A stretch of 64,000 nt of DNA, from NCBI RefSeq assembly GCF_040744945.1, contig NZ_CP160453.1:6386001-6450000 (forward strand), written 5' to 3'. Position 1 is the stretch's first letter, and the number at the start of each line of letters is the position of its first letter. The notes beneath the pieces were generated by a model. That model saw only the letters and a program-made list of their open reading frames with translations, made no database searches and was not told the origin of the DNA. Shown here piece by piece: positions 1 to 64,000 of this stretch. Source of the stretch: Saccharothrix sp. HUAS TT1. Lineage in GTDB: Bacteria > Actinomycetota > Actinomycetes > Mycobacteriales > Pseudonocardiaceae. The position numbers and the translations under genes were made by a program.

Positions 1-596
1 ACCCGCGGCGTCCGCTCCCGGCGGGCCAGGTCGGCGATCAGCACCGCGTCCGGGTCCACCCGGCGGTCGGCCAGCTCGCCGAGGCCGAGATCGCTCATGA
101 GCAGCAGCGCGCCGACGCCGTCGGCCACCAGGTGCCCGAACGTGAGCACCACCTGCACGGCGGCGCCCCGGTGCCGCAGCACGGCCATCCGCAGCGGCCA
201 CGGGGTGTGCTGCTCCAACGGGGTGGCCATCCACTCCAGCCACAGCTTGTTGCCGTGCGCCACCACGTCGGCGCGGTCCAGCTCGTCGGCGAAGACCAGG
301 ACCTCCAGGTCCACCTCGCCGGACGCGAACACGACCTGGAGCGGCACGCCGTCGTCGCCCTCGACCACCCGCGTCCGCAGGGCCGGGTGCTTGCCCATGA
401 GCCGGCCCAGTCGCTCGGCGACCTCCTCGACCGCGACACCGCCCGGCAGCTGGTGGGCCCCGCTGATGTTGTAGGTCCAGTCGCTCGTCCGCATGTCGTG
501 CAGGATCGCCTTCTGGCCCCAGGTCAGCGGCGCGGCGCCCGCGCCGGGTCCGGCGAACGGCACGGTGATCCGGTCGAAGGCGGTCGGCTCAGCCAT
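1..596 (-). CDS. Condensation-type NRPS protein, partial at left edge
   Basis: This is the first 198 residues of a stand-alone condensation-superfamily protein; the rest lies beyond the left edge. Such domains join two carrier-bound acyl or aminoacyl groups, or transfer an acyl group to a free acceptor. The early LTWGQ (residues 24-28) is the usual C1-type start. The core motif reads GHLVADG, so the catalytic second His (H155), D159 and G160 of HHxxxDG are kept while the first His is Gly. The ATG start overlaps the stop of the ketosynthase gene by 8 bases, indicating translational coupling with that gene and the ACP. The adjacent ACP is the likely acyl donor. Donor and acceptor specificity cannot be read from the visible part. 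Confidence 0.8.
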   Translation of the reverse strand, partial: MAEPTAFDRITVPFAGPGAGAAPLTWGQKAILHDMRTSDWTYNISGAHQLPGGVAVEEVAERLGRLMGKHPALRTRVVEGDDGVPLQVVFASGEVDLEVLVFADELDRADVVAHGNKLWLEWMATPLEQHTPWPLRMAVLRHRGAAVQVVLTFGHLVADGVGALLLMSDLGLGELADRRVDPDAVLIADLARRERTPR

Positions 597-1824
597 CGGC
601 ACTCCCGAAGATCACGCTGACGTTGTGGCCGCCGAACCCGAACGAGTTGGACATGACCGCGCCGACCGCCGCGGTCACCGGCTCGCCGCGCACGTGGTTG
701 AGGTCGCAGGCCGGGTCCGGGTCGTCCAGGTTGGCGGTCGGCGGCAGCAGGCCCTTGCGCAGGGCCGTGATGCCGATCGCGGCCTCCACCACGCCGGACG
801 CGCCGAGCAGGTGCCCGGTGACGCCCTTGGTCGAGCTGACCGGCGGCATCCCGTCGCCGAACACGGTCCTGATCGCCACCGCCTCGGCGGCGTCCCCGGC
901 CTTCGTGCCGGTGCCGTGCGCGTTGAGGTAGTCGATGTCCCCTGTGGACAGCCCGGCGCCCCGGAGTGCGATCCGCATGCTCTCCGCCGCGCTGGAGCCG
1001 TCCGGCCGGGGCGCGGTCGGGTGGTGGGCGTCGCTGGTAGCGCCCCAGCCGAGCACGCCGGCGTGGACCGCCGCGCCGCGCGCCCGCGCGAACTCGAACC
1101 GTTCGAGCACGAGCACCCCGGCGCCCTCGCCGAGCACGAAACCGTTGCGCCGCCGGTCGAACGGCCGACTGGCGGTGGTGGGATCGGGCCAGCCGCGGGC
1201 GAGCGCGAGGGCGTTGCCGAAGGCGTCGGCGAACGTCGGGAACAGCGGGGCCTCGGTGCACCCGCACACCACCACGTCGGCCTCGCCGGACCGGAGGACG
1301 CGCACCGCCTCGCCGATCGACTGCCCGCCCGCCGCGCACGCCGTGCCGGACGAGGAGGTGTACCCGCGGATGCCGAACTTGATGGCGACCCGGGCCGCCG
1401 CCATGTTCGGCAGCACGCCGGGCAGCATGAACGGGCTGACGCCGAGGCGACCGCGCACCGACCGCTCGACGGCCTGCCGCGCAAGGGTTTCCAGGCCGCC
1501 GACACCGGAGAGCACGACCGCGACGCGGAACGGGTCGACGTCCCGGCCGACCTCGATCCCGGCGTCGGCCAGCGCGTCTTCGGCAGCCCGCACGCCCATC
1601 ACGATCGAGCGGTCGACCACCCTGGCCTCCCGCGGCGGGAGGACGCTCTCGGGGTCGATGGCCGGACCGATCGCCGCCACGTCCACGACGCCGTGCAGCG
1701 CGTGGCCCTCGGGCGGGCGCACCAGTGCGGAACGACCGGCGCAGACCGCCTCGAACACCTCTTCCACCGCCGTGCCGACCGGGCTGACCAGCCCGATCCC
1801 GGTCACGACGACGCCCGTGCTCAC
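589..1824 (-). CDS. FabF-like beta-ketoacyl-ACP synthase
   Basis: A 411-residue type II ketosynthase. It should condense an acyl thioester with malonyl-ACP to lengthen an acyl chain by two carbons. The full Cys-His-His triad is present: C163 in the GTACAAG context, H303 in NAHGTGT and H338 in KGVTGHLLG, so an active condensing enzyme is expected rather than a chain-length factor. The GTG start overlaps the TGA of the ACP gene by 4 bases (GTGA), and its own stop overlaps the start of the condensation-type gene. No acyltransferase, ketoreductase or dehydratase is visible here, so malonyl loading and beta-carbon processing would have to come from primary metabolism or from outside the window. 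Confidence 0.92.
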   Translation of the reverse strand: MSTGVVVTGIGLVSPVGTAVEEVFEAVCAGRSALVRPPEGHALHGVVDVAAIGPAIDPESVLPPREARVVDRSIVMGVRAAEDALADAGIEVGRDVDPFRVAVVLSGVGGLETLARQAVERSVRGRLGVSPFMLPGVLPNMAAARVAIKFGIRGYTSSSGTACAAGGQSIGEAVRVLRSGEADVVVCGCTEAPLFPTFADAFGNALALARGWPDPTTASRPFDRRRNGFVLGEGAGVLVLERFEFARARGAAVHAGVLGWGATSDAHHPTAPRPDGSSAAESMRIALRGAGLSTGDIDYLNAHGTGTKAGDAAEAVAIRTVFGDGMPPVSSTKGVTGHLLGASGVVEAAIGITALRKGLLPPTANLDDPDPACDLNHVRGEPVTAAVGAVMSNSFGFGGHNVSVIFGSADG

Positions 1825-2081
1825 GTCGCCGTTGCGGTCTGCACGCGCCGCTCGACCTCGGCGCAGAACTCGCCGACCGTCATGGCGGCGAACATCTCGG
1901 CCTCGTCCTCGTCGAACCGGACGCCGAAGTGGTCCTCCACCCGCAGCGAGAGCTCGGCCAGCGCGAGCGATTCGAGGTCGGCGCCGGCCGGGCCGAGCAC
2001 CGTGTCGTCGTCCATCTCGGCGGTGCTGTACTTCATGACCGCCAGCGAATCGAACAGGAACTGGCGGATCTCGGAGGTCAT
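1821..2081 (-). CDS. Acyl carrier protein
   Basis: An 86-residue discrete acyl carrier protein, first gene of the leftward ACP-KS-condensation operon. The phosphopantetheine site is S38 in DLESLALAEL, a normal ACP helix II signature; the protein is acidic as expected. The ATG at 2081 was chosen over in-frame codons up to 2108 because it has a purine-rich ribosome site (GAAGGGAAG) and because the extra N-terminal residues are not typical of ACPs. It presumably carries the acyl chain handled by the adjacent ketosynthase and then by the condensation-type protein. Confidence 0.93.
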   Translation of the reverse strand: MTSEIRQFLFDSLAVMKYSTAEMDDDTVLGPAGADLESLALAELSLRVEDHFGVRFDEDEAEMFAAMTVGEFCAEVERRVQTATAT

Positions 2082-2205
2082 GGCGGCTTCCCTTCGCCGG
2101 GAGGACAACGGGAATCTGCACCACCGGCGCGGATGCCGTCAAGCACCTCTTCGGCACCGCGTACGGGCTATGGACCGCGTTCGGATCAGCCCGCATTATG
2201 TGCGC
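2082..2205. promoter_or_regulatory. Divergent promoter region between ACP and ligase operons
   Basis: A 124-base gap separating the leftward ACP operon from the rightward ligase operon. It must hold the promoters for both arms of the discrete NRPS/FAS-like locus. I see no clear -35/-10 pair or palindrome. An alternative ligase start (ATG at 2170) lies inside it. Confidence 0.45.
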
Positions 2206-3654
2206 ATGCCGCCGGCGACGCTCGACCTGGTGACGCACGAAGAGGCGTCGCCGCGCTCACCGGCCGTCCACCTCGCCGGTGGCCGGACGCTGTCCTACTC
2301 GGACCTCGACGGACTGGTCCGAGAGGCCGAACGGTCCTTGCGCCACAACGGGAAGGCGCTGGTCCTGTGCGCGGGCGACCGCGACCTGCCGACCCTGCTC
2401 GCCTACCTCGCCGCGCTCCGGCTGGGCCACGCGGTGGCCTTCCTGCCCGCTTCGGCGGAAATCCTCGCGGCGTACCGGCCCGAGTTCGTGGTGCCCGCGC
2501 CCGGTGGCGGGTCGAATTCGACCGACTTCGGTTACGAACCGATCGGCGAACTCGCGGACGGCGCGAAACTCTTTCGAAGCCGCACCGCCGGACCGGCCGA
2601 CGACATCTTCCCGGACACGGCTTTGTTGCTGGCGACTTCCGGCACGACGGGCAGCCCGAAAGCGGTGCGGCTGTCCTACGGCGGGGTGGCCGACAACTCC
2701 GCCGCCATCGTCCGCGCGCTGGGCATCACCGCCGCGGAACGCGCGCCGACCACCCTGCCGATCACGCACGCCTACGGACTGTCGGTGCTGAACAGCCACC
2801 TGCGGGCCGGCGCGAGCATCGTGCTCAGCGACCGGTCGCCGCTGTCGCTGGCGATGTGGGACCGGCTGACCAGGGCGGGCGCCACCTCCTTCGCCGCCGT
2901 GCCGACGACCTACGCGGCGTTCGGACCGGCGCACGTGAACCTCCTGGAGCGCACGGAGATCCGCACGATGACCCAGTCGGGCGCACGCCTCGCCGACGGC
3001 CTGACGATGCGGCTCGCGCGGATGATGGAGCGGCGCGGGGGCCGCTTCTTCCCGATGTACGGCCAGACGGAGGCCACCTCGCGGATCGCCTGCCTCGACC
3101 CGGCCGACCTGCCGGACCGCCTCGGGTCGGTCGGCGCCGCGGTGCCCGGCGGCGTGATCACGATCGAGCCGACCGAGGGGCACGACCGGGCCGTCCCCGG
3201 CGAGGGCGCGGTCCACTACCGGGGTCCCGGCGTGATGCTCGGCTACGCGACCGGGCGCGACGACCTGCGCCGCGGTCCCGAGGTGGACGTGCTGGACACC
3301 GGCGACCTCGGGTACCTGCGCGACGGCTACCTGTACCTGACCGGCCGCACCAAGCGGATCGTCAAGGTGCTCGGCGTCCGCACGAGCCTGGACGACCTGG
3401 AGCGCCTGGTCGAGCAGCCGGACCACCCGACCGCGGTGGTCCGCGGCGAGGACGACGTGGTGTACCTGTTCGGCGCGGGCGACGCGGCCGTGCACGAGGG
3501 GCAGCGGCGGCAGTTGGCCGCCGCTCTCGGCGTGCCGAGCCGGCACGTGGTGCTGCGGCACGTGGACCGGTTGCCCCGGACACCCGGCGGCAAGGTCGAC
3601 TACCGGCGGTTGGCGGCGGCCGTGGACACCGGGGAGGCCGGGCGGTGGAACTGA
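2206..3654 (+). CDS. Adenylate-forming ligase (stand-alone A-type)
   Basis: A 482-residue ANL-superfamily enzyme that should activate a carboxylic or amino acid with ATP and load it on a carrier protein or CoA. Core motifs are intact: A3 ATSGTTGSPKAVRLS near residues 142-157, A5 YGQTEATSR near 285, A7/A8 DTGDLG and GYLYLTGRTK near 364-380, and the A10 lysine in TPGGKVDY near 463. It lacks any fused carrier or condensation domain. I chose the ATG at 2206 because family members usually begin about 20 residues before the first conserved strand; the ATG at 2170 would add 12 residues, and neither has a strong ribosome site. It heads a coupled six-gene operon ending at 9071. The substrate cannot be predicted reliably. 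Confidence 0.88.
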   Translation: MPPATLDLVTHEEASPRSPAVHLAGGRTLSYSDLDGLVREAERSLRHNGKALVLCAGDRDLPTLLAYLAALRLGHAVAFLPASAEILAAYRPEFVVPAPGGGSNSTDFGYEPIGELADGAKLFRSRTAGPADDIFPDTALLLATSGTTGSPKAVRLSYGGVADNSAAIVRALGITAAERAPTTLPITHAYGLSVLNSHLRAGASIVLSDRSPLSLAMWDRLTRAGATSFAAVPTTYAAFGPAHVNLLERTEIRTMTQSGARLADGLTMRLARMMERRGGRFFPMYGQTEATSRIACLDPADLPDRLGSVGAAVPGGVITIEPTEGHDRAVPGEGAVHYRGPGVMLGYATGRDDLRRGPEVDVLDTGDLGYLRDGYLYLTGRTKRIVKVLGVRTSLDDLERLVEQPDHPTAVVRGEDDVVYLFGAGDAAVHEGQRRQLAAALGVPSRHVVLRHVDRLPRTPGGKVDYRRLAAAVDTGEAGRWN

Positions 3655-4421
3655 CCCACTGGCGGCAGCTGTCCGACCGCGGCCCCGACCTCGTGCTGTG
3701 CCTGGACTTCCCCGGCGGGCGGGCCGCGGCCGGTTTCGCGGACCTGGCCGCCGGCGTCGACGTGGGCGCCTCCTTCCTGCACCTCGCCCAGCCGGGCGCC
3801 GGACCGCTGGACGCGTGCGTGGACCGCTGGGTGGCGGACGCGGCGTCGACCGGCCGACCGGTGCGCGCGGTGCTCGGGTACTGCGCCGGAGCCGCGTTGG
3901 CCACCTGCGTCGCCGACGCGGTCGCCGGGTCGGCCGCACCGCCGGTCACCCTGCTCTTCGACGCCGTCGGCACGTCGGCGGGCTCGCTGGCCCACCAGTT
4001 CACCTCCTCGCTGGAGACGTCCGCGGAGCACCTGACCGCCGACGAGCTGGACGGCGCCCGCGCGCTGGCGGACGGGCTGGTCGAGGCCCACCCGGACGAC
4101 CTGCCGCGCATCGCCGCCGCCCTGGTCGCGGCGTACGACGGGTTGATGGGCGCGGTCGCCGGCCGGCTGGGGCTCAACGAGTACTTCCGGCAGCAGCTCA
4201 CCGGCGGGTTCACCGCGTACGTGGAGTACCTGCTCCTGGCCGGCGCGGGCCGGTTCGACACGCGTTCGGGCACGCCGCTGTTCGTGTCCTCCAAGGACCA
4301 GGAGCCTCCGGTGGAGGACGCCAAGGGCCTGGCGGTGGACGTGGACCACACCGACCTGCTGCGCGCGGCCGAGGTGCACGGCCTGGTCGCCGAACTGCTG
4401 ATGGGAGAGCGCACATGGTGA
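3645..4421 (+). CDS. Alpha/beta-hydrolase or thioesterase-like protein with Cys nucleophile
   Basis: A 258-residue protein with an alpha/beta-hydrolase layout. The nucleophile elbow reads LGYCAGAA, so the usual thioesterase Ser of GxSxG is Cys (C80). A possible acid is D106 (LLFDAVGT) and a possible base is H235 (VDHTDLL). Cys at this position is known in PHA synthases and in a minority of NRPS thioesterases, where it favours acyl transfer or cyclisation over hydrolysis. The GTG start overlaps the upstream ligase by 10 bases and the end overlaps the next ORF by 7, so it belongs to the operon. It may release or transfer the product, or edit misloaded carriers. The role is inferred from the fold and context only. 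Confidence 0.7.
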   Translation: MELTHWRQLSDRGPDLVLCLDFPGGRAAAGFADLAAGVDVGASFLHLAQPGAGPLDACVDRWVADAASTGRPVRAVLGYCAGAALATCVADAVAGSAAPPVTLLFDAVGTSAGSLAHQFTSSLETSAEHLTADELDGARALADGLVEAHPDDLPRIAAALVAAYDGLMGAVAGRLGLNEYFRQQLTGGFTAYVEYLLLAGAGRFDTRSGTPLFVSSKDQEPPVEDAKGLAVDVDHTDLLRAAEVHGLVAELLMGERTW

Positions 4422-4924
4422 GCCTGGCCGAGATCTCCGAGGTGCTGTCGGCACATCCCGGTGTGGCCGAGGCCGAGGTCGCCGTCGTGCGCCACGACGG
4501 GCGCGAGGTCGTCGTCGCGGCCGTCGAGCTGACCGAGTTCCTGAGCGGGCCGGTGCTGCGCAACCACGTGCGGCAGCGGTTGGGCGAGGACTGCGGGCTC
4601 AACGGCGTGCTGGTCGTGGAGCGGGTGCCGAGGGTCGACGGCGCGGTGGACGTCGAATACCTGGCGGCGGCGGTCGCCGACGGCCGGTGCGCGCTGTTCG
4701 AGGACCCGGGCGACGACGTCGAGCGCCGGGTGGCCGAGATCTGGTCGGCGCAGATGGACGTCCGGCCGGTCGGCGCGACCGACGACTTCCTGGAGCTGGG
4801 CGGCGACTCGCTGTCGGCGCTGGGCATCATCGCCGCCATCGAGGCCGAGTTCGACCGACCGCTGGACGTGTACGAGTTCATGAGCGCCTCCAGCGTGCGG
4901 CGGCTGGCCGAGATGCTGCGGTAG
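4415..4924 (+). CDS. Ligase C-subdomain fused to peptidyl carrier protein
   Basis: A 169-residue two-part protein. Residues 1-90 resemble the small C-terminal subdomain of adenylating enzymes (HPGVAEAEVAVVRHDGREV, then VERVPRVDG), but the A10 lysine position reads DGAVDVEYL, so the catalytic lysine is missing and this part is probably structural or a docking piece. Residues 100-169 are a PCP with the 4'-phosphopantetheine serine S132 in LELGGDSLSAL. It lies between the Cys-hydrolase (7-base overlap) and the second ligase (2-base gap). It is probably the aminoacyl or acyl carrier loaded by one of the two neighbouring ligases. Confidence 0.85.
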   Translation: MVSLAEISEVLSAHPGVAEAEVAVVRHDGREVVVAAVELTEFLSGPVLRNHVRQRLGEDCGLNGVLVVERVPRVDGAVDVEYLAAAVADGRCALFEDPGDDVERRVAEIWSAQMDVRPVGATDDFLELGGDSLSALGIIAAIEAEFDRPLDVYEFMSASSVRRLAEMLR

Positions 4925-4926
4925 CG

Positions 4927-6384
4927 ATGACCCTCTCCGTCCACCAGCGCATCACCGGGATCGCGCGCGCCGAACCCGAGCGGGCGGCGCTGATCGGGTT
5001 CGACGCGGACCTGGTCGAGCGGACCCTGTCGTGGCGGGAGTTCGCCGACGAGGTCGACCGCGGGGTGGCCGCCCTGCGCGCGGCGCTCGACCCGAACGTC
5101 CGGTCGTGCGTCGTCGTGGAGGCGGGCAACACCCTGGCGGCGGCGACCGGCATCGCGGCGGCGCTCGCGGCCGAGGTCCCGGTGTTCCCGCTGAACCCGG
5201 GCACGCCGCCCGCCGAGCGGGACGTCCTGGTCGGCCTGCTCGGTCGGCGGTTCGAGCACGTGCGCCTGACGGGCGACCACGACCAGCCGGTGCGCGCCGC
5301 CGCGCCACCGCCCCCGGCGGGTGACGTGGCGTACCTGCTGGCCACGGGCGCGAGCACGGGCGTCCCCAAGATCTCCGCGAAGCCGGGGCCGCTGCGCTAC
5401 GACCCGGCCCGGACGCCGTCCCTGGTGATCCGGCAGACCGGCTGGCGCACGGGCCAGCGGCAGCTCATCGTCGGCCCGCTCTACCACGCCGCGCCGTTCA
5501 CCGCGTTCGTGGACGCGGTGCTCGACATGAACACCGTTGTGCTGCAACCGTTCTTCTCCCCGCAGTGGACGGTCGAGCTGGTCCGGGAGCACCGCGTCGA
5601 GTGGCTGCAGCTCACCCCGACGCACATGCGCGAGGTCCTGATGCTGGCGAACCCCGATCCGACGAGCTTCGCCAGCCTGCGCGCGCTGCTGCACACCGCC
5701 GCCCGCTGCGACGAGGGCACCAAGCGCGGGTGGATCGACCTGCTCGGCCCGGAACGGGTCTTCGAGCTGTACGGCGCGACCGAGGGCATCGGCGTGACGC
5801 TGGCCCGCGGTGACGAGTGGCTGGCCCGGCCGGGCACGGTCGGCCGCGGCTTCCTCACCCAGCTCCGCGTGCTGGACGACGACGGCGCGCCCGTCCCGCC
5901 GGGCGTGGTCGGCACCGTCTTCATGCGCACGCCGCGGCGGGTCGGCCGCTCCGACTACGTCAACGACCTGGTGGTCCGCTCCACCCCGGACGGCTTCGCC
6001 ACCGTCGGCGACCGCGGCCGGGTCGACCGGGACGGCTACCTGCACCTCGAACCGCGCGACCAGGGCGCCATCAACGTGGGCGGCGAGAAGGTCGACCCGG
6101 ACGAGGTCGAGGCGGCGCTGCTGGCGCACCCCGCGGTGGTCGACGCCGTCGCCCTCGCCGTGCCGCACGGGACGCTCGGGTCGGTGGTCGGCGTCCAGGT
6201 GGTGCTGCGCCCCGGCGCGAACGTCCGCAAGGCCGAGCTCGCCGCGCACTGCGGCCGGCGGCTGGCCGGTTACAAGGTCCCGAAGCACTTCACGTTCGTC
6301 GAACGACTCCCCCGGTCCGCGGCCGGGAAGATCCAGCGCTGGCGGCTCGCCGCCGGTCACGAGGGCGGTGCGACCACGCGATGA
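4927..6384 (+). CDS. Second adenylate-forming ligase
   Basis: A 485-residue ANL-superfamily ligase. The A3 loop is a variant, LLATGASTGVPKIS (residues 137-150), the A5 motif is YGATEGIG near 282, the hinge region is GDRGRVDRDGYLHLEP near 361, and the A10 lysine is in SAAGKIQRW near 465, so it should be catalytically competent. It resembles acyl-CoA or bile-acid-CoA ligase-type members more than canonical amino-acid-activating A-domains; I infer an aryl or acyl acid substrate. The ATG start lies 2 bases after the PCP stop and its TGA overlaps the next ATG (ATGA), so it is translated as part of the operon. Confidence 0.87.
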   Translation: MTLSVHQRITGIARAEPERAALIGFDADLVERTLSWREFADEVDRGVAALRAALDPNVRSCVVVEAGNTLAAATGIAAALAAEVPVFPLNPGTPPAERDVLVGLLGRRFEHVRLTGDHDQPVRAAAPPPPAGDVAYLLATGASTGVPKISAKPGPLRYDPARTPSLVIRQTGWRTGQRQLIVGPLYHAAPFTAFVDAVLDMNTVVLQPFFSPQWTVELVREHRVEWLQLTPTHMREVLMLANPDPTSFASLRALLHTAARCDEGTKRGWIDLLGPERVFELYGATEGIGVTLARGDEWLARPGTVGRGFLTQLRVLDDDGAPVPPGVVGTVFMRTPRRVGRSDYVNDLVVRSTPDGFATVGDRGRVDRDGYLHLEPRDQGAINVGGEKVDPDEVEAALLAHPAVVDAVALAVPHGTLGSVVGVQVVLRPGANVRKAELAAHCGRRLAGYKVPKHFTFVERLPRSAAGKIQRWRLAAGHEGGATTR

Positions 6385-7301
6385 ACCCGACTGTGGACGA
6401 TGCGACCGACACCGGTTACCGGCGGCCCCGGGACCCGGTCGAGCTGTGGTTGGCCCGGCAGTGGCAGGAGGTGATCGGGTTCGCGGTCGGCATCCGGGAG
6501 AACTTCTTCGAAGTCGGCGGCAACTCGCTGGACGCGGCCCGGGTCATCAACGCCGTCTTCGAGGAGTTCGGCGTCCAGCTGCCCCTGAACGTGATGACCG
6601 AGCACCCGACGGTGGAGCGGCTGGCCACCCGGCTGCGGGACCGGACCGCGTGGCTGGCCGACCCGCTCGTCCCGCTCCAGCGCGGCGACGGCGCCCGGCC
6701 CCCGCTGTTCCTGGTGCACCCGGCCAACGGGCAGGTCGGCCCGTACTGCGACCTGGCCCAGGAGCTGGGCGAGGAGTTCACCCTGTTCGGGCTGCAGGCG
6801 GTCGGGCTGCACTCGGCCGCCGAACCCCTCCGGACCGTGCCGAGGATGGCTCGCGGGTACGTCGAGGCCATCCGGGCCGTGCGGCCCTCAGGGCCCTACC
6901 TGCTGGGCGGCTGCTCGACCGGCGCGGCCGTCGCGCACGAGATGGCCGTCCAGCTCACCGAGGCCGGCGCGGAGGTGCGGCTCGTCGCCCTGCTCGACGC
7001 CGGGTCGCTGGACGTCGACCCGGACTTCGACGGACCGTTCGGGGACCCGGCCGCGGTCCTGGAGCGCTGGAAGGCGCGCGACCTGGTGCCGTCGGACACG
7101 ACCACCGAGTTCGTCGTGCGCTCGGCGCGCGTGTGGCAGGCCAACCAGGACGCCGTCCGCGACTGGAGCCCGCGGCCGTACTCCGGAGCGCTCGACGTCT
7201 TCCCCGGCGTCCGCGGTGACCGGTGGCCCGCGGCGGCGCTGCGGGAGCACGCGCCGGACGACGGCGACGTGGTCGGCGTGCTGCGCGGGCTGATCGGCTG
7301 A
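6381..7301 (+). CDS. PCP-thioesterase didomain protein
   Basis: A 306-residue protein with a PCP (residues 18-88, S49 in FFEVGGNSLDAA) and a type I thioesterase-like domain (about 105-306). The TE nucleophile is S179 in LLGGCSTGAA and the acid is probably D206 (ALLDAG). The C-terminus is short: the usual GDHxxM-type segment holding the catalytic His is not recognisable, only a REHAPDDGD stretch. The TE may therefore be impaired or use another His. A carrier plus TE normally forms the end of an assembly line, so the finished chain is probably handed to this protein for release. Its start overlaps the preceding ligase stop by 4 bases. Confidence 0.87.
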   Translation: MNPTVDDATDTGYRRPRDPVELWLARQWQEVIGFAVGIRENFFEVGGNSLDAARVINAVFEEFGVQLPLNVMTEHPTVERLATRLRDRTAWLADPLVPLQRGDGARPPLFLVHPANGQVGPYCDLAQELGEEFTLFGLQAVGLHSAAEPLRTVPRMARGYVEAIRAVRPSGPYLLGGCSTGAAVAHEMAVQLTEAGAEVRLVALLDAGSLDVDPDFDGPFGDPAAVLERWKARDLVPSDTTTEFVVRSARVWQANQDAVRDWSPRPYSGALDVFPGVRGDRWPAAALREHAPDDGDVVGVLRGLIG

Positions 7302-7307
7302 CCGGCG

Positions 7308-9071
7308 ATGACGACCTCCTCCGACACCGGGCGGCAGCACCGCCGCCGCCGGGTCCGGCTGACCCCGCTGGACCCGGTCCCGATCGCGTTCGCCGGGGAG
7401 CGCGGCGGCGAGGGGCCGGTGACCCTCGGCCAGCTCAACACCATGCAGTGGCTGAAGCTCACCCCCGACCACTTCAACGCCGTCCTGTGCGTCGAGCTGC
7501 CGGTGCCCGACGGGGTGTCGGTGGCCGACGTGGTCGAGTCGACCGCCGTGCTGGTGGCCAGGCACGAGGGCCTGCGGACCACGTACGTCGGCGGCGAGCA
7601 CCCGCGTCAGGTGGTCGCCGCGACCGGCGAGCTGCCGCTGCACGTGTGCTCGCTCGGCGCGGGCGAGTGGGGGCCGCGGGACCGGCCCGCGGTGGCCGGG
7701 CAGCTCGTCGGGTGGCTGCGGGAGCGGCGCGGCGCGGTCGCGACCGCGCTGCGGATCGCGGTGGCCACCGCCGAGGACGGCGCGGTCGTCGCGTGCGCCG
7801 CCGGGTTCTCGCACCTGGCCGTGGACCTCGGCGCGATCGAGGTGGTCAAGCGCGAGTTCGCCGACCTGCTCGCCCACCCGGCCCGGCGGCAAGCGGGCGC
7901 GCCCCGGCACCAGCCGCTGGACCAGGCCGAGCTGGAGGCGACGCCCGCCGAGCGGCGCCGGGCCGAGTCGGCGCTGCGCCACCTGCGCGACCAGTCGCGG
8001 CGGATCCCCCGCTGCCTGTACGCCCTGCCGGGCGCCCGGCCCTCCGGCGAGTCGCTGGCGGTGGAGCTGTCGTCGGTGGCCGCCGCGATGGCGGTGCGGC
8101 AGGTCGCGGCGCGCACCCGGTCCAGCCGGTCGGGCATCGTGCTGAGCGCCGTGTGCGCGGTGCTCGCCCAGCGCACCGGCTACCGGGACCTGGTGTTCCC
8201 GCTGCTGTCGAGCAACCGCTTCGACCGCCGCCTGGTCGACTACGTCGGCGCCCTGGCGCAGGGCAGCCTGGTCACCGTCGAGGTGGCCGGCCGCAGCTTC
8301 GACGAGCTGGCCAGGCACACCTGGACCGCGGTGCTGGAGGCGAGCAGGCACGGCCGCTACGACGGCGCCGAGCGGGGGGCGATGAGCGAGCGGATCGAGC
8401 ACGAGCGCGGGCTCCGGTTCCTCTACGACCCGCTGTTCAACAGCCTCGTGCCCGAGTCGTGGTCCGGGGTGAACGCGGGTGTCAAGCACCGGCCCGAGCA
8501 GATCGACGCCGCCCGGCGGCAGACCGAGCTGCGCTGGCGGCCGGTGCACCGCAACGGCACGCCGGTGCGGTTCGGCCTGAACCGGGTGGACGACCGGCTG
8601 CTGCTGGACCTGTGGAGCGCGGACACCGGTCTGGTGCCGCGGGCCGAGATGGAGTCGCTGCTGCTGGCCGTGGAGGACCTGCTCGTCGGCGCGGCGCACG
8701 GCGACCTCGACGCGGCGCGGATCCGCGAGCTGGTCGGCCTGCCGCCGATCGCCCGCGGCCCCGACTGGGTGCTGGTCGACCACTGCTGGGTCGACCTCGC
8801 CGAGGTGCGGCGGGTGCTGGACGAAGCCCTCGCGCCGTCGGTCGCCCGCGTCTTCGCCTCGGTCGACGGGCAGCCGCTGGTCGCCTACCTGACGGCCACC
8901 GACGACGTGCGCACGCCCGAGCAGGCCCACGCCCGCTGCATGGCCGTGCTGCCCGACCACCTCAACGCCCTCGCGCCACGCCACTACGTCGTGTGCGCGA
9001 CCGCCCCGGCCGACCCGGCGGACCCGGCCGCCTGGCCACAACCCCTCGCCTCCGGGAGCGGCCGGGCCTGA
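7308..9071 (+). CDS. Condensation-type NRPS protein
   Basis: A 587-residue discrete condensation-superfamily protein, last gene of the rightward operon, 6 bases after the PCP-TE gene. The N-terminus has the typical VTLGQLNTMQ start (residues 38-47). The active-site motif is SHLAVDLG: H169 and D173 are kept, while the first His is Ser and the following Gly is Leu. Such relaxed motifs occur in acyl-, ester- or transfer-type C domains. The extra C-terminal part (about 480-587) has no clear match. Together with the condensation-type protein at the left edge it gives two condensation steps in a system in which every catalytic domain except PCP-TE is on its own polypeptide. Confidence 0.82.
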   Translation: MTTSSDTGRQHRRRRVRLTPLDPVPIAFAGERGGEGPVTLGQLNTMQWLKLTPDHFNAVLCVELPVPDGVSVADVVESTAVLVARHEGLRTTYVGGEHPRQVVAATGELPLHVCSLGAGEWGPRDRPAVAGQLVGWLRERRGAVATALRIAVATAEDGAVVACAAGFSHLAVDLGAIEVVKREFADLLAHPARRQAGAPRHQPLDQAELEATPAERRRAESALRHLRDQSRRIPRCLYALPGARPSGESLAVELSSVAAAMAVRQVAARTRSSRSGIVLSAVCAVLAQRTGYRDLVFPLLSSNRFDRRLVDYVGALAQGSLVTVEVAGRSFDELARHTWTAVLEASRHGRYDGAERGAMSERIEHERGLRFLYDPLFNSLVPESWSGVNAGVKHRPEQIDAARRQTELRWRPVHRNGTPVRFGLNRVDDRLLLDLWSADTGLVPRAEMESLLLAVEDLLVGAAHGDLDAARIRELVGLPPIARGPDWVLVDHCWVDLAEVRRVLDEALAPSVARVFASVDGQPLVAYLTATDDVRTPEQAHARCMAVLPDHLNALAPRHYVVCATAPADPADPAAWPQPLASGSGRA

Positions 9072-9167
9072 GAGTCGTCCCCGACACACCACGGTCGGTT
9101 GTCGGCGGCAGTCGGCCAACCACCGCTTCGAGTGAAGAGATGACACCGCTCCGGGGTGCTGTGCCAC

Positions 9168-9281
9168 TGTCCAAGGGGGACACAGGCCAACGTCCAAGGT
9201 GGACGCTCCGGCACGCCTTCCACGTTCGTGTCACCGGTCAGCCCATCGGGCACTGGCAGCCGCCGGTCGGACCGGTGACAC
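9168..9281. promoter_or_regulatory. Cluster of palindromes upstream of small gene at 9289
   Basis: Three inverted repeats lie in a row here. TGTCC-AAGGG-GGACA is at 9168-9182 and GTCC-AAGGT-GGAC at 9192-9204; these two share the core GTCCAAGG and start 24 bases apart. A perfect 12-base inverted repeat, GTGTCACCGGTC at 9228-9239 and GACCGGTGACAC at 9270-9281, ends 7 bases before the GTG start at 9289. They look like operator sites or a leader hairpin controlling the small gene; the binding protein is unknown. Confidence 0.5.
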
Positions 9282-9288
9282 TTGCGCC

Positions 9289-9519
9289 GTGACGAACGAA
9301 GTGCCCCTCACCTACGACGACGTGACCGACCTGGTCCCCGTCATGCTCCCCGCCGACGTCGCCACCCGGCTCGACATCGAGACCGAGCGCACCGCGCGGG
9401 CGCTCAGCTACCGCGCGCCGGTCTCGGTCATCCGCGCCACGCTGCTCGCCGTCGGCCTCGACCAGGCGCACACCGCCGCGCGCACGCTCAACGCGCGGGC
9501 CGCGGCGCGGGCCCGGTAG
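9289..9519 (+). CDS. Small hypothetical protein, possibly ribbon-helix-helix
   Basis: A 76-residue protein starting at GTG. I do not recognise a named family. The middle and end (APVSVIRATLLAVGLDQAHT) resemble the helix-turn-helix half of a ribbon-helix-helix DNA-binding domain, in which a helix of the type SEVIRAALRLGL follows a short strand. This similarity is by eye only. The palindrome cluster directly upstream would fit an autoregulated small repressor. It is followed, on the other strand, by a short conserved-looking ORF, and it is not coupled to the operon ending at 9071 (217-base gap). Confidence 0.6.
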   Translation: MTNEVPLTYDDVTDLVPVMLPADVATRLDIETERTARALSYRAPVSVIRATLLAVGLDQAHTAARTLNARAAARAR

Positions 9520-9522
9520 GCG

Positions 9523-9942
9523 TCAGGGGTTCAGCTCATGCCCGGGTTCGCCGGGGGTGGTGTTGCGCTGCTTCATCTCCGCCTCGTACACGTGCCGGGC
9601 GCCGTTGAGCAGCCGGTCGCGCAGCGCGCGCTCGTGGTCGCGGAACAGGCTGTAGTAGCCGTCCTCGTACTCCTCGACCAGTTGGAACGTCCACCGCCCC
9701 GCGGTGACGTTGCGCCCGACCAGCTCCGCCTCCAGCCCGTCGGCCAGGTCGCCGTGCCCGGCCTCGCGCAGCAGCCGGGCGGCGCGCTGCGCCTGGATGT
9801 CGGCCGTGCCGGTCAGCTGGTGGAACGAGAACAGGTGCCCGCGGGCCCGTTCGGTGGTCTCCAGCGCCTCGGTCAACGCGCCGACCGCCTCCACGGTCGC
9901 GTCGTCCACCCCGTCGGGTCGCCTGCCGTCCGCCCTGTGCAT
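9523..9942 (-). CDS. Hypothetical protein, 139 residues
   Basis: A charged 139-residue soluble protein with no signal peptide or membrane segment. It is mostly helical in appearance (VEAVGALTEALETTERARGH, then RAARLLREAGHGDLADGLEAEL), with a conserved-looking acidic/aromatic patch, VEEYEDGYYSLFRDHERALR. I cannot name a family. Codon use and the strong third-position GC bias are like the neighbours, so it is probably a real gene. It is convergent with the small gene at 9289-9519 (3-base gap). Confidence 0.72.
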   Translation of the reverse strand: MHRADGRRPDGVDDATVEAVGALTEALETTERARGHLFSFHQLTGTADIQAQRAARLLREAGHGDLADGLEAELVGRNVTAGRWTFQLVEEYEDGYYSLFRDHERALRDRLLNGARHVYEAEMKQRNTTPGEPGHELNP

Positions 9943-9998
9943 GGCGGGGTGTTACCCCGACCCGGACCCGGTTATTCCCGGTCGACCCGTTGGTGTCG

Positions 9999-11225
9999 TC
10001 ACCGCCGCGCCAGGCGTTCGAGCACGGCGACCGCCGCACCGGGGCCGTCCTCCGCGGCCACCCGCGCGCCCAGGGCGCGGGCCACCGGCGTCAGGGGCAG
10101 CGCGGTGCGGAGGGCTTCGGTCAGCGCGTCCGCCGTCACGCGCTCCCGGGCCGGGGTGACGGCGCCGACGCCCAGCTCGGTGACGCGGCGGCCCCAGAAG
10201 AACTGGTCGGCGAAGAACGGGACCACCACCGACGGGATGCCCGCCAGCACCGCGGCCGACGTGGTGCCCGCGCCGCCGTGGTGGACGGCCGCGGCGCAGC
10301 GGGGGAACAGCGCGCGGTGCGGCACGTCGTCCACCACCAGCACGTCGTCGGTCGTGTCGGCCGGGCCGAGGCCGCTCCAGCCGGACAGCAGGACGGCGCG
10401 CCTGCCGACCCGGCGGGCGGCGGTCAGCAGGAGGTCGGCGGCGGCGGTCGGGTCGCGGTCGGCCATGCTGCCGAAGCCCAGGTACACCGGCGGTTCGCCG
10501 GCGGCCAGGAAGTCGGCGAGGTCGGCGGGCAGGGCGCGGTCGGCGTCGGTGAACCAGTAGCCGGTGACGTGGTCGGACGGCGCCCAGTCCGGCGGCGGCG
10601 GCACGACGGCCGGGCTGAAGCCGTACAGGCGCGGCGGTCTGCGGGCCGGTGGCGGGGTGCGGCGCGGCACCGGCGGCAGGCCCAGGTCGGCCCGCTGCCC
10701 GTCCAGCAGGGGGCGGAACGCCCGCCACAGCAGGGCTTCGGCGAACTTCCACGTGGCCAGGTTGAGCGCGGCGGGCACCCGGCCGGGCAGCGCCGTCATC
10801 GGGAACGCCCTGGTCGGCGTGTTCGGCGACAGGTGCGCGGCCACCGCGGGCACGCCCAGGTGCTCGGCGACCGTCGGCCCGAACGCCACCAGCGTCGAGT
10901 GCACGACCACGTCCGCGTCCCGGCACCCGTCGATCGCCGCCGCCAGCGAGGCGCGCAGCGCGGGCCCGACCACCTCGCGCAACCGCCGGACCAGGGTGAC
11001 CGGGTTCCGGGCGGCCAGCAGCGCCTGGCCCTCCGGACCGGCCAGGGTGGCCCTGGGGTCGCCGGGCAGTTCGGCGAAGTCCAGGTCGTGCGCGCGCACG
11101 ACGGGTTCGAACTCCTGGTGCGTCACCAGCCGGACCCCGTGCCCGGCCGCCCGCAGGCGCCCGCCCAGCGCGAGGAACGGCTCGACGTCGCCCCTCGACC
11201 CCGCGGTCAGCACCGACACCCGCAT
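9999..11225 (-). CDS. UGT/GT1-family glycosyltransferase
   Basis: A 408-residue GT-B fold glycosyltransferase of the sterol/macrolide UGT type. It should move a sugar from a nucleotide-sugar donor to a lipid, polyketide or other natural-product acceptor. The N-terminus (MRVSVLTAGSRGDVEPFLALG) carries the glycine/arginine loop typical of this family. The C-terminal donor-binding region has YLGFGSM near residue 250 and the diagnostic HHGGAGTTSAAVLAGIPSVV with PFFADQFFWG just after it. The ATG at 11225 is preceded by GGGAGAGGGGA, a good ribosome site. It stands alone, so its acceptor is unknown; a product of one of the biosynthetic loci or a membrane lipid are both possible. Confidence 0.9.
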   Translation of the reverse strand: MRVSVLTAGSRGDVEPFLALGGRLRAAGHGVRLVTHQEFEPVVRAHDLDFAELPGDPRATLAGPEGQALLAARNPVTLVRRLREVVGPALRASLAAAIDGCRDADVVVHSTLVAFGPTVAEHLGVPAVAAHLSPNTPTRAFPMTALPGRVPAALNLATWKFAEALLWRAFRPLLDGQRADLGLPPVPRRTPPPARRPPRLYGFSPAVVPPPPDWAPSDHVTGYWFTDADRALPADLADFLAAGEPPVYLGFGSMADRDPTAAADLLLTAARRVGRRAVLLSGWSGLGPADTTDDVLVVDDVPHRALFPRCAAAVHHGGAGTTSAAVLAGIPSVVVPFFADQFFWGRRVTELGVGAVTPARERVTADALTEALRTALPLTPVARALGARVAAEDGPGAAVAVLERLARR

Positions 11226-11403
11226 CGGCGGTCCCCTCTCCCCCGGCAAGATCAGGCGGACAGGGTAACCGGGGGTCTTCGGTCCTCCCCGGTTCGGGAC
11301 TTCGGTCGGTGAGCGCGCGTGGTGGCGATCGGCTGGGTCCGGGCGACCCGGACGCGGTCCTGGCGGTGCTGCGGCGGGCGGGCGCGGAGGTGGCCGGGGT
11401 GGA

Positions 11404-11437
11404 CCTCGACCCCGGCCCTGGTGGACCGGGGTCGAGG
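11404..11437. terminator. Perfect 12-base hairpin after secreted protease
   Basis: CCTCGACCCCGG at 11404-11415 pairs perfectly with CCGGGGTCGAGG at 11426-11437 around a 10-base loop. It lies about 50 bases downstream of the leftward protease gene and before the glycosyltransferase gene, so it probably ends protease transcription. There is no U-tract, as is usual in these genomes. The rest of the 259-base gap (11226-11484) holds no gene I can support. Confidence 0.6.
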
Positions 11438-11484
11438 CGGGCGGTCACCGAGCGGGGTGGCGTGCCGACCTGGCCGGCGCTGGA

Positions 11485-12573
11485 TCAGAGCGGGATGTAG
11501 ACGCCGAAGTCGCGGTTCGCGGTGCGGAAGTCCTGGAAGCCGATGCGCGCGCCCGCGGTCCTGGTGACGGTGCCCTTGGCGATCACGCCGCCGGCCGACG
11601 ACGGGCCGTAGACGGGGCCGCCGCTGTCACCGGGTCGCGCGGCGGGCTGGCCGTTCATCTGCTCGCCCTCCACCAGGTCCTCGCGGTCGGCGTAGAAGAA
11701 GAGGACCTTGATGTTGCACACCGGCCCGCCGGTCGTGCGCGCGCTGGTGACGCCGGACTGGCACAGGTACTCGCCGGTGTAGACGTCGCCCCAGCCGCGG
11801 ACGACCTCGGTGCTGTTGCTGTCGCCACCGCCGACGTACTGCTGGTTCACCACGTTGCCGGTGGGGATCAGCATGATGTCGTGGTCGCCGTGCTTGGCGC
11901 CCGCCGTGCCGATGTGCTCGCCGGTCGGGTCGGTGACCCGGACGCCCGGGTTGCCGCAGTGGCCGGCGGTGAGCAGGAACCGGGCGTTGTCGCCGTTGCG
12001 CACGGAGAAGCCGGACGTGCAGGCGGCGTTGCCCAGCACGATGGTGGCCCCGCCCTTCCACGGCGGCGCGTCGTTCTGCCGGGACACCGGTGCCAGCGGC
12101 TCCTCCACCACGGTCCGCACCGGCACGTCCACGCGCACGGCGCTGGTGGCGAACTCGGAGGTGGCCCCGAGCACCAGCCCGCTGCCGTCGGCGGGCACCT
12201 TGATCGCGTGCACGCCCGGTCCCCGCTGCTCCTGCACGACCTTGGCGGCTTCGCGGAGCTCGGAGTTGGAGTGGCGGGCGGACTCGAAGGTCACCGGGGC
12301 CTCGGCCCGGTCGGCGGCGGCGCGGACGGCGGCGGGCACGTGGCCCTTCCACCACAGCGCGACGTGGTCGTCCTCCAGGACCAGGCCGGCGAACCCGGCG
12401 TGCCCGCCGCGGCGCACCTCGGCCTGGATGGTGTCGGCGGTGCGGACGAGGGGCTGCTGGGCGAGCATGCGGTCCCAGTCGGTGACGGGGCCCGCGGCGG
12501 CGGGGGTGGTGGCCAGGGCGGCCGACACCACGGCCGCGGCGGTCACGGCGATGACGTTGCGTGCTGTCCTCAC
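11485..12573 (-). CDS. Secreted S1-family serine protease
   Basis: A 362-residue exported trypsin-like protease. Residues 1-27 form a Sec signal peptide ending ATTPAAA. A propeptide-like region follows (about 28-165), then the protease domain with H205 in LLTAGHCG, D232 in GDHDIML and S317 in PGDSGGP, a complete triad. The S1 pocket is framed by ARPGDSGGPVYGPSSAGG, as in streptogrisin-type enzymes. The start is GTG. The gene lies just downstream of an I36-type peptidase inhibitor on the same strand with its own promoter gap, so the two secreted proteins may be functionally linked (inference). Confidence 0.92.
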   Translation of the reverse strand: MRTARNVIAVTAAAVVSAALATTPAAAGPVTDWDRMLAQQPLVRTADTIQAEVRRGGHAGFAGLVLEDDHVALWWKGHVPAAVRAAADRAEAPVTFESARHSNSELREAAKVVQEQRGPGVHAIKVPADGSGLVLGATSEFATSAVRVDVPVRTVVEEPLAPVSRQNDAPPWKGGATIVLGNAACTSGFSVRNGDNARFLLTAGHCGNPGVRVTDPTGEHIGTAGAKHGDHDIMLIPTGNVVNQQYVGGGDSNSTEVVRGWGDVYTGEYLCQSGVTSARTTGGPVCNIKVLFFYADREDLVEGEQMNGQPAARPGDSGGPVYGPSSAGGVIAKGTVTRTAGARIGFQDFRTANRDFGVYIPL

Positions 12574-12698
12574 GAGCGGAACTCCTCTGCGTGACAGGGT
12601 GGACAGCGGCGGCGTGCTCCCAGGTTATGGTCTGGACCAAACACCTGTCACTGACACAACCGGACAGAAGCGCACGGAGTCGAACAGGCACAGGCGAA

Positions 12699-12730
12699 AC
12701 CGGGCGCCACCCCGTCGGGTGACGCCCGGT
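12699..12730. terminator. Hairpin downstream of peptidase-inhibitor gene
   Basis: A 14-base stem with one mismatch: ACCGGGCGCCACCC at 12699-12712, loop CGTC, then GGGTGACGCCCGGT at 12717-12730. It lies 18 bases beyond the stop of the inhibitor gene and is the likely terminator for it. It also insulates the following protease promoter. Confidence 0.65.
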
Positions 12731-12748
12731 CGTGACAACCTCGGCGAC

Positions 12749-13372
12749 CTACTGCTTGCGGCAGTCCCACCGCGTCATCTTGTCGTTGTTGCCGTCCCCG
12801 ACGTACCTGGACGTGCTGTTCTCCGGCTCGTCCCACAGCCTGGTCTGACCGTTGTACGCGATGATGGTCTTGTCGGTGTCGGTGTTGACCCAACTCGACG
12901 TCTTGCCGGAGAAGCCCCAGTCGGAGGCCGCGTCGGCGCACGTGTCGGCGAACTGCCACCGGTCGCCCTTGAAGTCCCGGTTCTGGTAGAAGCAGTAGTT
13001 GTCCTTCTTCGTCGCCCCGGAGGGACAGCCGTGCACGTCCCGGACCTCGCGCGGATCGACCAGGTCCCCCAGCCCCATCGAACGGGCTTCGAGGTGGCGG
13101 GGGTTGGGACCGAGGCCCCTGGGCGCCGCGGTCTCACCGGGCGAGGGCATGACCACGACGACCCGACCGGCGTGCCAGGCCACCGCGTTGTCGCTGACCT
13201 GGACACCACCGGGGTGCGCGGCGAGCAGTTGCGCCACCTCGGACGCGAGCGGACCGGACGGCCCGACCGGCGCCGCGCCGGCCACCGCCGGGACCGCCGT
13301 CAGCAGGACCGCCACCGGGAAGGCCACGCCGAACCTCGCGCTGGTCCGCCGGGCACTGGACATGATCTTCAT
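12749..13372 (-). CDS. Secreted peptidase inhibitor family I36-like protein
   Basis: A 207-residue exported protein. Residues 1-33 are a signal peptide (RRTSARFGVAFPVAVLLTAV, then AGAA). The C-terminal part from about residue 116 has the small beta/gamma-crystallin-like I36 pattern seen in Streptomyces metalloproteinase inhibitors: CPSGATKKDNYCFYQ, then FKGDRWQFADTCADAASDWG and an SSWVN strand, with four cysteines here (C116, C127, C145, C204). It probably binds and inhibits an extracellular protease, or acts as a structural cell-surface protein. The ATG at 13372 follows a GGAGGGG ribosome site. The neighbouring S1 protease on the same strand is a possible target. Confidence 0.82.
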   Translation of the reverse strand: MKIMSSARRTSARFGVAFPVAVLLTAVPAVAGAAPVGPSGPLASEVAQLLAAHPGGVQVSDNAVAWHAGRVVVVMPSPGETAAPRGLGPNPRHLEARSMGLGDLVDPREVRDVHGCPSGATKKDNYCFYQNRDFKGDRWQFADTCADAASDWGFSGKTSSWVNTDTDKTIIAYNGQTRLWDEPENSTSRYVGDGNNDKMTRWDCRKQ

Positions 13373-13529
13373 CGACCCCTCCTGGGACACCACCGGCCGC
13401 GCCGCGCGCCGCCTGCCCCCGAGAGTCCCGAACCGGACCGCCGATCGGCACCGGGGTACCCCGGCCTCCACCCGCATTCCACCCGATCGAGGAACCGACG
13501 CCGACTCGACGTCACCGGGTCGACCGGGT

Positions 13530-13558
13530 CCCCGAGCCCGCGCTGATCGGGCTCGGGG
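13530..13558. terminator. Perfect 11-base hairpin after multidomain dehydrogenase gene
   Basis: CCCCGAGCCCG at 13530-13540 and CGGGCTCGGGG at 13548-13558 form a perfect stem with a 7-base loop, 8 bases beyond the stop of the leftward gene that ends at 13567. It is a likely intrinsic terminator lacking a U-tract. Confidence 0.65.
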
Positions 13559-13566
13559 CCCCTCGC

Positions 13567-16500
13567 TCACGACAGGGTGAAGTGGTCGACGTCGAACAGC
13601 CCGCCCGAGCCGGAGCCGGTGAACACCAGGACCACCGGACCGCCCGCGCTGCCGGTCAACGCCGTCGACACGTCCACGAACCGGTCGAACCCGCCGGTGC
13701 CGGCGACCGCCACCGACCCGAGCAGCGCCCCTGCAGCCGACCCGGCCCGCACCTCGATCCGGCCGCCCGCGTTGCCCGACGACACCCGCGCGGTGAACTG
13801 GCGCTTGCCCGTGAGGTCGGTCTGCCCGTAACCCGCCCAGTCGCCGCCGTCGATGTAACCGACGGTCTGCCCGCCACTGGCCGTCCCGTGCGACGCCACC
13901 TGCACGCCGGACGACGACGTGTACGCCTCGCCCTCGACCCGCGGCGACGGCTGCTGCTGTGGTCGGCAGTCGGCCTGCACCAGGCCCGCCGCGTACCGGA
14001 TCCCCCCGAGCAGGTGGGTCCGGAACGCCGGGTCGGCGTACGACTCGACCGTGTGGCCGAGCCCGGTGTAGAACGAGCGGCCCGACGCCTGGGTCCGGCA
14101 CCACGAGATGGGGTGGTCGCCGGCCATCGTGCCACCGCTGTAGCCGGCCTCGTCCAGGTTGGCCAGCACCCGGGACGTGGCGCGGGGGTTGGTGCGGAAG
14201 TTGTACCACTCGTCCGTGCGGTTCCACGCGGCCGGCAGGTGCGCGGTCGCCGGGTGCGACCGGTCCTCCGGCCGCACGGTGGCTTGCTGGATGTCCGGGT
14301 GCGAGTGGAAGTAAGCGCCGACCAACCGGCCGTAGTAGGGCCAGTCGTGCTCGGTGTCGGCCGCCGCGTGCACGCCGGCGTAGCCACCGCCGCCGTCCAC
14401 GTAGGACTGGAACGCGGCCTGCTGCGCGTCGTTCAGCACGTCGCCGGTCGTGTTGAGGAACACCACCGCCGCGTACCGCGCCAGGTTCGCCGCCGTGAAC
14501 GCCGAGGCGTCCTCGGTGGCCGTGACCGCGAACCCGTTGGCGGCGCCCAGCTCCCGGATCGCCTGGGTGCCGGCAGGGATGGCGTCGTGCCGGAAGCCCG
14601 CCGTCCTGCTGAACACCAGCACCTCCGGGCCCGGCGGCGGGGTCGTGCCGGTGGTGAAGGTGAACGCGTCCAGGTCGAGCAGGTTGCCCTGGCCCGTGAC
14701 GCCCTTGAACACGAACACCAGCGAGGTCGTGCCGGTCGGCGCGGAGGTCAGGTTCGCCGACACGTCGACGAACGCGTCCCAGCTGCCGGTGTTGGGCACG
14801 GTGAGCGTGCCGAGCAGCGTGCCGGTCGCCGATCCCGCGCGCACCTCGATCGTGCCGCCGGGGCCGCCGGAGGACACGCGGGCCGTCACCGACCGGGCGT
14901 TGTCCAGGAGGTAGGGCTGGAACGAGATCCAGTCGCCGTCGTCGGTGAACCCGACCGTACGACCGCCCTCCGCGCCGCCGTGGTTGGCGGGCTCGACGCC
15001 CTGCTGCGCGCCGTGGTGCTCGGCCTGGCGGTGGCGCGGCTGCAGCGTGCTCACCGCGTGCGACGTCAGGCCCGCGTTGTCGGTGTACTCCGCGTCGAAG
15101 ACGCCGTAGATGTTCGCCGCGGCGTCGTGCTCGCCGTCCACCGGCACGGTGATCTGCCCGCTGCACCCGGTGGCCTGGGTGATCTGGTGCCGGTGGCTGT
15201 CGTGGCCGAGCAGGTAGGTCACCTTGACCCGGGCGCAGTCGACCGGCCCGTCCTCGGGGTCGGTCACGCTCACCCGGAACGGCACGGTGTCGCCGAACGC
15301 GAACAGCCGGCCGTCACCGGGCGCCTGCAGCGTGATCGTCGGCGCCGTGTTGCCCGCCGTGACCAGGACGCTCGCCGTGCCGGTGAGCCCCTGCGGGTCG
15401 GTGACGGTCAGCGTCGGCGAGTAGTTGCCCGCCCTGCTGTAGGTGTGGGTGGGGTTGGCCTCGGTGGACGTGGCGCCGTCGCCGAACGCCCAGCGGTAGG
15501 ACAGCGCGCCGCCCTCGGGATCGGAGCTGCCCGCCGAGGAGAACTTCACGGTCAGCGGCACGGGTCCGGACGTGCGGTCGGCCGCTGCCTTCGCGGTCGG
15601 GTTGCGTGGCGCGTTGCCCTTGTAGTCGATCCGGTAGATGGCCTGGTTGCCGCCGCCGGTGCCGTAGTCCAGCACGTACAGCGAGCCGTCCGGGCCGAAC
15701 TGCAGGTCCATCACCTGCGTGCCGTCCCACGGGAAGTCCTCGATGACGCCCGGCGAGCCGTTCGCGTCCACACCGATCGCCTTGATCCACTGCCGGCCGT
15801 ACTCGCCCGCGAAGAAGCGGCCGTCCAGGGACTGCGGGAACTTCGTCGGCGAGTTCAGGCCCGGGTCGTAGCGGTAGACCGGGCCGCCCATCGGCGACTC
15901 GGAGCCGCCGCCGAACTCCGGCGGCGAGCCCGCGTCGCCGGCGTACCTGATCCACGCCGGTTGGGCCGGTGGCAGCGTCGCCAGGCCGGTGTTGCGCGGC
16001 GAGGAGTTGGTCACGCCGGAGCCGCACTGGTAGCGGGCGCCGGACGGGCCGCTGGGGAACGCGTAGCGGACGTAGGTCTCGTCCGCGGTGTTCGTGCCGG
16101 TGCAGTAGGGCCAGCCGAAGTTGCCCGGCGCGGTGATCCGGTTGAACTCCACCTGCCCGCTCGGACCCCTGGACGGGTTCGTCACGCCCGCGTCCGGTCC
16201 GTAGTCGCCCAGGTAGACGTGCCCGGTGGCCTTGTCCACGCTCATCCGGAACGGGTTGCGCAGGCCCATGGCGTAGATCTCGGGCCGGGTGCGCGCGGTG
16301 CCGGGCGCGAACAGGTTGCCCGCCGGGATCGTGTAACCCCCGTCGGGTTGCGGCTTGATCCGCAGCACCTTGCCGCGCAGGTCGTTCGTGTTGCCCGAGG
16401 AGCGCTGCGCGTCGAACTGCGGGTTGCGGTTGGCGCGCTCGTCGGTCGGGGTGTACCCGTCGGACACGAACGGGTTCGTGTCGTCGCCCGTGGTCAGGTA

Positions 16501-17073
16501 CAGGTTGCCGGCGGCGTCGAAGTCGATGTCGCCGCCGACGTGGCAGCACTGGCCGCGGTCGTTGGCCACCCGGAGCACGACCTTCTCACTGGCCATGTCG
16601 AGTGTGTTGTCCGGCTTGAGGGTGAAGCGGGACAGGTGCAGCTCACCGCGCCACGCCGCGAACGTCGCGTCGGTGCCCTCGGTCGGCGCGTCGCCGTCCG
16701 GGGTGTTCAGGCGGGGCGAGTAGTACAGGTACAGCCAGCGGTTGGCGGCGAAGCCGGGATCGGCCGCGATGCCCTGCAAGCCCTCCTCGTCGTGCGTGTA
16801 GACGTCGAGCTTGCCCGCCACGGTGGTGGTGTTGCCCGCGGCGTTGGTGATGCGGACCGTGCCGTCGCGGGCGGTGTGCGCGACGGACCGGTCCGGCAGG
16901 ACGGCCAGCGACATGGGCTCGCCGAGCTTGGCGGCGCCGGCGGCGAGCTGGACGTGCTGGTAGTCGCCGGGCGGGATGGCCGCGACGGCGGTGCTCTGGG
17001 GTACGAGGAGCAGGGACGCGACCAGCAGGGGCGCGGCGACCGCTCTCGCCCACCGGGGTGGGGGCTCGGACAT
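13567..17073 (-). CDS. Secreted multidomain sugar dehydrogenase / PKD / CBM6 / ThuA protein
   Basis: A 1168-residue exported protein. A signal peptide (residues 1-32, VAAPLLVASLLLVPQSTAVA) is followed by a glucose/sorbosone dehydrogenase beta-propeller (about 40-450, with CCHVGGDIDFDAAGNLYLTTGD and MGLRNPFRMSVD), a PKD domain (about 485-575, AGSSDPEGGALSYRWAFGDG), a first CBM6-like module (about 676-807), a ThuA glutamine-amidotransferase-fold domain (about 814-1030, YAGVHAAADTEHDWPYYGRL) and a second CBM6 (about 1048-1168). The propeller suggests oxidation of sugars with a bound cofactor; ThuA is linked to trehalose or keto-sugar use; the CBMs bind polysaccharide. Similar fusions occur in other actinobacteria. 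The ATG is preceded by GGAGAGGAAC. Confidence 0.9.
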   Translation of the reverse strand: MSEPPPRWARAVAAPLLVASLLLVPQSTAVAAIPPGDYQHVQLAAGAAKLGEPMSLAVLPDRSVAHTARDGTVRITNAAGNTTTVAGKLDVYTHDEEGLQGIAADPGFAANRWLYLYYSPRLNTPDGDAPTEGTDATFAAWRGELHLSRFTLKPDNTLDMASEKVVLRVANDRGQCCHVGGDIDFDAAGNLYLTTGDDTNPFVSDGYTPTDERANRNPQFDAQRSSGNTNDLRGKVLRIKPQPDGGYTIPAGNLFAPGTARTRPEIYAMGLRNPFRMSVDKATGHVYLGDYGPDAGVTNPSRGPSGQVEFNRITAPGNFGWPYCTGTNTADETYVRYAFPSGPSGARYQCGSGVTNSSPRNTGLATLPPAQPAWIRYAGDAGSPPEFGGGSESPMGGPVYRYDPGLNSPTKFPQSLDGRFFAGEYGRQWIKAIGVDANGSPGVIEDFPWDGTQVMDLQFGPDGSLYVLDYGTGGGNQAIYRIDYKGNAPRNPTAKAAADRTSGPVPLTVKFSSAGSSDPEGGALSYRWAFGDGATSTEANPTHTYSRAGNYSPTLTVTDPQGLTGTASVLVTAGNTAPTITLQAPGDGRLFAFGDTVPFRVSVTDPEDGPVDCARVKVTYLLGHDSHRHQITQATGCSGQITVPVDGEHDAAANIYGVFDAEYTDNAGLTSHAVSTLQPRHRQAEHHGAQQGVEPANHGGAEGGRTVGFTDDGDWISFQPYLLDNARSVTARVSSGGPGGTIEVRAGSATGTLLGTLTVPNTGSWDAFVDVSANLTSAPTGTTSLVFVFKGVTGQGNLLDLDAFTFTTGTTPPPGPEVLVFSRTAGFRHDAIPAGTQAIRELGAANGFAVTATEDASAFTAANLARYAAVVFLNTTGDVLNDAQQAAFQSYVDGGGGYAGVHAAADTEHDWPYYGRLVGAYFHSHPDIQQATVRPEDRSHPATAHLPAAWNRTDEWYNFRTNPRATSRVLANLDEAGYSGGTMAGDHPISWCRTQASGRSFYTGLGHTVESYADPAFRTHLLGGIRYAAGLVQADCRPQQQPSPRVEGEAYTSSSGVQVASHGTASGGQTVGYIDGGDWAGYGQTDLTGKRQFTARVSSGNAGGRIEVRAGSAAGALLGSVAVAGTGGFDRFVDVSTALTGSAGGPVVLVFTGSGSGGLFDVDHFTLS

Positions 17074-17117
17074 GGCAGGGGTTCCTCTCCTCCGGGTGCG
17101 GGTACGGGTTCTCGGGG

Positions 17118-17861
17118 TCAGCCGCAGAGGTCCATCGGGAGCACGCCGGGACCGTCGACCACCGCGGTCACCCGGTGGACGGCCGGCGGCGAGCCCGAGG
17201 CCGGTCGGAAGTCCGCGCGCTCGTCCTGGCGGCGCGCCGGCGCCGCGTCCGGCACCGTGATCGTGGCGGTCTTCCAGGTGTCCGTGCCGGTGTTGGCGAC
17301 GCTGCCCGCGTGCTGTCGAACGTGGTCGCCGAGCGCGGTCGGAGGTGTGCACCCGGTGGTCGAAGTCGACGTACTGGCCGTTGACGTCGCTGAACACGTT
17401 CGGGTGCAGCAGGGAGTGGTACAGCGTCCACGTCCCAGCCAGGTGCCTCGGCGCGCAGGTTCGTCAGGGCATCGGCCTGGCTGACGCAGCTGATCGCGAC
17501 CTTCACCCCGACCTCGCAGTGCTGCCGGGTGCGGCGGCGAAGTGCACGGTGGAGGTGTTGCGCCGCTCGCAGAACCGGCCGCCGGCGATGGTGCCGGACA
17601 GCTGGTCCGACCGATGACGCGGACCTGCGCGGCGGTGCTGGCGACCTGCGAGGACCCCGCCTTGAACAGCGGGTTCGCCCGGTCGGCGGCGGGGAAGGCG
17701 AACCGGCCGACGCCGGTGCGGGTGGTCGCGGCCACCTTGGTGGTGACCGCGCCGACCGACGGCAGGATCGGCAGGTCGCCCTGGACCGGGCAGCCGACGC
17801 CGGACAGGTGCGTCACGCTCAGCCCGGGGGTGGCCGCCAGGCGCGGCTTTCGCTTGCTCAT
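17118..17861 (-). pseudogene. Degraded GH92 alpha-mannosidase remnant
   Basis: Pieces of a GH92 exo-alpha-mannosidase are spread over all three frames. The first frame begins MSKRKPRLAATPGLSVTHLS and runs through VGRFAFPAADRANPLFKAGS. A second frame continues with DQLSGTIAGGRFCERRNTST. A third adds VKVAISCVSQADALTNLRAE. A further piece has YHSLLHPNVFSDVNGQYVDF. The last frame ends with a short tail containing TGTDTWKTATITVPD. In GH92 these blocks occur in this order but within roughly 700-1000 residues; here the whole is 744 bases, so besides several frameshifts most of the catalytic domain is deleted and the 5' end is missing. It cannot make a working enzyme. It sits next to an intact GH99 gene, so a mannan-use locus may be decaying. 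Confidence 0.75.
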
Positions 17862-17894
17862 GACAGGGCTCCCGTGGGGGTCGGGCGCGCGGCG

Positions 17895-19382
17895 TCAGAA
17901 CCGGAACACGCCGACCTCGGCCGCCTGGCCGGCGGGCCACCGGGTGTTGGCGGTGAAGACCAGGCGCAGGTGGCGCTGGAAGGTCCGCGGCACCGCGATG
18001 CTCACCCGGTTGCCGGTCGCGGGGTCGAACCGGTGGCCGCGGTTGGCGACGAGGGTGGTCCACGTGCGGCCGTCCGCGCTGCCGCGCACGGTGATCCGCT
18101 GGGTGCGCGGCTCCCAGCCCGGCGGCACGGCCACCTCGACCCGGGCGACCTCCTCGGTCGCGCCCAGGTCCACGGTCAGCGGCTGCGGGAACAGGTTGTG
18201 CGCGCTCTCCCAATAGGTGCCCGGGTCGCCGTCGTTGGCGTTCGGACTGGCGTGACCGGTGACGTTGCTGCGCGCGGTCGGCGCCCGGCCGTCGGTGAGG
18301 TCCGGGTTCGGCACGGGCGGCGCGGAGCCGGTGAACACCTCGACCCAGTGGCGGGTGCGGTCCAGGTAGGCGGTCTCGGCGGCCTGGCCGGTCCGGCCGT
18401 AGGCGCCCTCGTAGGTCAGGTAGCCGTGGCCCGCGGGCGGGGTGGAGTCGGCCGGTTCGATGGACGAGCCCTCGTGCCACTCGTTGAACGAGGTGATCGA
18501 CACCCAGTCCGGCCGGCCGCCGGTCTCCGGGCTCAGGGCGTTGCGCCACTGGAGGTCGTAGGTCGCGCCGTCGGCGCGGTCCAGGGTCGGGCTGGTGTTG
18601 CCGGGCACGGCGCGGTCGTCCAGGTAGCCGGGTCCGATGGAGGGCGCCCAGACCAGGCCGTTGGCGCGCGCGTGGTCGGCGACGCCCTTCCAGCCGACGG
18701 CGGCGCTGCTCGCGATCACGTCGTAGGTGTAGATGCCGCCGAAGTGCCCGACCTTGCTCACGTCGGTGGTCTGGGCGAGCACGATCGCGGTGTCCCGGAC
18801 GGCTTCCAGCGGCGCCCAGTCGGCCACGTTCAGGCTGTTGAACACGTAGAAAGCGCCCCGGTTCCCGCGTTGGGCGTCCCGGTAGAACGCGGGGCTCGAC
18901 CCGTGCCGGTCGATGAGGTAGCGGACGTCGGCGACGGTGCTCTCGGCGGTGCGCCCGCCGTACGGCTCCAGGTGGAAGGCGACCCGCACGCCGTGCCGGG
19001 CGGCGGCGTCCAGCAGGCCGGGCACGAGCCGGTCCTCGTACGAGCCCTGGCCCCACCAGCTGGTGACGATCACCCCGGCGCCGGACCGGCGGACCCACTC
19101 CATGTGCTGGTCGACGGCCCCGGCCAGGTCGCCGGAGTCGTAGGCGCCGAGGGTCGGGTAGAAGTCCGCGCCGATGTCGTCGGGCGGGGTGTGGTCGCCC
19201 TGCTGCCAGTGCCGGTAGGAGCCGTAGACCTCGGGGCTGCCGTACCAGGGGTAGTAGAAGAGGTGCACGTCGGAGGGCACGGGCTGGGCTCGCGGCGCGG
19301 TGGTGCTCGCGTTCGCCGGTGCGACGAGCGCGAGGGTCAGAACCGAGCAGAACGTGATCACGATGCTGAGCAGGGTGCGCAT
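17895..19382 (-). CDS. Secreted GH99-like endo-alpha-mannosidase with CBM32
   Basis: A 495-residue exported glycoside hydrolase. The signal peptide covers residues 1-25 (VITFCSVLTLALVAPANA). The catalytic domain (about 35-345) has the GH99 hallmarks: HLFYYPWYGSPE, GVIVTSWWGQG, AFHLEPYGGRT and SITSFNEWHEGSSIEPA with its glutamates. GH99 enzymes cut internal alpha-1,2-mannosidic bonds in mannans or N-glycans. A C-terminal F5/8 type C (CBM32) module (about 365-495) should bind sugar. ATG at 19382 was preferred to the start at 19478 because the latter adds a non-signal N-terminus containing promoter-like sequence. It lies 33 bases upstream of the GH92 remnant on the same strand, so they were probably one mannan-degrading unit. 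Confidence 0.88.
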   Translation of the reverse strand: MRTLLSIVITFCSVLTLALVAPANASTTAPRAQPVPSDVHLFYYPWYGSPEVYGSYRHWQQGDHTPPDDIGADFYPTLGAYDSGDLAGAVDQHMEWVRRSGAGVIVTSWWGQGSYEDRLVPGLLDAAARHGVRVAFHLEPYGGRTAESTVADVRYLIDRHGSSPAFYRDAQRGNRGAFYVFNSLNVADWAPLEAVRDTAIVLAQTTDVSKVGHFGGIYTYDVIASSAAVGWKGVADHARANGLVWAPSIGPGYLDDRAVPGNTSPTLDRADGATYDLQWRNALSPETGGRPDWVSITSFNEWHEGSSIEPADSTPPAGHGYLTYEGAYGRTGQAAETAYLDRTRHWVEVFTGSAPPVPNPDLTDGRAPTARSNVTGHASPNANDGDPGTYWESAHNLFPQPLTVDLGATEEVARVEVAVPPGWEPRTQRITVRGSADGRTWTTLVANRGHRFDPATGNRVSIAVPRTFQRHLRLVFTANTRWPAGQAAEVGVFRF

Positions 19383-19768
19383 GGTGGTCCGCCCACATCC
19401 TTGCGTCGTTGTAAGGAAGGTCACACGACCATAAGGAAAGCTGACAACTTGACGCAAGAACTTGACTAGTAAGCGCAAAAAGTCAACCTAACCTGTCCGA
19501 AATCGGACAAGTGCAAGGAGACGGGCAGGAGGCGGCACACCGGGTGCAGGCGGTCCGGAGCGGCCCGCTCCGGGGTGGCGAACGCGCGCGACCGTCGCAG
19601 CGGCACGGCCACGTCGGCCGAGCCGAGGCCGTGACGTCGTTCGGGTCACCGCGCCCCACCGGTATTCCGTCGTGCGGGCCGCGGGTTCCGGGTGGAGCCT
19701 TGAATCCCCGCCCTCGCACGTGCCGCGCCCGGCGGCCACGAGCGAGGCGTCCGACCCATGGTGGACTC
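19383..19768. promoter_or_regulatory. AT-richer divergent regulatory region upstream of GH99
   Basis: A 386-base gap, unusually AT-rich in the part next to GH99. On the minus strand TTGCGT (19452-19457) and TTATGG (19429-19434) are separated by 17 bases and could be a promoter. Direct repeats stand out: TAAGGAA at 19412-19418 and 19432-19438 (20-base period) and AACTTGAC at 19446-19453 and 19459-19466 (13-base period). These look like sugar-responsive operator copies. The half next to the stress-protein gene (19510-19768) is ordinary GC-rich sequence without a gene I can support. Confidence 0.5.
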
Positions 19769-20482
19769 ATGAGCAACCGAGCACTCCCCGCACCTCAACC
19801 GGTCGTCACCGTCCGCGACGGTTCCGCCTGGGGCGAAGCCGCGCTCCGCTGGGCCGAGGCGCACGCCTCGCTGGTCGGGGCGCCGCTGGAGGTGCACGAG
19901 CCGAGCCCGGACCAGGTGCACGACCTGCTGCTGGCCAGCACCCGCGCCGACGTGGTCGTGATCGGGCACCGCGCCGACGACGGCCGCTCGTTCGGCCTGG
20001 CCCGGATCGTCCTGCCGCTGGTCCAGCACGCCGCGTCCGACGTCGTCGTGGTGCGCGGCACGCCGGAGGCGCTGCACGGCGCGCACGGCCGGGTCACCGC
20101 GCTCATCACCGGCGACGAGCACGACGAGCCGGCGCTGACCCGCGCCATCGACCTGGCCGCCCGGCACGGCGCCGCGCTGCGGGTGCTGCACGCCGCTCCG
20201 CCGCTGACGGTGCGCGCCGACAACCCGGGCGTGCTCATCGCCCACGTCGACCAGGCGCTGCGCGGCGTCCGGCACACCTCCGTGCTGGCCCGCATGCACC
20301 CGAACGAGGCCATCGCCCGCTACGCCGACACCGACCTGCTCGTGCTGGGCGACCGGGGACCCACCGCGCGCACCGCGCTGCACCACGCGCGGTGCCCCGT
20401 CCTCGTGGCGCACCGCGTCCCGGAGGAGCTGCGGCGCCACGGTGTGCGCCGCCCCGAGCGCGGATCGGCTCGCACCACGTAA
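19769..20482 (+). CDS. Universal stress protein-like protein
   Basis: A 237-residue cytoplasmic protein with two UspA-like halves. The first half (about 12-95) keeps the pattern VVTVRDGSAWGEAALRWAEA and ends ADVVVIGHR followed by SDVVVVRG; the second (about 105-220) has VTALITGDEHDEPALTRAID and ends DTDLLVLGDRGP and CPVLVAHR. Neither half has a clear G-x2-G-x9-G-S/T ATP loop (the segment after GHR and the GDRGPTART segment are only partial), so it may not bind ATP in the usual way. Universal stress proteins act in dormancy, oxidative stress or metabolic signalling. It is a single-gene unit. Confidence 0.85.
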   Translation: MSNRALPAPQPVVTVRDGSAWGEAALRWAEAHASLVGAPLEVHEPSPDQVHDLLLASTRADVVVIGHRADDGRSFGLARIVLPLVQHAASDVVVVRGTPEALHGAHGRVTALITGDEHDEPALTRAIDLAARHGAALRVLHAAPPLTVRADNPGVLIAHVDQALRGVRHTSVLARMHPNEAIARYADTDLLVLGDRGPTARTALHHARCPVLVAHRVPEELRRHGVRRPERGSARTT

Positions 20483-20769
20483 CCGAAGCCGGTCGGGCAG
20501 GCGCTCGACCGGGACGTCGACCGGCGAGGCCGTCAGCGGCACGAAGACGATCAAAACGAGGTCCCACAAGGGATTCGTCGTGATCGCGGTCGATTCGCGT
20601 GCCCGGAATCGGGTCGCCGGACGTCAGCCGATTGCCCTCTTGTCACCCACAGGGATGGAAAACCGGACTGCGAGCGCTCCCGGCCGCACAACGGTTCCCG
20701 ACTGTGCTCCACTCGAAATTGGCACGTGTCGAAAACCCGTTCGTGAATCCCTCTATCGAGGAGGATGCG
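20483..20769. promoter_or_regulatory. Leader region of the small-peptide operon
   Basis: A 287-base gap before the peptide gene. It has lower GC content than average in its last 120 bases and ends in a strong ribosome site, GAGGAGG at 20759-20765, close to the ATG at 20770. It must contain the promoter for the four-gene operon; I cannot identify -35/-10 boxes with confidence and see no strong palindrome. Confidence 0.4.
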
Positions 20770-20958
20770 ATGCCTGTTCTGACTCCAGTCCGACCGATCG
20801 CGACCGAAGAGGACACCGTCGCGCTGACGGAGTTGATGGCGGAACCGGAAGCCGCCGTCAGCGACGCCCCGGTCACCTGTCCCCAGGCGGCGGGCCTCCT
20901 GCTGCTGGCGGGGCTGCTGCTGCTCTCGCCGCCGATGCCGAAGGAGCCGCGGAAGTAG
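20770..20958 (+). CDS. Small peptide, candidate precursor or membrane peptide
   Basis: A 62-residue ORF with a strong ribosome site just upstream (the longer in-frame start at 20599 is not credible). The first 36 residues are acidic and leader-like (ATEEDTVALTELMAEPEAAV), then come a single Cys (C37, in PVTCPQA), a leucine-rich hydrophobic stretch (residues 40-53) and a basic Pro-rich tail ending PMPKEPRK. It is followed with a 1-base overlap by two uncharacterised proteins and a serine hydrolase. This gene order would suit a RiPP-like precursor with its maturation enzymes, but a small membrane protein is equally possible. No known precursor family is recognised. Confidence 0.65.
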   Translation: MPVLTPVRPIATEEDTVALTELMAEPEAAVSDAPVTCPQAAGLLLLAGLLLLSPPMPKEPRK

Positions 20959-21713
20959 TGACGGGGAGCGGTGTGGGGCAGCGCGCCTACGCGGACGCTG
21001 CCGCTGCCCTGGCCGGCCGTGTGCTCGACGCGGTGCGGGGAGGTGGCGAGGTGGACCTCGCCGGTTTCCTCGACTCGTGCGCCGACGCCGCGACCGGCCT
21101 GGGCGCCGTCCGGGTCGTCGGCGCCGACGTGTTCGCGCCGCACCTGGTGCTCGGCCGGCCACTGGCGGTGGAGGACCAGGTGGTGGTGGCCCGGTCGCTC
21201 GACGTCTTCCCGGCCGTCGCCGGCGCGCCCGCCCGGGAACGCGGGGTCGCGGCGTGGCGCGACTGGGCGACGGCCCGCCTGCTCGACCTCTTCGCGGGAG
21301 CGCCCGTCCCGAGCACGCCGTCGTCGGCCGATCCCCCGACCTCGCCGGAAGCCGCCGCGCTGCCCGACGTCGACACCGTCCTCGGCCCGGCGGCCGACTG
21401 GCCGCGGTGGTCGGTGGTCGTCGCCCAGCTGTCGCCGCTGGCCCAGCCCACCGTCGACGGCCCGGTCGCGCCGGCCGTGGCGCGCGAAGCGCTCGCGCTG
21501 GCCAGGGGCGCGACCCGGGCCGTGCTGCGCCGGGACCACGTCACGGCGGCCCGCCTCGCCCGCTGGGTCGCCCTGCTGAGCCGACGCGGCGTGGAGGCGC
21601 CGCTGGACCCGTGGCTGCTGACCGAGCAGCTCCGGCTCAACGCGGGCGCCGGGCCCCGGATGCTGCTGGACCTGGCCATCGCGCGGCACCTGCTGGGAGG
21701 AGAGCCCGCATGA
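20958..21713 (+). CDS. Uncharacterised protein, second gene of peptide operon
   Basis: A 251-residue soluble protein with GTG start that shares its first base with the TAG of the peptide gene, so translation is coupled. It is Ala/Arg-rich and looks largely helical; residues 115-140 form a Pro/Ser-rich linker (VPSTPSSADPPTSPEAA) between an N-terminal part (VDLAGFLDSCADAATGLGAV) and a C-terminal helical part (ARWVALLSRRGVEAPLDPWL). I recognise no catalytic motif or family. Its position suggests that it acts on, or together with, the small peptide. Confidence 0.75.
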   Translation: MTGSGVGQRAYADAAAALAGRVLDAVRGGGEVDLAGFLDSCADAATGLGAVRVVGADVFAPHLVLGRPLAVEDQVVVARSLDVFPAVAGAPARERGVAAWRDWATARLLDLFAGAPVPSTPSSADPPTSPEAAALPDVDTVLGPAADWPRWSVVVAQLSPLAQPTVDGPVAPAVAREALALARGATRAVLRRDHVTAARLARWVALLSRRGVEAPLDPWLLTEQLRLNAGAGPRMLLDLAIARHLLGGEPA

Positions 21714-22618
21714 CCGCGACCCTGCCCCGCACCGCCCACGACCTCATCGCCGGGGCCCTGGGCTGGCTGCACGCCCACCACGAACTGGACGTCTTCCCAG
21801 CGGACACCACGGCCGACCTGGACGACCCCGACAGCATCTACCGACCACTGGCCGAGACCGCCCTCTCGGCGGCCCTCGTGCTGCGCGCCGGCGTGGCCGG
21901 CACGGTCGAGCTGCGGCTGGCCCGCGAGCTGCTGGAGTTCAGCTGGCGGCAGATGCGCGACGGCGACCTGCTCTACGAGCGCCAGCTGAGGCACCCGCTG
22001 CTGACCGACCCGGTCGAGACCTACATGCACTACCACCGCAGCGGCATCCGGCACGACGCGCTGGACGAGGTGATCGCGCACAACTCCGCGGTGGACTCGA
22101 TGACCGAGCTGGTGCCGAACCGGCGGCTGGCCATCGCCAACGCCCACCGCGTCCTGGGCGTGCCGCGTGACGACGACTGGGCCTCGATGGCGCGGCAGAC
22201 CTGGTTGGGCGGCACGCCGCAACCCTGGGCGATCGACTGGGACACCGCGTACCACATGACGCACACCGTCTTCCACCTCACCGACTGGGGCGCGCGGCCG
22301 ACCGGGCTGCCCCCGGACCTCGCCGACTACCTGGCCGAGTGGCTGCCGGTGTGGGTCGACATCTGGGCCGAGGTGCGGCACTGGGACCTGGTGGGCGAGC
22401 TGCTGATCGTCGGGGCCTGCCTGCCCGAGCCCCGGTGCGACGAGGCGGAGTGGCGGCTGCTGGCGCAGGCGCAGCACGCGGACGGCCTGGTGCCCCGGGA
22501 CGGCGACCCCGTCCCCGAGGAGCGCGAACGCCGGTACCGGGAGAACCAGCACACCGCCGTCGTCGCCGTGGTCGCCGGGACGATCGCCCTGTCCCGGCTG
22601 CTCGGCGGCGGCACGTGA
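21710..22618 (+). CDS. Uncharacterised His-rich helical protein (possibly DUF6895-like)
   Basis: A 302-residue soluble protein starting in a 4-base overlap with the preceding gene. It looks like an all-helical toroid or repeat protein and is rich in His/Asp/Trp clusters: WLHAHHELDVFP near residue 20, YMHYHRSGIRHDALDEVIAH near 105-124, and DTAYHMTHTVFHLTDWG near 181-197. The spaced histidines could bind metal. Related uncharacterised proteins seem to exist in Streptomyces and relatives and may be the group called DUF6895, but I could not check that. No function can be assigned; an enzymatic role on the operon's peptide is only an inference. Confidence 0.75.
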   Translation: MTATLPRTAHDLIAGALGWLHAHHELDVFPADTTADLDDPDSIYRPLAETALSAALVLRAGVAGTVELRLARELLEFSWRQMRDGDLLYERQLRHPLLTDPVETYMHYHRSGIRHDALDEVIAHNSAVDSMTELVPNRRLAIANAHRVLGVPRDDDWASMARQTWLGGTPQPWAIDWDTAYHMTHTVFHLTDWGARPTGLPPDLADYLAEWLPVWVDIWAEVRHWDLVGELLIVGACLPEPRCDEAEWRLLAQAQHADGLVPRDGDPVPEERERRYRENQHTAVVAVVAGTIALSRLLGGGT

Positions 22619-23616
22619 CCACGTCGGCCGGACCACGCCTGGCGGAGGTGCTGACGCCCCTGCTCGCGGTGACGTCCGGCGCGACCGGGGTGGCGGTGGC
22701 CGCCCGGCACGACGGGCAGCGGGTCGTGCTCTGCTCCGGTGTCACCGCGCGCGACGACCCGAGCCCGGTCCGGCCGGACACCCGCTTCGAGCTGGGCTCG
22801 TTGACCAAGACCTTCACCGCGCTGCTGCTCGCCGACGCCGTGGCGCGCGGCGAGGTCGGCTACGACGACCCGGTGGAGCGGCACCTGCCGCCGGGCTCGC
22901 TGCACCGGGTGCGGCACCCGGTCACGCCGACGCGGTTGGCCACGCACACGTCCGGCCTGCCGCAGCTGCCGCCCGGCCTGCTCCGGGCGGCCGTGCCGCA
23001 CTGGTCGACCAACCCCTACCGCGCGTTCGGGCCGGACGACCTGGTGGCGGCGGCGCGGCGCACCCGGGCCAGGCCGCCCGGCCGGGTGCGCTACTCCAAC
23101 TTCGGCGTCGCCCTGCTGGGCCTGGCGCTGTCCCGGGCCGCGGGCCGGCCGTACGAGGACCTGGTCGCCGAGCGCGTGCTGCGCCCCCTGGGCCTGGCCG
23201 ACACCGGGTGCGCCACCACGCCGCAGGCCACCGGCCACCTGCGCGGCCGGCCACGCCCGCCGTGGGAGATCCCGGGGATGCCGGCGGCCGGTGTGCTGCG
23301 GTCCTCGGCCGACGACCTGCTGCGCTACCTGGAAGCCCACCTCGCGCCGCGCGACGGCGCGCTGTCGGAGGCGCTGACCGAGGTCGTCCGGCCCCGGCTC
23401 GACCCCGACCTGTGCCTGGTGTGGAACCTGCGCCGCAAGCCGGGCCACGACCTGCTGTTCCACAGCGGCGGCACGCGGGGGTTCACGGCGTTCGCCGGCT
23501 TCAGCCCGCAGTCGGGGGCCGCGCTGGTCGTGCTGACCAACGCGGGTCCCGTGGTCGGTGGCGGCGGGCGCATCCAAAGCGCCTACGAAGCACTGCACAG
23601 CCTCGCCGCGCGCTGA
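22615..23616 (+). CDS. Beta-lactamase-fold serine hydrolase
   Basis: A 333-residue class C beta-lactamase/DD-peptidase-family protein. The catalytic motifs are all present: S62-L-T-K65 (SxxK), Y160-S-N162 (YxN) and H283-S-G-G (the KTG-equivalent HxG). There is no signal peptide, so unlike true beta-lactamases it should be cytoplasmic. Members of this fold also act as esterases, D-peptidases, amidases and peptide cyclases (for example the SurE-type enzymes). The GTG start overlaps the preceding stop by 4 bases, which ties it to the small-peptide operon, where cutting, acyl transfer or cyclisation of the peptide would be a natural role (inference). Confidence 0.88.
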   Translation: MTTSAGPRLAEVLTPLLAVTSGATGVAVAARHDGQRVVLCSGVTARDDPSPVRPDTRFELGSLTKTFTALLLADAVARGEVGYDDPVERHLPPGSLHRVRHPVTPTRLATHTSGLPQLPPGLLRAAVPHWSTNPYRAFGPDDLVAAARRTRARPPGRVRYSNFGVALLGLALSRAAGRPYEDLVAERVLRPLGLADTGCATTPQATGHLRGRPRPPWEIPGMPAAGVLRSSADDLLRYLEAHLAPRDGALSEALTEVVRPRLDPDLCLVWNLRRKPGHDLLFHSGGTRGFTAFAGFSPQSGAALVVLTNAGPVVGGGGRIQSAYEALHSLAAR

Positions 23617-23699
23617 CCCGCGCCGCGCACGACCGCGCCTCCCGGGTGGACCGATAACGTCTGGCCCGGCGAGCAGCACGTGGACCCGGAGGCGCGACC

Positions 23700-24950
23700 G
23701 TGACACCCCCTGGCTTGGCGCGTCGGCTGGGCGCCGGCGGCGCGGTCACCATCGGGTTGGGCTCGATGATCGGCGCGGGGGTCTTCGCCGCCCTCGCGCC
23801 GGCCGCCGCCGCGGCCGGCTCCGGATTGCTCGTCGGGCTGGCGATCGCGGCCGTCGTCGCGTACTGCAACGCGACCTCGTCCGCCCGGCTCGCCGCCCGC
23901 TACCCGGCGTCCGGCGGCTCCTACGTCTACGGCCGGGAACGGCTCGGGCCGTTCTGGGGGCACCTCGCCGGCTGGGGGTTCGTCGTCGGCAAGACGGCGT
24001 CCTGCGCGGCGATGGCGTTGACCGTCGCGGCGTACGCGGCGCCGGACGCGGGGAGGCCGGTGCGCGCCGCCGTGGCGGTGGCCGCCGTGCTCGCGCTGAC
24101 CGCGTTGAACTACTTCGGCGTGCAGAAGTCCCTGGTGGCCACCCGGCTCATCGTGGCGGTGGTGCTGCTGGTGCTGGCGCTGGTCGTCGTCGCGGCGGGC
24201 ACCGGCGGGCACGCCGCGAACCTCGCCTGGGAAGTGGGCACGACCAGCGCCTCCGGCGTGCTGCAGTCGGCCGGGCTGCTGTTCTTCGCCTTCGCCGGGT
24301 ACGCGCGCATCGCCACGCTCGGCGAGGAGGTCCGCGACCCGGCCCGGACGATCCCCCGCGCCATCCCGATCGCCCTCGGCATCGCGCTCGTGGTCTACGC
24401 GGCGGTCGCCGTCGCCGTCCTCGCCGCCCTGGGACCGACCGCGCTGGCCGCCGCCCGCGACCCCCTCGCCGCGGCCGCCGCCGGTTGGCCGTGGTTGGTC
24501 CCCGTGGTGCGCGTCGGAGCCGCGCTCGCCGCGCTCGGTTCCCTGCTGGCCCTGGTGCTCGGCGTCTCCCGGACCACCCTGGCCATGGCCCGCGACGGCC
24601 ACCTGCCGCGCGCCCTGGCCGCCGTGCACCCGCGTCACGGGGTGCCCCACCGCGCCGAGGTCGCCGTGGGGATCACCGTCGCGGTGCTGGCGGCGGTGGT
24701 CGACCTGCGCGGTGCGATCGGGTTCTCCTCCTTCGCGGTGCTCGCCTACTACGCCATCGCCAACGCCTCCGCCTGGACGCTGCGCCGCGACGAGGGCCGG
24801 CCACCGCGCGCCGTGCCCGCCGCGGGCCTGCTCGGCTGCCTGGTCCTGGCGTTCACCCTGCCGGTCGCCTCGGTCCTCACCGGCGCGGCGGTGCTGGCGG
24901 TGGGCGCGCTGGCCTGGGCCGCCCGCCGGGGCCGGGTGACCCGGACCTGA
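23700..24950 (+). CDS. APC-family amino acid permease
   Basis: A 416-residue integral membrane transporter of the amino acid-polyamine-organocation superfamily with about 12 hydrophobic segments. The first helix has the family signature IGLGSMIGAGVFAALAPAAA (residues 18-37) and the region ARYPASGGSYVYGRERLGPF follows at the usual distance. A later segment, FFAFAGYARIATLGEEVRDP, matches the conserved loop after helix 6. It should import amino acids or related amines by proton symport. It starts with GTG 83 bases after the serine hydrolase gene, so co-transcription with the small-peptide operon is possible but not shown. Confidence 0.9.
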   Translation: MTPPGLARRLGAGGAVTIGLGSMIGAGVFAALAPAAAAAGSGLLVGLAIAAVVAYCNATSSARLAARYPASGGSYVYGRERLGPFWGHLAGWGFVVGKTASCAAMALTVAAYAAPDAGRPVRAAVAVAAVLALTALNYFGVQKSLVATRLIVAVVLLVLALVVVAAGTGGHAANLAWEVGTTSASGVLQSAGLLFFAFAGYARIATLGEEVRDPARTIPRAIPIALGIALVVYAAVAVAVLAALGPTALAAARDPLAAAAAGWPWLVPVVRVGAALAALGSLLALVLGVSRTTLAMARDGHLPRALAAVHPRHGVPHRAEVAVGITVAVLAAVVDLRGAIGFSSFAVLAYYAIANASAWTLRRDEGRPPRAVPAAGLLGCLVLAFTLPVASVLTGAAVLAVGALAWAARRGRVTRT

Positions 24951-25013
24951 TCCGTCACCCGCCTGAGGTGTGCCGCTCCCCCGTCGGGCGAAGGTCGTCG
25001 GCGACGGAGCGCA

Positions 25014-25230
25014 ATGACGACCACCGGCCAGGTCACCTCTCCCGCCTCGATCCGCGACGACCCGGCGCGGCTGGACGCATTCCTGCGCGAGCTGCCCAAG
25101 GGCGGCGACCTGCACACCCACCTGTCCGGCGCGGTCACCGCGGAGACGTTGATCGACCTCACCGCGCGGGACGGCATGTGCGTCCACGCGACCACCCACG
25201 TCGCCGCGCCCGGCCCCCGGCGTGCTCCGC
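25014..25230 (+). pseudogene. Adenosine deaminase N-terminal remnant
   Basis: The first 65-70 residues are a clear adenosine deaminase start: RELPKGGDLHTHLSGAVTAE, with the metal-binding HxH, then TLIDLTARDGMCVHATT. After about 25220 the frame runs into arginine/proline-rich sequence with no deaminase character, although it stays open to 25535 and overlaps the next gene. The remaining roughly 300-400 residues of an ADA/ADGF-type enzyme are missing in all frames, so this is a 3'-truncated remnant. The 130 bases up to the next gene show no other coding signal. Confidence 0.7.
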
Positions 25231-25360
25231 CGACCGTCCACCACCCGCAACCGAAGTCCCGGCGGCCGGGTCCACGATCGCGCGATCCCGCGGGCGCCCG
25301 CCTCGGCCGGCGCCCGCATCGCGTGGCGCTTCGCGGGTCGGCGGGTGATGCTGGGGCGCC

Positions 25361-27700
25361 ATGGCAGATCAGCGCGATCCATCCGGCTCGGCGCTGGCCG
25401 ACCTCGTCGCCCGGCAGCGGGACGAGATCGACCGGCTGCGGGCGGCTGCGCGCAGGCAGGCGGTGGTCGAGCAGGCGAAGGGCGTCCTGGCCGAGCGGTT
25501 GTCGTGCCGGCCGGACGAGGCGTTCGAGGACATGATGCGGCTCGCCCAGGCCACCGGCAGCGACCTGGCCGTCATCGCGGCCGGTGTGCTCGGCGTGCCA
25601 CCGCCGCCGCCCGGACCGCGCCCGACGCCCGCGGAGGCGCCCTTCGACCCCACCCGGTACGTGCGGCAGACCGACATCCCGGAACCGTCGCCCGGGGAGC
25701 TACGCGCCCGCACGCCGCAACCGGTCGCCCTCGCCGCCATCGGCACCGCGGCCGACCCCGAGGAGCTGGCCGAGCTCGTCCGCGAGCACGTCGGCTGCGA
25801 CAGCGTGCTGGTCTACCTGCTCGAACCCGACGGCGGGATGCGACTGGAGGTCGCCGCCAACGTGCCCGCCCAGGTGCGGCTGGAGTGGGAACGGGTGCCG
25901 CTGCGGCTCAAGACCGGCGTCCTCACCGCCGTGCGCAGCGGCCTGCCGCAGTGGCTGTCCGACCTGGAGGAGGCCCGCCGGCAGTACGTGCTGATCGGCG
26001 ACCCCGAGACGGTGTGGACGACGCGCGCCTGGCTGCCGTTCCGGGACCGGACGCGCACCGCCGGCGTCGTCGGGCTGCTGTGGGCCGACCGCCACGACTT
26101 CTCATCCGAGGAGCAGTGGGAGCTGGAGGTCCTGGTCGGAGCGGCGGGCTCCACGCTGCTGTCGTTGATGAGCGCCGAGGGCGGCGCGCACAGCCGCAAC
26201 TGGACGCTGTGGGCGCAGCACCTGCTGGACGTGCTGCCCGGCTCGGTGTCGCTGCTCGGCGCGGTGCACGCCGAGGACGGCAGGGTGGTCGACTTCCGGT
26301 TCGAGGCCGCCAGCCCGGACGCGGTCGACCTCGCCGGCCGCCGCTACCGGCAGCTGGTCGGGCGCAGCGTGCTCACCAGCTACCCGACCATCGCGGGCTC
26401 GGACGTGTGGGCGGCGTTCCACCGGGTGCTGCGCACCGGGGTCCGGGAGGTCGTCAGCACGTTCGACTACGAGGAGAACACGCCGGGGCTGCCGCGGCAC
26501 GCCCGGTACACGTTGACGATCGGCAAGTTCGGCGACGGCCTGATCCTGGCCTGGCGCGAGCACGAGGACCCGTTGCAGCTGGAGCGGCTGCGCAGCGTCC
26601 AACGGCTGGGCGACATCGGCTGGGGCGAGTGGAACCTGGTCACCAACGAGATCAACTGGTCCGACCAGCTCTACGTGATCTTCGACCGGGACCCGGCGCT
26701 CGGGCCCATGTCGCTGGACGAGATCCGGGCGTCCGTGGTCGCCGAGGACCTGCCGATCCTGCGCAACGCCGTGCACCGGATGCTGGAGGAGGGCGAGCGC
26801 ACCGACTCCGAGGTGCGCCTGCGGGCCGGCGAGCAGATCCGGTTCGGCCGGTTCATCGGCGAACCGGTGCTGGACGTGCAGGGCAGGCCGGTGCGGCTGG
26901 ACGTCGTGCTCCAGGACGTGACCGCGACGCGGCGGGCCGAGCAGCGGCTGTTCGACCTGAGCGAGCAGTTCGCCCAGGAGCACCAGGTGGCCGACCACCT
27001 GCGCTCCGCCGTGCTGCCGCTGCCGAGCCGGCCGCTGGAGCTGCCCGGGATGCGGGTCGCGGTGCGCTACCTGGCCGCCGAGCAGTGGGCGGAGGTCGGC
27101 GGCGACTGGTACCACGCGTTCCCGATCGACGACGGCAGCACGCTGCTGGCCATCGGCGACGTGGCGGGGCACGGCCTGGCGACCGCGGCGGCGATGGCGA
27201 AGCTGCGGTACGCGCTCACCGGCGCCGCGCTGACCAACCCGGACCCGGCCGGCGTGCTCGACGTGCTGAACCGGATGCTGACCGGTGGCGACGGGATCAC
27301 GCTGGCGTCGTCCATCGTCGGCCGGTTCGAGCCGACCACGCGCAGGCTGTCGTGGGCGCAGGCGGGCCACCCCACCCCGCTGCTCGTGCGGTCGCACGAG
27401 GTCGTGCCGCTGGACCGGCCGGCGGGGCCGGTCCTGGGCGCCGTGCCGGGCGCGGTGTACGCGACGGCCCGGACGCTCCTCGCGCCCGGCGACACGGTGC
27501 TGATGTTCACCGACGGCCTGATCGAGCGGCGGCCCTCGTCCGGCGCCCGCGGCGACGACCTGGAGCACCTGATGGACGAGATCCGCGGGTTCATCGCCGA
27601 CCTGGACCCGGCCGAGATGCCCGAAGCGCTGACCTCCCGCCTGGTGCCCGCCACACCGCTGGACGACACGTGCATCGTGGCCGCCGTCGTCACGACGTGA
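25361..27700 (+). CDS. ANTAR-GAF-PAS-PP2C sensor phosphatase
   Basis: A 779-residue cytoplasmic signalling protein. Residues 14-78 form an ANTAR-type RNA-binding domain (RRQAVVEQAKGVLAERLSCR); 115-265 a GAF domain; about 285-400 and 405-525 PAS-like domains; and 560-779 a SpoIIE/RsbU-type PP2C phosphatase with the metal-binding aspartates in EVGGDWYHAFPI, AIGDVAGHG and FTDGLIERR. Such proteins sense a signal through GAF/PAS and dephosphorylate an anti-anti-sigma factor, while the ANTAR domain can bind transcript hairpins. No partner anti-sigma gene is visible nearby. The ATG start is clear and no gene is coupled to it. Confidence 0.92.
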   Translation: MADQRDPSGSALADLVARQRDEIDRLRAAARRQAVVEQAKGVLAERLSCRPDEAFEDMMRLAQATGSDLAVIAAGVLGVPPPPPGPRPTPAEAPFDPTRYVRQTDIPEPSPGELRARTPQPVALAAIGTAADPEELAELVREHVGCDSVLVYLLEPDGGMRLEVAANVPAQVRLEWERVPLRLKTGVLTAVRSGLPQWLSDLEEARRQYVLIGDPETVWTTRAWLPFRDRTRTAGVVGLLWADRHDFSSEEQWELEVLVGAAGSTLLSLMSAEGGAHSRNWTLWAQHLLDVLPGSVSLLGAVHAEDGRVVDFRFEAASPDAVDLAGRRYRQLVGRSVLTSYPTIAGSDVWAAFHRVLRTGVREVVSTFDYEENTPGLPRHARYTLTIGKFGDGLILAWREHEDPLQLERLRSVQRLGDIGWGEWNLVTNEINWSDQLYVIFDRDPALGPMSLDEIRASVVAEDLPILRNAVHRMLEEGERTDSEVRLRAGEQIRFGRFIGEPVLDVQGRPVRLDVVLQDVTATRRAEQRLFDLSEQFAQEHQVADHLRSAVLPLPSRPLELPGMRVAVRYLAAEQWAEVGGDWYHAFPIDDGSTLLAIGDVAGHGLATAAAMAKLRYALTGAALTNPDPAGVLDVLNRMLTGGDGITLASSIVGRFEPTTRRLSWAQAGHPTPLLVRSHEVVPLDRPAGPVLGAVPGAVYATARTLLAPGDTVLMFTDGLIERRPSSGARGDDLEHLMDEIRGFIADLDPAEMPEALTSRLVPATPLDDTCIVAAVVTT

Positions 27701-27796
27701 CCGCCGGGCGTGGCCGGTCGGGTGGCGCCGCCTCGTCCGGGTGAGGTGCGGCGACCCGCCCGGCGGGAGGCGGACCACGGCGTTGGAAAGGTCGCG

Positions 27797-28410
27797 GTGT
27801 CGGTTCACCGAGTGCCGAGGAGACATCGCGGCACCGAGCCGAAGAAGATGCAGGACTGGCTGTCCGACAGCACGACCCCGCCCTGGCCGGGCCCGGCGAA
27901 CAAGGGCTTCGTCCACTACCGCTTCGGCGCGGCGCTCCAGTCGATCCACCCCCAGGTCCGCGACGCCATCGCCGAGTTCCACGACAACGACCAGACGATC
28001 TGGTTCACGGGTCACAGCCTCGGCGGCGCCCTCGCGTCCCTGGCCGCGCTGCGCCTGCGCTTCGAGGAGCCCGGACTGCTCGCCGACGGCGTCTACACCT
28101 ACGGCCGGCCACGCGTGTGCGACGGGACGCCGGCCAAGGCGCACGACGAGGCGTTCGCCGGTCGCACGCACCGGTTCGTCAACAACAACGACATCGTGCC
28201 GCAGCTGCCGGTCGACCCGCCGTTCAGGCACGTCGAGAAGCTGCACTACATCGACTCGAACGGCGAGCTGCGCGACTCCGTGCCGTTCGTGGGCGGTTGG
28301 CCGACCGGGCCAGGGGTTTCACCGCCGACCCCTTCGCCCCCGCCGCCGACGGCGTGCGCGACCACCTCGTGAAGAACTACCTCGCCGCCATCGAGGGCAA
28401 CCTGCCCTGA
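27797..28410 (+). pseudogene. Broken class 3 lipase
   Basis: A class 3 (fungal-type) lipase remnant. The visible part starts at RGTEPKKMQDWLSDSTTPPW, which is normally about 80-100 residues into these proteins, so the 5' end is lost. The catalytic GHSLGGALA and the Asp/His region (NNNDIVPQLP, FRHVEKLHYIDSNGELRD) are intact. Near 28296 one base appears to be missing: the frame changes from VPFVGG to the normal continuation ADRARGFTADPFAPAADGV, ending in the third-frame stop at 28410. With both defects the gene should be inactive. The frameshift alone could be a sequencing error; the missing N-terminus could not. Confidence 0.72.
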
Positions 28411-28417
28411 CGCGGGT

Positions 28418-28454
28418 GAAGACGGCGACCGGCAGCGCGCCGGTCGCCGTCTTC
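28418..28454. terminator. Perfect 15-base bidirectional terminator
   Basis: GAAGACGGCGACCGG at 28418-28432 pairs perfectly with CCGGTCGCCGTCTTC at 28440-28454 around a 7-base loop. It lies between the convergent lipase remnant (+) and pectate lyase gene (-) and is the strongest hairpin I see in the window. Because of the GAAGAC/GTCTTC ends it gives a short pyrimidine run on each side and should act in both directions. Confidence 0.85.
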
Positions 28455-28473
28455 CGCTGTCACCGCAAGGGGA

Positions 28474-29856
28474 TCAGATCCGGCCCGCGCCCGCGCCCGC
28501 CGTCACCGACGACTTCACCGCGCCGGACGCCTCCGCCGTGTAGCTGTACGGCACGGCCGCCACGCTGCCGTTCACCTCGCACGGCCCGGAGTTGGTGAAC
28601 GAGTTGTCCCTCGCCACCAGCCGGCCCGGGTCGGAGTCGGCGTAGCCGCTCGCCGACCAGCACGCCTGCTGGACGTTCTCGAAGACGTTGCCCTCCACCA
28701 GGACACCGGCATCCATTGTGGACGCGATGGCGTACGAGTCCGCGTTGTTGCGCACGTTGGTGTAGTAGTTGTTGAACACGTGGACCGTCTCGCCGAAGCG
28801 CACCCGGGGGCTGCGCTCGAAGGTCCGGTCGAACCAGTTGTGGTGGTAGGTGATCCGCAGGTGGCCGCGGTCCTCGCTCGCGTTGCCGTCGGAGTGGCCG
28901 ACCAGCGAGGTCTTCCAGTGGTCCCGGATGACGTTCCAGGAGACCGTGATGTAGTCGGCGGCGTGGGTCATGTCGATCATGCCGTCGTAGTGGTCGGGGT
29001 CGTCGGCGATGGTGCTGGACATGGTGTTGTGGTCGATCCACACGTGGCTGGCGTTCTCGATCTGGATCGCGTCGGCGCCGACCACGCCGCGGATGTTCAG
29101 GTTCTGGATGATCACGTTCGCCGGCCGCGCGTCCTCGATGTTGAGGGTGGTGCCGGAGATGCCCGACCCCGAGCCGACGCCCCGGATCGTCTTGTTCGCG
29201 CTGACCTCGACGGTGCCCGAGCCGCTGATCATCCCGCTGACCAGGATGGTCCGCGCGCCGGACGCCTGCGCCTGGGTCCGCAGGTCGGCGAACGTGCTCA
29301 CGGTGACCGTGGTCCCGCCCGCGCCGCCGGTGGTGCCGCCCGCCTGGGAGGCCCAGCCGACCAGCCCGCCGGGCGGCTGCGGCTGGGTGCCGCCGGCCTC
29401 GAAGTCGAGGTGGTCGACGTTGGGCAGGCCGCCGGACGTGGTCGGGTTCAGCCGGATGGTGTTGCTGCCCGCCGTGACCGGCACGCTGAAGGTCTTGGTC
29501 ACCCACGTGGACCAGGCGCCGGTGCCCTCGAACGAGGCCGTCTGCGCCGTGGCGCCGTTGACTACCACGTCGGCAGACCGGGCCGTGGTGGTGCCGTTGG
29601 CGAACCGGACGCCGACCGTCGCGGTGCCCGCGGCGGACGCGGTGACGGTGAACTGGGCGTAGCCGCTCGTGGAGTTGGCGCCGTTGCAGAAACCGCTGCC
29701 GGAGTAACCGGACCAGTTGCTGTCGATCGTGCCGGAACACACCGCCGGTGAACTCTCCGCCTCGTACCGCGTCGGCGCGGCCTGCGCGGCGGAAGTCGCC
29801 ACGACCAGTGCGCCGGCTAACAGCCCGACGCACGCGATCACATTCTTCACGCGCAT
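28474..29856 (-). CDS. Secreted pectate lyase (PL1) with N-terminal CBM35-type module
   Basis: A 460-residue exported enzyme that should cleave polygalacturonate by beta-elimination. Residues 1-27 form the signal peptide (VIACVGLLAGALVVATSAAQ). Residues 28-155 form a carbohydrate-binding module of the CBM35/CBM6 type (YEAESSPAV, then HLDFEAGG). The PL1 parallel beta-helix follows, with VWIDHNTMSS, DDPDHYDGMIDMTHAADYIT with its Ca-binding acids, DHWKTSLVGHSD and the catalytic-Arg segment FERSPRVRFG. The ATG at 29856 is preferred over 29991 because only it gives a signal peptide at the N-terminus. It is a monocistronic secreted plant-polysaccharide enzyme. Confidence 0.93.
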   Translation of the reverse strand: MRVKNVIACVGLLAGALVVATSAAQAAPTRYEAESSPAVCSGTIDSNWSGYSGSGFCNGANSTSGYAQFTVTASAAGTATVGVRFANGTTTARSADVVVNGATAQTASFEGTGAWSTWVTKTFSVPVTAGSNTIRLNPTTSGGLPNVDHLDFEAGGTQPQPPGGLVGWASQAGGTTGGAGGTTVTVSTFADLRTQAQASGARTILVSGMISGSGTVEVSANKTIRGVGSGSGISGTTLNIEDARPANVIIQNLNIRGVVGADAIQIENASHVWIDHNTMSSTIADDPDHYDGMIDMTHAADYITVSWNVIRDHWKTSLVGHSDGNASEDRGHLRITYHHNWFDRTFERSPRVRFGETVHVFNNYYTNVRNNADSYAIASTMDAGVLVEGNVFENVQQACWSASGYADSDPGRLVARDNSFTNSGPCEVNGSVAAVPYSYTAEASGAVKSSVTAGAGAGRI

Positions 29857-30215
29857 GACAAGTCTCCGTTGGATCGGCTGACAGGGGCCGAACACGTACT
29901 TGAACTGCGCTGACGAGCGGCGGAAACGCCAGCGGAGAAAAGCGTTCTGCATTTGTGGACCGCTTTCCCCCGATGCTATGAGGTGCCTCACGGCAGGTCA
30001 ATGGTGAATGGGCGACGGTCATACTCGTGAACAAATCGGACCGACTCGGGTCACGCATGTGAACAATCGAGCGGCCGAGGATAGCGGCGGCACGGCGGAC
30101 CGCACCTCGGAGTTGATCACCAGTCCGGGTGAACCTGGTGGCCAGCGTTGGCGGGTCGCCGTCACCGGCCGAAAGGCTGTGCCCGACACCGGGCGGCAGC
30201 GGCGAAGGGTGAGGC
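29857..30215. promoter_or_regulatory. Divergent promoter region, pectate lyase / PKS
   Basis: A 359-base gap with no credible gene, relatively AT-rich. It must contain promoters for the leftward pectate lyase and the rightward PKS operon. GTGAACAA occurs at 30027-30034 and again at 30059-30066, 32 bases apart (about three helical turns), with GTGAACAAATCG and GTGAACAATCG as extended copies; this could be a regulator-binding pair. The PKS start is preceded by GAAGGGTGAGG. Confidence 0.45.
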
Positions 30216-33200
30216 GTGCGCACTGGGAACGATCATGAGGACCACGCGGTCGCCGTCGTCGGGGCGTCCTGCCGGCTGCCCGGCGGGATCGACGGCCTCG
30301 ACCGGCTGTGGCAGGCGCTGACCGAGGGCCGCGACCTGGTGGGCGAAGCGCCGGCGGACCGGTTCGACCTGTCCCGCTTCACCGACCGCGAGCTGCCGCG
30401 ACCGGGCAAGGGCTACACCACGGCGGGCGGGTACCTCACCGACCTGGCGTCCTTCGACGCGGCGCACTTCGGCATCTCGCCCAAGGAGGCCGGGCAGGTG
30501 GACCCGCAGCACCGGCTGCTGCTGGAACTGGCCGCGGAGGCGCTGGACGACGCCGGGATCGCCCGGGAGTCGCTGGCGGGCAGCGACGCGGCGGTGTTCG
30601 TCGGCATCTCGGACAACTCCTACGGCGCGCTGCAGATGATGGACCCGCGCCGGATCAACGCCTACACGATGTCGGGGTCGGCGTCCTCGATCGCCGCCAA
30701 CCGCATCTCGCACGGCTTCGACCTGCGCGGGCCGAGCATGGCCGTGGACACCGCCTGCTCCTCGTCGCTGGTGGCGTTCGACCAGGCGTGCCGCGCGGTG
30801 CTGGACGGCGTCAGCCGCACGGTGCTGTGCGGCGGGGTCAACGCCCTGGTCAGCCCGTACCACTACGTGGGGTTCTCGCAGGCTTCCATGCTGTCGCGGA
30901 AGGGCCGCTGCTCGGCGTTCTCGGCCAACGCGGACGGGTTCGTGCGCGCCGAGGGCGGCGGCGTGGTCGTGCTCAAGCGGCTGGCGGACGCCCGCGCCGA
31001 CGGCGACCGGGTGCACGCCGTGGTGCTCGCCAGCGGCAGCAACAGCGACGGCCGCACCGCGGGCCTGTCGCTGCCCAGCGCCGACGCCCAGGAGGAACTG
31101 CTCCGCGCGGTGTACCGGCGGGCGGGCGTGCACGCCGACGAGGTCGCCTACTTCGAGGCGCACGGCACCGGCACCCCCGTGGGTGACCCGATCGAGTGCA
31201 CCGCCATCGGCCGGGCGCTCGGCCGCGACCGCACCGCGGGCCCGCTGCCGATCGGCTCGGTCAAGACCAACCTCGGCCACCTCGAACCGGCTTCCGGCAT
31301 CGTCGGCGTGCTCAAGGCGCTGCTGGTGCTGCGGCACCGGCACGTCCCCGCCTCGCTGCACGCCGACCCGCCCAACCCGGACATCGACTTCGCCGGGCTC
31401 AACCTCGCCGTCGCCACCGAACCGATCCCGCTGGACGGTCGCCGGCGGCTGGTCGCGGGCGTCAACTCGTTCGGCTTCGGCGGCGCGAACGCCCACGTCG
31501 TGCTGGCCTCGCCGCCCGAGCCGGAACCGGCCGAGGCGCACGGCGACGAGCCGCGCCCGGTGCTGGTGTCGGCCGGCTCGCCGGAAGCGCTGGACCGGGC
31601 CACCGCCGACCTGGTCGACCACCTCGGCCGGGCCGACGACTTCTACGACCTGGCCTACACCGCGAGCGCGCGCCGCACCCGCCACCGCTACCGCCGGGCG
31701 GTGCTGGCCGCCGACCGGGCCGAGGCGGCCCGGCTGCTGCCCGGCGCGGCCGTGGTCGAGGGCGTCGCCGAGGGCCGGATCGGGTTCGTCTTCGACGGCA
31801 ACGCCTCGCAGTGGGCCGGGATGGGCGCGGACCTGCCGGCGGACAAGGACTTCCGGGTCGCCGTCGAGCAGGTGGACACCGCGCTGGCCCCGTACCTCGG
31901 CTGGTCGGTGCTGGACCGGCTGGGCGCCGTCACCGCGACCGAGCTGACCGACACCGAGGTCGCCCAACCGCTGCTGTTCGCCGTGCAGGTCGGCGTGACG
32001 GAGCTGTTGCGCGCCAACGGCGTCGTGGCCTCGGCCGTGCTGGGGCACAGCGTCGGCGAGGTGGCCGCCGCGTGGGCCGCCGGCGCGCTGTCCCTGGACC
32101 AGGCCGCCTGGGTGGTCGCCGAGCGCAGTCGCGCCCAGGCTCCGACCGCCGGCGGCCGGATGGCCGCGGTGGCCCTCTCCCCCGACGAGTTGCGCCGCCT
32201 GCACCCCGGGGTGGAGATCGCCGGGGTCAACACGCCGGGGGACGTCACCGTCGCCGGTCCGGCCGACGTCGTCGCCGCCCTGCTGGCCGACCTGCGGGCC
32301 CGCGACGTCGGCTGCACGGACCTCGGCCTGGACCACGCCTTCCACACCGCCGCCATGGACCCGATCCGCGAACCGCTGCGCGCCGCGCTGACCGGACTGT
32401 CCCCCGGTGCGACCACGATCCCGTTCATCTCCACCGTCACCGGCGGCGCGGTCGACGGCGCGGAGCTGGACGCGGACTACTGGTGGCGCAACGTCCGCGA
32501 GCCGGTCCGCTTCGCCGACGCCGTCACCCACGCCCTGGACGCGGGGGTGGACGTGCTGGTCGAGGTCGGACCGCACCCGGTGCTGCGCGGCTACCTGCGC
32601 AAGCTCGCCGCCGCCCGCCCGCGGCGCCCGGCCGCCGTCGTGCCGACCCTGCACCGCGACGCCGACGGCCCGGCCGCCGTCCGTGCCGCCGTGGCCACCG
32701 TGCTCGCCGCCGGCGGCCGGGTCGACCGCGACCGCTACTTCCCGTCACCGGGCCGCGTCACCGACCTGCCCGCCTACCCGTGGCAGCGGGAGCGGCACTG
32801 GGACTGCGGACCGGAGCTGTGGCTGCGCACCAGCGGCGACGGCCGGGTGCACCACCCCCTGCTCGGCGAGCGCCTGCCGGCGCCGCAGCCGCTGTGGCAC
32901 GGCCCGGTGGAGCCGGTGCTGGCGCCCTGGCTGGTGGACCACCGGCTGACCGGCTCGGTGGTGCTGCCCGCCGCCGGGTTCGCGGAGATGGCCCTGGCCG
33001 CCGGCGGGCGCGCGCTCGGGCACCCGGTGGAGGTCCGGCACCTGGAGATCAGCCGCCCGCTCGTCGTGCCGTGGCCGGACGCGGCGAGCGTGCACACCCA
33101 GGTCTCGGTCGAACCCCGCACCGGCGCGGTGACGATCACCAGCACCGACGGCGTCGACCCGGAACCCCGCGCGCACGCCCGCGGCCGGGTGCGCGAGCTG

Positions 33201-36200
33201 GTCGGCCGGGCGCCCGACCCGGTGGACCCGGCGGCCCTGCGCGCCGGCCTGACCCGCCGCGTCGAGGGCGGCGACCAGTACGCCGAGCTGGACGGGCACG
33301 GCCTCAGCTACGGACCGGCGTTCCAGGTGCTCACCGAACTGCTCATCGGCGACGGCCGGGTGCTGGCCTCCTACCGGCACGACGGCCCGGCGGACGACTT
33401 CGTGCTGCACCCGGTGGTGCTCGACGGCGCGCTCCAGGCCGGCGCGCCGCTGATCTCCGCGGACCTGCGCGAGCACTCCTTCCTGCCCGCCGCCTTCGAC
33501 GCGCTGCGGGTGTGGCGCACCCCGGCGGCCGAGGGCTTCGCGCACGTGCGGGAGCGGACGTCGACCGCGACGGAGGCGTGCTGGGACATCACCCTGATGG
33601 ACACCGACGGCGTCGTCACCGTCGAGGTCGACGGCGTCCGGCTGCGGCGGATGGCGGGCGTCCGGCGGATCGCGATCCACCGCAGCCACACCGTGCTGCG
33701 CGCCGCGCCGCACGCCGACGAGCCCGCGCCGCCCAGCCCGCTGCCCGGGACGGCCGACCTGCTGGCCGCGGCGCGCCCGAGGCTGGCCGACCTGGAGACG
33801 GCGTTCGGCGCCATGTCCTCCCGCGCCGTCGAGTCGAGCGAGGCGCTGGCGGCGCACCGGCTGGTGGCGGCGCTGCGCGAGCTGCCCCTGGCCGCCGGGG
33901 ACTTCGGCCTGGACGACCTGGTGGCCGCCGGCGTGCGGGGCGAGCGGGTCCGGCTCGTGGCGCTCGTCCTGCCGGTCTGCGAGGCGCAGGGCCTCGTGCG
34001 GTCGACGGGTCCCGGGCGGTGGTCGTTCACCGACGTGGCCCCGGACGCCGACGGCGTGGTGCGGCGGTTGTTGTCGGAGCTGCCCTCGTCCGCTCCCGAA
34101 GTGCTGGTGGCGCTCTCGCTCAACCGGGAGTCGGCGCGGTTGCTGCGCGGTGAGCTGGACCCGCTCGAACAGCTGGCCACCGACGAGAACGGGCGGCTGC
34201 TGGCCCAGCTCTTCGACCTCGCGCCGAGCTGCCGGTTCCACAACCTCGTGGTCCAGGAACTGGTGCGGCAGGTGGTCCGGCGGTGGCCCCGGGACCGCCC
34301 GCTGCGGGTCCTGGAGGTGGGCGCGGGCACCGGCGGGCTGACCGCCGCGGTGCTGCCGGTGCTGCCCGCGGACCGCACCCGCTACACCGTCACCGACGTC
34401 TCGCCCTACTTCACCGGTCGGGCCGAGCAGCGCTTCGGCAGCCGCGACCGGGTCGAGTTCCGCACCTTCGACCTGGACCGGCCACCGGCCGAGCAGGGGT
34501 TCGCCGAAGGCGGTTACGACATCGTGCTGGCGGCCAACGCCCTGCACACGGCGGGCGACCTCGCCCGGTCGCTGACCACCGTGGCCGCCCTGCTGGCCCC
34601 CGGCGGCAGGTTGTTCGCGACCGAGTCGCACAACCCCGTCGTGCTCGGCCAGGTGTTCGGGCTGCTGGAGAGCTTCTGGCACCGCGACGACCCCGAGCTG
34701 CGGCCGGACACCGTGCTGCTCGACCGCGACCGGTGGCCGGAACTGCTGCGCCGCACCGGGTTCACCGACGTGGTGCTGGTCGGCGACGAGGTGGAGTCGC
34801 CACGCCGGGACCACTCGGTGCTGGTGGCCACGGCGCCGACCGCCGAACGCGGGCGGCCCGCGTTGCCACCGGGCGACCCGGACGTCCGCTGGACCCTGCT
34901 GACCGAGACCGACGCCGAGGCGCCGCTGGCCGAGCGGACCGCGCGGCTGCTGCACGCGGCCGGGTGCCCCGAACCCCGGGTCGTCCCTGCCGCGGAGTGG
35001 ACGCCGGACGACGCCGCTGTCGTGCTGGTCCTCGGCGAACCGCCGGACGCGCCGGTCGAGCGCACGACCCGCCGCGCGGCGCTGCTGCGGGCGATCACCG
35101 GCCGACCCCGCGCCGGCGCCACCTGGCTGGTGACGCGGCCCTGCGGCGCCGTCCCGACCGACGTCGAGGCGCCCGCCGACGCGGCCGCGTGGGGTGTGGC
35201 CAGGGTGCTCGCCAACGAGTGCCCGGACCGGGTGGTGCGCCGCGTCTCGCTGGCCCGCACCGACGACTCGGCGCACCGGCTGGCGCGGGAACTGCTGACG
35301 CCGGGCGCGGAGGACGAGGTCGCGCTCACCCCCGGCGGCCGGTTCGCGCCGCGCGAGGTGGACCTCGTCACCACCGCGGTGGGACCCGCCGCTCACGAGC
35401 TGGAGGTGCGCTCGCCCGGTCTGTCCTACGAACTCGGCTGGCGGGCGGTGGACCGCCCCGAGCCCGGACCGGGGCAGGTGCGGGTGGCGGTGCGGGCCGC
35501 CGCGTTGAACTACCGGGACGTCATGCAGGCCACCGGGTTGCTGCCCGCGGCGAGCTACGGGTTCACCGGGGCGCACGCCCCCGGCCTGGAGTGCGCGGGC
35601 GTGGTCACCGCCGTCGGCGCCGGGGTGACCCGCTTCGCGGTCGGCGACCGGGTGGCCGGGATGGCCAGGGGCACGCTGGCCTCCGAGGTCGTGACCCCCG
35701 CGGCGGCGTTGACCGGGATACCCGGCTCGATGACCGACACCGAGGCCGCCACCGTGCCGGTGGTGTTCGGCACGGTCCTGCACGGCCTGGACCGGTTGGC
35801 CCGGCTGGCAGCCGGTGAGACGGTGCTCGTGCACGGCGGAGCGGGCGGGGTCGGCCTGGCGGCACTCCAGCACGCCCGCGCCCGCGGCGCGACGGTGATC
35901 GCCACGGCGGGCACGCCCGTCAAGCGGGCGCTGCTGCGCGCCCTCGGCGTCGAGCACGTGCTGGACTCGCGCAGCCTGGGCTTCGCCGACGAGGTCCGCC
36001 GGATCACCGGCGGGCGCGGGGTGGACGTCGTGCTCAACTCGCTGGCCGGACCGGCGATCGCGCGCGGCCTCGAACTGCTGCGCCCCGGCGGCCGGTTCGT
36101 GGAGCTGGGCAAGCGCGACATGTACGAGGACAACGACATCCCGCTGCGCCCGTTCCTGGACAACCTGGCCTTCTTCGGCGTCGACCTGACCGCGCTGCTG

Positions 36201-37502
36201 ACCGACCCGGTCGACGCGGAGCGGCTGTTCGCCGGGGTGGCCGAGGCCGTCGCCGACGGCTCCTACCGGCCGCTGCCGCACACCGCGTTCCCCGCCGGGC
36301 GGGTGGACGAGGCGTTCCGCCACCTCCAGCACTCCTGGCACGTCGGCAAGGTGGTGGTGTCCTTCGACCCCGGCGCCGAACCGGTGGTGGTGACGGGTGT
36401 CGCGCCGACACCGGCGCTCGACCCCGACGGGACCTACCTGGTCACCGGCGGGCTCGGCGGGTTCGGCGCGGCCACCGCCCGCTGGCTGGCCGATCGCGGC
36501 GCGCGGCACCTGGCCCTCGTCGGCCGGCGCGGCGCGGACTCGCCCGAGGCGCCCGCCCTGCTCGCCGGGCTGGCCGCCCGCGGGGTCCGGGCCGCGGCGC
36601 ACGCCGCCGACGCCGCCGACCCGGTCGCCGTGGGGCGGCTCATCGCCGGGTTCGACCCGCCGCTGCGCGGTGTCGTGCACGCCGCGATGCACCTGGACGA
36701 CGCCCCGCTGGCCGAGCTGGACGACGAGCGCTTCGCCGCCGTGCTCCGCCCCAAGCTCGGCGGCGCGGTGGTGCTCGACGCCCTGACCAGGGACCTCGAC
36801 CTGGACCTGTTCCTGCTGCACTCCTCGGGCACGACGGTCCTCGGCAACCCGCTGCAGGCGCCCTACGTGGCGGGGAACCTGTTCCTGGAGGCGCTGGCCC
36901 GACAACGGCGCGCCGCCGGCCTGCCGGGGACCGCCATCGCCTGGGGCGCCATCGGCGACACCGGTTACGTCGCCCGCAACAACCTCGGCCAGGTCCTGAC
37001 CGCGGCGGGGTTGGGCTCGACCGCCGCGACCGAAGCGCTCGGCGCGATCGACGGGCTGGTGGGGGGCGAGCACCCGGTGGTCTGCGTCGGCCGGATCGAC
37101 TGGCAGCGGATCGGCGCGCTGCTGCCCGTCATGCGCACGCCGCGGTTGCACGCGCTGGCCCGGCGGTCGGAGTCGGCGGAGGGCGACTCCGGCGAGGAGC
37201 TGGCCCAGCGCCTGGGGCGGCTGTCGCCGGAAGAGGCGGTCGACGCCCTCGCCGAGCAGATCACCCTACTGCTGGCGGACGTGCTGCGGATGGACCCGGC
37301 CGACATCGACCGCCACCGCCGCATCCAGGACTACGGCATGGACTCGCTGATGGGGGCGGAGCTGGTGGTCGCCGCCCGCCGCCGCTTCGACGTCGACATC
37401 CCCCCGCTGGAACTCGTCCGGGCCGGTGGCACGGTCGCCGACATCACCGAGCTGATCGGGCTGCGCATGGGCCTGCGCCGCCCGGAGAGGACGTCGTCAT
37501 GA
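30216..37502 (+). CDS. Single-module highly reducing type I PKS, KS-AT-DH-cMT-ER-KR-ACP
   Basis: A 2428-residue megasynthase. KS (about 10-430): C181 in DTACSSSL, H316 in EAHGTGT, H355 in NLGHLEP. AT (about 520-830): S612 in GHSVGE, and DHAFHT, which points to malonyl-CoA. DH (about 870-1140): H909 in HRLTGSVVLP and D1070. C-methyltransferase (about 1300-1540): SAM loop VLEVGAGTGGL near 1366. ER (about 1730-2050): VHGGAGGVG near 1870. KR (about 2065-2290): TGGLGGFG and Y2217. ACP: S2377 in YGMDSL. All domains look active, so it could make a fully reduced, alpha-methylated chain, probably iteratively. There is no loading module or thioesterase. The GTG start has a good ribosome site; the stop overlaps the P450 start (ATGA). 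Confidence 0.96.
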   Translation: MRTGNDHEDHAVAVVGASCRLPGGIDGLDRLWQALTEGRDLVGEAPADRFDLSRFTDRELPRPGKGYTTAGGYLTDLASFDAAHFGISPKEAGQVDPQHRLLLELAAEALDDAGIARESLAGSDAAVFVGISDNSYGALQMMDPRRINAYTMSGSASSIAANRISHGFDLRGPSMAVDTACSSSLVAFDQACRAVLDGVSRTVLCGGVNALVSPYHYVGFSQASMLSRKGRCSAFSANADGFVRAEGGGVVVLKRLADARADGDRVHAVVLASGSNSDGRTAGLSLPSADAQEELLRAVYRRAGVHADEVAYFEAHGTGTPVGDPIECTAIGRALGRDRTAGPLPIGSVKTNLGHLEPASGIVGVLKALLVLRHRHVPASLHADPPNPDIDFAGLNLAVATEPIPLDGRRRLVAGVNSFGFGGANAHVVLASPPEPEPAEAHGDEPRPVLVSAGSPEALDRATADLVDHLGRADDFYDLAYTASARRTRHRYRRAVLAADRAEAARLLPGAAVVEGVAEGRIGFVFDGNASQWAGMGADLPADKDFRVAVEQVDTALAPYLGWSVLDRLGAVTATELTDTEVAQPLLFAVQVGVTELLRANGVVASAVLGHSVGEVAAAWAAGALSLDQAAWVVAERSRAQAPTAGGRMAAVALSPDELRRLHPGVEIAGVNTPGDVTVAGPADVVAALLADLRARDVGCTDLGLDHAFHTAAMDPIREPLRAALTGLSPGATTIPFISTVTGGAVDGAELDADYWWRNVREPVRFADAVTHALDAGVDVLVEVGPHPVLRGYLRKLAAARPRRPAAVVPTLHRDADGPAAVRAAVATVLAAGGRVDRDRYFPSPGRVTDLPAYPWQRERHWDCGPELWLRTSGDGRVHHPLLGERLPAPQPLWHGPVEPVLAPWLVDHRLTGSVVLPAAGFAEMALAAGGRALGHPVEVRHLEISRPLVVPWPDAASVHTQVSVEPRTGAVTITSTDGVDPEPRAHARGRVRELVGRAPDPVDPAALRAGLTRRVEGGDQYAELDGHGLSYGPAFQVLTELLIGDGRVLASYRHDGPADDFVLHPVVLDGALQAGAPLISADLREHSFLPAAFDALRVWRTPAAEGFAHVRERTSTATEACWDITLMDTDGVVTVEVDGVRLRRMAGVRRIAIHRSHTVLRAAPHADEPAPPSPLPGTADLLAAARPRLADLETAFGAMSSRAVESSEALAAHRLVAALRELPLAAGDFGLDDLVAAGVRGERVRLVALVLPVCEAQGLVRSTGPGRWSFTDVAPDADGVVRRLLSELPSSAPEVLVALSLNRESARLLRGELDPLEQLATDENGRLLAQLFDLAPSCRFHNLVVQELVRQVVRRWPRDRPLRVLEVGAGTGGLTAAVLPVLPADRTRYTVTDVSPYFTGRAEQRFGSRDRVEFRTFDLDRPPAEQGFAEGGYDIVLAANALHTAGDLARSLTTVAALLAPGGRLFATESHNPVVLGQVFGLLESFWHRDDPELRPDTVLLDRDRWPELLRRTGFTDVVLVGDEVESPRRDHSVLVATAPTAERGRPALPPGDPDVRWTLLTETDAEAPLAERTARLLHAAGCPEPRVVPAAEWTPDDAAVVLVLGEPPDAPVERTTRRAALLRAITGRPRAGATWLVTRPCGAVPTDVEAPADAAAWGVARVLANECPDRVVRRVSLARTDDSAHRLARELLTPGAEDEVALTPGGRFAPREVDLVTTAVGPAAHELEVRSPGLSYELGWRAVDRPEPGPGQVRVAVRAAALNYRDVMQATGLLPAASYGFTGAHAPGLECAGVVTAVGAGVTRFAVGDRVAGMARGTLASEVVTPAAALTGIPGSMTDTEAATVPVVFGTVLHGLDRLARLAAGETVLVHGGAGGVGLAALQHARARGATVIATAGTPVKRALLRALGVEHVLDSRSLGFADEVRRITGGRGVDVVLNSLAGPAIARGLELLRPGGRFVELGKRDMYEDNDIPLRPFLDNLAFFGVDLTALLTDPVDAERLFAGVAEAVADGSYRPLPHTAFPAGRVDEAFRHLQHSWHVGKVVVSFDPGAEPVVVTGVAPTPALDPDGTYLVTGGLGGFGAATARWLADRGARHLALVGRRGADSPEAPALLAGLAARGVRAAAHAADAADPVAVGRLIAGFDPPLRGVVHAAMHLDDAPLAELDDERFAAVLRPKLGGAVVLDALTRDLDLDLFLLHSSGTTVLGNPLQAPYVAGNLFLEALARQRRAAGLPGTAIAWGAIGDTGYVARNNLGQVLTAAGLGSTAATEALGAIDGLVGGEHPVVCVGRIDWQRIGALLPVMRTPRLHALARRSESAEGDSGEELAQRLGRLSPEEAVDALAEQITLLLADVLRMDPADIDRHRRIQDYGMDSLMGAELVVAARRRFDVDIPPLELVRAGGTVADITELIGLRMGLRRPERTSS

Positions 37503-38785
37503 CCGCGCGTCGACCGGCACGGGCCTCGCTGGCGGACGTGGTGCGGCTCGGGGCGCTGGTGCTCGTCCCGACCGTCGCCCAGGGACCGATCCTGCGCAGG
37601 CGGCGCGCGGTGGCGTGGGCGGCGCGGTGGGACACCAACGACCGGGCGTGCCGGCTGCTGCGCCGGCTGCGCGACAAGCACGGCACGGGACCGCTGCTGG
37701 TCAAGGTGCTGCACCGCCGGGTGCTGGTGCTGCTGTCCCCCGAGGACGCCCGGCAGGCGTTGGAGCAGACCACGGTCTCGCTCACCGCCGCGAGCCGGGA
37801 CAAGGTCGCCGCCCTCGGCCACTTCGAGCCCGGCGCGGTGCTGGTCTCGCGCGGCCTGGTGCGGGAGGAACGCCGTCGCTTCAACGAGTCCGTCCTGGAC
37901 TACCCGAAGACCGAGCACCGGCTGTGCCCGGCGTTCGACGCGGTGATCCGCGAGGAGGCCGCCGCCCTGGTCGACGGCACCGCCGGGCGCGGCGCCGAGC
38001 TGACGTGGGACGACTTCGCGCGCACCTACCGGCGGATCGTGCGGCGGGTGGTGCTCGGCGACGCCGCCCGGGACGACGAGCGGGTCACCGACCTGCTCGA
38101 CACCCTGCGCGCCGACGCCAACTGGTTCCGCCTGCGCCCCCGGCGGCACCGGCTGCGGGAGCGGCTGTGGGACCGGGTGCTCGGCTACCTCGACGACGGC
38201 GGGTCCGGCGGGCTGGCCGCGTGCGTCGCCGACGCGCCCCGGACCGTCCGGACGCTGCCGCAGGCGCAGGCGCAGCACTGGCTGTTCGCGTTCGACGCCG
38301 CGCCGATCGCCACCTACCTCGCGCTCGGCCTGCTGACCGGGCACCCCGACCGGGCCCGCGCCGACGACGCCTACCTGCGCGCGTGCGTGCGGGAGTCGTT
38401 GCGGCTGTGGCCGACGACGCTCGCCATCCTGCGCGACACCACCCGGCGCACGACCTGGTCCGACGGCAGCACGGTGCCGGAGGGCGCCGCGGTGGTGTTC
38501 TACAGCTCCTACTTCCACCGCGACGACAGCAGGCTGCCGCACGCCGACCGGTTCGAGCCGGAGACGTGGCTGGACGGGCGGGCGGCGGACGACTGGGCGC
38601 TCGCGCCGTTCAGCCGCGGTCCGGCCGAGTGCCCGGGCCAGCACCTGGTCCTGTTCACCAGCGCCACCCTGCTCTCGGTGCTGCTGGAGCAGGGGCTGCG
38701 GCAGGTCGGCGGCGTCCCGCTGACGCCCGACCGGCCGCTGCCGCGCACGGTCGACCACCACGCGCTGCGGTTCGCCCGGTCATGA
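37499..38785 (+). CDS. Cytochrome P450 with unusual I-helix
   Basis: A 428-residue P450. The heme-binding segment is FSRGPAECPGQH with ligand C378, and the K-helix ExxR is E299-S-L-R302. The I-helix, which normally has AGxxT, instead reads LFAFDAAPIATYLALG, so the oxygen-activating acid/Thr pair is missing. That is seen in P450s with non-standard chemistry or peroxide use. It starts in a 4-base overlap with the PKS stop and its own end overlaps the dehydrogenase start, so all three proteins should be made together. It probably oxidises the polyketide, perhaps while still ACP-bound. The redox partner is not encoded nearby. Confidence 0.9.
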   Translation: MTARRPARASLADVVRLGALVLVPTVAQGPILRRRRAVAWAARWDTNDRACRLLRRLRDKHGTGPLLVKVLHRRVLVLLSPEDARQALEQTTVSLTAASRDKVAALGHFEPGAVLVSRGLVREERRRFNESVLDYPKTEHRLCPAFDAVIREEAAALVDGTAGRGAELTWDDFARTYRRIVRRVVLGDAARDDERVTDLLDTLRADANWFRLRPRRHRLRERLWDRVLGYLDDGGSGGLAACVADAPRTVRTLPQAQAQHWLFAFDAAPIATYLALGLLTGHPDRARADDAYLRACVRESLRLWPTTLAILRDTTRRTTWSDGSTVPEGAAVVFYSSYFHRDDSRLPHADRFEPETWLDGRAADDWALAPFSRGPAECPGQHLVLFTSATLLSVLLEQGLRQVGGVPLTPDRPLPRTVDHHALRFARS

Positions 38786-39705
38786 GCGGGTGGGCCGCAC
38801 GGCTGCTCTACTCCCGGCCGCGGGTGCGCCCGGCCCGGCTCCACCACGAGGTGCGGGACCGGGTCGTGGTGGTCACCGGGGCCTCGCACGGCGTCGGCAG
38901 GCACACCGCCCGGATGCTGGCCGCCGCGGGCGCGACCGTGCTGGTGCTGGCCCGGTCCGCCGAGCTGCTGGACGAGCTGGTCGAGCAGGTCCGGGCCGAC
39001 GGCGGGCGGGCGCACGCCTACCCGGTCGACCTCGCCGACTTCGACGCCGTGCGGGAGGTCGCCGAACGCATCCTGGCCGCGCACGGACCGGTGGACGTGC
39101 TGGTCAACAACGCGGGCAAGTCGATCCGGCGGTCGGTCGAGCTGGCCGGCAGGCGGTTCCACGACTTCCGCCGGCTCACCGACGTCAACTACCTGGGCCC
39201 GCTGCGGCTCACGCTCGAACTGCTGCCCGCCATGCGGGCGGCCGGTCGGGGCCGGGTCGTGTCGGTGTCCACGTTCGCCGCGCGGATGCCGCCGTTCCCC
39301 CGCTGGGGCGGCTACCAGGCGTCGAAGACGGCGTTCGACGTCTGGCTGCGCTCGCTGGCGCCGGAGGTCGTCGGCGACGGCGTGCGGGTGGTGACGGTCT
39401 ACCTCGGGCTGGTGGACACCCGGATGAGCGCGCCGCTGCTGGCCGCGCGGCGGATACCGGCGTTGCACGTGCAGGACGCCGCGCGGACCGTGTGCGCCGC
39501 GGTGTGCACCCGGCGGCACAGCCTGGGCCCCTGGTGGTGCCTGCCGGTCGGGACGGGCGCGTGGCTGGTCGCCCGGCCGCTGCGGGCGGTGCTCGGGTGG
39601 TGGCACCGCCGGGGTCGGGACACGCCGGCCGCGCGCGGGGTGGCGACCGTGCCGCCGCAGGCCGGGCGCGGGACGCGGGCGCTCGACTTCGAGCACGCGG
39701 AGTGA
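38782..39705 (+). CDS. Short-chain dehydrogenase/reductase
   Basis: A 307-residue SDR. The NAD(P)-binding motif is TGASHGVG (about residues 32-39), NNAG is near 110-114, and the catalytic Tyr-Lys pair is Y178-x3-K182 in GGYQASK, with the Ser in VSVSTFAAR upstream. The roughly 60-residue C-terminal extension includes a hydrophobic Trp-rich segment (GPWWCLPVGTGAWLVARPLR) that may attach it to the membrane. It is the third gene of the PKS-P450-SDR operon (4-base overlap) and should reduce or oxidise a carbonyl/hydroxyl of the PKS product, or take part in reductive chain release. Confidence 0.92.
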   Translation: MSGWAARLLYSRPRVRPARLHHEVRDRVVVVTGASHGVGRHTARMLAAAGATVLVLARSAELLDELVEQVRADGGRAHAYPVDLADFDAVREVAERILAAHGPVDVLVNNAGKSIRRSVELAGRRFHDFRRLTDVNYLGPLRLTLELLPAMRAAGRGRVVSVSTFAARMPPFPRWGGYQASKTAFDVWLRSLAPEVVGDGVRVVTVYLGLVDTRMSAPLLAARRIPALHVQDAARTVCAAVCTRRHSLGPWWCLPVGTGAWLVARPLRAVLGWWHRRGRDTPAARGVATVPPQAGRGTRALDFEHAE

Positions 39706-39785
39706 GCGCAGGTCACGCGTCCGGGTAATGGCCGGTCACACGGCCTGTCGTGGATCATGGCGGGACCGCGTTCGGAGGAGCTTCG

Positions 39786-40367
39786 ATGGACCACCGCGAC
39801 CGCCCGCCCGGACGCACGAGCAGGCGGCGCCTGGTCGCCGTGCTGGCGCCGACGGCGGTGGCGAGCGCGGTGGTGCTCGGCGGCATCGCCGAGGGCGTGA
39901 TCGGGGTGTCGTTCACCAGCGGCAGCCCCATCACCATCGCGGTGGACCGGGTGGAGTCCGACGGGCTGGCCCTGGGGATCGGCCCCACCTCGGCCGATGC
40001 CGGGCTGCCCACCCTGCTGGCGCGGTTGCCCGCCGCCGAGCTGAGCGGCCTGTGCCAGTCGGCGGCGGTGGACCTGCCCGTGGTGGGCCGGGTGACGACG
40101 GTGCTGCGGGCGGAGCACGTGCGCACGAGCGACCTGGCGCTGGAGGTGGACGCCATCACCGGCGGACTGGACCTGGCCGGGCTCGTGGTCGGCCCGCTGA
40201 CCGAGGGCGGCCCGACGGGCTACCGGGCGGGCCGGACCACGCTGGAGGACGTCCGGATCTCGGCGGGCTCGGTGACCGCCGGCACCTTCACCATCACCGG
40301 CTTGGACCTGAGCCACCACCGGGGCGACGGGGGCTGTTCGTCCGCTGTGGACGGACCGGGCCGGTGA
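39786..40367 (+). CDS. DUF6230-like exported/membrane-anchored protein
   Basis: A 193-residue protein with one N-terminal hydrophobic segment (residues 16-36, LVAVLAPTAVASAVVLGGIA) and a beta-rich, probably extracellular remainder (GVIGVSFTSGSPITIAVDRV; later LEDVRISAGSVTAGTFTITG). The pattern, and the 4-base coupling to a small four-helix membrane protein, match the DUF6230/DUF6114 gene pair common in actinobacteria; the function of the pair is unknown. A strong ribosome site, GGAGGAG, precedes the ATG. It is separated from the PKS operon by 80 bases and is probably independent. Confidence 0.78.
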   Translation: MDHRDRPPGRTSRRRLVAVLAPTAVASAVVLGGIAEGVIGVSFTSGSPITIAVDRVESDGLALGIGPTSADAGLPTLLARLPAAELSGLCQSAAVDLPVVGRVTTVLRAEHVRTSDLALEVDAITGGLDLAGLVVGPLTEGGPTGYRAGRTTLEDVRISAGSVTAGTFTITGLDLSHHRGDGGCSSAVDGPGR

Positions 40368-40768
40368 CCGGCGGCTTCACCCGCTGGCGGCGCTCGTGCC
40401 CGTTCGCCGCCGGCGTGCTCACCACCGCGGCGGGCGTGGAACTGGTGGTCGTGGTCGGCACCGCGCCGGGCGTGCTGCGCTTCGCCGGGGCGGGCGCGCC
40501 GGCGAGCTGGCTGCTGGGCGGCGTCCTGGTCGTCGCGGGCACGACCCTGCTGTTCGACCCGGCCCGCAGGCACTTCGCCGGCGTGGCGGCGCTCGTGGCG
40601 GGCCTGCTCAGCCTCGTGGGCGCGAACCTCGGCGGTTTCCTGCTCGGCTTCCTCCTCGCGGTCGCCGGTGGCGCGCTGGCGCTCGCCTGGGTGCCCGACG
40701 CCGCCCGGCGGGCTGAACCGGCGAATCGAGACGTCGAATTTCCGACGTCGGCCGGTAGTCCGGAGTAG
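40364..40768 (+). CDS. DUF6114-like membrane protein
   Basis: A 134-residue integral membrane protein with about four hydrophobic helices (CPFAAGVLTTAAGVELVVVV; SWLLGGVLVVAGTTLLF; FAGVAALVAGLLSLVGANLG; GFLLGFLLAVAGGALALAWV). The GTG start overlaps the previous stop by 4 bases. It is the membrane partner in the DUF6230/DUF6114-type pair; its role is not known. The C-terminal tail is charged and cytosolic. Confidence 0.78.
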   Translation: MTGGFTRWRRSCPFAAGVLTTAAGVELVVVVGTAPGVLRFAGAGAPASWLLGGVLVVAGTTLLFDPARRHFAGVAALVAGLLSLVGANLGGFLLGFLLAVAGGALALAWVPDAARRAEPANRDVEFPTSAGSPE

Positions 40769-40892
40769 ACCGAACAGACCAGCCCGTGCCATCGCCTGAC
40801 CGCGCCGCAGCGCGCTCATCGCGCCGCGAACGGCCGCATCCGGTGGCGTGGCGTCGAATCCGGGGTGATCGCGGTCGCTTGCGACGATAAAA

Positions 40893-40921
40893 GTTTCGGC
40901 GGAGACTCCAAAACGTTTCGG
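40893..40921. promoter_or_regulatory. GTTTCGG direct repeats upstream of esterase-CBM2
   Basis: GTTTCGG occurs at 40893-40899 and 40915-40921, 22 bases apart (two helical turns), in an A-rich context (AAAAGTTTCGG; AAAACGTTTCGG). It lies 49-77 bases before the ATG of the SGNH esterase gene in a 201-base gap. A repressor or activator site near the promoter is likely; the protein is unknown. Confidence 0.45.
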
Positions 40922-40969
40922 TGACCCGTTCCCGAGCACCACCCCGTTCGCCTCCCGGAGGTCCGGCCC

Positions 40970-42040
40970 ATGAAACGAACGCAAGTGCTCGCCGGCGCCG
41001 CCGCCGCGCTGGCGCTGGTCGCCGCCGCGGTGTTCGCGGTCGGCAGCGCCCAGGCCGACAGCGGCGTGAAGGTCATGCCGCTCGGCGACTCGATCACCGA
41101 CGGTTTCAACGTGCCCGGCGGCTACCGCGTGGACCTGTGGCAGAAGCTCGTCGCGAGCGGTCGCACGGTCGACTTCGTCGGCTCGATGACCAACGGCCCG
41201 AGCAGCCTCGGCGACCGCAACCACGAGGGCCACTCGGGGTGGACCATCGCCCAGATCGACAGCAACATCACCAACTGGCTGCGCACGTACTCGCCGCGCA
41301 CGATCCTGTTGCACATCGGCACGAACGACATCTACGGCAGCAACCCGAGCGGTGCGCCGCAACGCCTGTCCGCGCTGGTCGACCGCATCACCTCGCTGGC
41401 GCCGAACGCGGAGCTGTTCGTCGCGACGATCACGCCGCTGTCGTCGTTCGACTCGGGCGTCCGGGCGTTCAACGCCACGATCCCGTCGATGGTGCAGAGC
41501 AAGGTCGCCGCGGGCAAGCGGGTGCACCTGGTCGACATGTACCGGGCGCTGACCACGGCCGACCTCGCCGACGGCGTGCACCCCAACGCGGGCGGCTACG
41601 CCAAGATGGCCACCACCTGGTACAACGCCCTGCTGTCCGTGCCGGGCAGCGTGGACGGTCCCACGACCACGACTTCCACCACCACCACGACGACAACCAC
41701 AACGACCACCACCACGACCACGACTCAGCCGGGCGGCGCGGCGTGCACCGCGACGTACCGGGTGGTCAACACGTGGGGCGGTGGTTACCAGGCCGAGGTG
41801 AAGGTGGCCAACGCGAGCACCTCGTCGCTCAACGGCTGGACGGTCCGGATGACCCTCCCCTCAGGACACTCGGTCGCCAACCTGTGGGGCGGCGTGAACA
41901 CCGGGACGAGCGGGGCGGTGTCGGTGAGGAACGCCCCGTACAACGGGTCCCTGGGCAGCAGCGCCTCGACGACCTTCGGCTACGTCGCCAACGGGCCCGA
42001 CTCCACCGCGCCGGGCGCGGTGACGTGCACGAGCCCTTGA
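40970..42040 (+). CDS. Secreted SGNH/GDSL esterase with CBM2
   Basis: A 356-residue exported esterase. The signal peptide covers residues 1-29. The SGNH hydrolase domain (about 33-222) shows block I PLGDSITDGF with S41, block III HIGTNDIYG and block V DGVHPNAGGY with the Asp/His. A Thr-rich linker of about 27 residues follows, then a CBM2 cellulose-binding module (about 255-356) with the spaced tryptophans (NTWGGGYQAEV, SLNGWTVRM, VANLWGGVN) and the Cys at each end. It probably removes acetyl groups from plant polysaccharides such as xylan while anchored on cellulose. Confidence 0.93.
   Translation: MKRTQVLAGAAAALALVAAAVFAVGSAQADSGVKVMPLGDSITDGFNVPGGYRVDLWQKLVASGRTVDFVGSMTNGPSSLGDRNHEGHSGWTIAQIDSNITNWLRTYSPRTILLHIGTNDIYGSNPSGAPQRLSALVDRITSLAPNAELFVATITPLSSFDSGVRAFNATIPSMVQSKVAAGKRVHLVDMYRALTTADLADGVHPNAGGYAKMATTWYNALLSVPGSVDGPTTTTSTTTTTTTTTTTTTTTTQPGGAACTATYRVVNTWGGGYQAEVKVANASTSSLNGWTVRMTLPSGHSVANLWGGVNTGTSGAVSVRNAPYNGSLGSSASTTFGYVANGPDSTAPGAVTCTSP
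41661..41728 (+). repeat. Thr-codon (ACN) repeat encoding linker
   Basis: A low-complexity run of ACC/ACG/ACA/ACT codons, interrupted by a Ser codon, encoding the Thr-rich linker between the esterase and CBM2 parts. In secreted actinobacterial enzymes such linkers are often O-glycosylated. The tract could expand or contract by slippage. Confidence 0.8.
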
Positions 42041-42049
42041 CGTGAAGCG

Positions 42050-42082
42050 GGGGTGCGGGCGGCGTGAGCCCGCCCGCACCCC
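42050..42082. terminator. Perfect 13-base hairpin between convergent genes
   Basis: GGGGTGCGGGCGG at 42050-42062 and CCGCCCGCACCCC at 42070-42082 form a perfect stem with a 7-base loop. It lies between the end of the esterase-CBM2 gene (+) and the end of the lipase gene (-) and should terminate transcription from both sides. Confidence 0.75.
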
Positions 42083-42090
42083 GGCCCCGG

Positions 42091-43038
42091 TCAGATCGGC
42101 GAGCAGTCGGACTTGTCGGTCCAGCCGGTGTCGCACAGGTAGAGCGGGAACCGGCTGGAGTAGCCGTGACGCGCGCCGAGCGCGTTGTACTCGGTCACGT
42201 CGACCCGCTGCGCCACGAAGTGGTCCACGGCCGTCCCGTCCGCGGTGTCGGTGTAGGGAGGGCGTGGTGTCGACGTGGTGCTGGTGCCGGTGCTGGTCGG
42301 TGGCGTCGTGCCGGACTCCGTGATGACCTTCTTGATCAGGGCGAAGACGCCCGGGTCGCGGGGGAACGCGAAGTGGTCGATGCACGTGGGCGCCTGGCGG
42401 TTGTCCGCGCCCGCGAGTTCGGCGGAGGCGCTGGGGTTGACGTTGGTGTCGCAGGTGGACCGGATCGTCGTGTAGCGCACCGCGGGCGAGCCGGGCACCT
42501 CCGTGCCCCGGTTCAGCTCCGCCAGCCACGGTGACCCGATGGCGAACTGCTTGCACGACGGGTACAGGTTCTGGCACCAGGGCGCGGCCGCCGTGGTGCC
42601 GTGGTGCGGGCCGGCCATCGAGAAGTACAGCGACACCTTGTCCTGCGCGCCACCGACGTTCTTCAGGTAGGACCGCGCGGCCAGCGTGGACGCCGACCAG
42701 GTCACCAGGACCACCTTGCGCGCGCCGGTCTGACCGAGCACACGATCGACCTGCCGACCCAGCTCCACACCGGCCTTGGTCAGGTCGCCCTTCATGTTGT
42801 CGCTGTCGGTCCAGGTGAACACCCGGTCGCCCGGCCACCCGGCGTTGAGGAAGTTCGTCCTCATCGGGTCCATGGCCGACGCCTGCGCCGTCATCCCGGG
42901 GATCAGGAGCACGGGGTCGCGGTCGACGGCGGCCGGGGCGGAGCCCGACGAGATCAGCAGGGCGGCGGCGACGGTCAGCGCGGCCAGGACGGCGGCGACG
43001 GGACCGCGGATGACCGCGAACGGACGACGGTGGGACAT
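42091..43038 (-). CDS. Secreted lipase-like alpha/beta-hydrolase
   Basis: A 315-residue exported protein of the Streptomyces-type lipase/esterase group. The signal peptide is residues 1-36 (VAAVLAALTVAAALLISSGS). The fold starts DPVLLIPGMT near residue 42 and continues with an elbow region LVTWSASTLAARSYL (S115), where the usual GxSxG glycines are replaced (TWSAS); SMAGPHHGT and PWCQNLYPSCKQ follow as in related lipases, and IDHFAFPRD supplies a His. The Cys pairs suggest disulfides. A Thr/Pro-rich stretch near 245-262 separates the C-terminal 50 residues. The altered elbow makes activity uncertain. Confidence 0.82.
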   Translation of the reverse strand: MSHRRPFAVIRGPVAAVLAALTVAAALLISSGSAPAAVDRDPVLLIPGMTAQASAMDPMRTNFLNAGWPGDRVFTWTDSDNMKGDLTKAGVELGRQVDRVLGQTGARKVVLVTWSASTLAARSYLKNVGGAQDKVSLYFSMAGPHHGTTAAAPWCQNLYPSCKQFAIGSPWLAELNRGTEVPGSPAVRYTTIRSTCDTNVNPSASAELAGADNRQAPTCIDHFAFPRDPGVFALIKKVITESGTTPPTSTGTSTTSTPRPPYTDTADGTAVDHFVAQRVDVTEYNALGARHGYSSRFPLYLCDTGWTDKSDCSPI

Positions 43039-43149
43039 CGGACGACCTCCACGTTGAGGTGGTGGGACGGGGCTCACTTCGTCCGGCCGATACTAGGAAC
43101 GGATTCCTGCCCGGTCCCTGTCCGCGACGCCCGTTCTTCCCGTGATCCG

Positions 43150-43168
43150 CATGTGGGCCCGCCACATG
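43150..43168. promoter_or_regulatory. 19-base palindrome in divergent promoter region
   Basis: CATGTGG-GCCCG-CCACATG is a perfect 7-5-7 palindrome in the 221-base gap between the leftward lipase gene and the rightward 3-hydroxyacyl-CoA dehydrogenase gene. Its size and symmetry fit a dimeric repressor such as a TetR-family protein. None is encoded next to it. Confidence 0.5.
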
Positions 43169-43259
43169 GCCTCTCTCGGACGTGCTCCTTATCGTTCGGC
43201 GCGATAGCGGGAGATGTCCGCGGTGATTCGCGACAACTGGTGATCGGAGACCGGGTTCG

Positions 43260-44210
43260 ATGCTGAGATTCGGAATCGTCGGCGCGGGCTTGATGGGGCA
43301 CGGGATCGCGGTCGAGCTGGCGCGGGGCGGCCACCGGGTCGACGTCCACGACGCCGACGGCCGGGTCCTGGCGTCGTTGGCCGAGCGGGTGGACCGGGCG
43401 CTGGCCGCGTGCGGGTCGCCGGTGGCGGAGGCAGTGGAGGTCAAAGCGCGGATCACCGCCGTGGCCGACCTGGCGGACGCCGTGGGCGCGGCGGACGTCG
43501 TGGTGGAGGCGGTGCCGGAGCGGGTGGACGTCAAGCACGCGGTGCTGGCGGCGGTGGAGGCCGCCGCCGCGCCGGGCGTCGCGATCTGGTCCAACACCTC
43601 GGTGCTGCCCATCACCGAGGTCGCCGGGGCGATGGCCCGGCCGGAACGCCTGGTCGGCGTGCACTGGTGGAACCCGCCGTACCTCGTGCCGCTGGTCGAG
43701 GTCGCCCCCGGCGCCCGGACCGACCCGGCGCGCGTCGAGGAGGCCGACCGCCTGGTGACGGCGCTGGGCAAGACGACCGTGCGGCTGGCGCGGGACGTGC
43801 CCGGCTTCATCGGCAACCGGTTGCAGTTCGCGATGGTGCGCGAGGCGCTGCACCTGGTCGCCGAGGGCGTGTGCGACCCGGGCACGATCGACGTCGTGGT
43901 GCGGTCGAGCTTCGGGCTGCGCCTGGCGGCGGTCGGGCCGATGGAGAACGCCGACTACATCGGGCTGGAGCTGACCCGCTCGATCCTGGGCAACCTCGCG
44001 CCGCACCTGTCCGCGGCCGTGGCGTCGTTCCCGGCCCTGGACGGGCGGCTGGCCGGGGGCGGTCGGCTGCCGGCGTGGCCGCCGGGGCACGCCGGGGACG
44101 TCGCACGCAGGCTCGACTCCGGCATCCGGCGTAACCTGGCGGGCGCGTCGCCGGACGACGGGTCCGCCGGGACGCGGTCGGCAGCGGCGCCGGGTCGGGA
44201 GGGAAGCTGA
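43260..44210 (+). CDS. 3-hydroxyacyl-CoA dehydrogenase family protein
   Basis: A 316-residue NAD-dependent dehydrogenase. The Rossmann loop is GIVGAGLMGHGIA (residues 5-17), the region IWSNTSVLPITEVAG with VHWWNPPYLVPLVEV matches the conserved HFFNP-type catalytic segment (His in GVHWWNPP), and VPGFIGNRLQFAMVREALHL marks the C-terminal domain. Members oxidise 3-hydroxyacyl-CoA or related 3-hydroxy acids (for example lambda-crystallin-like L-gulonate dehydrogenases). The WWNPP variant suggests a non-standard substrate. It is followed after 5 bases by a PucR-type regulator, so the regulator probably controls this catabolic step. Confidence 0.9.
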   Translation: MLRFGIVGAGLMGHGIAVELARGGHRVDVHDADGRVLASLAERVDRALAACGSPVAEAVEVKARITAVADLADAVGAADVVVEAVPERVDVKHAVLAAVEAAAAPGVAIWSNTSVLPITEVAGAMARPERLVGVHWWNPPYLVPLVEVAPGARTDPARVEEADRLVTALGKTTVRLARDVPGFIGNRLQFAMVREALHLVAEGVCDPGTIDVVVRSSFGLRLAAVGPMENADYIGLELTRSILGNLAPHLSAAVASFPALDGRLAGGGRLPAWPPGHAGDVARRLDSGIRRNLAGASPDDGSAGTRSAAAPGREGS

Positions 44211-44215
44211 CCGTC

Positions 44216-46093
44216 GTGGGAGACGCCTCGTTCCTGCAACTGCTGCTCGACGCCGCCGACGTCGGCGACTTCGACGCACCGCTCGCCCTGGCGCGGGCCG
44301 GGGGTGCGGCGCCCGAGCGGCTGGCCGAGCTGGAGGCCGAGCGCACCAGGGCGTTGCTGCTGCGCGAAGTCCTCATCGGGCACCGGCGCAACGAGGCCGA
44401 GCTGCAACTGCTCAACGACACCGCGAACGACCTGGCCGCGCTGCACGAGCTGGACGCGGTCCTGCAGGCCATCTCCGACCGCGCCCGCCGGCTGCTGGAC
44501 TGCGACCTCGCCTACGTCAGCCTGAGCGACGAGGACCGCGGCGACAGCTACATCAAGGCCGCGTCCGGGAACGTCTCGGGGCTGCTGCGCGGGTTGCGCC
44601 TGCCGCGCGGCACCGGCGTCGGCGGGATGGTGGCGCGCACCGGCGAGCCGTACAGCGTGCTGTGCTACGCCGACGACCGGTCGATCACGCACACGCCGGA
44701 GATCGACGGGACGGTTGCCGCGGAGGGGATGCGGTCGCTGCTCGGGGTGCCGGTGAAGCTGCGGCAGCGGGTCATCGGCGTGCTGATGGCAGCGCACCGC
44801 AGCACCCGCACGTTCGGCAACCGGGACATCAGCGCCCTGGCGATGCTCGCCGCGCACGCGGCGGTGGCGATCGAGAACGCGCGGCTGCTGGCCGAGGCGC
44901 AGGCCGCGGTGGCGGAGCTGCGGGTCGCCAACGGCACGATCCGCTCGCACGTGCACGACCTGGAGCGCACCGCCGAGGTGCACGAACGGCTCACCAGGCT
45001 GGTGCTGCACGGCAAGGGCGTCGACCAGGTGGTGGAGGCCGTGGCCGACTCGGTCGACGGCAGCGTGGTGGTGCTGGACGAGGACGGCGCGGTGGTGACC
45101 GGCGCGGGCGGCGGTCCGGCGCCCGGAGCGGACGACCTGGCCGCGATCGGCAGGCAGGCGCAGGAGTCCGGCGGCACGATCGCCCGGGACGGCCTGTGCG
45201 CGGTGCCGATGATCACCGAGTCGGAGTTCCTGGGCACGGTGGTGATGACCGGCGCGGCGGGGCTGAGCGACACCGGCAGGCGGACCCTGGAGGGCGCCGC
45301 GCTGGTGGCGGCGCTGGTGCTGGTGTCCCGCCGGCGGATGGCCGAGGCCGAGGCCCGCACGCGCGGTGAGCTGCTGGAGGACCTGCTCACCACGTCACCG
45401 AGGGAGCACGACCTGCTGCGCCACCGCGCGTCGCTGCTCGGGGTCGACCTGGACGGCCCGCACGTCGTGGTCGCCGCCCGGATCGACGGCGAGCGGCGCA
45501 GCCGGCTGCAGCACGCGGCGACGGCCCTCGCCCGGCGGGCCGGCGGCCTGGCCACCTGCCGCAAGGACGAGGTGGTGCTGCTGCTCCCGGGCAGCGACCC
45601 GGGCCGGTCGGCCGGTGACGCGGTGCGCGAGCTGACCCGCGCGGGCTCGCGCCCGGTGACCGCGGGCGGCGCGCGGGCCGCGCACACCGCCTCCGTCGCC
45701 GACGCCTACGCGGAGGCGACCGAGTGCGTGCGCGCGTTGTTGGCGCTGGGCCGGGTCGGCGAGGCCACCGACGCGGCGGCGCTGGGCTCGGTCGGCATCC
45801 TGTTCGCGGCCAGGGCCGACATCGGGTCGTTCGTCCACTCGGTGATCGGCGCGCTGATCGACTACGACGAGACCCGCGGCACCGACCTGGTGCGCACCCT
45901 CGACGCGTTCTGCGCCACCGGTCAGAGCATCACGAACACGGCTCAGTCGCTGCGCCTGCACGTGAACACCGTCGCGCAGCGGTTGGCGCGGATCGGCCAA
46001 CTGCTGGGCGAGTCGTGGCGCGAGCCGGAACGGCTGCTGGAGACCCAGATCGCGCTGCGCCTGCTCCAGGTCGGCAAGCGGCAGCCGGTGTAG
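44216..46093 (+). CDS. GAF-domain PucR/CdaR-type transcriptional regulator
   Basis: A 625-residue cytoplasmic regulator. A GAF domain (about residues 70-225, ending MLAAHAAVAIENARLLAEAQ) senses a small molecule; a middle region (about 225-500) resembles the GGDEF-like segment of CdaR-type proteins; the C-terminal 65 residues are a PucR-type helix-turn-helix (RTLDAFCATGQSITNTAQSL, then RLHVNTVAQRLARIGQLLG). The GTG start is 5 bases after the dehydrogenase gene stop, so the two form an operon. Such regulators usually activate catabolic genes when their substrate or nitrogen source is present. Confidence 0.9.
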   Translation: MGDASFLQLLLDAADVGDFDAPLALARAGGAAPERLAELEAERTRALLLREVLIGHRRNEAELQLLNDTANDLAALHELDAVLQAISDRARRLLDCDLAYVSLSDEDRGDSYIKAASGNVSGLLRGLRLPRGTGVGGMVARTGEPYSVLCYADDRSITHTPEIDGTVAAEGMRSLLGVPVKLRQRVIGVLMAAHRSTRTFGNRDISALAMLAAHAAVAIENARLLAEAQAAVAELRVANGTIRSHVHDLERTAEVHERLTRLVLHGKGVDQVVEAVADSVDGSVVVLDEDGAVVTGAGGGPAPGADDLAAIGRQAQESGGTIARDGLCAVPMITESEFLGTVVMTGAAGLSDTGRRTLEGAALVAALVLVSRRRMAEAEARTRGELLEDLLTTSPREHDLLRHRASLLGVDLDGPHVVVAARIDGERRSRLQHAATALARRAGGLATCRKDEVVLLLPGSDPGRSAGDAVRELTRAGSRPVTAGGARAAHTASVADAYAEATECVRALLALGRVGEATDAAALGSVGILFAARADIGSFVHSVIGALIDYDETRGTDLVRTLDAFCATGQSITNTAQSLRLHVNTVAQRLARIGQLLGESWREPERLLETQIALRLLQVGKRQPV

Positions 46094-46153
46094 CCGGTCG
46101 GGCCGTGATGCCCCGGACTCCTGCGTTGTCGGAACTCCGGGTGGTCGCCCGGA

Positions 46154-46168
46154 TGTGGTGCCACCACA
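46154..46168. promoter_or_regulatory. 15-base palindrome
   Basis: TGTGGTG-C-CACCACA is a perfect 7-1-7 palindrome in the gap between the PucR-type regulator gene and the small gene at 46299. It could be an operator or the stem of a weak terminator; its tight centre argues for the former. Confidence 0.4.
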
Positions 46169-46298
46169 CACGTCGCGCGGACCGGACCGTGGCGCGCTGA
46201 CATAGGTCGACTCGCCGGAGGTGCCTAGCGTGGTGCCGACGCCACGCGCCCAGGCCGTGCCGCGACCCCGTCCCCGCGACCACAGCGAGGTGCCGCCG

Positions 46299-46613
46299 AT
46301 GAAGCCGCCCCGTGACCGACCGGCCGCCCGCGTGACGGTCGACGACGCGCGAGCCGCCACCGAGCCGGGTCTGCTGGTCCCCACGTGGTCCGGTGATCGC
46401 GCGGCGGGCCGCGACTACGCCGCCCGGCGGCTCGCGGGCGACCCTGGCGGCCTGGAACCCGCGGACTTCGGCGTGGTGTGGGCGAACATGCGGCGCGGGC
46501 ACCGCGTCGGCGAGCTGCGTGCGTTGCCGCTGCTCGCCGACGCCTTCGAGGACTGGCTGGCCGAATCACGCCTCCAGGCCGGGATCGGCGGCGACCCCGG
46601 CCCGGCGCGGTGA
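46299..46613 (+). CDS. Hypothetical protein, 104 residues
   Basis: A small soluble protein with no recognised family. It is charged, begins MKPPRDRPAARVTVDDARAA, and has a compact C-terminal half with conserved-looking segments (AGRDYAARRLAGDPGGLEPA; ANMRRGHRVGELRALPLLAD). The ATG at 46299 follows GCGAGG at a suitable distance; the open frame extends to a GTG at 46221 but the extra part is Pro/Arg-rich and unlikely. It converges on the tannase gene (17-base gap). Confidence 0.6.
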   Translation: MKPPRDRPAARVTVDDARAATEPGLLVPTWSGDRAAGRDYAARRLAGDPGGLEPADFGVVWANMRRGHRVGELRALPLLADAFEDWLAESRLQAGIGGDPGPAR

Positions 46614-46630
46614 TCGCGGGCGACCCGGTG

Positions 46631-48271
46631 TCACCGCTCGACGCAGGTGAAGCTGCGCGCGGAGTCCGGGTCGCCGGACCCGACGTACCTCGGCCACCCC
46701 GGCGACTCGCACAGCGGTCTGGTCCGCCCGGACGTGGCGGTGTTCTTGTCGGCCACCACCGGGCGCACCGGAGGCCGGTGGCGCTCCACCCACTGCTCCA
46801 GGGCGGTCAGCGAGTCCCAGCCCGCCATGAACGCGGGCGTCACGTTCGCGTGGTTGGCGCCCGGCACGAGGTAGAACCGGGCGAACTGCCGCACGGCGCC
46901 CTTGCCCATCGTCCGCTCCAGCCGGCCGAAGTAGTCCACCGTGGAGCGGTGGCTCACCAGCTCGTCCGCCGTGCCGTGCACGAGCAGCAGCTTGCCGCCG
47001 GCCCGCCGGAACGGCCGCAGGTCGGTGTCGTTGACGTCCTGCAACGCCGACAGCTCGCTGATCCGCCGCTGCCACCGGCCCGGCCGCAGCGGGTCGACGG
47101 CCAGCGGGTCGTGCGCGGGGTCGCGGGTCACGAAGTGCTTCACCCACTGGTCCCAGAACTGGACGCCGTACCCGCTGGTCTTGGGCATCGGGTCGGCCGG
47201 CGCGTCGACGCCCATGCCGAGCAGGGCGGTGGTCATGCTCGCGCCGGACAGGAACGGGAAGCCCGGGTACCCGGTCTCACCGCCGGCCAACTCGTAGTCC
47301 CACCTCAGCGGTGACGACAACGCCTCGACCGCCCGGACCTGCGCGTCCGACAGGCAGGTGTCGCCGGGGTCGACGCCGTCGGCGCAGCGCAGCGCCCGCG
47401 GGTCGTAGGCGCAGCCGGCCTCGTCCGACACCACGCCGTCGCGCAAGCCGTCGCGGCCGTCGCACGCCTCGACCACCGACCGGTGCAGCAACGCCTGCTC
47501 GGCCGGACCGGGGAAGGCGCCGGGCTGGGACAGCACCTGTGCCTCGTAGCCGAAGAACAGGTTCACACTGGCGGCATTCCACGCCGGGTACGCCGAGATC
47601 ACGCCGTCGAAGTCGGTCGGCCACCGCTGGGTGACCGCCAACGCCTCCCGCCCGCCGCTCGAACCGCCCGCGATGTAGCTGTGAACCGGCCGGGCGCCGC
47701 CGTAGTGCCGGGCGATGACGAACACCGCCGCGTCCCGGGTCTTCTTCAGCGCGTCACCGGCGAAGTTGCGCAGCGCCTCGTCGTTGACGCCGAACGAGCC
47801 GTCCAGCGACCGGGCGGGCGTGAACGCCGGGTCGGCCTGGTGGCCGGAGTCACCGGCGAACGTCGCGTACCCCCTGGCCAGCGGAACGGGCTGGTCGGCA
47901 GGTCCGAACGGCACGTTGCCCGCGACGTCCGGGATGGTGCCGTCGTACCCGCCGCCGCCGAACATCAGCGCCTTGCGGTTCCACCGGGTCGGCAGCGCGA
48001 CCCGCAGCCGGATGTCGGGCGCGGCCCGGTCCACCGGGCGCACGGCGACGTCGACCCGGCAGTGCTCGCCGATCCCGTCCCGCGCCGCCGGCGCGACCAG
48101 CAGCGCCGAGGTGACCGCGCCGCCCGTGGTCGGCAGGCCGATCGCCGACGCCGGGATCGGCGTGCCGACCAGCTCCGAGCACCGGGCCGCCGACCGCGCG
48201 TGCGCGGACGACGTGACCGGTGCGGCGACGAGCGCCAGTGCCAGTCCGAACGCGGTGATAGCTCTTGTCAT
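46631..48271 (-). CDS. Secreted tannase/feruloyl esterase family protein
   Basis: A 546-residue exported esterase. The signal peptide is residues 1-26 (ITAFGLALALVAAPVTSSAH). The tannase/feruloyl esterase domain spans most of the rest: ARCSELVGTPIP at the start, LMFGGGGYDGTI, FAGDSGHQADPAF, the nucleophile in YIAGGSSGGREALAV, the calcium-binding-like region ACDGRDGLRDGVVSDEAGC, and VPGANHANVTP with the His. Paired Cys are as expected for the family. It should hydrolyse aromatic esters from plant material or tannins. ATG at 48271 follows GGAGGGTGACG, a strong ribosome site; the longer frame up to 48427 would hide the signal peptide. Confidence 0.92.
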   Translation of the reverse strand: MTRAITAFGLALALVAAPVTSSAHARSAARCSELVGTPIPASAIGLPTTGGAVTSALLVAPAARDGIGEHCRVDVAVRPVDRAAPDIRLRVALPTRWNRKALMFGGGGYDGTIPDVAGNVPFGPADQPVPLARGYATFAGDSGHQADPAFTPARSLDGSFGVNDEALRNFAGDALKKTRDAAVFVIARHYGGARPVHSYIAGGSSGGREALAVTQRWPTDFDGVISAYPAWNAASVNLFFGYEAQVLSQPGAFPGPAEQALLHRSVVEACDGRDGLRDGVVSDEAGCAYDPRALRCADGVDPGDTCLSDAQVRAVEALSSPLRWDYELAGGETGYPGFPFLSGASMTTALLGMGVDAPADPMPKTSGYGVQFWDQWVKHFVTRDPAHDPLAVDPLRPGRWQRRISELSALQDVNDTDLRPFRRAGGKLLLVHGTADELVSHRSTVDYFGRLERTMGKGAVRQFARFYLVPGANHANVTPAFMAGWDSLTALEQWVERHRPPVRPVVADKNTATSGRTRPLCESPGWPRYVGSGDPDSARSFTCVER

Positions 48272-48429
48272 CGTCACCCTCCACCGCCCGCACCGGCGCG
48301 GGCAGACGAACGGTAGGCAATTGTGCTCTGCGTCACCATGTGGCCGACGCACACCGAATCCGTCACAAAGCAGTGGGTCGCGGCGTCTGGTGGTGCCAGG
48401 GTCGGGAACGCGGAGAACCGGAGGCACGG

Positions 48430-49365
48430 ATGGACGGCACGGCGCGGGATCGCGGAACAGCGGTGGACCAGGGCCCGGACGGCCTGCCGGACGCCGCCAC
48501 CGCCACGTTCGTCGCCCACCGCAACCTGCTGTTCACCGTGGCCTACGAACTGCTCGGCTCGGCCGCCGACGCGGAGGACGTGCTCCAGGAGACCTGGCTG
48601 CGCTGGTCCGGCGTCGACCTCGACGTGGTCCGCGACCGGCGGGCGTACCTGGTCCGGATCACCACCCGGCAGGCGCTCACCCGGCTGCGCTCGCTCGGCA
48701 GGCGTCGCGAGTCCTACTTCGGCTCCTGGCTGCCGGAGCCGCTGCTGACCGCGCCCGACGTGGCCGAGGACGTCGAGCTGGCCGACAGCCTGTCGATGGC
48801 GATGCTGCTGGTCCTGGAAACGCTCGCGCCGACCGAGCGGGCGGTGTTCGTGCTGCGCGAGGTGTTCGGGCTCGGGTACGACGAGGTCGCCGAGGCCGTC
48901 GACAAGAGCCCCGCCGCCGTCCGCCAGATCGCCCACCGGGCGCGGGCGCACGTCGCCGCGCGCCGACCGCGTGACGCCGTCTCCCCGGCGGACGCGCGGG
49001 CCGCGCTCGACGCGTTCCGGCGCGCGGTCGAGACGGGTGAGCTGCAGGGGCTGCTGGACGTCCTGGCGCCGGACGTCGTCCTGCTGGCCGACGGCGGCGG
49101 CGTCAAGCAGGCCGTGCCGCGACCGGTGGTCGGCGCGGACAAGGTGGCGCGCCTGATGGTCGGCGGGCTGGCCAAGGTCAGTGGCCGGATCGCGTTCGAA
49201 CCGGTGCAGCTCAACGGCAGGCCCGGCCTCGTCATGCGGCTCGACGGCGAGCTGGACAGCGTGGTCGCGGTCCGGGTCGACAACGGCCGGATCGCCGGGC
49301 TCTACACCGTGCGCAACCCGGAGAAGCTGTCCAGGGTCGAGCGGGAGACCGCGCTGAGCCGCTGA
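48430..49365 (+). CDS. SigJ-type ECF sigma factor with SnoaL-like C-terminus
   Basis: A 311-residue ECF sigma factor. Region 2 (about residues 20-90) has FVAHRNLLFTVAYELLGSAA and DAEDVLQETWLRW; region 4 (about 125-180) has TERAVFVLREVFGLGYDEVA followed by KSPAAVRQIAHRARAHV. Residues 195-311 form a SnoaL/NTF2-like domain (ARAALDAFRRAVETGELQGL, LAPDVVLLADGGGVKQAVPR), as in SigJ/ECF41-like proteins, where this part controls activity in place of a separate anti-sigma factor. The ATG follows CGGAGG. It is divergent from the tannase gene. Its regulon is unknown. Confidence 0.93.
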   Translation: MDGTARDRGTAVDQGPDGLPDAATATFVAHRNLLFTVAYELLGSAADAEDVLQETWLRWSGVDLDVVRDRRAYLVRITTRQALTRLRSLGRRRESYFGSWLPEPLLTAPDVAEDVELADSLSMAMLLVLETLAPTERAVFVLREVFGLGYDEVAEAVDKSPAAVRQIAHRARAHVAARRPRDAVSPADARAALDAFRRAVETGELQGLLDVLAPDVVLLADGGGVKQAVPRPVVGADKVARLMVGGLAKVSGRIAFEPVQLNGRPGLVMRLDGELDSVVAVRVDNGRIAGLYTVRNPEKLSRVERETALSR

Positions 49366-49409
49366 ACCCGGTCAGGCCGTTCCAGGGCGAGCAGGCCGTG
49401 CCCCGACCC

Positions 49410-49586
49410 CTAGTCGGGGTCCATGCCGCCGGCGCCCGCCGTGCCCTCGGGTGTCGACTCGTCCGGCGCCGTGTTGGCGGAACCCGACTGCTCGTCGGAG
49501 AACGTGGGCCGCGAGTGCTCGTCGGCGAAGTCGGGCTCCTCCTCCATGGAGGACGCGGTGACGGGATCGGGTTCCGGTGTCGTCAT
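49410..49586 (-). CDS. Small acidic hypothetical protein
   Basis: A 58-residue, very acidic, probably disordered protein beginning MTTPEPDPVTASSMEEEPDF and rich in Ser/Thr/Glu/Asp/Gly. No known family. It is placed just downstream of the DUF4342 gene on the same strand (54-base gap), so they may be co-transcribed. The coding bias fits the neighbours but the short length leaves doubt. Confidence 0.5.
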   Translation of the reverse strand: MTTPEPDPVTASSMEEEPDFADEHSRPTFSDEQSGSANTAPDESTPEGTAGAGGMDPD

Positions 49587-49640
49587 CCCCGTGGTGTATC
49601 CCGCCACCGCACGGCCAAACCGCACGGCCGAACCGGCCGG

Positions 49641-49976
49641 TCAGCCCTTGGTCGGCGGCACGTCGGTCGGCGAGGTGTCGGCGGGCTCGTCCTCGGCCGC
49701 CGGTGCGCCGTCCTCCGGGCGTTCCACGTTCACCGACCACGGACCGGCCAGCGCGGCGAACGCGGCCGCGGCCGTCACCACCGGCGCGGCGACGGCGGCG
49801 ACCACCCCCGCGGTCACCGGGATGTCCAGCACCCGGTCGCCCTGAGAGTTGCGCACCACCACCCGGCGCGCGTTCCCCTCCTGCACGATCTGCCTGATCT
49901 TGTCCGTCAACGCCTCGACCCCCGGCGCCGGACGGCCCTCCTGCTCGGTCACGTCGACCACCCCCTTCACCGCCAT
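49641..49976 (-). CDS. DUF4342 domain protein
   Basis: A 111-residue protein with the DUF4342 pattern: a short helix (GVEALTDKIRQIVQEGNARR), beta-hairpin (VVVRNSQGDRVLDIPVTAGV), then a hydrophobic segment (VVAAVAAPVVTAAAAFAALA) likely to enter the membrane, and an acidic Pro-rich tail. The function of the family is not known; it is widespread in Gram-positive bacteria and has been linked to membrane or stress functions. It lies 19 bases after the CorA gene on the same strand. Confidence 0.85.
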   Translation of the reverse strand: MAVKGVVDVTEQEGRPAPGVEALTDKIRQIVQEGNARRVVVRNSQGDRVLDIPVTAGVVAAVAAPVVTAAAAFAALAGPWSVNVERPEDGAPAAEDEPADTSPTDVPPTKG

Positions 49977-49995
49977 CCTCCCGCGCCCCGGTCGG

Positions 49996-50967
49996 TCAGA
50001 TCCAGTCACGCCGCTTGAACAGCCCGTACAGGCCCAGCGACAGCAGCAGCACGGCGATCGTGGACGTCCAGAACCCGGACGACGCGGCGAAACCGGGGTA
50101 CGGCACGTTCTGCCCGTAGAACCCGGTCACCGCCGTCGGCACGGCGATGATCGCGGCCCAGCCGGTCACCTTCTTCATGATCAGGTTCAGCCGGTTGCCC
50201 TGGAGGTTGAGCTGGATGTCCCGGATGGTCGCGACCATGTCGCGCAACGACTCGGTCCACTCCGACGCGCGCAGCACGTGGTCGTAGACGTCCTGGTAGT
50301 ACGGCGTCATCCGGCTGTCCACGACCCCGTGGTCGCGGCGGATCAGGCCGTTGAGCACCTCCCGCATCGGCAGCACGACCCGGCGCAGCGTCACCAGCGA
50401 CTTGCGCATGGCCAACGCCCGCCGCTGCATGTCCGGGTCGTCCGGGCGCTCGGCGAACACCAGGTCCTCCAGGCCCTCGACGTGGTCGTCCAGCGCTTGC
50501 ACGGCGTCGAAGTGGCTGTCCACCACGAAGTCCAGCAACCCGTGCAGCAGGAAACCGACCCCGCTGCCCGCCAGGCTCGCCGACTCGTCCCAGCGCCGCA
50601 CCACGGCGGCCATGTCGAACCGGTCGTCGTTGCGGACCGTGACCAGCGCCCGCGGCGTCACGAACGCCGCCAGCTCGGCCGTGGTCAACCGGCCCGACGC
50701 CTCGTCCAGGGACACCGCGTACGCGTTCACCAGCAGGTGCGTGTCGTACTGGTACAGCTTGGGCCGCTCGTGGGCCTGCAACGCGTCCTCCACCGCCATC
50801 GCGTGCAGGCCCAGCCGGTCCGCGATGGCCGCCATGTCGGACTCGGTGGGGTCGCGCAGGTCGAGCCAGACGACGGCGCCCTCGTCCTCGATCAGCCGGG
50901 GCACGTCGGCGACCGGGAAGTCCTCGTCCACGAGCTTCCCGTCGCGGTACAGGCGGTTTCGGAGCAC
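49996..50967 (-). CDS. corA: CorA-type divalent metal transporter
   Basis: A 323-residue CorA-family Mg/Co channel. The soluble N-terminal domain (about 1-255) has the family segments VVWLDLRDPTESDMAAIADR, HAMAVEDALQAHERPKLYQY and a long stalk helix. Two C-terminal membrane helices (about 263-283 and 297-317) flank the signature loop, which reads YGQNVPYPG in place of the usual YGMNF/P; the GQN form is a variant of the GMN selectivity motif. The protein ends in the basic tail FKRRDWI. The GTG at 50967 has GGTGGGTGA in front; GTG at 50976 is the alternative. Confidence 0.93.
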   Translation of the reverse strand: MLRNRLYRDGKLVDEDFPVADVPRLIEDEGAVVWLDLRDPTESDMAAIADRLGLHAMAVEDALQAHERPKLYQYDTHLLVNAYAVSLDEASGRLTTAELAAFVTPRALVTVRNDDRFDMAAVVRRWDESASLAGSGVGFLLHGLLDFVVDSHFDAVQALDDHVEGLEDLVFAERPDDPDMQRRALAMRKSLVTLRRVVLPMREVLNGLIRRDHGVVDSRMTPYYQDVYDHVLRASEWTESLRDMVATIRDIQLNLQGNRLNLIMKKVTGWAAIIAVPTAVTGFYGQNVPYPGFAASSGFWTSTIAVLLLSLGLYGLFKRRDWI

Positions 50968-51052
50968 GTCACCCACCGTAAGCGACGCGGAGTGCCGCCG
51001 TGCCGGTGCGGGGCCCCTTCCCACGCTCGTGGACGGTCCCGGGCCGACGCCC

Positions 51053-51973
51053 TCAGCCGGTGACCAGGGTCAACCCGTACGCCGCCAGCGGCTCGGCGAT
51101 CGGCTGGATCCAGGTGGTCCCGCCGGACGTGCAGGACCCGGTCCCGCCCGAGACCAGGCCGACCGCGCGGGCGGTGGAGCCGGACCCGGGGTTGGTGACC
51201 ACCGGCGCGCCGGACGTGCCCGCCTCCGGGCACAGGTTGCCGCGGATCAGGCCGTGGACGCAGCCCTGCGGGTAGCACACCGTCTGGTTGATGCCGGTGA
51301 CGCCGCCGCACCGCCACCCGGTGACCGGGCTGGAGTAGCACACCGACGAGCCGACGGGCGGGCTGGTGTAGCCGGTGATGGTGATGTCGCCGCCGGCGGC
51401 GTGGCGGTCGACCAGTGCCGTCGACACCGCGGCGGTCGACACGACCCGGATGAGGCCGTAGTCGTTGGACGGGAACGACGAGCCGGCCGCCGGTCCGATG
51501 TAACCGCCGACGCCGTGCCACTCGCTGCCCGCGGTCACGCAGTGCCCGGCGGACAGGACGTAGCGGACGGCGCCCGCGCGGGCGTTGAACCCCAGCGTGC
51601 ACCGCGCGCCGCTGCTGTGGATGGTCTGGCCGGAGATCAGGTCCCACACCGGGCGCGGCGCTTCGGCGACGTGCTCGACGGTGACCCGGCCCGCGCCGAG
51701 CCCGGCCGCCCACTCGGCGACGCCCGCGGCGGAGCCGTGCACCGAGACCACCACCGAGTCGGCGCCGACGTGCCACCCGGTGACCGACCGCGGTCGCGTC
51801 TCAGCGTCCCGCTCCAGGGCGGCGGCGGCCCGGTCCAGGGCGGCGGTGGCCCGGTCCAGGGCGGCGGTGGACGGGGAGGCGGGCGCCCCGGACACCGGCC
51901 CGGCCTGGGTGAGCGCGAGACCGGCGGCCAGCACGGCCGCGCCGACCCGACGTGCGACACCGGCGAAGGTCAT
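51053..51973 (-). CDS. Secreted S1-family protease with heptad-repeat propeptide
   Basis: A 306-residue exported streptogrisin/alpha-lytic-type protein. The signal peptide is residues 1-30. A short propeptide contains three near-identical heptads (TAALDRA, TAALDRA, AAALERD; residues 36-56) and the VTGWHVGADSVVVSV strand. The protease domain has H144 in LSAGHCV, D171 in SNDYGLI and S254 in CPEAGTSGAPV. The Ser loop GTSGAP differs from the usual GDSGGP, so the oxyanion hole and S1 site are altered; it may have weak or special activity. Six or more Cys suggest disulfides. It is divergent from the DMT-type transporter. Confidence 0.88.
   Translation of the reverse strand: MTFAGVARRVGAAVLAAGLALTQAGPVSGAPASPSTAALDRATAALDRAAAALERDAETRPRSVTGWHVGADSVVVSVHGSAAGVAEWAAGLGAGRVTVEHVAEAPRPVWDLISGQTIHSSGARCTLGFNARAGAVRYVLSAGHCVTAGSEWHGVGGYIGPAAGSSFPSNDYGLIRVVSTAAVSTALVDRHAAGGDITITGYTSPPVGSSVCYSSPVTGWRCGGVTGINQTVCYPQGCVHGLIRGNLCPEAGTSGAPVVTNPGSGSTARAVGLVSGGTGSCTSGGTTWIQPIAEPLAAYGLTLVTG
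51811..51873. repeat. Three tandem 21-base units in protease propeptide
   Basis: Units at 51811-51831, 51832-51852 and 51853-51873 share GTCCAGGGCGGCGGTGGCC with few differences. They code for the three heptads in the propeptide of the S1 protease gene (minus strand) and probably arose by recent duplication. Confidence 0.8.
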
Positions 51974-52105
51974 GGGCTCCTCCCTCCCGCACCGCGACCG
52001 TAGGGCTCCGGAGCACCCGCTGGGTATCGACCGTTCGTGGCCGGTTGCCGGTGGTCGCCACTGTCGGCAGAGTCGGCCGGGCCGATCCGCACCTACCCTG
52101 GTCAG

Positions 52106-52936
52106 GTGTGGATCGCGGTCCTGTGCGCGCTCACAGGTGCGGTGCTCAGCGCGGTGGGCGCGGCGCTGCAACACTCCGGCGTCCGGGACGTCGGTGACCT
52201 GACCGTGCGCCGGTTCACCCGACTGGTGGGCAACCGGCGGTGGCTGCTCGGGTTCTCGGTGCTGGTCGTCGCCGCGACGCTCCAGGTCCTCGCCCTGGCG
52301 ATGGCCCCGGTGACGGTGGTGGCGCCGCTCGCGGTCCTGTCGCTGCCGATCATCGCGGCCATCGGCGTCACCCGCGTCACGCCGGTGTTCGCGGTGGCCG
52401 TGGGCGCGGCGACGGCCGGGGTGGCCACGTTCGTGGCGCTCGCCGCCCGGTCCGCGGTGACCACCGACGTGCCGCCCGCGGTGGCGTTGCGGGCCGGCCA
52501 GGTGGTGGCCGGGGTGGTGGGCGTGTTCGTCGTCGTGGCGGCGTTCCGGAGCGGCACCTCACGGGCCTTGGCGCTCGCCGCGGGCGCGGGCGCCGCGTAC
52601 GGGTTGGTGGCGGTGCTCGTGCGGGACGTGGCGACCTCGCTGCCGGAGGTCCCGTGGGCGTCCTTCGTCGAGCTGGCGCTGGCGTTCCTGGTCGGCGCGT
52701 CGCTCGTCCAGCTGGGGTACGGCAGCGGTCCCGCCGACCTCGTGGTGGCCGGACAGACGGTGGTGAACCCGATCGTGGCGGCGTGGATCGGGATGGCGCT
52801 GCTGGACGAGACCCCGGACGCCGGTCGCGGCACGGTGGTCGCGCTGGTGGCGAGCGCCGCCGTGTCGCTGACCGGCATCGCCGCCATCGCGCGGTTCCAC
52901 CACCGCCGGCTCGCGGGCAACAACCCGGGCGGTTGA
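52106..52936 (+). CDS. DMT-type membrane transporter
   Basis: A 276-residue integral membrane protein with about nine to ten hydrophobic helices. The start (VWIAVLCALTGAVLSAVGAA) and the duplicated layout resemble the drug/metabolite transporter superfamily or NIPA-like proteins; VTVVAPLAVLSLPIIAAIGV at the end of the third helix and PIVAAWIGMALLDETPDAGR near the end are the typical helix-4 and helix-9 segments of DMT proteins. The substrate is unknown. The GTG start is the first that keeps the first helix intact; no strong ribosome site is visible. Confidence 0.85.
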   Translation: MWIAVLCALTGAVLSAVGAALQHSGVRDVGDLTVRRFTRLVGNRRWLLGFSVLVVAATLQVLALAMAPVTVVAPLAVLSLPIIAAIGVTRVTPVFAVAVGAATAGVATFVALAARSAVTTDVPPAVALRAGQVVAGVVGVFVVVAAFRSGTSRALALAAGAGAAYGLVAVLVRDVATSLPEVPWASFVELALAFLVGASLVQLGYGSGPADLVVAGQTVVNPIVAAWIGMALLDETPDAGRGTVVALVASAAVSLTGIAAIARFHHRRLAGNNPGG

Positions 52937-52977
52937 GCTTGTGCCTGCCGTTGCTGGAACACCTAGCCTCCGCCGAC

Positions 52978-53865
52978 ATGACGATCGAGGTGTTGGACAC
53001 CCACTCGGCCATGTCCGGAATCCTGCGGGCTGCGCGCGAGGACCGGCCCGCGCTGCTGAAGGCCATGCTGGAGCCCGCGGCGGGGATGTACCGGCACTTC
53101 CCCGGCGAGGTCGACCTGGTCGCCATGCACCGGATGGGCTCGGGCTTCCCGCTCGACCGCGACGAGGACCGGTGCCTGGAGGGGCTGGCGGCGTTGCGCG
53201 ACGCCGACGCGTGGGGCCGGGTCGGGCGGGCGCTCGACTCGGCCCTCGCCGCGCAGCTCGCGGCCACCCCGCAGGTGGTGGCGCCGGACATCACCGTGCT
53301 GCTGGTCCTCGGCGACCCCGGTGACGACCACTTCACGGGCCCGAGCCTGGGCGTGACGGCGAACGGCAGCGTGACCGGGTACCTGTTCCTGAACCTGTGG
53401 CCGTACCCGGAGAACCTGGCGCGGCTGGAGGCGACGGCGGTCCACGAGCTGAACCACAACCTGCGCTACGGGCCGGGCGGCGTCGTGTGGGACCCGGCGA
53501 CGGTCACCGTGGGCGAGCAGGTGGTGTCCGAGGGGCTGGCCGACGCGTTCGCCCGGCAGCTGTACGGCGACGAGCTCGGCCACACCCGCGTCGGCGTGCC
53601 GCACCTGCACGACGACGCGGTGTTCGACAAGGTCGTCTCCGGCCTGGAGGTGACCGGGATGCGGAACTTCACCGCGTGGGTCCACGGCGACGCCGCCGCC
53701 GTCCGGTACGGCGCGACACCGGTCGGGTTGCCGACCGGGGCCGGTTACGCCGTGGGCAACCGGCTGGTGGACGCCTACCTGGCCGCGACCGGCCGCACCG
53801 CGGCGCAGGCCCTGCCGGCGGACCGCCGGGAGGTGATCGACACCGCGCTGGCCCGGCTCCGGTAG
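52978..53865 (+). CDS. DUF2268-like predicted zinc protease
   Basis: A 295-residue cytoplasmic protein. The metal site is H156-E157-L-N-H160 (AVHELNHNLRYG) with a downstream glutamate in VVSEGLADAFARQLYGDELG, the gluzincin-like pattern of DUF2268 putative Zn-dependent proteases. TGYLFLNLWPYPENLARLEA precedes it, as in that family. The C-terminal part (GYAVGNRLVDAYLAATGRTA) also matches the group. No signal peptide. Its substrate is unknown; relatives are often annotated as stress or sporulation-linked. It stands alone, with the ArsR gene convergent to it. Confidence 0.85.
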   Translation: MTIEVLDTHSAMSGILRAAREDRPALLKAMLEPAAGMYRHFPGEVDLVAMHRMGSGFPLDRDEDRCLEGLAALRDADAWGRVGRALDSALAAQLAATPQVVAPDITVLLVLGDPGDDHFTGPSLGVTANGSVTGYLFLNLWPYPENLARLEATAVHELNHNLRYGPGGVVWDPATVTVGEQVVSEGLADAFARQLYGDELGHTRVGVPHLHDDAVFDKVVSGLEVTGMRNFTAWVHGDAAAVRYGATPVGLPTGAGYAVGNRLVDAYLAATGRTAAQALPADRREVIDTALARLR

Positions 53866-53896
53866 CCGCTCGGTGGCGGCGCGGGATCCGACGACC

Positions 53897-54253
53897 TCAC
53901 CCCGGGGGCGGGTCCGGCCCGGGTTCCTCGGCGAGGCGCTTGACGGTCGCCAGCCGTCGGTCCCAGTCGGACGCGAGCTTGGACAGCCACAGCGCGGTGG
54001 CGTTCAACGCCGCCGGCCGCACCGCGTACCGCACCTCGCGCCCGACGCGGTTGCCCGCGACCAGCCCGGCGGCGTCGAGCACCGCGAGGTGCTTGACCAC
54101 GGCCTGCCGGGAGACCGGCAGCCGTTCGGCGAGCGCGGTGGCGGTGGCCTCGCCGCGGGCGGCGAGCAGGTCGAGCACCTGCCGCCGGGTGGGGTCGGCC
54201 AGCGCGGCCAGCACGTCGGCCGACTCGTTCCTCTTGGGACGTTCGTCAGTCAC
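53897..54253 (-). CDS. ArsR-family transcriptional regulator
   Basis: A 118-residue winged-helix repressor. The DNA-binding part is ADPTRRQVLDLLAARGEATA, then LPVSRQAVVKHLAVLDAAGL and the wing VAGNRVGREVRYAVRP. There is no Cys/His metal site in the usual alpha-3 or alpha-5 positions, so it is of the non-metal ArsR type that often controls transport or SRPBCC-domain genes. The C-terminus (TALWLSKLASDWDRRLATVK) is typical of that type. The GTG start is followed by normal ArsR residues. The partner gene is not evident. Confidence 0.92.
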   Translation of the reverse strand: MTDERPKRNESADVLAALADPTRRQVLDLLAARGEATATALAERLPVSRQAVVKHLAVLDAAGLVAGNRVGREVRYAVRPAALNATALWLSKLASDWDRRLATVKRLAEEPGPDPPPG

Positions 54254-54316
54254 ACCGGAAATTGTTCACGCACAACCACCTCCACGCGCGGCCGTCGCAC
54301 GACCGCGGGTGGCCGG

Positions 54317-55102
54317 TCACGCGTTGGCGAGCAACCCCTCGAACACGGCCCGCGCCTCACCGCCGGGCCTGATGCCGAGGTCCGCGTCGAGCACCCGGCA
54401 CAGCCTGCGGTAGACGTCGATCGCGCCGACGCGGTCACCCGTGTGCGCCAAGGCTCGCATCAACAACACCTGCGACGACTCCCTGGTGGGGTGGGCGGAC
54501 GCCTGGGGCACCAGGAGGTCCGCCGCCTCGGCCCACGCGCCGAGCGCCGCTTTCGCCGTCGCCAGGTGTTCCACGGCGGTGAGCCTGCGCTCGCGCCACA
54601 GCGCGGCCACCGCCGTCGCCGGGCCGGACGGCACCAGGCCGACCAGGCCGTCGACCGGCCAGATCGCCAGCCCCGCGGTCAACGCGGCCACCGCGCACGA
54701 CGCGTCGCCCAGTCGCAGCGCGGCCGCGCCGCGCCGCGCCAACCCGTCGGCGCACAGCGCGTCCACGGCGTCGGCGGGCACGTCGAGCCGGTAGCCGTGG
54801 CCCACGTGCACGAGGAGTCGGGAGAAGCCGGGGTTCGCCGCGTCCAGGCACCGGCGCAGCCGCGACGCGTACAGCTGGAGGTTCTTCACCGCGCTGCGCG
54901 GGGGTTCCTGCTCCCACAGGAAGTCCATCAGCCGATCGGTGGACACCGCCGCGCCGGCGTCCAGCGCCAGCGCCGCCAGCAACGTCCGCGCCTTCACCCC
55001 TCCCGGCACCACGTCGCGCACGGTCGGCCCGCTCACCGCCGGACCACCCAGCACCCGGACGTCGACCTCCTGCTCCACACGCAACGTCGAACAGACCGAC
55101 AC
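54317..55102 (-). CDS. SARP-family regulator, likely thiopeptide cluster activator
   Basis: A 261-residue Streptomyces antibiotic regulatory protein (AfsR/DnrI type). Residues 8-100 form the OmpR-like winged helix (VRVLGGPAV, then ARTLLAALALDAGAAVSTDR and KNLQLYASRLRRCLD with GHGYRLDV); 105-261 form the BTAD domain with TPR-like helices (HPTRESSQVLLMRALAHTGD, GAIDVYRRLCRVLDADLGIR). Such proteins bind heptameric direct repeats and recruit RNA polymerase to biosynthetic genes. GTG at 55102 was chosen for its GGGGAG ribosome site. It is divergent from the thiopeptide precursor, which places it as the probable pathway activator. Confidence 0.9.
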   Translation of the reverse strand: MSVCSTLRVEQEVDVRVLGGPAVSGPTVRDVVPGGVKARTLLAALALDAGAAVSTDRLMDFLWEQEPPRSAVKNLQLYASRLRRCLDAANPGFSRLLVHVGHGYRLDVPADAVDALCADGLARRGAAALRLGDASCAVAALTAGLAIWPVDGLVGLVPSGPATAVAALWRERRLTAVEHLATAKAALGAWAEAADLLVPQASAHPTRESSQVLLMRALAHTGDRVGAIDVYRRLCRVLDADLGIRPGGEARAVFEGLLANA

Positions 55103-55395
55103 CCCGGATCTCCCCACCTCGAACCCCACCGACCACCGCACACGGTAGGTCGTGGTCCGAGCGGCGCGGCGGAAGTCCGAACACCGCGCACCACCGCCCG
55201 GCGCACCGCATACCGGACGTATACCGGCAGGTGGGAGCGTGCCGCTCGTTGCCCACGCCGCGGAGAGGCGCCCGATGACCCCGGACGAACCCGATTCGGA
55301 TAACCGCAAGGCCGCCGGCCGGGTGGTCGGGGTCACCGCGCCCGGTCCCGGCCGGGCAGCTCGCCACCCGATCCACCGACGAAAGGACGTGACCG
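55103..55395. promoter_or_regulatory. Divergent control region with SARP-type repeats
   Basis: This 293-base gap separates the SARP gene from the thiopeptide precursor. ATACCGG occurs at 55210-55216 and again at 55221-55227: two 7-base direct repeats with a 4-base spacer, an 11-base period, which is the known layout of SARP-binding sites. A weak -10-like GATAAC lies at 55299-55304. The precursor ATG is preceded by GAAAGGA (55381-55387). No gene is supported in the gap. Confidence 0.6.
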
Positions 55396-55563
55396 ATGGA
55401 CCTCACCTTCGACGACTCGGAGCTGGACCTCGGAGACCTGGCCGTCACCGCGATGCGCGACGCGGTCGCGCTGCCGGAGACGGGCGCCTCGGCGGCCGCG
55501 TGCTCGTGCAGCAGCACCTCGTGCTGCTGCTGTCAGCAGCCGCAGCTCCCGACGCACGGCTGA
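55396..55563 (+). CDS. Thiopeptide precursor peptide (lactazole-type leader)
   Basis: A 55-residue precursor. The leader (residues 1-31) has DLGDLAVTAMRDAVALPETG, very like the lactazole precursor leader (LSELTVTSLRDTVALPENGA in LazA). The cleavage is expected after A31. The core (32-55) starts SAAACSCSSTSCCCC and ends QQPQLPTHG, a tail similar to the AQPQ tail of LazA. Cysteines should become thiazoles and Ser/Thr dehydroamino acids or oxazoles; core Ser1 (S32) and Ser11 (S42, followed by Cys) are the best pair for the pyridine-forming cycloaddition. A ribosome site GAAAGGA precedes the ATG. It is followed by a hairpin and the maturation operon. Confidence 0.92.
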   Translation: MDLTFDDSELDLGDLAVTAMRDAVALPETGASAAACSCSSTSCCCCQQPQLPTHG

Positions 55564-55574
55564 GTCGACGCGAA

Positions 55575-55604
55575 CCGGGGGCGTCCGCTCGCGGGCGCCC
55601 CCGG
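55575..55604 (+). terminator. Attenuator hairpin between precursor and maturation genes
   Basis: CCGGGGGCG at 55575-55583 and CGCCCCCGG at 55596-55604 form a 9-base GC-only stem with a 12-base loop, 12 bases after the precursor stop and 22 before the dehydratase ATG. A partial terminator at this site is common in RiPP clusters and would give more precursor than enzyme transcript. Confidence 0.65.
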
Positions 55605-55626
55605 CCCTCACCACGGGGAGCACCGG

Positions 55627-58074
55627 ATGGCCACTGACCCGACGGGCCGCACCACCACCGAACTCGCGCCGTACGCGCTGGTCCGGGTCGCCGCGCTGCC
55701 GCACCCCCGACCGGTCGCGTCGGACTTCCGGACCGGGTTGGACGCGGTCGTGGCGGCGCACGCCCGGATCGCGGCGCGGGCGCCCGACCTCGCCGACGCG
55801 CTGCACGACAGCGCCGCCGGCCACTCGGCCGGGTTCCACCGGCGGGTCGTGCTCCCGTTGCGCCGCGACGTGCACAACGGTCGCGCGCCGCGCCCGGAGT
55901 CGACGGCGGAGCTGGGCGACCTGCCGGAACGGGTGCCCCTGCTCCGCGCCTGGCTGACCGCGCACGACGAGCTGGCGCGCGCGGTGGACGCGGTGCTGGC
56001 GGCGTGGCCGGACGAGCTGGCCGCGTCCCGGGCGTGGCTCGCGGAGGTGTGCGCGGCCGACCCGCTGCGCCGCGCGAGCGTGCTGACCGGCCCCGACCTG
56101 CTGCACGGCTTGGACCGCACCGCGCGCGGCCAGGGCGTGCCCGACCGGCGGGCGCGCAAGGCCGAGCCGACGACGCTCCGGTACGCGTTGCGCGCGACCG
56201 CGAAGACCAGTCCCCTGTCCTGGTACACGCACGTCGGTTGGGGCGCGTGGGGCGACGGGCCGTGGCCCGCGGCGGAGCCGGTGTCGCGCCCGGCCGTGCA
56301 CCGCCTGCTGGTGACCAGGCTGCTCGACGCCTTGGGCCCCCGGCTGCCGCACCGGCTCGCTCCGGCCCTCCGCGAGCGCGACGGCCGGGTGCTGTTCCGC
56401 CGGGACGCCCCGGTGGAGGGCTCCGGCCGGGCCGCGGTGGTCCGCGAGGAGGAGGTGGACGTCGCCGCTTCCGGCCCGCTGCGGTTCGTGGTCGACCTCG
56501 TTCGGGGAGCCGGGCCCGACGGGCTGCCGCCCGCCCGGATCGCCGAGGCGCTGGCGGCGCGGTTGACCACCGCCGACGCGGATCACAAGGCGCACGACTT
56601 CGTGACCCGGACCCTGGCCGTGGGCCTGCTGGTGCCGGTACCGCCGATCCACCCCCAGGACCCGGACGCGGTGGGCTCGCTGGCCGCGTGGCTGGCGCCG
56701 ACCGACGCCGACACCGCGGACCGGTTGACCGCGCTCGCCACCACCACGGCCGCGTTCGCGCACGCCGACCCGCCCGCCCGCGTCACCGCGCTGGCCGGGT
56801 TGGCCGCGGGCTGGCGCGACCTCGGCGAACGGGTGGGCGCGGACCTGACCGGCGTCACGCCGGTGGTCGAGGACGTGGTGCTGCCCGAGCCGGTGCCGGT
56901 GCCACCGGGCGCGGCGCCCGCGCTGACCCGCCTCACGCCGCTGCTGGTGGCGTTCGACCAGCAGGTCCTGCTGCGCCGGCTGATCCGGACCAGGTTCGTG
57001 GAGCGGTTCGGCGAGGGCGGTGACGCCTCGCCCGCCGAGTGCGCCGCGCCGCTGGCGCTGGCGTGGCAGGACTCGATGGACCCGGGCCTGGCCGACGACG
57101 CGCGGGACCCCGGTGTCCGCGCGGTCTTCCAGCTCCGCGAGAAGCTGGCCGGGCAGGTGCACGAGGGCGTCGTCACCGACGACGTGCTGCGGTCCGCGGT
57201 CGACCTGCTGCCCGCGTGGGCGACCCGGCGCACCGGCTCGTACGGCTTCTTCGCCCAGCCGACCCGCGACGGCCGGCTGGTGGTCAACCACGTCTACGCC
57301 GGGTTCGGCAAGTTCACCAGCCGCTTCCTCGACCTGCTGCCCGGCGCGCGCGACGCGGTGACCCGCCAGGTGTCCCGGCACACCACCGAACCCGTGCAGT
57401 TCCGGCCGGTGCAGGGCTTCAACGCGAACCTGCACCCCCTGCTCGGCGCGCGCGAGGTCGGCGAGGACGCCCGCTGGGCCGACCTGGTCGCCGACGAGCT
57501 GCGGGTGCGGCACGACCCGGTCGCCGACGAGGTGCGGTTGACCCACCGCGGCGTCCCGCTCGACGTGCTCTACCTGGGCTTCCTGATCCCGCCCGCGCTG
57601 CCGGACCGGCAGGTGGCGCTGTACTCCGACCTCGCCTGCGGGTGGGTCGACCTCGACCGGCTGCGCGCCGTCACCGAGGACGGCGGTGTCACCGCACGGG
57701 GCCGCCTGACCTTCGGGGACGTCGTGCTGGCGCGCCGTTCCTGGGACTTCGCCACGCCGCCGCCGGTCGGCGCGGAGGAGCGGGCCGCGCTGGACGTGGC
57801 CCGGTTGCGCGCCCGGCACGGGCTGCCGGAGCACGTGTTCGTCGGGCCGGACCGGGGGCCGGTGTCGGCCGACGCCTACCGACGCGCGCTCACGGCGGCC
57901 AAACCGCAGTACGCCGACCTCGGCGACCCGCTGCACCTGCGCTGCCTGCCCCGGCTGCTGGCCCGGTTCCCGGACGGCGTGCGGCTGACCGAGGCGCTGC
58001 CGGTGCCCGGCGCCGGGTCGCCGACCGGCCGGGTGGTCGAACTGATCGCGGAAACGTACTGGAGGGCTTCGTGA
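55627..58074 (+). CDS. LanB-type tRNA-dependent glutamylation dehydratase (LazB-like)
   Basis: An 815-residue protein matching the N-terminal (glutamylation) part of LanB dehydratases, as in split thiopeptide enzymes such as TbtB and LazB. It uses glutamyl-tRNA to glutamylate Ser/Thr side chains of the precursor core, before elimination to Dha/Dhb by a partner. Typical segments are APYALVRVAALPHPRPVASD at the start, EPTTLRYALRATAKTSPLSW, TSPLSWYTHVGWGAWGD, and near the end the VGPDRGPVSADAYRRALTAA region. There is no fused SpaB_C elimination domain, so that step must be done by another protein. Its stop overlaps the next GTG by 4 bases. Confidence 0.9.
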   Translation: MATDPTGRTTTELAPYALVRVAALPHPRPVASDFRTGLDAVVAAHARIAARAPDLADALHDSAAGHSAGFHRRVVLPLRRDVHNGRAPRPESTAELGDLPERVPLLRAWLTAHDELARAVDAVLAAWPDELAASRAWLAEVCAADPLRRASVLTGPDLLHGLDRTARGQGVPDRRARKAEPTTLRYALRATAKTSPLSWYTHVGWGAWGDGPWPAAEPVSRPAVHRLLVTRLLDALGPRLPHRLAPALRERDGRVLFRRDAPVEGSGRAAVVREEEVDVAASGPLRFVVDLVRGAGPDGLPPARIAEALAARLTTADADHKAHDFVTRTLAVGLLVPVPPIHPQDPDAVGSLAAWLAPTDADTADRLTALATTTAAFAHADPPARVTALAGLAAGWRDLGERVGADLTGVTPVVEDVVLPEPVPVPPGAAPALTRLTPLLVAFDQQVLLRRLIRTRFVERFGEGGDASPAECAAPLALAWQDSMDPGLADDARDPGVRAVFQLREKLAGQVHEGVVTDDVLRSAVDLLPAWATRRTGSYGFFAQPTRDGRLVVNHVYAGFGKFTSRFLDLLPGARDAVTRQVSRHTTEPVQFRPVQGFNANLHPLLGAREVGEDARWADLVADELRVRHDPVADEVRLTHRGVPLDVLYLGFLIPPALPDRQVALYSDLACGWVDLDRLRAVTEDGGVTARGRLTFGDVVLARRSWDFATPPPVGAEERAALDVARLRARHGLPEHVFVGPDRGPVSADAYRRALTAAKPQYADLGDPLHLRCLPRLLARFPDGVRLTEALPVPGAGSPTGRVVELIAETYWRAS

Positions 58075-59144
58075 CCGATGTCGTCTGCTACTACCACAAC
58101 CCGGTGAAGGCGCCCCTCCTCCGCGACGCCGTGCTGCCCGCGCTCGCCGAGGCCGAGGACGCCGGCGCCACCGGGCACGTGGAGCGGCACTGGTTGCACG
58201 GGCCGCACGTGCGGGTGCGGCTCGACGGTCCGGAGGCCGCCGACCTCGTCGCCTCGCGGCTGCGGGCGCACCTGGCCGCGCGACCGTCCACCGCGGCGGC
58301 GGACCCGGCGGCATTGTTGGCGCAGTCCCGGCGGAACGGGATCGCCGAACTCGTGCCGCCGCCCTACGAGCCGATCCACCCGGACAACACCGTGCTCGTC
58401 GAGCCGACCGACCTCGCCGACCTGCGCCGGCTGCTGGGTTCCGACGTGCTGGTCGACCTGCGCGCCCGGTGCCTGCGGCTGGGCGTGCCCGCGATCGCCG
58501 ACGCCGTGGCGGTGGACGGGACCGGCCCGTCACGCGTGCAGTCGGCCGTGGTGGCGATGGCGGCGCACGCGAGCCGGTTCCCGGCGGGCCTCGTCAACGG
58601 CTACCACTCGTTCCTGTCCCACCTGGAGGGCTTCCTGCTGCACAGCGATCCCGACGGCGTGCTGCGCGACCGGTTCGACCGGGTGTGGGAGCGCAACGCC
58701 GACCCGGTGGTGGACACCGTGCGTGGTGTCGCCGAGGGCGACGTCACCACGCCGTGGGTCACCTGGACGGACGCCTCCCGCGCGTTGATCGAGGAGGTCT
58801 TCGACCGCGGCGACCTGCCCACGGCCTACTCGGCGCACCTCGGCGAGCGCGCCGTGGCGATGGGCGAGGAGGAGGCGATCCGGCGCTGGAACCGCGCCGA
58901 CGACGACCCGGTCAGCGAGTACCACGCCAGGTTGCGCGACGTCGACTTCGACCACCCGGCCTACCAGCGCCCGGTCACCGTCTACCGCTTCGGCACCAAC
59001 GTGCTCTACCAGCTGCTGGCCGTGTGCGACGTGACGCCGGTCGAGCGCTACCTGGCCGCGAGCCTGGTCGTGCGGGCGGTGCAGCGGATCACCGGGATCG
59101 GCTGGTCGGAGCACGTCGCGCAGATGGCGCGGGTGGCGAGGTGA
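58071..59144 (+). CDS. SpaB_C-family protein, probable pyridine synthase (LazC-like)
   Basis: A 357-residue thiopeptide-type biosynthesis protein related to the C-terminal part of LanB. The start is TDVVCYYHNPVKAPLLRDAV, then HVERHWLHGPHVRVRLDGPE, and the later part contains GYHSFLSHLEGFLLHSDPDG and VTVYRFGTNVLYQLLAVCDV. In lactazole-type clusters the gene right after the LanB piece encodes the enzyme that joins two dehydroalanines by aza-cycloaddition, expels the leader and closes the macrocycle. By gene order and size I assign that role here, but the related elimination enzymes share the fold and are difficult to tell apart by eye. It overlaps both neighbours by 4 bases. Confidence 0.78.
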   Translation: MTDVVCYYHNPVKAPLLRDAVLPALAEAEDAGATGHVERHWLHGPHVRVRLDGPEAADLVASRLRAHLAARPSTAAADPAALLAQSRRNGIAELVPPPYEPIHPDNTVLVEPTDLADLRRLLGSDVLVDLRARCLRLGVPAIADAVAVDGTGPSRVQSAVVAMAAHASRFPAGLVNGYHSFLSHLEGFLLHSDPDGVLRDRFDRVWERNADPVVDTVRGVAEGDVTTPWVTWTDASRALIEEVFDRGDLPTAYSAHLGERAVAMGEEEAIRRWNRADDDPVSEYHARLRDVDFDHPAYQRPVTVYRFGTNVLYQLLAVCDVTPVERYLAASLVVRAVQRITGIGWSEHVAQMARVAR

Positions 59145-60688
59145 GCGGGGTCCTGCTGCGGCTGCGGCCGATCGCGCACGCGACGCCCACGGAGACCGGC
59201 CTGCACGTGCGGGGATGGCGTTCCAGCTTCACCCTCGACGGCGGCAGGGGGCTGTGGACGATCTGGGAACGCCTGGCCGGTCCGCTGGCCGAGGGCGTGC
59301 CGCCGGAGCAGCTGGCGGTGCCGGAGCACGCGTCGCCCGCGGTGGCCCGGGCGCTGGAACTGCTCATCGGACAGCTGCGGGAGCACGACCTGCTGGTGGA
59401 GGTGCCCGCCGAGTGGGGCCCCGACGCGCCGCCCGAGGACATCGCGAGCTGGCTGGAGTCCGTCGCGCCGGCACCGCTGGAGGCGTGGCGCCGGCTCCGG
59501 TCGGCGACGGTCGAGGTGATCGGCGAGGGCGCCCTGGCCGCTGCCGCGCGGCGCGCGCTCGGCGCGGCGGGGCTGGAGGTGACCGCCCGGTCCGGGCCGG
59601 GGCTGCTCCTGGTCGCCGGGGAGCACGCCGTCGCGGCCGGGTGCGCCGCCGAGGTCGGTTTCGCGGTCGCACCCGGCCCGGTCGCCGACGTGACGGCGGA
59701 CGCGGCGGCGGTGGCGGACCGGTTGGCGGGCACTGCCGGGGAGCCGCCGGAGGTGCTGGCCGCCCTGGTCGGCTCGGCCGCCGCGCACCGGCTGGTCTGC
59801 GCGTTGGGCGGGTTGCCCGACCCGTCGGGCGAGGTGGTCGACATGTGGAGCGACGTGCCGCCCGGCGGCCCGCCGCACCAGGCCGTCCTGGTGGCCCGGG
59901 TCGACCCGCTGCACGCCGAGTACCACCCGTGGCTGTCCGCCGTCCGCCCGCGGGAGCCGAACGGCACGCTGCTGGACGTGCTGGGCGACCGCGAACTGGG
60001 CCCCGTCCCCACCCCGCTGCCCGGCGACCTGCCGCAGCTGCCGGTGAAGCTGGCGGCGTCCGGTGACGTGATCGGGTACGGGACCACCGAGCACGCCGCC
60101 CGGCTCGACGCCCTGCTGCGCGCCGCGCGTCGGCTCGCGCCGGAGGGCGCGGTGCTCGGCGCGGACCGGGTGCACGCCCTCGGGCTGGCCCTGCGCACGG
60201 CGGTCCGGCGGCTGCCCGGCACGCCGGTCGCGGAGTCGGAGTGGTCTGCCGACCCGACCGCCCGGCGCTGGTGGAAGGCCGTGGCGCTGCGGTTCGCGCT
60301 GCCCGCCGCGGTGGAGGTGACCCGGCTCGGGGACGGCGTGGTGCGGGCCGTGGTCCGGGCGGACGGCAAGGAGCTGTCCTGGGCGGTCGAGGCCGAACCG
60401 GCGGACGCCGTCGCGTTCGCCGCCCTGGCAGCGGCCGGATCGGCGCAGGCCGGATCGGGCGCCGGGCCCGTCGTCCTCTGCGGAGCCGCGCCCGTGCCCA
60501 CCCCTGACGCGGCCGCCGCGCCGTGGACCAACCGCGACTGGTACTGGCCCTACGGGTTGCGTGACGCCGAAGACGCGTTCCAGGAGGCCCTGCGCGCGCT
60601 CGCGGCCGACGTCAAGCCGGTGCACCTCGGCCCGGTGCTGGAAGCCGCCGGGCTGGTGGCGTTCGCGGCGCCCGAGGAGGGCCGGTGA
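59141..60688 (+). CDS. Leader-binding cyclodehydratase partner protein (LazD-like)
   Basis: A 515-residue protein in the position of the Ocin-ThiF-like/TclI-type partner of the YcaO enzyme. In thiazole-forming pathways this protein carries the RiPP recognition element that binds the leader and presents the core to the cyclodehydratase. The N-terminal part (VLLRLRPIAHATPTETGLHV, RSSFTLDGGRGLWTIWERLA) could form the winged-helix recognition element; the middle (SATVEVIGEGALAAAARRAL) is Rossmann-like. There are no strong catalytic motifs and no CxxC zinc sites. The assignment is mainly from gene order. GTG start in a 4-base overlap with the previous stop. Confidence 0.72.
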   Translation: MSGVLLRLRPIAHATPTETGLHVRGWRSSFTLDGGRGLWTIWERLAGPLAEGVPPEQLAVPEHASPAVARALELLIGQLREHDLLVEVPAEWGPDAPPEDIASWLESVAPAPLEAWRRLRSATVEVIGEGALAAAARRALGAAGLEVTARSGPGLLLVAGEHAVAAGCAAEVGFAVAPGPVADVTADAAAVADRLAGTAGEPPEVLAALVGSAAAHRLVCALGGLPDPSGEVVDMWSDVPPGGPPHQAVLVARVDPLHAEYHPWLSAVRPREPNGTLLDVLGDRELGPVPTPLPGDLPQLPVKLAASGDVIGYGTTEHAARLDALLRAARRLAPEGAVLGADRVHALGLALRTAVRRLPGTPVAESEWSADPTARRWWKAVALRFALPAAVEVTRLGDGVVRAVVRADGKELSWAVEAEPADAVAFAALAAAGSAQAGSGAGPVVLCGAAPVPTPDAAAAPWTNRDWYWPYGLRDAEDAFQEALRALAADVKPVHLGPVLEAAGLVAFAAPEEGR

Positions 60689-62373
60689 CCGTGCGGGTGG
60701 TGGAGCTGACCGACTACACGATCGGCGACCTGGCCGACGTCGGCGCGGACGGTCCCGTGCTGCCGGTGCGGTTCGACGGCGCGCTGGTGCTGATCGGGCC
60801 GGTGTCGGACGGCGTGTGCGTGAGCTGCGCCGAGGACGCCCGCCTCGCCACGCTCGGCGAGTCGGTACCGCGCGGCAACCCGCGGATGCGGTTGGGCGGC
60901 ACTGCCCCGCCGACCCTGCGGCCGCTGCTGGCCCTGCTGGTGGACCGCGTGCTGGCCGACCCGGAGGGGCACCGCGACCGGGTCCTGGCGCTGCGGACCG
61001 ACCTGGCGACCGTGGGCGAGCACCGGGTGCGCCCCCGGCCGGGCGGCTGCCCGACGTGCGGCCCGCTGCCCGAGGACTCCCCGGAGGCCGCGGCGGTCGT
61101 CCGCGCGCCCGTGCCGGTGACGCCCGGAACGCTGCGCGGCCCGAACCCGCTCACCGGGGGCGACGCCCTGCACCGCGAGCTGTTCGACCTCAGGCACGGT
61201 CCGGTGGGCGGGATGCACCGCATCGGCGACCTGACCGTGGCGGCGGTCAGCGCCGAACTGGGCGGCGGCCAGGCGGGCTTCGGTCGCACCGCCGACTACG
61301 CCGAGGCCGAACGCGTCGCGCTGTACGAGGCGGTCGAACGGCACGCGGGGCTGCGCCCCCGGCGCGTCACCACGGTGCTGGAGGCGTCGTTCGCCGAACT
61401 GGGCGACCGCGCGCTGGACCCGACCCGCCTCGGTCTGCCCGACCACGAGTCACCGCACGTCGTGCCCTACAACCCGGACGTGCGGACCCGATGGGTGCAC
61501 GGCTGGTCCTACACCCACGCCCGCCCCGTCGCGGTGCCCGAGCACGTGGCCTACTGGGGCCCGGCGGTGGGACCCCGGTTCGTGGACGAGACGTCCAACG
61601 GCTGCGGCGCCGGCAACAGCCTCACCGAGGCCGTGCTGTACGGGCTGTTCGAGGTCGCCGAGCGGGACGCGTTCCTGACCGCCTGGTACGGCCGCGCCCG
61701 GCTGCCCCGGCTGCGGGTGCGCGACGACGTGACCGGGCACATCGCGGACCGGCTGGACCAGCTCGGCTACCGGCTGGAGCTGTACGACGCCACCAACGAC
61801 CTGGGCGTGCCGTCCGTGCTGTCGCTCGCCCGCTGCACGTCACCGCGACCGCAGCTGCCCAGGGCGTTCTTCGCCGCCGGCGCGGGTCTGGACCCGGACG
61901 CGGCGATGCGCTCGGCGGCGGCCGAGGTCGCGATGGACGTGGAGGCGGGCGCCAAGCGGTACCGCGTCGAACCCGGCGACTACGACCCGGACCGGTTGCG
62001 CCGGCTGCTGCGCGAGCCGCGGCTGATCCGCAGCATGGACGACCACGTGAACGTCAACGGGCTGCCGGAAGCCGCCGAGCGGTACGACTTCCTGGCCGAC
62101 GGCCCGGAGTACGACCTCGTGACGCCCGACGTGCCGCGCGACGACCTGGACGCGCTGCTGGAGCACTACGTGCGCCGGTGGGCGGAGCTGGACCTGGAGG
62201 TGATCGCGGTCGACCAGAGCGACCCGGTGGTGCGCGACCGGCTCGGCCTGCACTCGGCCAAGGTGATCGTGCCCGGTGCGGTGCCGATGACGTTCGGCGA
62301 GCTGAACCGGCGCACCCGCGGCCTGCCGCGGCTGCGCCTGGCCGGCGACCCGCTGCCCCACCCGTTCCCGTGA
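60685..62373 (+). CDS. YcaO azoline-forming cyclodehydratase (LazE-like)
   Basis: A 562-residue YcaO enzyme. It activates backbone amides with ATP and cyclises Cys (and some Ser/Thr) to thiazolines/oxazolines. Residues 1-150 form an E1-like/C-protein-type region with two CxxC pairs, C45-V-S-C48 and C122-P-T-C125, a likely zinc tetrad. The YcaO core has the ATP/Mg-binding acids in ADYAEAERVALYEAVERHAG and DETSNGCGAGNSLTEAVLYG with FEVAERDAF. The C-terminus is LPHPFP, the PxPxP end typical of azoline-forming YcaOs. The GTG start overlaps the LazD-like stop by 4 bases. Confidence 0.93.
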   Translation: MTVRVVELTDYTIGDLADVGADGPVLPVRFDGALVLIGPVSDGVCVSCAEDARLATLGESVPRGNPRMRLGGTAPPTLRPLLALLVDRVLADPEGHRDRVLALRTDLATVGEHRVRPRPGGCPTCGPLPEDSPEAAAVVRAPVPVTPGTLRGPNPLTGGDALHRELFDLRHGPVGGMHRIGDLTVAAVSAELGGGQAGFGRTADYAEAERVALYEAVERHAGLRPRRVTTVLEASFAELGDRALDPTRLGLPDHESPHVVPYNPDVRTRWVHGWSYTHARPVAVPEHVAYWGPAVGPRFVDETSNGCGAGNSLTEAVLYGLFEVAERDAFLTAWYGRARLPRLRVRDDVTGHIADRLDQLGYRLELYDATNDLGVPSVLSLARCTSPRPQLPRAFFAAGAGLDPDAAMRSAAAEVAMDVEAGAKRYRVEPGDYDPDRLRRLLREPRLIRSMDDHVNVNGLPEAAERYDFLADGPEYDLVTPDVPRDDLDALLEHYVRRWAELDLEVIAVDQSDPVVRDRLGLHSAKVIVPGAVPMTFGELNRRTRGLPRLRLAGDPLPHPFP

Positions 62374-63488
62374 GCGCGGAGTCCGCGGCGCTGGCCGCCG
62401 CCTACAGCCACGGTCCCGGGCGGGTGGTCGAGCCCGGCACGTCGCCGCGCACGGCCGCTGCCTCGGGACCGCGCGTGCCACTGGCGGCGTTGGCCGCGCA
62501 GGGCCCCTTCGGCGAGGCGCTGGCGCGGTTGCTGACCGACGTCGCGACACCGCTGCGGTGGGAACCGTGGAACCAGTACAACGACCACCGGTCGTACCCG
62601 TCCGCGCGTGCCGCGTCCACTGTGGACCTGGCGCTGGCGGTCGGCGCGCGGCGGTGGGTGCTGGACCCCGTGCGGCGGGCCCTGGTCGGTGACGGGACGC
62701 CCGTGCCGGACGGTCCCGCGCGGGTCGAGCTGGTCCGCCGCCGCGACCGCCTGTCCCCCGGCTACCGCGAGTTCGGCGACGTGCTGACCGAGCTGGAGGT
62801 CGGTCACGTCGCGGCGGCGCTGGTCGAGCACGCGGCCCGGCTCGGTCTCGGCGCCAGGGCCGACGGGCTGACCGTCACCGTGGCGTTCGACGGTGGTACC
62901 ACCGGCCCGGTATCCGTCCCACACCGCAGTTCAGGCGTTGGTCCACGTGGTATCGCGGCCGACCCGAGGCCGCTGCCCGCGGGCGTGCTGGACGCCGTGG
63001 TCGAGGCCGTCAACCACCCGCCGGCCGGTTCACCGGTGCGCGCCGACCTGCGGCACCGGTTGGCCGTGCGCAACGTCGAGGGCGTCGCCGACGGCTGGTA
63101 CGCGGTGACCGGCGGCCTGCGGCTGGTCGAGCCGGGACCGGCCGTACCCGGCCTGCGACCGGTGTTCGGGCACCCGCCCGGCACCCTCGACATCGCCTCG
63201 ATGAACCTCGCCCTGGTGACGACCGGCGACCCGGCCGCCGCGGTGGCGTCGGACGGGCCGGACGGCTACCGGGCGCTGCTGCGCGCCGCCGGCGCCACCG
63301 CGCAGCACGTGGGCACGGCCGCCGCGGCCGAGGGCGCGTTCTGCCGCCCGGTCCGCAGCACCGACGACGGCCCGCTGGAGGCCCTGGCCGGCGCGCCGCC
63401 GTCGCACTCGCTGCTCTACCTGCTCCTGGCCGGCCGCCCGCGCGGCACCGGCTTCGCCTACGACCTCACACCCCTGGAGGCGCGATGA
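62370..63488 (+). CDS. SagB/nitroreductase-type azoline dehydrogenase
   Basis: A 372-residue FMN-dependent oxidoreductase of the nitroreductase (SagB-type) fold, expected to oxidise thiazolines and oxazolines to thiazoles and oxazoles. Two consecutive nitroreductase-like stretches are visible: SYPSARAASTVDLALAVGAR at about residues 71-90 and LRHRLAVRNVEGVADGWYAV with GHPPGTLDIASMNLALVTTG and a C-terminal ALAGAPPSHSLLYLLLAGRP. In the lactazole pathway this activity is fused to an elimination domain (LazF); here the gene ends by itself and overlaps the next gene by 4 bases, so the two functions are split. GTG start overlaps the YcaO stop. Confidence 0.85.
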   Translation: MSAESAALAAAYSHGPGRVVEPGTSPRTAAASGPRVPLAALAAQGPFGEALARLLTDVATPLRWEPWNQYNDHRSYPSARAASTVDLALAVGARRWVLDPVRRALVGDGTPVPDGPARVELVRRRDRLSPGYREFGDVLTELEVGHVAAALVEHAARLGLGARADGLTVTVAFDGGTTGPVSVPHRSSGVGPRGIAADPRPLPAGVLDAVVEAVNHPPAGSPVRADLRHRLAVRNVEGVADGWYAVTGGLRLVEPGPAVPGLRPVFGHPPGTLDIASMNLALVTTGDPAAAVASDGPDGYRALLRAAGATAQHVGTAAAAEGAFCRPVRSTDDGPLEALAGAPPSHSLLYLLLAGRPRGTGFAYDLTPLEAR

Positions 63489-64000
63489 CGTGGACCAGCC
63501 TGCACGTGCGGCTGTCCTGGTCGGTCGAGGACGTCGACGCGTTCATCGCCGACGTCCTCGCACCGGAGCTGGACGGGCGGCGGCGGCAGGGGCGCCTCGC
63601 CGACTGGTTCTACATCCGGTACTGGCGGACCGGCCCGCACCTGCGCGTCCGGCTGCGGGACGCCACCGAGGACCTGGCCGACCGGCTGCGCGACCTCGTC
63701 GCACTGGCGGATCACCCAGTCGTGGACGTGGACCCGTCCGCGTTCGACGGCTGGCTGCCGCACGGCGACGTCCGCGAGACGCCCTACGAGCCCGAGGTGG
63801 ACCGGTACGGCGGCCCGGACGCGCTGCCCGTGGCCGAGGAGGTGTTCTGCCGCAGCACCGAGGTGGCGGTCGCCGTGCTCCGGTCCGTCCGCACGCGGGG
63901 CGCGAAGTTCACCGCCGCCGTGGAGCTGGCGATGGCCACGACCACCGCGCTGAAGCTGGACCGGGTGGAGGCGGCGTCCTGGCTGCGGTCGCTGGCCACG
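63485..64000 (+). CDS. SpaB_C-type glutamate-elimination protein, partial at right edge
   Basis: The first 172 residues of a LanB C-terminal (SpaB_C) family protein. The start TWTSLHVRLSWSVEDVDAFI, then WFYIRYWRTGPHLRVRLRDA, is the typical beginning of thiopeptide elimination or pyridine-forming proteins. Since a LazC-like protein already exists at 58071, I expect this one to remove glutamate from glutamylated Ser/Thr to give dehydroamino acids, the function held by the elimination half of LazF. The ATG sits in an ATGA overlap with the dehydrogenase stop. The C-terminus lies beyond the window. Confidence 0.85.
   Translation, partial: MTWTSLHVRLSWSVEDVDAFIADVLAPELDGRRRQGRLADWFYIRYWRTGPHLRVRLRDATEDLADRLRDLVALADHPVVDVDPSAFDGWLPHGDVRETPYEPEVDRYGGPDALPVAEEVFCRSTEVAVAVLRSVRTRGAKFTAAVELAMATTTALKLDRVEAASWLRSLAT

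What the first reader, a model, noticed from the sequence alone, without database searches (positions are those of the whole stretch)
54317..64000. Lactazole-like thiopeptide cluster with a divergent core: Ser1/Ser11 spacing and four consecutive cysteines
The leader of the 55-residue precursor at 55396 matches LazA almost residue for residue in the VTxxRDxVALPExGA part, and the tail also resembles LazA. The core differs: it begins SAAACSCSSTSCCCC, so Cys12-15 could give four adjacent thiazoles. Known thiopeptides use Ser1 with Ser10 (26-membered), Ser11 (29), Ser12 (32, lactazole) or Ser13 (35). Here the best second Ser, followed by Cys, is position 11, predicting a 29-membered ring of GE2270 size on lactazole-type machinery. 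Ala at positions 2-4 would leave that part unmodified. Ring size and thiazole count are inference.
Basis: partly seen in the sequence, partly recalled or inferred. Interest (0 to 1): 0.85.

Follow-up and report, generated by a model that had tools for sequence, protein, structure and literature searches.

The report
Lactazole-type cluster with four-cysteine tail
A soil actinomycete carries a compact gene set that should turn a short peptide into a thiopeptide of the lactazole kind, with a smaller ring and a row of four cysteines in the tail, plus one extra oxidase-like gene that in related bacteria goes together with such cysteine rows.

Summary
A 55-residue precursor (55396-55563; PF19409 46.8 bits, NF033400 61.5 bits) with core SAAACSCSSTSCCCC precedes a tightly coupled lazB-C-D-E-[extra]-F operon that runs past the window end to 65050. 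Ser1/Ser11 is supported by relatives: among 12 same-genus precursors with this leader, Thr10, Ser11 and Cys12-15 do not vary while positions 2, 3 and 9 do; in 27 distinct cores with three or four adjacent Cys (window included) Ser stands directly before the run in 26 and before Thr-CCC in one; Ser9-Thr10-Ser11-Cys12 aligns with lactazole's Ser10-Ser11-Ser12-Cys13. The core is not unique: three other genomes encode it exactly. All 20 counted clusters that carry it have runs of two or more Cys; of 41 without it, one has. But this is about three changes on the tree, so suggestive only. Product, ring and thiazole count remain untested chemistry. New variant of a known kind.

The parts
54317..55336 (-). 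SARP-family regulator, divergent from the operon
   Evidence: PF03704 91.1 bits, PF00486 34.5 bits; best tblastn match of 62-80% identity on the - strand upstream of the operon in 7 of 72 loci (L053-L056, L059, L061, L075), 32-36% in others
55396..55563 (+). thiopeptide precursor (lazA type), leader 31 aa, core from Ser at codon 32
55627..58074 (+). lazB type: glutamylation half of the split dehydratase
   Evidence: PF04738 73.5 bits, no NCBIfam match; best segments 82-84% to the five closest clusters (L053-L056, L075), 36-46% in Streptomyces loci
58071..59144 (+). lazC type: pyridine synthase
   Evidence: NF045556 155 bits, below its equivalog cut-off of 325; 239 homologues at E<=1e-10 among the 7999 candidates scored; 41-48% in Streptomyces loci
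59141..60688 (+). lazD type: partner of the cyclodehydratase
   Evidence: no Pfam or NCBIfam match; named by position and by homology to the gene at the same place in the related loci
60685..62373 (+). lazE type: YcaO cyclodehydratase
   Evidence: PF02624 253 bits, TIGR03604 238.1 bits over its cut-off; residues 24-174 also match TIGR03882, a leader-binding domain model, 52.6 bits over its cut-off of 36.9
62370..63488 (+). extra gene: compact two-domain nitroreductase-fold protein, azoline-oxidase-like, not among the five described laz enzymes
63485..64000 (+). lazF type, first part only; the gene runs on to 65050 outside the window: Glu-elimination domain fused to a SagB-type dehydrogenase domain
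   Evidence: L005:485-2047: PF14028 137.1 bits, PF00881 42.6 bits, both over cut-off; TIGR03891 98.8 bits over, TIGR03605 64.2 bits under its cut-off of 78.4

Best explanation
A lactazole-type thiopeptide gene cluster. LazD/LazE bind the leader and turn Cys5, Cys7, Thr10 and Cys12-15 into azolines; the dehydrogenase domain of LazF, helped by the extra two-domain oxidase (62370-63488), oxidises them to azoles; LazB with the front half of LazF turns Ser1, Ser6, Ser9 (perhaps Ser8) and Ser11 into dehydroalanine; LazC joins Dha1 and Dha11 into a pyridine, casts off the leader as its amide and closes a 29-membered ring. The tail leaves the pyridine as four thiazoles in a row, followed by all or part of QQPQLPTHG. 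Shown by sequence: genes, order, homology, conservation, predicted fold. Inferred: every chemical step (by analogy with the published lactazole pathway), the azole at Thr10, the count of thiazoles, and the task of the extra oxidase.
For: All five laz enzyme types are present with 4-nt overlaps at every junction B-C-D-E-extra-F. Ser9-Thr10-Ser11-Cys12 aligns with lactazole Ser10(Dha)-Ser11(oxazole)-Ser12(pyridine)-Cys13(thiazole), whose three Ser are essential there (PMC7210931). Among 12 same-genus precursors with this leader, residues 10-15 do not vary. In 27 distinct cores with a run of three or four Cys, the window's included, Ser stands directly before the run in 26 and before Thr-CCC in one. 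Laz enzymes made 29- to 23-membered rings efficiently from shortened minimal cores in vitro. The extra protein's best fold matches are 3eo7 and the oxidases BmdC and McbC; it is a shortened homologue of the stand-alone dehydrogenase between the YcaO and elimination genes of two other thiopeptide-type clusters (L142, L143); it has runs of two or more Cys beside it in 20 of 20 counted clusters against 1 of 41 without it.
Against: No product is known. NF045556 is matched below its cut-off. On the LazE tree the extra gene changes state only 3 times; on starred branches there are 2 independent pairs, sign test median p 0.5, so the link to Cys runs could be shared descent. Thr in place of the azole Ser11 of lactazole and Ala or Thr at position 2 in place of Trp (needed for smooth LazA processing) are untested; Ser9, aligned with an essential lactazole Ser, is Gly in 3 of 12 genomes. 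Seven of the 27 cores have Gly before the anchor Ser, where lactazole has an azole. The 12 genomes were picked as bearers of this leader and core type, so their constancy at 10-15 is weaker evidence than a blind sample.
Confidence: 0.7

Rival explanations
1. The second pyridine Ser is Ser6 in the Cys-Ser-Cys motif, the classical thiopeptide motif, giving a 14-membered ring.
For: Thz-Dha-Thz is the usual 4-pi site in classical thiopeptides (recalled). Laz enzymes can form 14-membered rings at low efficiency.
Against: Lactazole has azoles at 5 and 7 and closes its ring at Ser12, so a CSC at that place stays in the ring. Several relatives have no CSC (SGGSCSGGSSCCCC, SGGGSCCGSSCCCC, SIGASCGSSCCC) but keep Ser before the Cys run.
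Confidence: 0.05
2. The pyridine forms at Ser8, flanked by Cys7, giving a 20-membered ring; the rest is a longer tail.
For: Ser8 does not vary in the 12 same-genus precursors of this type.
Against: The residue after the CSC is Gly, Asn, Cys or Ser in the other cores, so it is not a conserved Ser.
Confidence: 0.04
3. The ring is right but the tail Cys are not four thiazoles: some stay thiazoline or free thiol, bind metal, or the tail is cut off.
For: No structure exists. Tail trimming is known in thiopeptides (recalled). One search of the held open-access library for tetra-, quater- or polythiazole with thiopeptide listed 14 papers, with no occurrence of tetrathiazole, quaterthiazole, contiguous or consecutive thiazole (listing only).
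Against: Cys12-15 do not vary in the 12 precursors although codons 13 and 15 vary silently; one relative has Thr, still azole-competent, at the first place of the run (SQSCSCCGSTCCC).
Confidence: 0.25
4. The extra oxidase-like gene is an inherited relic or a partner subunit with no special link to adjacent azoles.
For: Only 3 changes on the tree; homologous stand-alone dehydrogenases exist in other thiopeptide-type clusters, so it may simply be the ancestral enzyme kept in one group.
Against: 20 of 20 against 1 of 41 co-occurrence, with absence of both in the Lentzea rows, which lie inside a starred 27-row set otherwise bearing the gene, and no match in 10 of 10 g25 genomes searched whole; the gene is conserved and coupled in the operon.
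Confidence: 0.45
5. A linear azole- and dehydroalanine-bearing peptide, no pyridine.
For: Two same-genus clusters have the same genes without lazC at that place and with short precursors (L144, L145).
Against: The window has an intact lazC in the operon, and those two clusters have differently ending leaders and cores.
Confidence: 0.05

Closest known systems
Lactazole A / laz cluster of Streptomyces lactacystinaeus
   Same: Leader type, LazB-F enzyme types with fused elimination-dehydrogenase LazF, unmodified residue expected at core position 2, Ser/Thr-Ser-Cys pattern around the pyridine
   Different: 29- instead of 32-membered ring predicted, Thr in place of the azole Ser, four tail Cys instead of one, one extra oxidase-like gene; lactazole facts from PMC7210931, its letters recalled
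GE2270 / thiomuracin type thiopeptides
   Same: 29-membered ring of GE2270 (recalled); a stand-alone dehydrogenase gene (TbtE, recalled)
   Different: Core pattern, fused LazF, no azole at position 2 predicted; no gene of these clusters was compared here, only the unnamed clusters L142 and L143
Pyritides (Micromonospora rosaria)
   Same: Pyridine macrocycle without neighbouring azoles, as the Gly-Ser relatives would need
   Different: The pyritide cluster lacks azole genes and Cys in its precursors; rings 14 and 17 (PMC9247985, passages)
Goadsporin
   Same: Azoles plus dehydroalanines in a linear peptide (PMC7210931 and PMC10676384), the likely analogue of the lazC-less clusters L144 and L145
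   Different: The window has a pyridine synthase gene

Membership tests
lactazole-type thiopeptides | Precursor with thiopeptide leader | tested here: met
   PF19409 and NF033400 over cut-off
lactazole-type thiopeptides | LazF-type fusion of Glu-elimination and SagB-type dehydrogenase domains | tested here: met
   PF14028 plus PF00881, both over cut-off, in one 521-aa protein; TIGR03605 under its cut-off
lactazole-type thiopeptides | LazB, LazC, LazD, LazE homologues in the order of the Streptomyces laz-like loci | tested here: met
   LazC below the NF045556 cut-off, LazD by homology and position only; the deposited laz sequence itself was not compared
lactazole-type thiopeptides | Just five enzymes (property of the prototype, not of the family) | tested here: not met
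   a sixth enzyme-like gene at 62370-63488
lactazole-type thiopeptides | Sequence pattern for the pyridine: Ser1 plus Ser-(Ser/Thr)-Ser-Cys | tested here: met
   Ser1 and Ser9-Thr10-Ser11-Cys12, with Thr for Ser as the azole residue; in 3 of 12 relatives Ser9 is Gly
lactazole-type thiopeptides | Pyridine-closed macrocycle in the product | not testable with these tools
   no product or mass data
TbtD/PbtD pyridine synthase equivalog (NF045556) | Score over the curated cut-off of 325 bits | tested here: not met
   155 bits: a relative, not filed as this equivalog
azoline oxidases of nitroreductase fold (extra gene) | Nitroreductase fold | tested here: met
SagB family peptide dehydrogenase TIGR03605 (extra gene) | Over the curated cut-off | tested here: not met
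   12 bits against 78.4
azoline oxidases of nitroreductase fold (extra gene) | FMN binding and catalytic activity | not tested
   no FMN-site comparison or assay
pyritides | No azole-forming enzymes, no Cys in the core | tested here: not met
   YcaO and Cys-rich core present
goadsporin-like linear peptides | No pyridine synthase gene | tested here: not met
   lazC type gene present

The most novel reading that the evidence does not exclude
The window belongs to an uncharacterised group of lactazole-type clusters in which nature varies the ring from 20 to more than 40 atoms while holding a tri- or tetra-thiazole tail fixed, and in which a second, ancestral two-domain azoline oxidase has been kept precisely to oxidise adjacent azolines; in some members the pyridine carries no azole next to it (Gly before the pyridine Ser), a form between thiopeptides and pyritides.
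Probability: 0.35. Interest if true: 0.7.

Novelty: new variant of a known kind. Interest (0 to 1): 0.5.

Why it matters
Lactazole-like clusters are about half of predicted thiopeptide clusters (251 of 508, cited in PMC7210931), yet laz was the only characterised one as of that 2020 paper. Here relatives give a natural series of predicted ring sizes with a nearly constant tail, and a concrete, testable candidate for how adjacent azoles are made. If the tetrathiazole tail is real, it would be a tail type not met in the one search made for it in the open-access library held, and the extra oxidase could widen the laz in vitro system to poly-thiazole products.

Tried and rejected
Ser6 or Ser8 as the pyridine partner: disfavoured by the pattern across relatives. 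A claim that the core is unique: rejected; identical cores in L013, L014 (same full core in L055, Saccharothrix luteola) and L015 (same in L053, Saccharothrix sp. NRRL B-16348). A significant statistical link between the extra gene and Cys runs: not granted, 2 independent pairs. Extra independent cases in the genus of G673 were sought but the search gave no answer twice; families of G477 and G711 were searched instead. One search found only G477 itself (1 of 35). Of the 4 of 250 genomes, G711 and G810 repeat loci already held (contig lengths equal those of L079 and L066), G916 showed no precursor by the pattern in the first 14 kb of its contig, and G897 is a distant match (4.5e-26, 861-aa frame) near two precursors with runs of two Cys; neither was counted. 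PDB sequence search with the extra protein found nothing at E<=0.1; with its profile only 3eo7 stood out. Of seven neighbours other than the SARP gene shown, none recurs at a fixed place: the gene at 65124-65924 has relatives in four loci but upstream of the operon; the others match in 0 to 2 loci. Transporter or immunity genes were not searched for as such.

Rows left out of counts. One search gave 175 candidate precursors; 6 without a [LVI]P[ED] leader were dropped. Left out of the co-occurrence count: L060 (lazC and precursor only; Cys run 3, no extra gene in the locus), L070 and L076 (contigs end before the place; runs 4 and 2), L086 (has the extra gene and a run of 3, no lazE on the contig), further loci without a lazE match long enough, and L092, L099, L114, L119 (no precursor found). 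The one contrary row is L122 (run 2, no extra gene). 'Without' means not in the locus. The states were entered by hand, and run 2 for L144 and L145. Eleven distant matches other than the window and G711 exist; only two (G673, G477) were looked into. In one search, 22 of 44 genomes match, 17 strongly; five weak ones (G062, G103, G118, G121, G252) were not followed.

Literature searches, listings only, open-access library. Papers: PMC7210931 outline, passages, sections 4, 6, 9 and part 1 of 2 of section 7; PMC9120177, PMC10979747, PMC10683472, PMC9247985, PMC4603692, PMC10676384 passages only. The 2018 bioinformatic survey of thiopeptides (recalled as the source of 251 of 508) was not met as a held paper and was not seen; it may list this precursor. 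LazA's letters and GE2270's ring size are recalled; the recalled 16-residue lactazole core gave [M+H]+ 1401.398, that is m/z 701.20 for 2+, equal to the published value.
Full report
What is there. The precursor at 55396-55563 reads MDLTFDDSELDLGDLAVTAMRDAVALPETGA-SAAACSCSSTSCCCCQQPQLPTHG. It matches the thiopeptide precursor models PF19409 (46.8 bits, cut-off 23.5) and NF033400 (61.5, cut-off 30). Over 12 same-genus copies (its own included), 18 of 31 leader codons vary only silently and 1 in residue; in the first 15 core codons 4 vary silently and 3 in residue. The gene is real and under constraint.

The operon. Behind it follow lazB (55627-58074), lazC (58071-59144), lazD (59141-60688), lazE (60685-62373), an extra gene (62370-63488) and lazF (63485-65050, the last 1,050 bases outside the window). 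Every junction from B to F overlaps by four bases. Domains: PF04738 in LazB, PF02624 and TIGR03604 in LazE, NF045556 at 155 bits in LazC, below its cut-off of 325, PF14028 plus PF00881 in LazF. LazD has no library match and is named by homology and position; leader binding is given to LazD in the lactazole paper, while here the front of LazE also matches the leader-binding model TIGR03882 over its cut-off. A SARP regulator lies divergently at 54317-55336 and recurs, at 62-80% identity, upstream in seven of 72 loci. The window lies in an 8.7 Mb genome whose nearest clusters on the LazE tree are from Saccharothrix and Actinosynnema.

Relatives. A scan of named genomes with a LazC alignment gave 72 loci; a search of 390 genomes of the family found NF033400 matches in 36, 34 of them over the cut-off, with one control genome (Bacillus subtilis) ringing below it. 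The window's 15-residue core is identical in three other genomes (L013, L014, L015), with close variants STAACSCSSTSCCCC (Actinosynnema pretiosum, L061), SAQACSCSSTSCCCC and SAAACSCSGTSCCCC.

Which Ser closes the ring. In lactazole Ser1 and Ser12 form the pyridine; S1A, S10A, S11A and S12A abolish it; azoles sit at 5, 7, 11 and 13 (PMC7210931). The window's Ser9-Thr10-Ser11-Cys12 aligns with Ser10-Ser11-Ser12-Cys13, one residue shorter inside the ring. Over the 12 precursors with this leader type Thr10, Ser11 and Cys12-15 do not vary, while positions 2, 3 and 9 do; they were chosen as bearers of this type, so the constancy is expected in part. A broader view: over 27 distinct cores with three or four adjacent Cys, the window's included, gathered from the loci and four proteins, Ser stands directly before the run in 26 and before Thr-CCC in one. 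The predicted partner is at position 8 (3 cores), 9 (5), 10 (7), 11 (4), 12 (1), 13 (4), 14 (1), 15 (1) and 17 (1), rings of 20 to 47 atoms. The residue before it is Ser in 16, Gly in 7, Thr in 4. The Gly cores speak against a simple carry-over of the lactazole rule, since the pyridine would lack an azole on that side; in L057, L058 and L059 they share a cluster, and so LazC, with Ser cores. Laz enzymes made 29- to 23-membered rings well and 14 to 62 in all in vitro, so natural variation is plausible, and a 29-membered ring alone is not surprising.

Co-occurrence. Of 61 clusters with lazE and a readable precursor (the window, L144 and L145 included), 20 of 20 with the extra gene have a run of two or more Cys, and 40 of 41 without it in the locus have none; L122 is the exception. 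Lentzea rows lack both (SCSSC tails) and lie inside a starred 27-row set whose other 18 rows bear the gene; 0 of 10 g25 genomes, whose precursors equal or closely resemble those of Lentzea loci, match it when searched whole. Among 15 same-genus genomes with a precursor match, 14 have a strong match to the gene; G056, with a different cluster, has none. But the tree needs only 3 changes, 2 independent pairs exist on starred branches, and the sign test has median p 0.5. The link is a lead.

Prediction. Seven azoles (5, 7, 10, 12-15), Dha from Ser6 and Ser9, pyridine from Ser1 and Ser11. The mass rule, core minus 20.026 per azole, 18.011 per dehydration and 35.037 for pyridine closure, gives lactazole A (core recalled) the published m/z 701.20 for 2+ and 2125.62 as [M+H]+ for the window's full core.

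Verdict. The large bioinformatic survey that may already list the precursor could not be read here.

Noticed in passing
L144 (G058), L145 (G065:C12): Same-genus clusters with lazB, D, E, the extra oxidase and lazF but no lazC between lazB and lazD, with short precursor-like ORFs ending ASCSCCSRPTQG, ASCSCCSQPTQA and STACSCCSSRPHLEPKTK: perhaps linear goadsporin-like products. G058 has only a weak lazC match (6.4e-4), in its lazF region; G065 has a lazC in another cluster.
   Followed up: partly
L059 (Saccharothrix obliqua SC076), 4584-5360: Five tandem precursors in one cluster, with predicted partners at Ser8 or Ser9 and CCCC (four) or TCCC (one) tails.
   Followed up: partly
L057, L058, L059, P0004, L086: Seven distinct cores with Gly directly before the presumed pyridine Ser, which would leave the pyridine without an azole there.
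   Followed up: partly
L060 (Saccharothrix sp. NRRL B-16348): A lazC with precursor core SQGSGSCGSSCCC but no other laz gene in the 17 kb locus; the same strain has two full clusters (L053, L063), so it may work in trans.
   Followed up: no
L088, L095, L097, L098, L100, L103, L108, L115, L118, L121, L124: Lactazole-like clusters with two precursors, one SWGSCSCQ(G/A)SSSC (Ser12) and one SNGGSSCSCGSSSC (Ser13, 35-membered if the same rule holds).
   Followed up: no
L066, L070, L079: A second, divergent lazC on the opposite strand beside precursors such as TSGSSSSDSSSTCGSSSCCSSVAQQ.
   Followed up: no
L142 (G673), 4212-4550: A thiopeptide-type precursor with core SSGDTSCCSSSSSSSSCCCC, also ending in four Cys, in a cluster with the longer stand-alone dehydrogenase.
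   Followed up: no
G000:C1:6351860-6352600 (L003): Another Lant_dehydr_C gene in the window's genome about 90 kb before the precursor (69.6 bits).
   Followed up: no
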